Source of the DNA: Anaerolineae bacterium
GTDB taxonomy: Bacteria; Chloroflexota; Anaerolineae; JAAYZQ01
Direction of reading: 5' to 3'
DNA length: 8,081 nt
NCBI GenBank assembly: GCA_016929795.1
Contig: JAFGIA010000027.1
Span: 1-8,081, forward strand
Part shown: one piece after another, positions 1-8,081 of the stretch
How the letters are laid out: each line of letters opens with the position of its first letter
How positions within the stretch are numbered: position 1 is the stretch's first letter
Notes under the pieces: model-generated
The model's database searches: none
What the model was told of the DNA's origin: nothing
Seen by the model: only the letters and a program-made list of their open reading frames with translations
Translations under genes and position numbers: made by a program

Positions 1-165
1 ACCAATGGCCGCGACCTGCACATCTACCACCGCGGCGTGCTTGACGACAAGTGTGTGTTCCAATGCAGCATCGCAGATCTGGAAGATCGATGGGAAAGAG
101 TCGTCGAGGTTGCTGGGAGAGAGAATGTGCTTGCTCTCCGCAGCCGGCTTGACGGGATCAAGTAG
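1..165 (+). CDS. C-terminal fragment of an unrecognised protein (5' end outside window)
   Basis: Frame 1 is open from the first base and ends in TAG at 163-165, giving the last 54 residues of a protein that starts outside the window. The fragment begins TNGRDLHIYHRGVLDDK and ends in an amphipathic, charged helix-like stretch (ADLEDRWERVVEVAGRENVLALRSRLDGIK). Its mix of acidic, basic and hydrophobic residues is typical of a real soluble protein. An overlapping frame starting at position 5 gives a Ser/Thr/Cys-rich peptide that looks non-coding. I do not recognise the family. It does not resemble the ends of the BREX proteins I know, so I do not link it to the defence genes downstream. An 82-base gap with no clear promoter or terminator separates it from the next gene. 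Confidence 0.6.
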   Translation, partial: TNGRDLHIYHRGVLDDKCVFQCSIADLEDRWERVVEVAGRENVLALRSRLDGIK

Positions 166-247
166 CTCTGGCTGGCGGCTGCTCGGTGAGCGTCAACTGG
201 ATAAGGAACGAGTGTAACGCTTTTCTTGAGCAGAGGGGAGAATGGGG

Positions 248-3200
248 ATGCAACCGATTTGCTTTAACTGCCTATCCACAATACTGATAGTGATTCTGCT
301 CTTGGCGCCACCATTCCACGAGCTTCCACTCCAAGCCCCTCAGACGCACTCGTCGATGCCGGTGGTGATGGATCTTGATCTCGACGATACTTTGAGAGAA
401 GAGAAAGTTCAAGGCGCACCGATCTTCTTCGTCGAGAATGTCGGCCAGTTTGACGACGCGGCACGCTTTCAGGTGCGTGGCCCAGATGATGCTGTGATCT
501 GGCTGGCCGAAGATGCCTTGTGGATGACGATCCTGGAGTCGAGGGGCATGGAACCCGGCGTTCCAAGGCCGGCAGGACCTGGGGAGATGGATGAGCAGGC
601 CCAACCGCGCCAGGGCGCGCAACCCAGACTCCGCTTTGCCGGGGCCAATCCTGACCCTCAGTTGGTCCCTTTCCGCCGGCTGGACACCCGGATTTCCTAC
701 TTTCGGGGCAATGACCCGGCCCAGTGGCACGCAGACGTACCGGTGTGGGGCGGGGTGCGCTACATAGACCTCTACCCCGGCATCGATCTGGAACTGTCGG
801 GGATGAACGGCGAGTACACGCAGCGCCTCGTCATCGACGAGGGGGCCGACCTGGACGCGGTACGCATCCAGGTCGACGGGGCCGAGGCCCTGGCCCTGGA
901 TGGCAACGATCTGCGCCTGGCAACCTCGGCGGGGCAGCTCGCTCTTCCCCTCCTCGAGGTCGTGACTTCTGACGGGCGACCTGTGCATCTCGCCTCTCGC
1001 CAGCCCACACTGAGCGGGGTGGAGGTACGCGCCCCTTTTGCCATTGACGGTGCCGGCTCGCCACCGGTCTCTTCTCCATCCGCGACGGACGACAACCCGC
1101 TCGATCTCTTGTACGCGACCTTTCTCGGCGGGATGGCTGATGATGAGAGCTACAGCCCGGTTGCAGATCAGGCAGGGAGTATCTATGTGACGGGATTCAC
1201 CTTGTCTTTTGATTTCCCCACCACCCCAGGCAGCTTTGACCCGGGCTATAATGGAGGGGATACCGATCTGTATGTGGCCTGCCTCTCGCCAGATGGCAGT
1301 ACCTTGCTCTTTGTCACGTTTCTGGGCGGAAGCCGGGCGGAGTCGGGTGATGCCCTCCTACTGGATCCGGCCGATGGAACCATCCTCATCGCGGGACGAA
1401 CCAAGTCTGCAGATTTTCCCACGACATCCGATGCCTTCGATCGTTCGTGTGGGACGGATGGGGACTGCAATTTTGATGGGGAGTACTATCTCGACGATGC
1501 TGTTGTCGCGCGTCTTTCATCAGATGGAAGCACCTTGCTTGACAGCACCTATCTTGGCGGTAGTGAAAGGGATAGCGCTGCGGACCTGACGATAGACGCG
1601 CAGGACGGGATCATCTTTATCACTGGCTCGACTCAGTCTGCGGATCTGCCAACCACGCCGGGCGCAGTCGAGGGCGATTTCGTGGGCTATCAGGATGCTT
1701 TCGTTGCCGGGCTCGCTCCCAACCTCGGTACCCTGTCCTACGGCACCTACCTCGGCGGGAGTGATTTTGAGGCAGGCACCAGTCTTGTGTTTAGGCCGGT
1801 GGACCAATCCATCATCGCTGTCGGACGGACGGATTCCCCAGACTTTCCGACGACGGCGGGTGCCTTTGACACGACACTCAATGGTGTCAATGACATTTTC
1901 GTGACATGCTTTTCTCCGGACGAGGGGCGATTGATCTTTAGCACCTATCTGGGAGGGAACTTCTACCAGTATGCATTTGGCCAAAAGGCCGTGGCGCTGG
2001 ACCCGCGTGACGGGAGTGTCATCGTCGGAGGTCTCACCTGGTCGACTGACTTTCCCACGACGGATGGGGCATGGGATCAGACTTGCGGGACTGACGGTTT
2101 GTGCAACTATGATGGTGAGTGGCCGAAAAACGATGCATTCGTAACACACTTCTCTGCGGATGGAAGCACGTTGATCTACAGCACCTTTCTGGGCGGAAGT
2201 GACGGCGAATGGGCCGAGCCCATTGCCGTCGATGCAGAGGGCAGCGCCTATATCGGGGGCATCGTTTGGTCCTCTGATTTTCCTACGACGCCAGATGCTT
2301 TTGATCGGACCCACAATGGGGGCACGCCGGACGAAGGAAGGGATGGCTTTGTCACACGGCTTGCACCGGATGGGAGCGATCTCCTCTACAGTACCTTTTT
2401 GGGAGGGAGTGGGGAGGATCGTATCTGGGGGCTAGCACTGGATCCGAGTGATGGAACCGTCCTCGTAGCAGGATCGACCGATTCCTCTGACTTTCCCACC
2501 ACAGCCGGTGCCTATGGCACCACGCTACAAGGCGACTCGGATGGATTCGTGGCCCGGCTGGCAGCGGGCAGGTATTCGATCAGCGGGCGCGTGGGCGATA
2601 TCAACAACAATCCGGTCTCGGGTGTGACGATCTCGAACGGTGCCGGCGCTGTTGCCACCACCGATGGCTGGGGCCGCTTTGTCCTCACCGATGTAGGCAT
2701 GAGCGGGCACACGATTGTGCCGGCGAAAGGCAGCTACAGCTTTGTGCCTGCCAGCCGGTACATCGCGGTGCCTCCCAGCGCGACTGACCAGAACTTTGTC
2801 ATGCTGCCGGCCCCTGTCTCTGTACCGCTTACGCCGGGGGCAGCAGCAACCCTGAGCTACCAGGACACCCAGGGCCTCGTCACGCAGCTAGACTTCTCTG
2901 CCCAGGCCGTAGACCAGCCCACGGAGGTGCGGCTGACGCCCACTTTGGCCGCTGGCGCGGTTGGATATACCTTTGCCGGGCACGCCTTCCAGTTGGAGGC
3001 CTACCTGGGCGGCGTCTTGCAGCCAGGGTTCGCTTTTGGCGCGCCGGTCACCGTCACGATTCACTACAGTGATCAGGATATCCGGGTGGTGCGTGACGAA
3101 GGCCAACTAGCCTTGTGGTGGATGGGGACTGCCTGGCAGGACGCGGCAGGGACGTGTGACCCGGCGAGCACATACGACCGCAATGCCGCAGGTAATGTGC

Positions 3201-3292
3201 TGAGCGTGCCCATCTGCCACCTGAGCTTGTTCGGCCTCTTTGGGCCTACCAACCAGGTGTATCTGCCGCTCGTTCTGCGCGGGGGGCCGTAG
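248..3292 (+). CDS. Secreted SBBP-repeat beta-propeller protein with Chloroflexota-type C-terminal tail
   Basis: This 1014-residue protein is probably exported and displayed on or released from the cell; its binding partner is unknown. Residues about 12-22 form a hydrophobic signal-peptide core (ILIVILLLAPP), with possible cleavage near LQA-PQ at residue 30. Residues about 50-260 resemble the domain (DUF7948-like, motif ENVGQ at 63-67) that commonly precedes SBBP repeats. Residues 287 to about 775 are seven SBBP repeats with the signature (Y/F)STFLGGS, then G-x-S-x-DFPTT-x-x-A(F/Y). Residues about 776-853 look like a carboxypeptidase-regulatory beta-sandwich domain (SGRVGDINNNPVSGVTI). The C-terminus carries VYLPLVLR at 1004-1011, a tail I associate with Chloroflexota extracellular proteins. 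The ATG at 248 is preferred to the one at 242 because the Shine-Dalgarno AGGGGAG (234-240) is seven bases from 248 but only one from 242. An in-frame stop at 227-229 blocks further extension. The N-terminus has no Lys or Arg before the hydrophobic core, which is unusual for a Sec signal. Confidence 0.9.
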   Translation: MQPICFNCLSTILIVILLLAPPFHELPLQAPQTHSSMPVVMDLDLDDTLREEKVQGAPIFFVENVGQFDDAARFQVRGPDDAVIWLAEDALWMTILESRGMEPGVPRPAGPGEMDEQAQPRQGAQPRLRFAGANPDPQLVPFRRLDTRISYFRGNDPAQWHADVPVWGGVRYIDLYPGIDLELSGMNGEYTQRLVIDEGADLDAVRIQVDGAEALALDGNDLRLATSAGQLALPLLEVVTSDGRPVHLASRQPTLSGVEVRAPFAIDGAGSPPVSSPSATDDNPLDLLYATFLGGMADDESYSPVADQAGSIYVTGFTLSFDFPTTPGSFDPGYNGGDTDLYVACLSPDGSTLLFVTFLGGSRAESGDALLLDPADGTILIAGRTKSADFPTTSDAFDRSCGTDGDCNFDGEYYLDDAVVARLSSDGSTLLDSTYLGGSERDSAADLTIDAQDGIIFITGSTQSADLPTTPGAVEGDFVGYQDAFVAGLAPNLGTLSYGTYLGGSDFEAGTSLVFRPVDQSIIAVGRTDSPDFPTTAGAFDTTLNGVNDIFVTCFSPDEGRLIFSTYLGGNFYQYAFGQKAVALDPRDGSVIVGGLTWSTDFPTTDGAWDQTCGTDGLCNYDGEWPKNDAFVTHFSADGSTLIYSTFLGGSDGEWAEPIAVDAEGSAYIGGIVWSSDFPTTPDAFDRTHNGGTPDEGRDGFVTRLAPDGSDLLYSTFLGGSGEDRIWGLALDPSDGTVLVAGSTDSSDFPTTAGAYGTTLQGDSDGFVARLAAGRYSISGRVGDINNNPVSGVTISNGAGAVATTDGWGRFVLTDVGMSGHTIVPAKGSYSFVPASRYIAVPPSATDQNFVMLPAPVSVPLTPGAAATLSYQDTQGLVTQLDFSAQAVDQPTEVRLTPTLAAGAVGYTFAGHAFQLEAYLGGVLQPGFAFGAPVTVTIHYSDQDIRVVRDEGQLALWWMGTAWQDAAGTCDPASTYDRNAAGNVLSVPICHLSLFGLFGPTNQVYLPLVLRGGP
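1106..2572 (+). repeat. Seven tandem SBBP repeats (one predicted beta-propeller)
   Basis: Counting each unit from the (L)L-x-(Y/F)-x-TFLGG motif, repeats begin near 1106, 1304, 1535, 1733, 1931, 2171 and 2381. The core spacing is exactly 198 bases (66 residues) for repeats 1, 3 and 4. Repeats 2 and 5 are longer (231 and 240 bases) because each carries a two-cysteine insert, and repeat 6 is slightly longer (210). Seven units match the number needed to close a seven-bladed propeller. The DNA copies are diverged, so this is an old protein repeat rather than a recent DNA duplication. Confidence 0.85.
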
Positions 3293-3300
3293 GCGAGGCT

Positions 3301-3312
3301 GTTGTGCACAAC
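3301..3312. repeat. Perfect 12-bp palindrome GTTGTGCACAAC
   Basis: The 12 bases are identical to their reverse complement and lie eight bases after the stop codon of the propeller gene. There is no loop and no following T-run, so it does not look like an intrinsic terminator. It could be a protein-binding site, but a palindrome of this size can occur by chance. Confidence 0.4.
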
Positions 3313-3342
3313 GCAACCTTCCATGATCGAGAAGAGGCACTT

Positions 3343-3371
3343 TTGACGCCAAGTCAGTTTCGTGGTACAAT
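3343..3371 (+). promoter_or_regulatory. Sigma70-type promoter of the toxin-antitoxin operon
   Basis: A -35 box TTGACG (3343-3348) is followed after exactly 17 bases by a -10 box TACAAT (3366-3371). Each box is one base off the consensus and the spacing is optimal. Transcription would begin near 3378, leaving a leader of about 40 bases before the antitoxin ATG at 3417. The promoter lies in the gap after the propeller gene, so the toxin-antitoxin pair has its own transcript. Confidence 0.7.
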
Positions 3372-3405
3372 TTTGCAGAGTTTACATTTTGTACACTTTG
3401 CAAAA
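3365..3405. promoter_or_regulatory. Probable operator: nested inverted repeats overlapping the -10 box
   Basis: Two inverted repeats interleave here. TTTTGCAGAGT (3371-3381) pairs with ACTTTGCAAAA (3395-3405), 10 of 11 bases matching. GTACAA (3365-3370) pairs with TTGTAC (3389-3394). The same bases also read as three direct copies of a TACA(n)TTTTGC-like motif starting at 3366, 3383 and 3392. The cluster covers the -10 box and predicted transcription start, the expected position for repression. Phd/YefM-type antitoxins commonly repress their own operon by binding such repeats, so autoregulation by the 3417-3716 product is the natural inference. Confidence 0.6.
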
Positions 3406-3416
3406 CTGGAGGGGCG

Positions 3417-3716
3417 ATGCTCAAGACGATTTCGACAACTGAGCTGCGGGCCGAGATCAAGCGCGTGCTCAACGAGGTAGGCTACGGCCAGAGCCAATAC
3501 CTGGTGGAAAAGTTTGGCGAGCCAACGGCGGCCATTATCAACCTTGAGGATTTTCGGCTGCTGCAGGCCGTGAAGGAGCGCCAGGCGGCCGGCTCGCTGC
3601 GAGAAACGCTGGTCGGCATCCGGCAGCGGGGCGAGGAGATTGCCCCTGAAGAACTGGATGAGCTGATCGAAGAGGCGCGTACCGAGTTCTACCGCCAGGG
3701 ACGAGATGCCGCTTAG
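3417..3716 (+). CDS. Phd/YefM-family antitoxin (type II toxin-antitoxin)
   Basis: This 99-residue protein should bind and neutralise the PIN toxin encoded immediately downstream and repress the shared promoter. Residues 1 to about 57 match the Phd/YefM DNA-binding and dimerisation fold: MLKTISTTELR, then a helix (AEIKRVLNEV), then YLVEKFGEPTAAIINLEDFRLL, the usual pattern of a strand with a conserved G-x-P followed by a hydrophobic strand. Residues about 58-99 are highly charged and helical, as expected for the toxin-binding tail that is disordered when free. GGAGG at 3408-3412 lies four bases before the ATG and is a strong ribosome binding site. The gene overlaps the toxin gene by 11 bases, so the two are likely translated in a coupled way with antitoxin first. 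Family assignment is by motif pattern; the exact subfamily is uncertain. Confidence 0.88.
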   Translation: MLKTISTTELRAEIKRVLNEVGYGQSQYLVEKFGEPTAAIINLEDFRLLQAVKERQAAGSLRETLVGIRQRGEEIAPEELDELIEEARTEFYRQGRDAA

Positions 3717-4140
3717 GGCGTTGCTCGACACGAACGTGCTGGTGAGCGGGCTAATCGGCCGCGCCGGCCCGCCGCGCGAGCTCCTGGATGCCTGGCTCGA
3801 TGGGTGCTACATCCTGGTTACCTCGCTCTACCAGGTCCAGGAGCTCAATCACGTCCTGTCCTCCCCGCGGATCGCCGAGCGGCTGGCAGTGACCGGGCCA
3901 GAGCTCGACACAATCCTGGCCACGATGCTATCACAGGCCGAAGTGGTCGTGGCACAGCTCGATCTATCGGGGGTGACGCGCGATCCCAAGGATGATCCGC
4001 TGGTGGCCGCGGCCGTGCTGGGGGAGGTCGACTACCTGGTGAGCGGCGATCAGGATCTGTTGGTGTTGGAAGAGTACGAAGGGGTGAAGGTCACCACGCC
4101 CGGGGAATTTGTCGAGATCCTCAACTTTCACCCGAAGTAG
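3706..4140 (+). CDS. PIN-domain ribonuclease toxin (COG1569-like)
   Basis: The 144-residue protein has the single-domain length and motifs of the PIN-family toxins annotated as 'putative toxin-antitoxin system toxin component' (COG1569-like), metal-dependent ribonucleases related to VapC. The acidic residues expected in the active site are visible: D8 in LLDTNVLVSG, E46 in the helix after TSLYQVQELN, D97 in RDPKDDPLVAAAV and D115 in YLVSGDQDLL. D117 is also available. All key positions are present, so the toxin should be active. The start ATG lies inside the antitoxin gene, preceded by AGGGA at 3697-3701. The RNA target cannot be read from sequence. Next to a defence operon, it could help retain the locus or act as an abortive-infection effector; that role is inference. 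Confidence 0.9.
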   Translation: MPLRALLDTNVLVSGLIGRAGPPRELLDAWLDGCYILVTSLYQVQELNHVLSSPRIAERLAVTGPELDTILATMLSQAEVVVAQLDLSGVTRDPKDDPLVAAAVLGEVDYLVSGDQDLLVLEEYEGVKVTTPGEFVEILNFHPK

Positions 4141-4192
4141 TCAATAGGTTTCCAGCCGGGAAGGACACGCCAGATGCTGCCCATGGTGGGAA

Positions 4193-4209
4193 TGCAAGTG
4201 AATTGCAAG
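4193..4209. repeat. Short direct repeat TGCAAG x2 in the intergenic gap
   Basis: TGCAAG occurs at 4193-4198 and again at 4204-4209, an 11-base period that would place both copies on the same face of the helix. They lie about 50 bases upstream of the ATPase start, where a promoter or operator for the defence operon would be expected. I cannot find a convincing -35/-10 pair in 4141-4256, and two six-base copies may be chance. Confidence 0.25.
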
Positions 4210-4256
4210 CAGTGTGGTCCGATCACGGGGGATTCGATGATTGAAAGGAGTAACCG

Positions 4257-5552
4257 ATGATACGCCGGGTTCATATCCAGGGTTACAAGTCGCTAGAGGA
4301 TATCGACATCAATCTAGCGCCGTTGACCATCGTGATAGGTCCCAATGCCGCAGGGAAGAGCAACCTGCTCGATGCACTCGGCCTGTTGAGTAGAATGGTA
4401 ACCAGCAATACGCTGAAAGAGGCATTTGGCGAGCACCGTGGAGTCCCTCTGGAAGCCTTTCACTTCGGCGAACAGGGCGTAGAAGGGTTGCTAGTTCAGG
4501 ATTCGGTACAGTTCGCCATCGAAGTCGACGTTGAGCTGTCCGATGACGTCGTGGAGACTGTCGAACAGCGCATTCAGCTAATGCGTGAGGGATTGCCGGA
4601 GCGCGAAACTGAGACAGAGCCGGTACGCAAACGTGTGCTGGAGAGGTTGCTTCGCTACTCGTTGACTGTGCAGATGATGATTGATACAGGCTATCTGCGT
4701 GTCCTGGACGAGACGCTGATCGCGCTGAACCAGGATGGCACCCCCAGAGCGTCGCGCAGAGCATTTGTGGAGCGGATGGGCGATCGGCTAAAGTTGCGCA
4801 TGGAGGGTCAGGCGCGCCCTACCGAGCACGAGGTTGGCCTGGACTATACGCTTGTGTCTCGACCGCTATATCCACCGCATTATCCACACGTGACTGCTTT
4901 CAAAGAGGAGCTTTCCCGCTGGCATTTTTACTACTTGGAGCCCAAGTCAATGCGAGCTGAATCCCCTTTGAAAGAGATTGAGTATTTGGCGCCGTTCGGC
5001 GGCGACCTTGCTGCCTTCTACAATACCTTGAAAGCCAAGAACCCACGCCAGTACAATGCTCTCAACCGAGCTTTGCGTACACTGATACCAGGGTTGGAAG
5101 GATTCGACGTGGAGCGCACACGAGAGGGGTTCCTCCAACTCAGGGTTCTCGAAGGCGGCACACCATTTGCTGCGCGGATCGTGTCCGAGGGCACGCTACG
5201 CATCTTGGGACTACTGGCCATTACGGTCTCCTTGTCGCCCACCACGGTGGTTGGCTACGAAGAGCCAGAGAACGGGGTTCACCCACGGCGGCTAAAGCTG
5301 ATTTCCGATTTGTTGGAGAATGCAGCCGAGTCGGGGAAGCAGATTATCGTCAACACCCACTCGCCCCAGTTGCCCGGCTACTTTCACGATGCCCTCCTGT
5401 TAATCTGTCGCCGGGACGGGCGCAGCACAATATTCACACCATCTCCCCCTCTACTTCAGCAGATGGATATCGAACAAGCGCTAGAAGACGGAGCAGAGTA
5501 CGAGATGACACCGCTGCGGGAACGAATCGTCAGGGGTGACTATGGTGGCTGA
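4257..5552 (+). CDS. OLD/RecF-like AAA (ABC-type) ATPase, probable defence sensor subunit
   Basis: This 431-residue protein is a predicted ATPase of the AAA_21/AAA_15 type, related to OLD, RecF and the AriA subunit of PARIS. The N-terminus (IRRVHIQGYKSLEDIDINLAPLTIVIGPNAAGKSNLLDAL) is typical and holds the Walker A motif at residues 28-35. An ABC-type signature SEGT is at 310-313, Walker B runs into E335-E336 (GYEEPENGVHP), and the switch histidine is H368 in NTHSP. All ATPase motifs are present. The middle (about 75-290) is a variable, charged helical insertion without a domain I recognise. Unlike single-chain OLD nucleases it has no C-terminal TOPRIM; the next gene supplies that as a separate protein. 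AAAGGAG at 4244-4250 sits six bases before the ATG. The gene overlaps the TOPRIM gene by 11 bases. By analogy with AriA the ATPase may hold an effector inactive until phage infection; this is inferred from architecture only. Confidence 0.88.
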   Translation: MIRRVHIQGYKSLEDIDINLAPLTIVIGPNAAGKSNLLDALGLLSRMVTSNTLKEAFGEHRGVPLEAFHFGEQGVEGLLVQDSVQFAIEVDVELSDDVVETVEQRIQLMREGLPERETETEPVRKRVLERLLRYSLTVQMMIDTGYLRVLDETLIALNQDGTPRASRRAFVERMGDRLKLRMEGQARPTEHEVGLDYTLVSRPLYPPHYPHVTAFKEELSRWHFYYLEPKSMRAESPLKEIEYLAPFGGDLAAFYNTLKAKNPRQYNALNRALRTLIPGLEGFDVERTREGFLQLRVLEGGTPFAARIVSEGTLRILGLLAITVSLSPTTVVGYEEPENGVHPRRLKLISDLLENAAESGKQIIVNTHSPQLPGYFHDALLLICRRDGRSTIFTPSPPLLQQMDIEQALEDGAEYEMTPLRERIVRGDYGG

Positions 5553-6192
5553 GATCCGAGTGGGGTATTTTCTTGAAGATGTAGCACAAGAGGCTTTTGT
5601 TGTGGGTCTGGTGGAGCGCATCGCAGACGAGATAGATCTCTTGGGGCACTCGTTAACACATGATACACGAAGCGCGACCGGTGGGCTTGGAACAGTGATG
5701 AGCAACTTGCGGCGTTTTTTGCGAGATGTCCATCGTGAGAATGATCGGGCTTTTGATGCATTGGTGGTTGCGCTAGACGCAAATTGCCACGGCTACCAGG
5801 ATAGACGTAACGAGATCGCACACGTAGTGGAGCAAGTACATTATCCAGGACTCTACGCCTGTGCAATCCCGGATCCACACATGGAGCGTTGGTATCTGGC
5901 AGATCCACAGGCACTGGAGCAGACCATCTCTGCTGCGATTTCGGTGGAGGTCCTGTCTTACAAATGCGAAAGGGGACGCTACAAGAACGCTCTGCGCCAG
6001 GCTTTTCGCCAGGCAGGGATCATGGCTCCGCTCGGTGGCGCCGAATATGGGCAGGACATCGCTGCACACATCGATCTGTACGCAGTTGGCAAGGTGGACG
6101 CCGGATTTCGTCACTTTGCAGATGAGATCCGGTCCGCTCTCGCTCTGTGTGCGAGGGCAGGACGCGATGCCGACGTGACACCATCTCGCTAG
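5542..6192 (+). CDS. TOPRIM-like protein resembling DUF4276, partner of the ATPase
   Basis: This 216-residue protein most resembles DUF4276, a TOPRIM-related family often encoded next to AAA ATPases. The pattern is a first strand ending in acidic residues (VGYFLEDVAQEAF, E12 and E17), a second strand with D79 (ALVVALDANCHGY) and a third segment AIPDPHMERWYLADP with E115-x-W117 and D121. TOPRIM folds use a Glu and a D-x-D pair to bind Mg2+; here the pair reads D79-A-N81, so the second Asp is missing or supplied from elsewhere. Partnership with the preceding ATPase follows from the 11-base overlap. I choose ATG 5542 over GTG 5536 because AGGGG at 5532-5536 is five bases upstream of the ATG. By analogy with AriB of PARIS it may be a nuclease effector released by the ATPase. 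The family call is from motif memory, and a DUF4435-like relation is the main alternative. Confidence 0.72.
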   Translation: MVAEIRVGYFLEDVAQEAFVVGLVERIADEIDLLGHSLTHDTRSATGGLGTVMSNLRRFLRDVHRENDRAFDALVVALDANCHGYQDRRNEIAHVVEQVHYPGLYACAIPDPHMERWYLADPQALEQTISAAISVEVLSYKCERGRYKNALRQAFRQAGIMAPLGGAEYGQDIAAHIDLYAVGKVDAGFRHFADEIRSALALCARAGRDADVTPSR

Positions 6193-6198
6193 AGGAGG
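6192..6198 (+). promoter_or_regulatory. Ribosome binding site of pglZ, overlapping the upstream stop codon
   Basis: GAGGAGG starts on the last base of the TAG stop (6190-6192) of the TOPRIM gene and lies nine bases before the pglZ ATG at 6208. It is a near-perfect Shine-Dalgarno sequence and fixes the pglZ start. Ribosomes ending the TOPRIM gene stop directly on this site, which supports coupled expression. Confidence 0.75.
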
Positions 6199-6207
6199 CG
6201 GCGCACA

Positions 6208-8081
6208 ATGCTCATCCACGCCCTGGCAGAGCGGTTTGCCCGATACTTTGCCCAGAACTCAACTCATGATACGGTCATCTGGTTCGATCCAGATCAGGAG
6301 TACGCCGGGCTGCTGGATCACCTGACTACCGCATCGCTGTGGCGCTACAACGGCAGCTTGCTCGCGCTCCGCCACCGGCTCATCCACCGCACACCCGGCG
6401 AGCGGGCCGTGGTCTACCTACCGATGGACAAGGAGGATGCCGACCTGCTCCGCCCCTTCTTTGCCACGAGCGACTGCTTCCGCGACCGCCTGTACCGCTT
6501 TCTGCGTCACCAGGGCCTGGCCTTTCCGGACGATCCGAACGTCGATCATCAACTGCGCCAGCTTTTGCCCCAGCTCGCCGTGCGTTCTGTCGGCAAGGGA
6601 CGGCAGTTCTGGGAGTACAACCTGGCGAACCTGGAGCGGGCGGTCAACACGTTGCTCGGCGAGTTCGAAGGTGCCCTGCTACGCTTTTTGGACGATCCGA
6701 CAAGAGAGCTGACGCGCTTGCGCCAGGATCAGTTTGAGCAGCTCTTTTTCGCCGAGCTCGCCGGCGCATACGGTTTGCAGGCGACATCCGATGACGATCC
6801 TGACGTCGTGGCGCGCGATCTGACAGCCGAGCTGGCCCTCGCCCGCGCCTACACCGACGCGGGACAGCCGGCCGATTTTCCCTTTCGTGACCGCCTGCCG
6901 CAGCCGCACCAGGTCGACCGCTGCCTCGGCTTTCTCGACCGCTGGCAGCACGACGCGCGCTATGCGCCCGCCTACGCGCGCCTGGCAGAGAAGGCCGGGC
7001 GGCTCTACAGCCTGGACAACTGGCTGGAGTCGCTGCCGCTGGCCGATGCACTCCAGTTGGGCGCCACCTTTCCCGACGTCGAGGCGGTGCTCTGGGCACG
7101 GCTGCAGGGTGCCCTCGCCGGTCTGAGGAGCGAGGCTGACTGGAGCGAGTGGCTGGCCGCGCACCGGCACGCAATCGCGGCGCGTGCCGGTGGGTTCTGG
7201 GCTGCCCACGGTCGTGATCCAGGCTGGCAGGTGCTCGTGCAGGCGGCGGACCTCTTGCGCGAGATCGAGCAAATGGGGCGTGCATTGCCCCAGGTGTCGC
7301 GCCCTGGCGACATGCTGCAGCGCTACGCGCGCGATGGGTGGCGCGTCGACGCGGCCTACCGTGCCTTCCGCTTGGCCCTGTCCATGGCGTCTGGCGGGCT
7401 TGACCCGGTCCGCGACCGCTGCGCCCGGTCGTACGCCGACGCGCTGCGGGCCGCCAACGAGCGGTTTAGCGAGCTCCTCCAGTCGGAGCTGGCATGGCCG
7501 CCGGCGGGCGCGCTGCCCGCCCAGGACCGCTTCTGGGCAGAGGCTGTCGGCTCGTCGCAGAAGGGAAAACCGTTCGCCGTGCTCTTTGTCGACGCGCTGC
7601 GCTACGAGCTGTCGGAGGAACTACTGGCGCAGTTGGAGGCGGACCGGGCGGGTGATAGCCGGGCGTTGGAAGCGCGCCTGGCGACCATTCCAACGGTGAC
7701 CCCGCTCGGCATGGCAGCGCTCCTGCCTGACGGGCACCAGCGCCGGGTGTCTCACGATGGGCAGTGGCACGTGCACATCCGCGACAGTGGCGACCTGGCC
7801 AGCAAGCAGGCGCGGATCGACTGGCTGGCAGGCTGCCTCGCCGGCTGCGAGACGGCTTTTTACAATCTGAACGACCTGCTCGACACACCGGCCGACCGCC
7901 TCGACCTGGTGGACTGCACCGTCGTGTTCGACACCACACTGGACGCCGTGGGCGAGAACGCCGACATCCTGGCCTGGGACGCCTTCGAGCCCCTGATCCG
8001 CTCCGTGAAGCAGGGCGTGCACAAGTTGCTCGACCGCGGCGTGGAGACGGTGCACGTGGTGACCGACCACGGCTTTTTGCT
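6208..8081 (+). CDS. pglZ: BREX-type PglZ, alkaline-phosphatase-superfamily protein (3' end outside window)
   Basis: The visible part is 624 residues, open to the window edge. PglZ is a core BREX (bacteriophage exclusion) protein with an alkaline-phosphatase-like PglZ domain, needed for defence and, in studied systems, host DNA methylation. The N-terminal region has the typical VIWFDPDQEY strand (about 23-32) and a second strand, AVVYLP. Residues about 45-450 are a helical middle region rich in Arg, Leu and Ala. The PglZ domain starts near 455: VLFVDALRYEL puts a probable metal ligand at D462, IPTVTPLGMAALLP holds T498, a likely nucleophile by analogy with PorX-type PglZ domains, and VVTDHGFL gives D620-H621-G622, a second metal-binding motif. 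BREX PglZ proteins are usually above 800 residues as I recall, so roughly the last quarter is missing. It lies 15 bases after the TOPRIM gene and is much richer in GC than the two genes before it. The BREX subtype cannot be assigned from this fragment. Confidence 0.9.
   Translation, partial: MLIHALAERFARYFAQNSTHDTVIWFDPDQEYAGLLDHLTTASLWRYNGSLLALRHRLIHRTPGERAVVYLPMDKEDADLLRPFFATSDCFRDRLYRFLRHQGLAFPDDPNVDHQLRQLLPQLAVRSVGKGRQFWEYNLANLERAVNTLLGEFEGALLRFLDDPTRELTRLRQDQFEQLFFAELAGAYGLQATSDDDPDVVARDLTAELALARAYTDAGQPADFPFRDRLPQPHQVDRCLGFLDRWQHDARYAPAYARLAEKAGRLYSLDNWLESLPLADALQLGATFPDVEAVLWARLQGALAGLRSEADWSEWLAAHRHAIAARAGGFWAAHGRDPGWQVLVQAADLLREIEQMGRALPQVSRPGDMLQRYARDGWRVDAAYRAFRLALSMASGGLDPVRDRCARSYADALRAANERFSELLQSELAWPPAGALPAQDRFWAEAVGSSQKGKPFAVLFVDALRYELSEELLAQLEADRAGDSRALEARLATIPTVTPLGMAALLPDGHQRRVSHDGQWHVHIRDSGDLASKQARIDWLAGCLAGCETAFYNLNDLLDTPADRLDLVDCTVVFDTTLDAVGENADILAWDAFEPLIRSVKQGVHKLLDRGVETVHVVTDHGFL

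Follow-up and report, generated by a model that had tools for sequence, protein, structure and literature searches.

A mobile, HEC-01-type abortive-infection cassette has probably been gained just upstream of a BREX-1-type pglZ gene in the stretch of DNA analyzed here (8,081 nucleotides; "the window"). The cassette consists of a gene for a standalone OLD-family ABC ATPase, a putative sensor or scaffold (4257 to 5552, plus strand), and a gene for a DUF4276 protein with a putative TOPRIM-like fold, a putative nuclease effector (5542 to 6192, plus strand), which appear to be translationally coupled. Both genes rank HEC-01 models first, and this reading also draws on the variable defense-like cargo found before pglZ in related loci, the lower GC3 of the pair and published counts of similar riders. 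The lack of pglX or brxC upstream and the low scores of the DUF4276 protein against its family models count against it.

The gene junctions are tight. The listed start of the DUF4276 open reading frame is a GTG at 5536, with an in-frame ATG at 5542; the overlap with the ATPase gene is 11 nt from that ATG or 8 nt from a GTG at 5545, either of which could be the start. The stop codon (TAG, 6190 to 6192) is followed immediately by a 15-nt spacer (6193 to 6207, plus strand), read from the sequence as a ribosome-binding site (AGGAGG, 6193 to 6198) and 9 further nucleotides, and then by the pglZ ATG at 6208. The first-pass annotation of this DNA had described these open reading frames, the 11-base overlap (from the ATG at 5542), the 15-base gap and the ribosome-binding site touching the TOPRIM stop codon correctly. 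Its placement of the DNA in a probable Chloroflexota genome also agrees with the closest organism-named relatives of the window proteins, which were Anaerolineae and Chloroflexi genomes among the matches listed.

To describe relatives of the pair, we took the best 80 of the 107 loci confirmed in one genome scan. The ATPase and its partner were called as separate adjacent open reading frames in 78 of them; the overlap count leaves out L047, whose partner was not called separately, and L051, which has no adjacent ATPase. With the partner's start set, by our choice, at whichever start codon lies closest to the stop of the ATPase gene, the two genes overlapped by 8 nt in 63 of the 78 loci and by 11 nt in 6. 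Since these two overlaps prevail among relatives, the pair's coupling is a conserved trait.

The ATPase matched AAA_21 in Pfam (105 bits; cutoff, 27), and its best match of 126 PADLOC families was HEC-01A (207.5 bits). A profile of 47 sequences found the OLD nuclease 6p74 as its best match among solved structures (3.4e-17), and the predicted model (pLDDT, 90.4) resembled SMC, Rad50 and PtuA. The Walker A, signature and Walker B motifs (GKSN, SEGTLR and EEPENG) are invariant, with G33, K34, S35, E335, E336 and P337 present in 47/47 aligned sequences, as is characteristic of an OLD-family ABC ATPase.

The partner scored 27 bits against DUF4276 in Pfam, just under the cutoff of 30.2, although the precomputed Pfam annotation assigns PF14103.12 to this very protein. 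In PADLOC it matched HEC-01B models only, and weakly (20.8 bits; E value, 6.2e-5). Canonical TOPRIM domains carry a Glu after strand 1 and a DxD motif after the central strand. In the partner alignment, E12 and D79 were present in 61/61 sequences, whereas position 16 is mostly Q or H and position 81 is N in 45 and D in 16 of the 61, where canonical TOPRIM acids are expected. Because these two expected acids are mostly replaced, catalysis by the partner is uncertain, and we refer to it as a putative nuclease by analogy. Foldseek returned no fold match for the partner with an E value of ≤0.001; AriB was absent from the fold lists, which counts neither way.

The first-pass annotation had called the pair PARIS-like. 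The OLD-type ATPase bears this out in part: it matched the AriA profile with 100.8 bits and the AriA structure 8ux9 with 2.9e-7, and PARIS likewise consists of a separate OLD-type ATPase and a TOPRIM-like partner, with the same gene order and overlapping genes, that can sit inside BREX (PMC11341690, cited here and below from excerpts). That the pair is a divergent PARIS system is nevertheless very improbable. The ATPase scores twice as high with HEC-01A as with AriA, and the partner is a DUF4276 protein, as the first-pass annotation had itself suspected, whereas the PARIS partner AriB is a DUF4435 protein, a family without any match in the window. DUF4435 occurs at 20 places in 18 of 396 genomes of the class to which the related pair locus L001 belongs, none of them on a contig with PglZ in that class. 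An hhalign comparison of the partner profile with eight DUF4435 proteins from this class gave a probability of 0.25%, and alignment of the two ATPase profiles was confined to an ATPase core of 80 columns (probability, 98.9%). Seven of these eight controls adjoin the ATPase genes used in the alignment, and the eighth (L176) adjoins a 333-amino-acid open reading frame; one control pair (L158) scored as AriA/AriB in PADLOC (AriB, 101 bits). The profile comparisons thus connect the ATPase to OLD and AriA but leave the partner unconnected to DUF4435. We also rejected MADS: the ATPase matches MAD3 and the partner matches MAD4, but both scores fall far below the equivalog cutoffs (142.4 versus 420 bits and 16.3 versus 160 bits, respectively), and a literature search on MADS yielded nothing useful.

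HEC-01 (PADLOC Hma-embedded candidate 1; the meaning of HEC is given in excerpts of PMC12988326 and PMC10855318) resembles the window pair more closely. Three relatives tested in PADLOC (L001, L034 and L036) scored as HEC-01 for both proteins, the relatives share the gene order and overlap, and DUF499 and/or DUF1156 genes accompany the pair in 15 of the best 80 of 107 loci (the queries being drawn from four of those 15). Such genes belong to the BREX-related (BR), or Hma, systems described in excerpts of PMC12839542. The window differs in that the neighbor is a BREX-1-type pglZ; no DUF499 or DUF1156 was found among the six window proteins scanned, the 3' side of pglZ lying beyond the contig. 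A Pfam scan of 20 neighbor proteins from 14 of the relatives' loci identified 7 as DUF499/DUF1156 genes and most of the others as metabolic or housekeeping genes; the remainder included a HEPN/nucleotidyltransferase protein (L007), a CHAT protein (L071) and one protein without a family (L062). In L002, a Pkinase/PASTA gene (1877 to 3805) begins 4 nt before the DUF4276 gene ends, so a close-packed downstream neighbor is no special feature of pglZ. Two genes past the same pair lies an FtsH-like protease gene (L002, 4012 to 7167) that seems to contain an intein (matches to Intein_splicing and LAGLIDADG_3).

The first-pass annotation had proposed that the pair guards or reports on BREX function, and the tight spacing to pglZ could indeed suggest a dedicated guard that evolved together with pglZ and is triggered by phage blockage of BREX. 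PARIS in BREX and the logic of Ocr offer a precedent (excerpts of PMC12839542 and PMC11341690), and the 15 relatives that ride DUF499 systems, with an ATPase closely paralleling BrxC (PMC12839542, in part), could be read the same way. We nonetheless consider a dedicated guard improbable, given that conservation lends no support to a specific relation to pglZ. Profile searches of the visible flanking DNA found no PglZ, BrxC, BrxA, BrxB or BrxL at any of the best 80 of 107 pair loci (at least 1 kb of downstream DNA was visible in 71 of 78 loci and at least 5 kb in 49), so that the recurrence of such pairs directly upstream of pglZ was not borne out; two loci (L003 and L072) had PglX-like methylases, on the opposite strand. 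Any PglZ match occurred in only 6 of the 39 pair-bearing genomes searched with PF08665, which came from 40 of the 80 loci. Conversely, 13 of 33 PglZ genomes had DUF4276 matches at 21 places, none on a contig with a listed PglZ place, which is weak evidence in such fragmented genomes. Excerpts of PMC11341690 also report that supplying Ocr or a homologue in Salmonella elicited no PARIS activity and that deleting ariA or ariB there raised defense against phage TB34 10-fold.

Relatives of the pair were found in 12 of 400 genomes in a phylum-wide draw (E value below 1e-50 in 7), and a search for relatives of ORF2 in plasmids gave no match.

The window pglZ (6208 to 8081, plus strand) has lost its 3' end at the contig end. 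Its product matched PF08665 (53.1 bits; cutoff, 25), and the partial protein scored 108 bits against the type A equivalog TIGR02687, short of the cutoff of 270.35; PglZ is reported, in excerpts of PMC12205998, to act as a metal-dependent nuclease. The closest PglZ relatives among the matches listed (120 of 208) are 72% and 66% identical to it, with the alignment covering 100% of the query. Within the class of L001, 28 of 396 genomes have PglZ relatives; none were confirmed in viral contigs, and the family of genome G204 (4 genomes) contained no new PglZ loci. In L126, a 223-amino-acid frame (2341 to 3012) that matches only N-terminal PglZ (residues 2 to 167) adjoins a DUF234/ATPase_2 gene and is perhaps a BREX remnant.

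On long enough contigs of this class, the gene order is brxC, pglX, optional cargo, pglZ and brxL. The cargo just upstream of pglZ varies, with TIR, Schlafen, NERD-kinase, GmrSD, Fic (twice), DUF3800 and HEPN proteins, an M78/HTH protein, a hydrolase-like protein and an IS200-type transposase (in the NERD-kinase and HEPN cases, pglX would lie beyond the contig end). Nine loci have pglX directly before pglZ (L124, L130, L131, L137, L138, L145, L147, L149 and L152). In published counts, too, this slot is often filled, though seldom by PARIS: excerpts of PMC11341690 list ~9,000 genomes with co-located pglZ and pglX, ~7,000 of them with one or more genes between BREX components, and PARIS in 2.21% of about 2,000 with a known system.

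The remainder of the BREX core is missing from view. The first-pass annotation's BREX-embedded module stands as far as pglZ adjoins the pair, but a profile search for pglX, brxC, brxA and brxB found none in the 6.2 kb upstream of pglZ. Every second one of the 120 listed proteins (of 208), including the window's own, went into the PglZ profile together with three plasmid PglZ proteins, and the other BREX profiles drew on the three annotated plasmid loci alone; BREX loci of the class served as positive controls and were recovered by these profiles. All 11 comparable loci, those with PglZ above 200 bits and 6.2 kb or more of upstream DNA in view, have pglX before pglZ, at a distance of -52 to 1827 nt. 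These come from 35 PglZ loci, 20 with pglX in view. We left out 23 with less than 6.2 kb visible upstream, of which 9 have pglX and 14 do not (all 14 with less than 2.4 kb visible, and three with PglZ of only 21 to 29 bits), and L153 (PglZ, 36.8 bits; 8.4 kb visible; no pglX), whose inclusion would make the count 11/12. Because neither pglX nor brxC is present in the 6.2 kb upstream, the window does not actually display the usual order of pglX, cargo and pglZ. Either this BREX locus is incomplete, rearranged or misjoined, or the core of it is to be found downstream, past the contig end.

These observations bear on a second alternative, namely, that the pair and pglZ abut through a rearrangement, an orphan pglZ or an assembly join and have no functional link. 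The invariable pglX of the comparable loci points this way, as do the truncation of pglZ by the contig end, the genes upstream (a toxin-antitoxin [TA] pair and a beta-propeller protein) and the jump in GC3 between the partner gene (0.54) and pglZ (0.80). Similarly, a by-eye comparison of the longest contigs of the listed relatives (89 entries; for PglZ, 120 of 208) revealed no second contig with both proteins, the only length common to both lists being the window's own 8,081. Yet the 15-nt gap, the ribosome-binding site directly behind the stop codon and a pglZ start matching that of relatives whose alignments cover 100% of the query have the look of a true operon junction, and we regard an incidental neighborhood as a real but minority prospect.

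The GC3 values of the ATPase and DUF4276 genes (0.64 and 0.54) are lower than those of the PIN gene (0.83) and pglZ (0.80 to 0.86), as might be expected if the cassette had been acquired. Because a comparable spread is seen among core genes of other BREX loci (in L127, 0.55 for pglX and 0.70 for pglZ), and the window's SBBP gene is at 0.68, this dip is only weakly suggestive. A repeat search of 3300 to 6400 found no repeat flanking the pair that would mark an insertion scar; it returned only three imperfect inverted repeats and one 16-nt direct repeat, whose two copies both fall within the PIN gene.

Upstream of the pair lie genes for a Phd/YefM-like antitoxin (3417 to 3716, plus strand; PF02604, 33.6 bits; cutoff, 29.8), which is not clearly part of the system, and a PIN-domain toxin, a putative endoRNase (3706 to 4140, plus strand; PF13470, 62.4 bits; TIGR00305, 68.7 bits). 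The two overlap by 11 nt, end 116 nt before the ATPase gene and share the strand of the pair and pglZ. A scan of 3250 to 6400 found two promoter-like sites (1.3 expected), none of them between the TA and ATPase pairs, and no terminator-like site (2.3 expected); the TA pair could share a transcript with the ATPase/DUF4276 pair and pglZ. A PIN relative was found in 1 of the best 80 of 107 pair loci (L062, ~6 kb from the pair) and in 1 of 35 PglZ loci (L139), and an antitoxin relative in none of either set. Another TA rider is seen in a Planktothrix plasmid BREX locus, where an annotated VapC-type toxin gene (L081, 11614 to 12303) lies between brxC and pglX. Further upstream in the window, a 1,016-amino-acid DUF7948/SBBP beta-propeller protein (242 to 3292; Pfam scan) has a hydrophobic N terminus by eye and a C terminus scoring 11.8 bits against the YLP-type sorting motif, below the cutoff of 15; we saw no link of this protein to BREX.

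In our preferred reading of a mobile HEC-01-type cassette, the pair is probably a phage sensor with a nucleic-acid-cutting partner, by analogy with AriA/AriB in PARIS. The ATPase would sense a phage trigger and hold or license the partner, which would then cut nucleic acid and stop growth, and the cassette probably shares a transcript with pglZ. It may serve as a backup when BREX fails, as proposed in excerpts of PMC12839542 for OLD-TOPRIM riders of BREX, which have the same two-part design and BREX-side location; there, OLD-ABC ATPases with nucleases are counted in at least 1,242 BREX/BR taxa and read as backup effectors. If the cassette is such a rider, its adjacency to pglZ would reflect use of an accessory-gene slot and not a dedicated partnership. 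Two further ideas, together about as doubtful as a dedicated guard, are that the TA pair, the HEC-01-type pair and pglZ form a compact defense operon without pglX or that this subfamily is a portable sensor of shared BrxC/DUF499-type machinery and hence travels with BREX and BREX-related systems alike.

Similar riders have been described before for BREX-like systems, and in the literature searched we found no paper naming DUF4276, DUF4276 with BREX, or HEC-01 with PADLOC. If the arrangement is real, it puts an OLD pair of the DUF4276 type, which in the other loci analyzed stands away from BREX or together with DUF499 systems, directly in front of a BREX pglZ. It would support the idea that pairs of an OLD ATPase and a nuclease are backup effectors that can replace one another and move between BREX and BREX-related loci, and it would provide a test pair for whether such riders need their host system.
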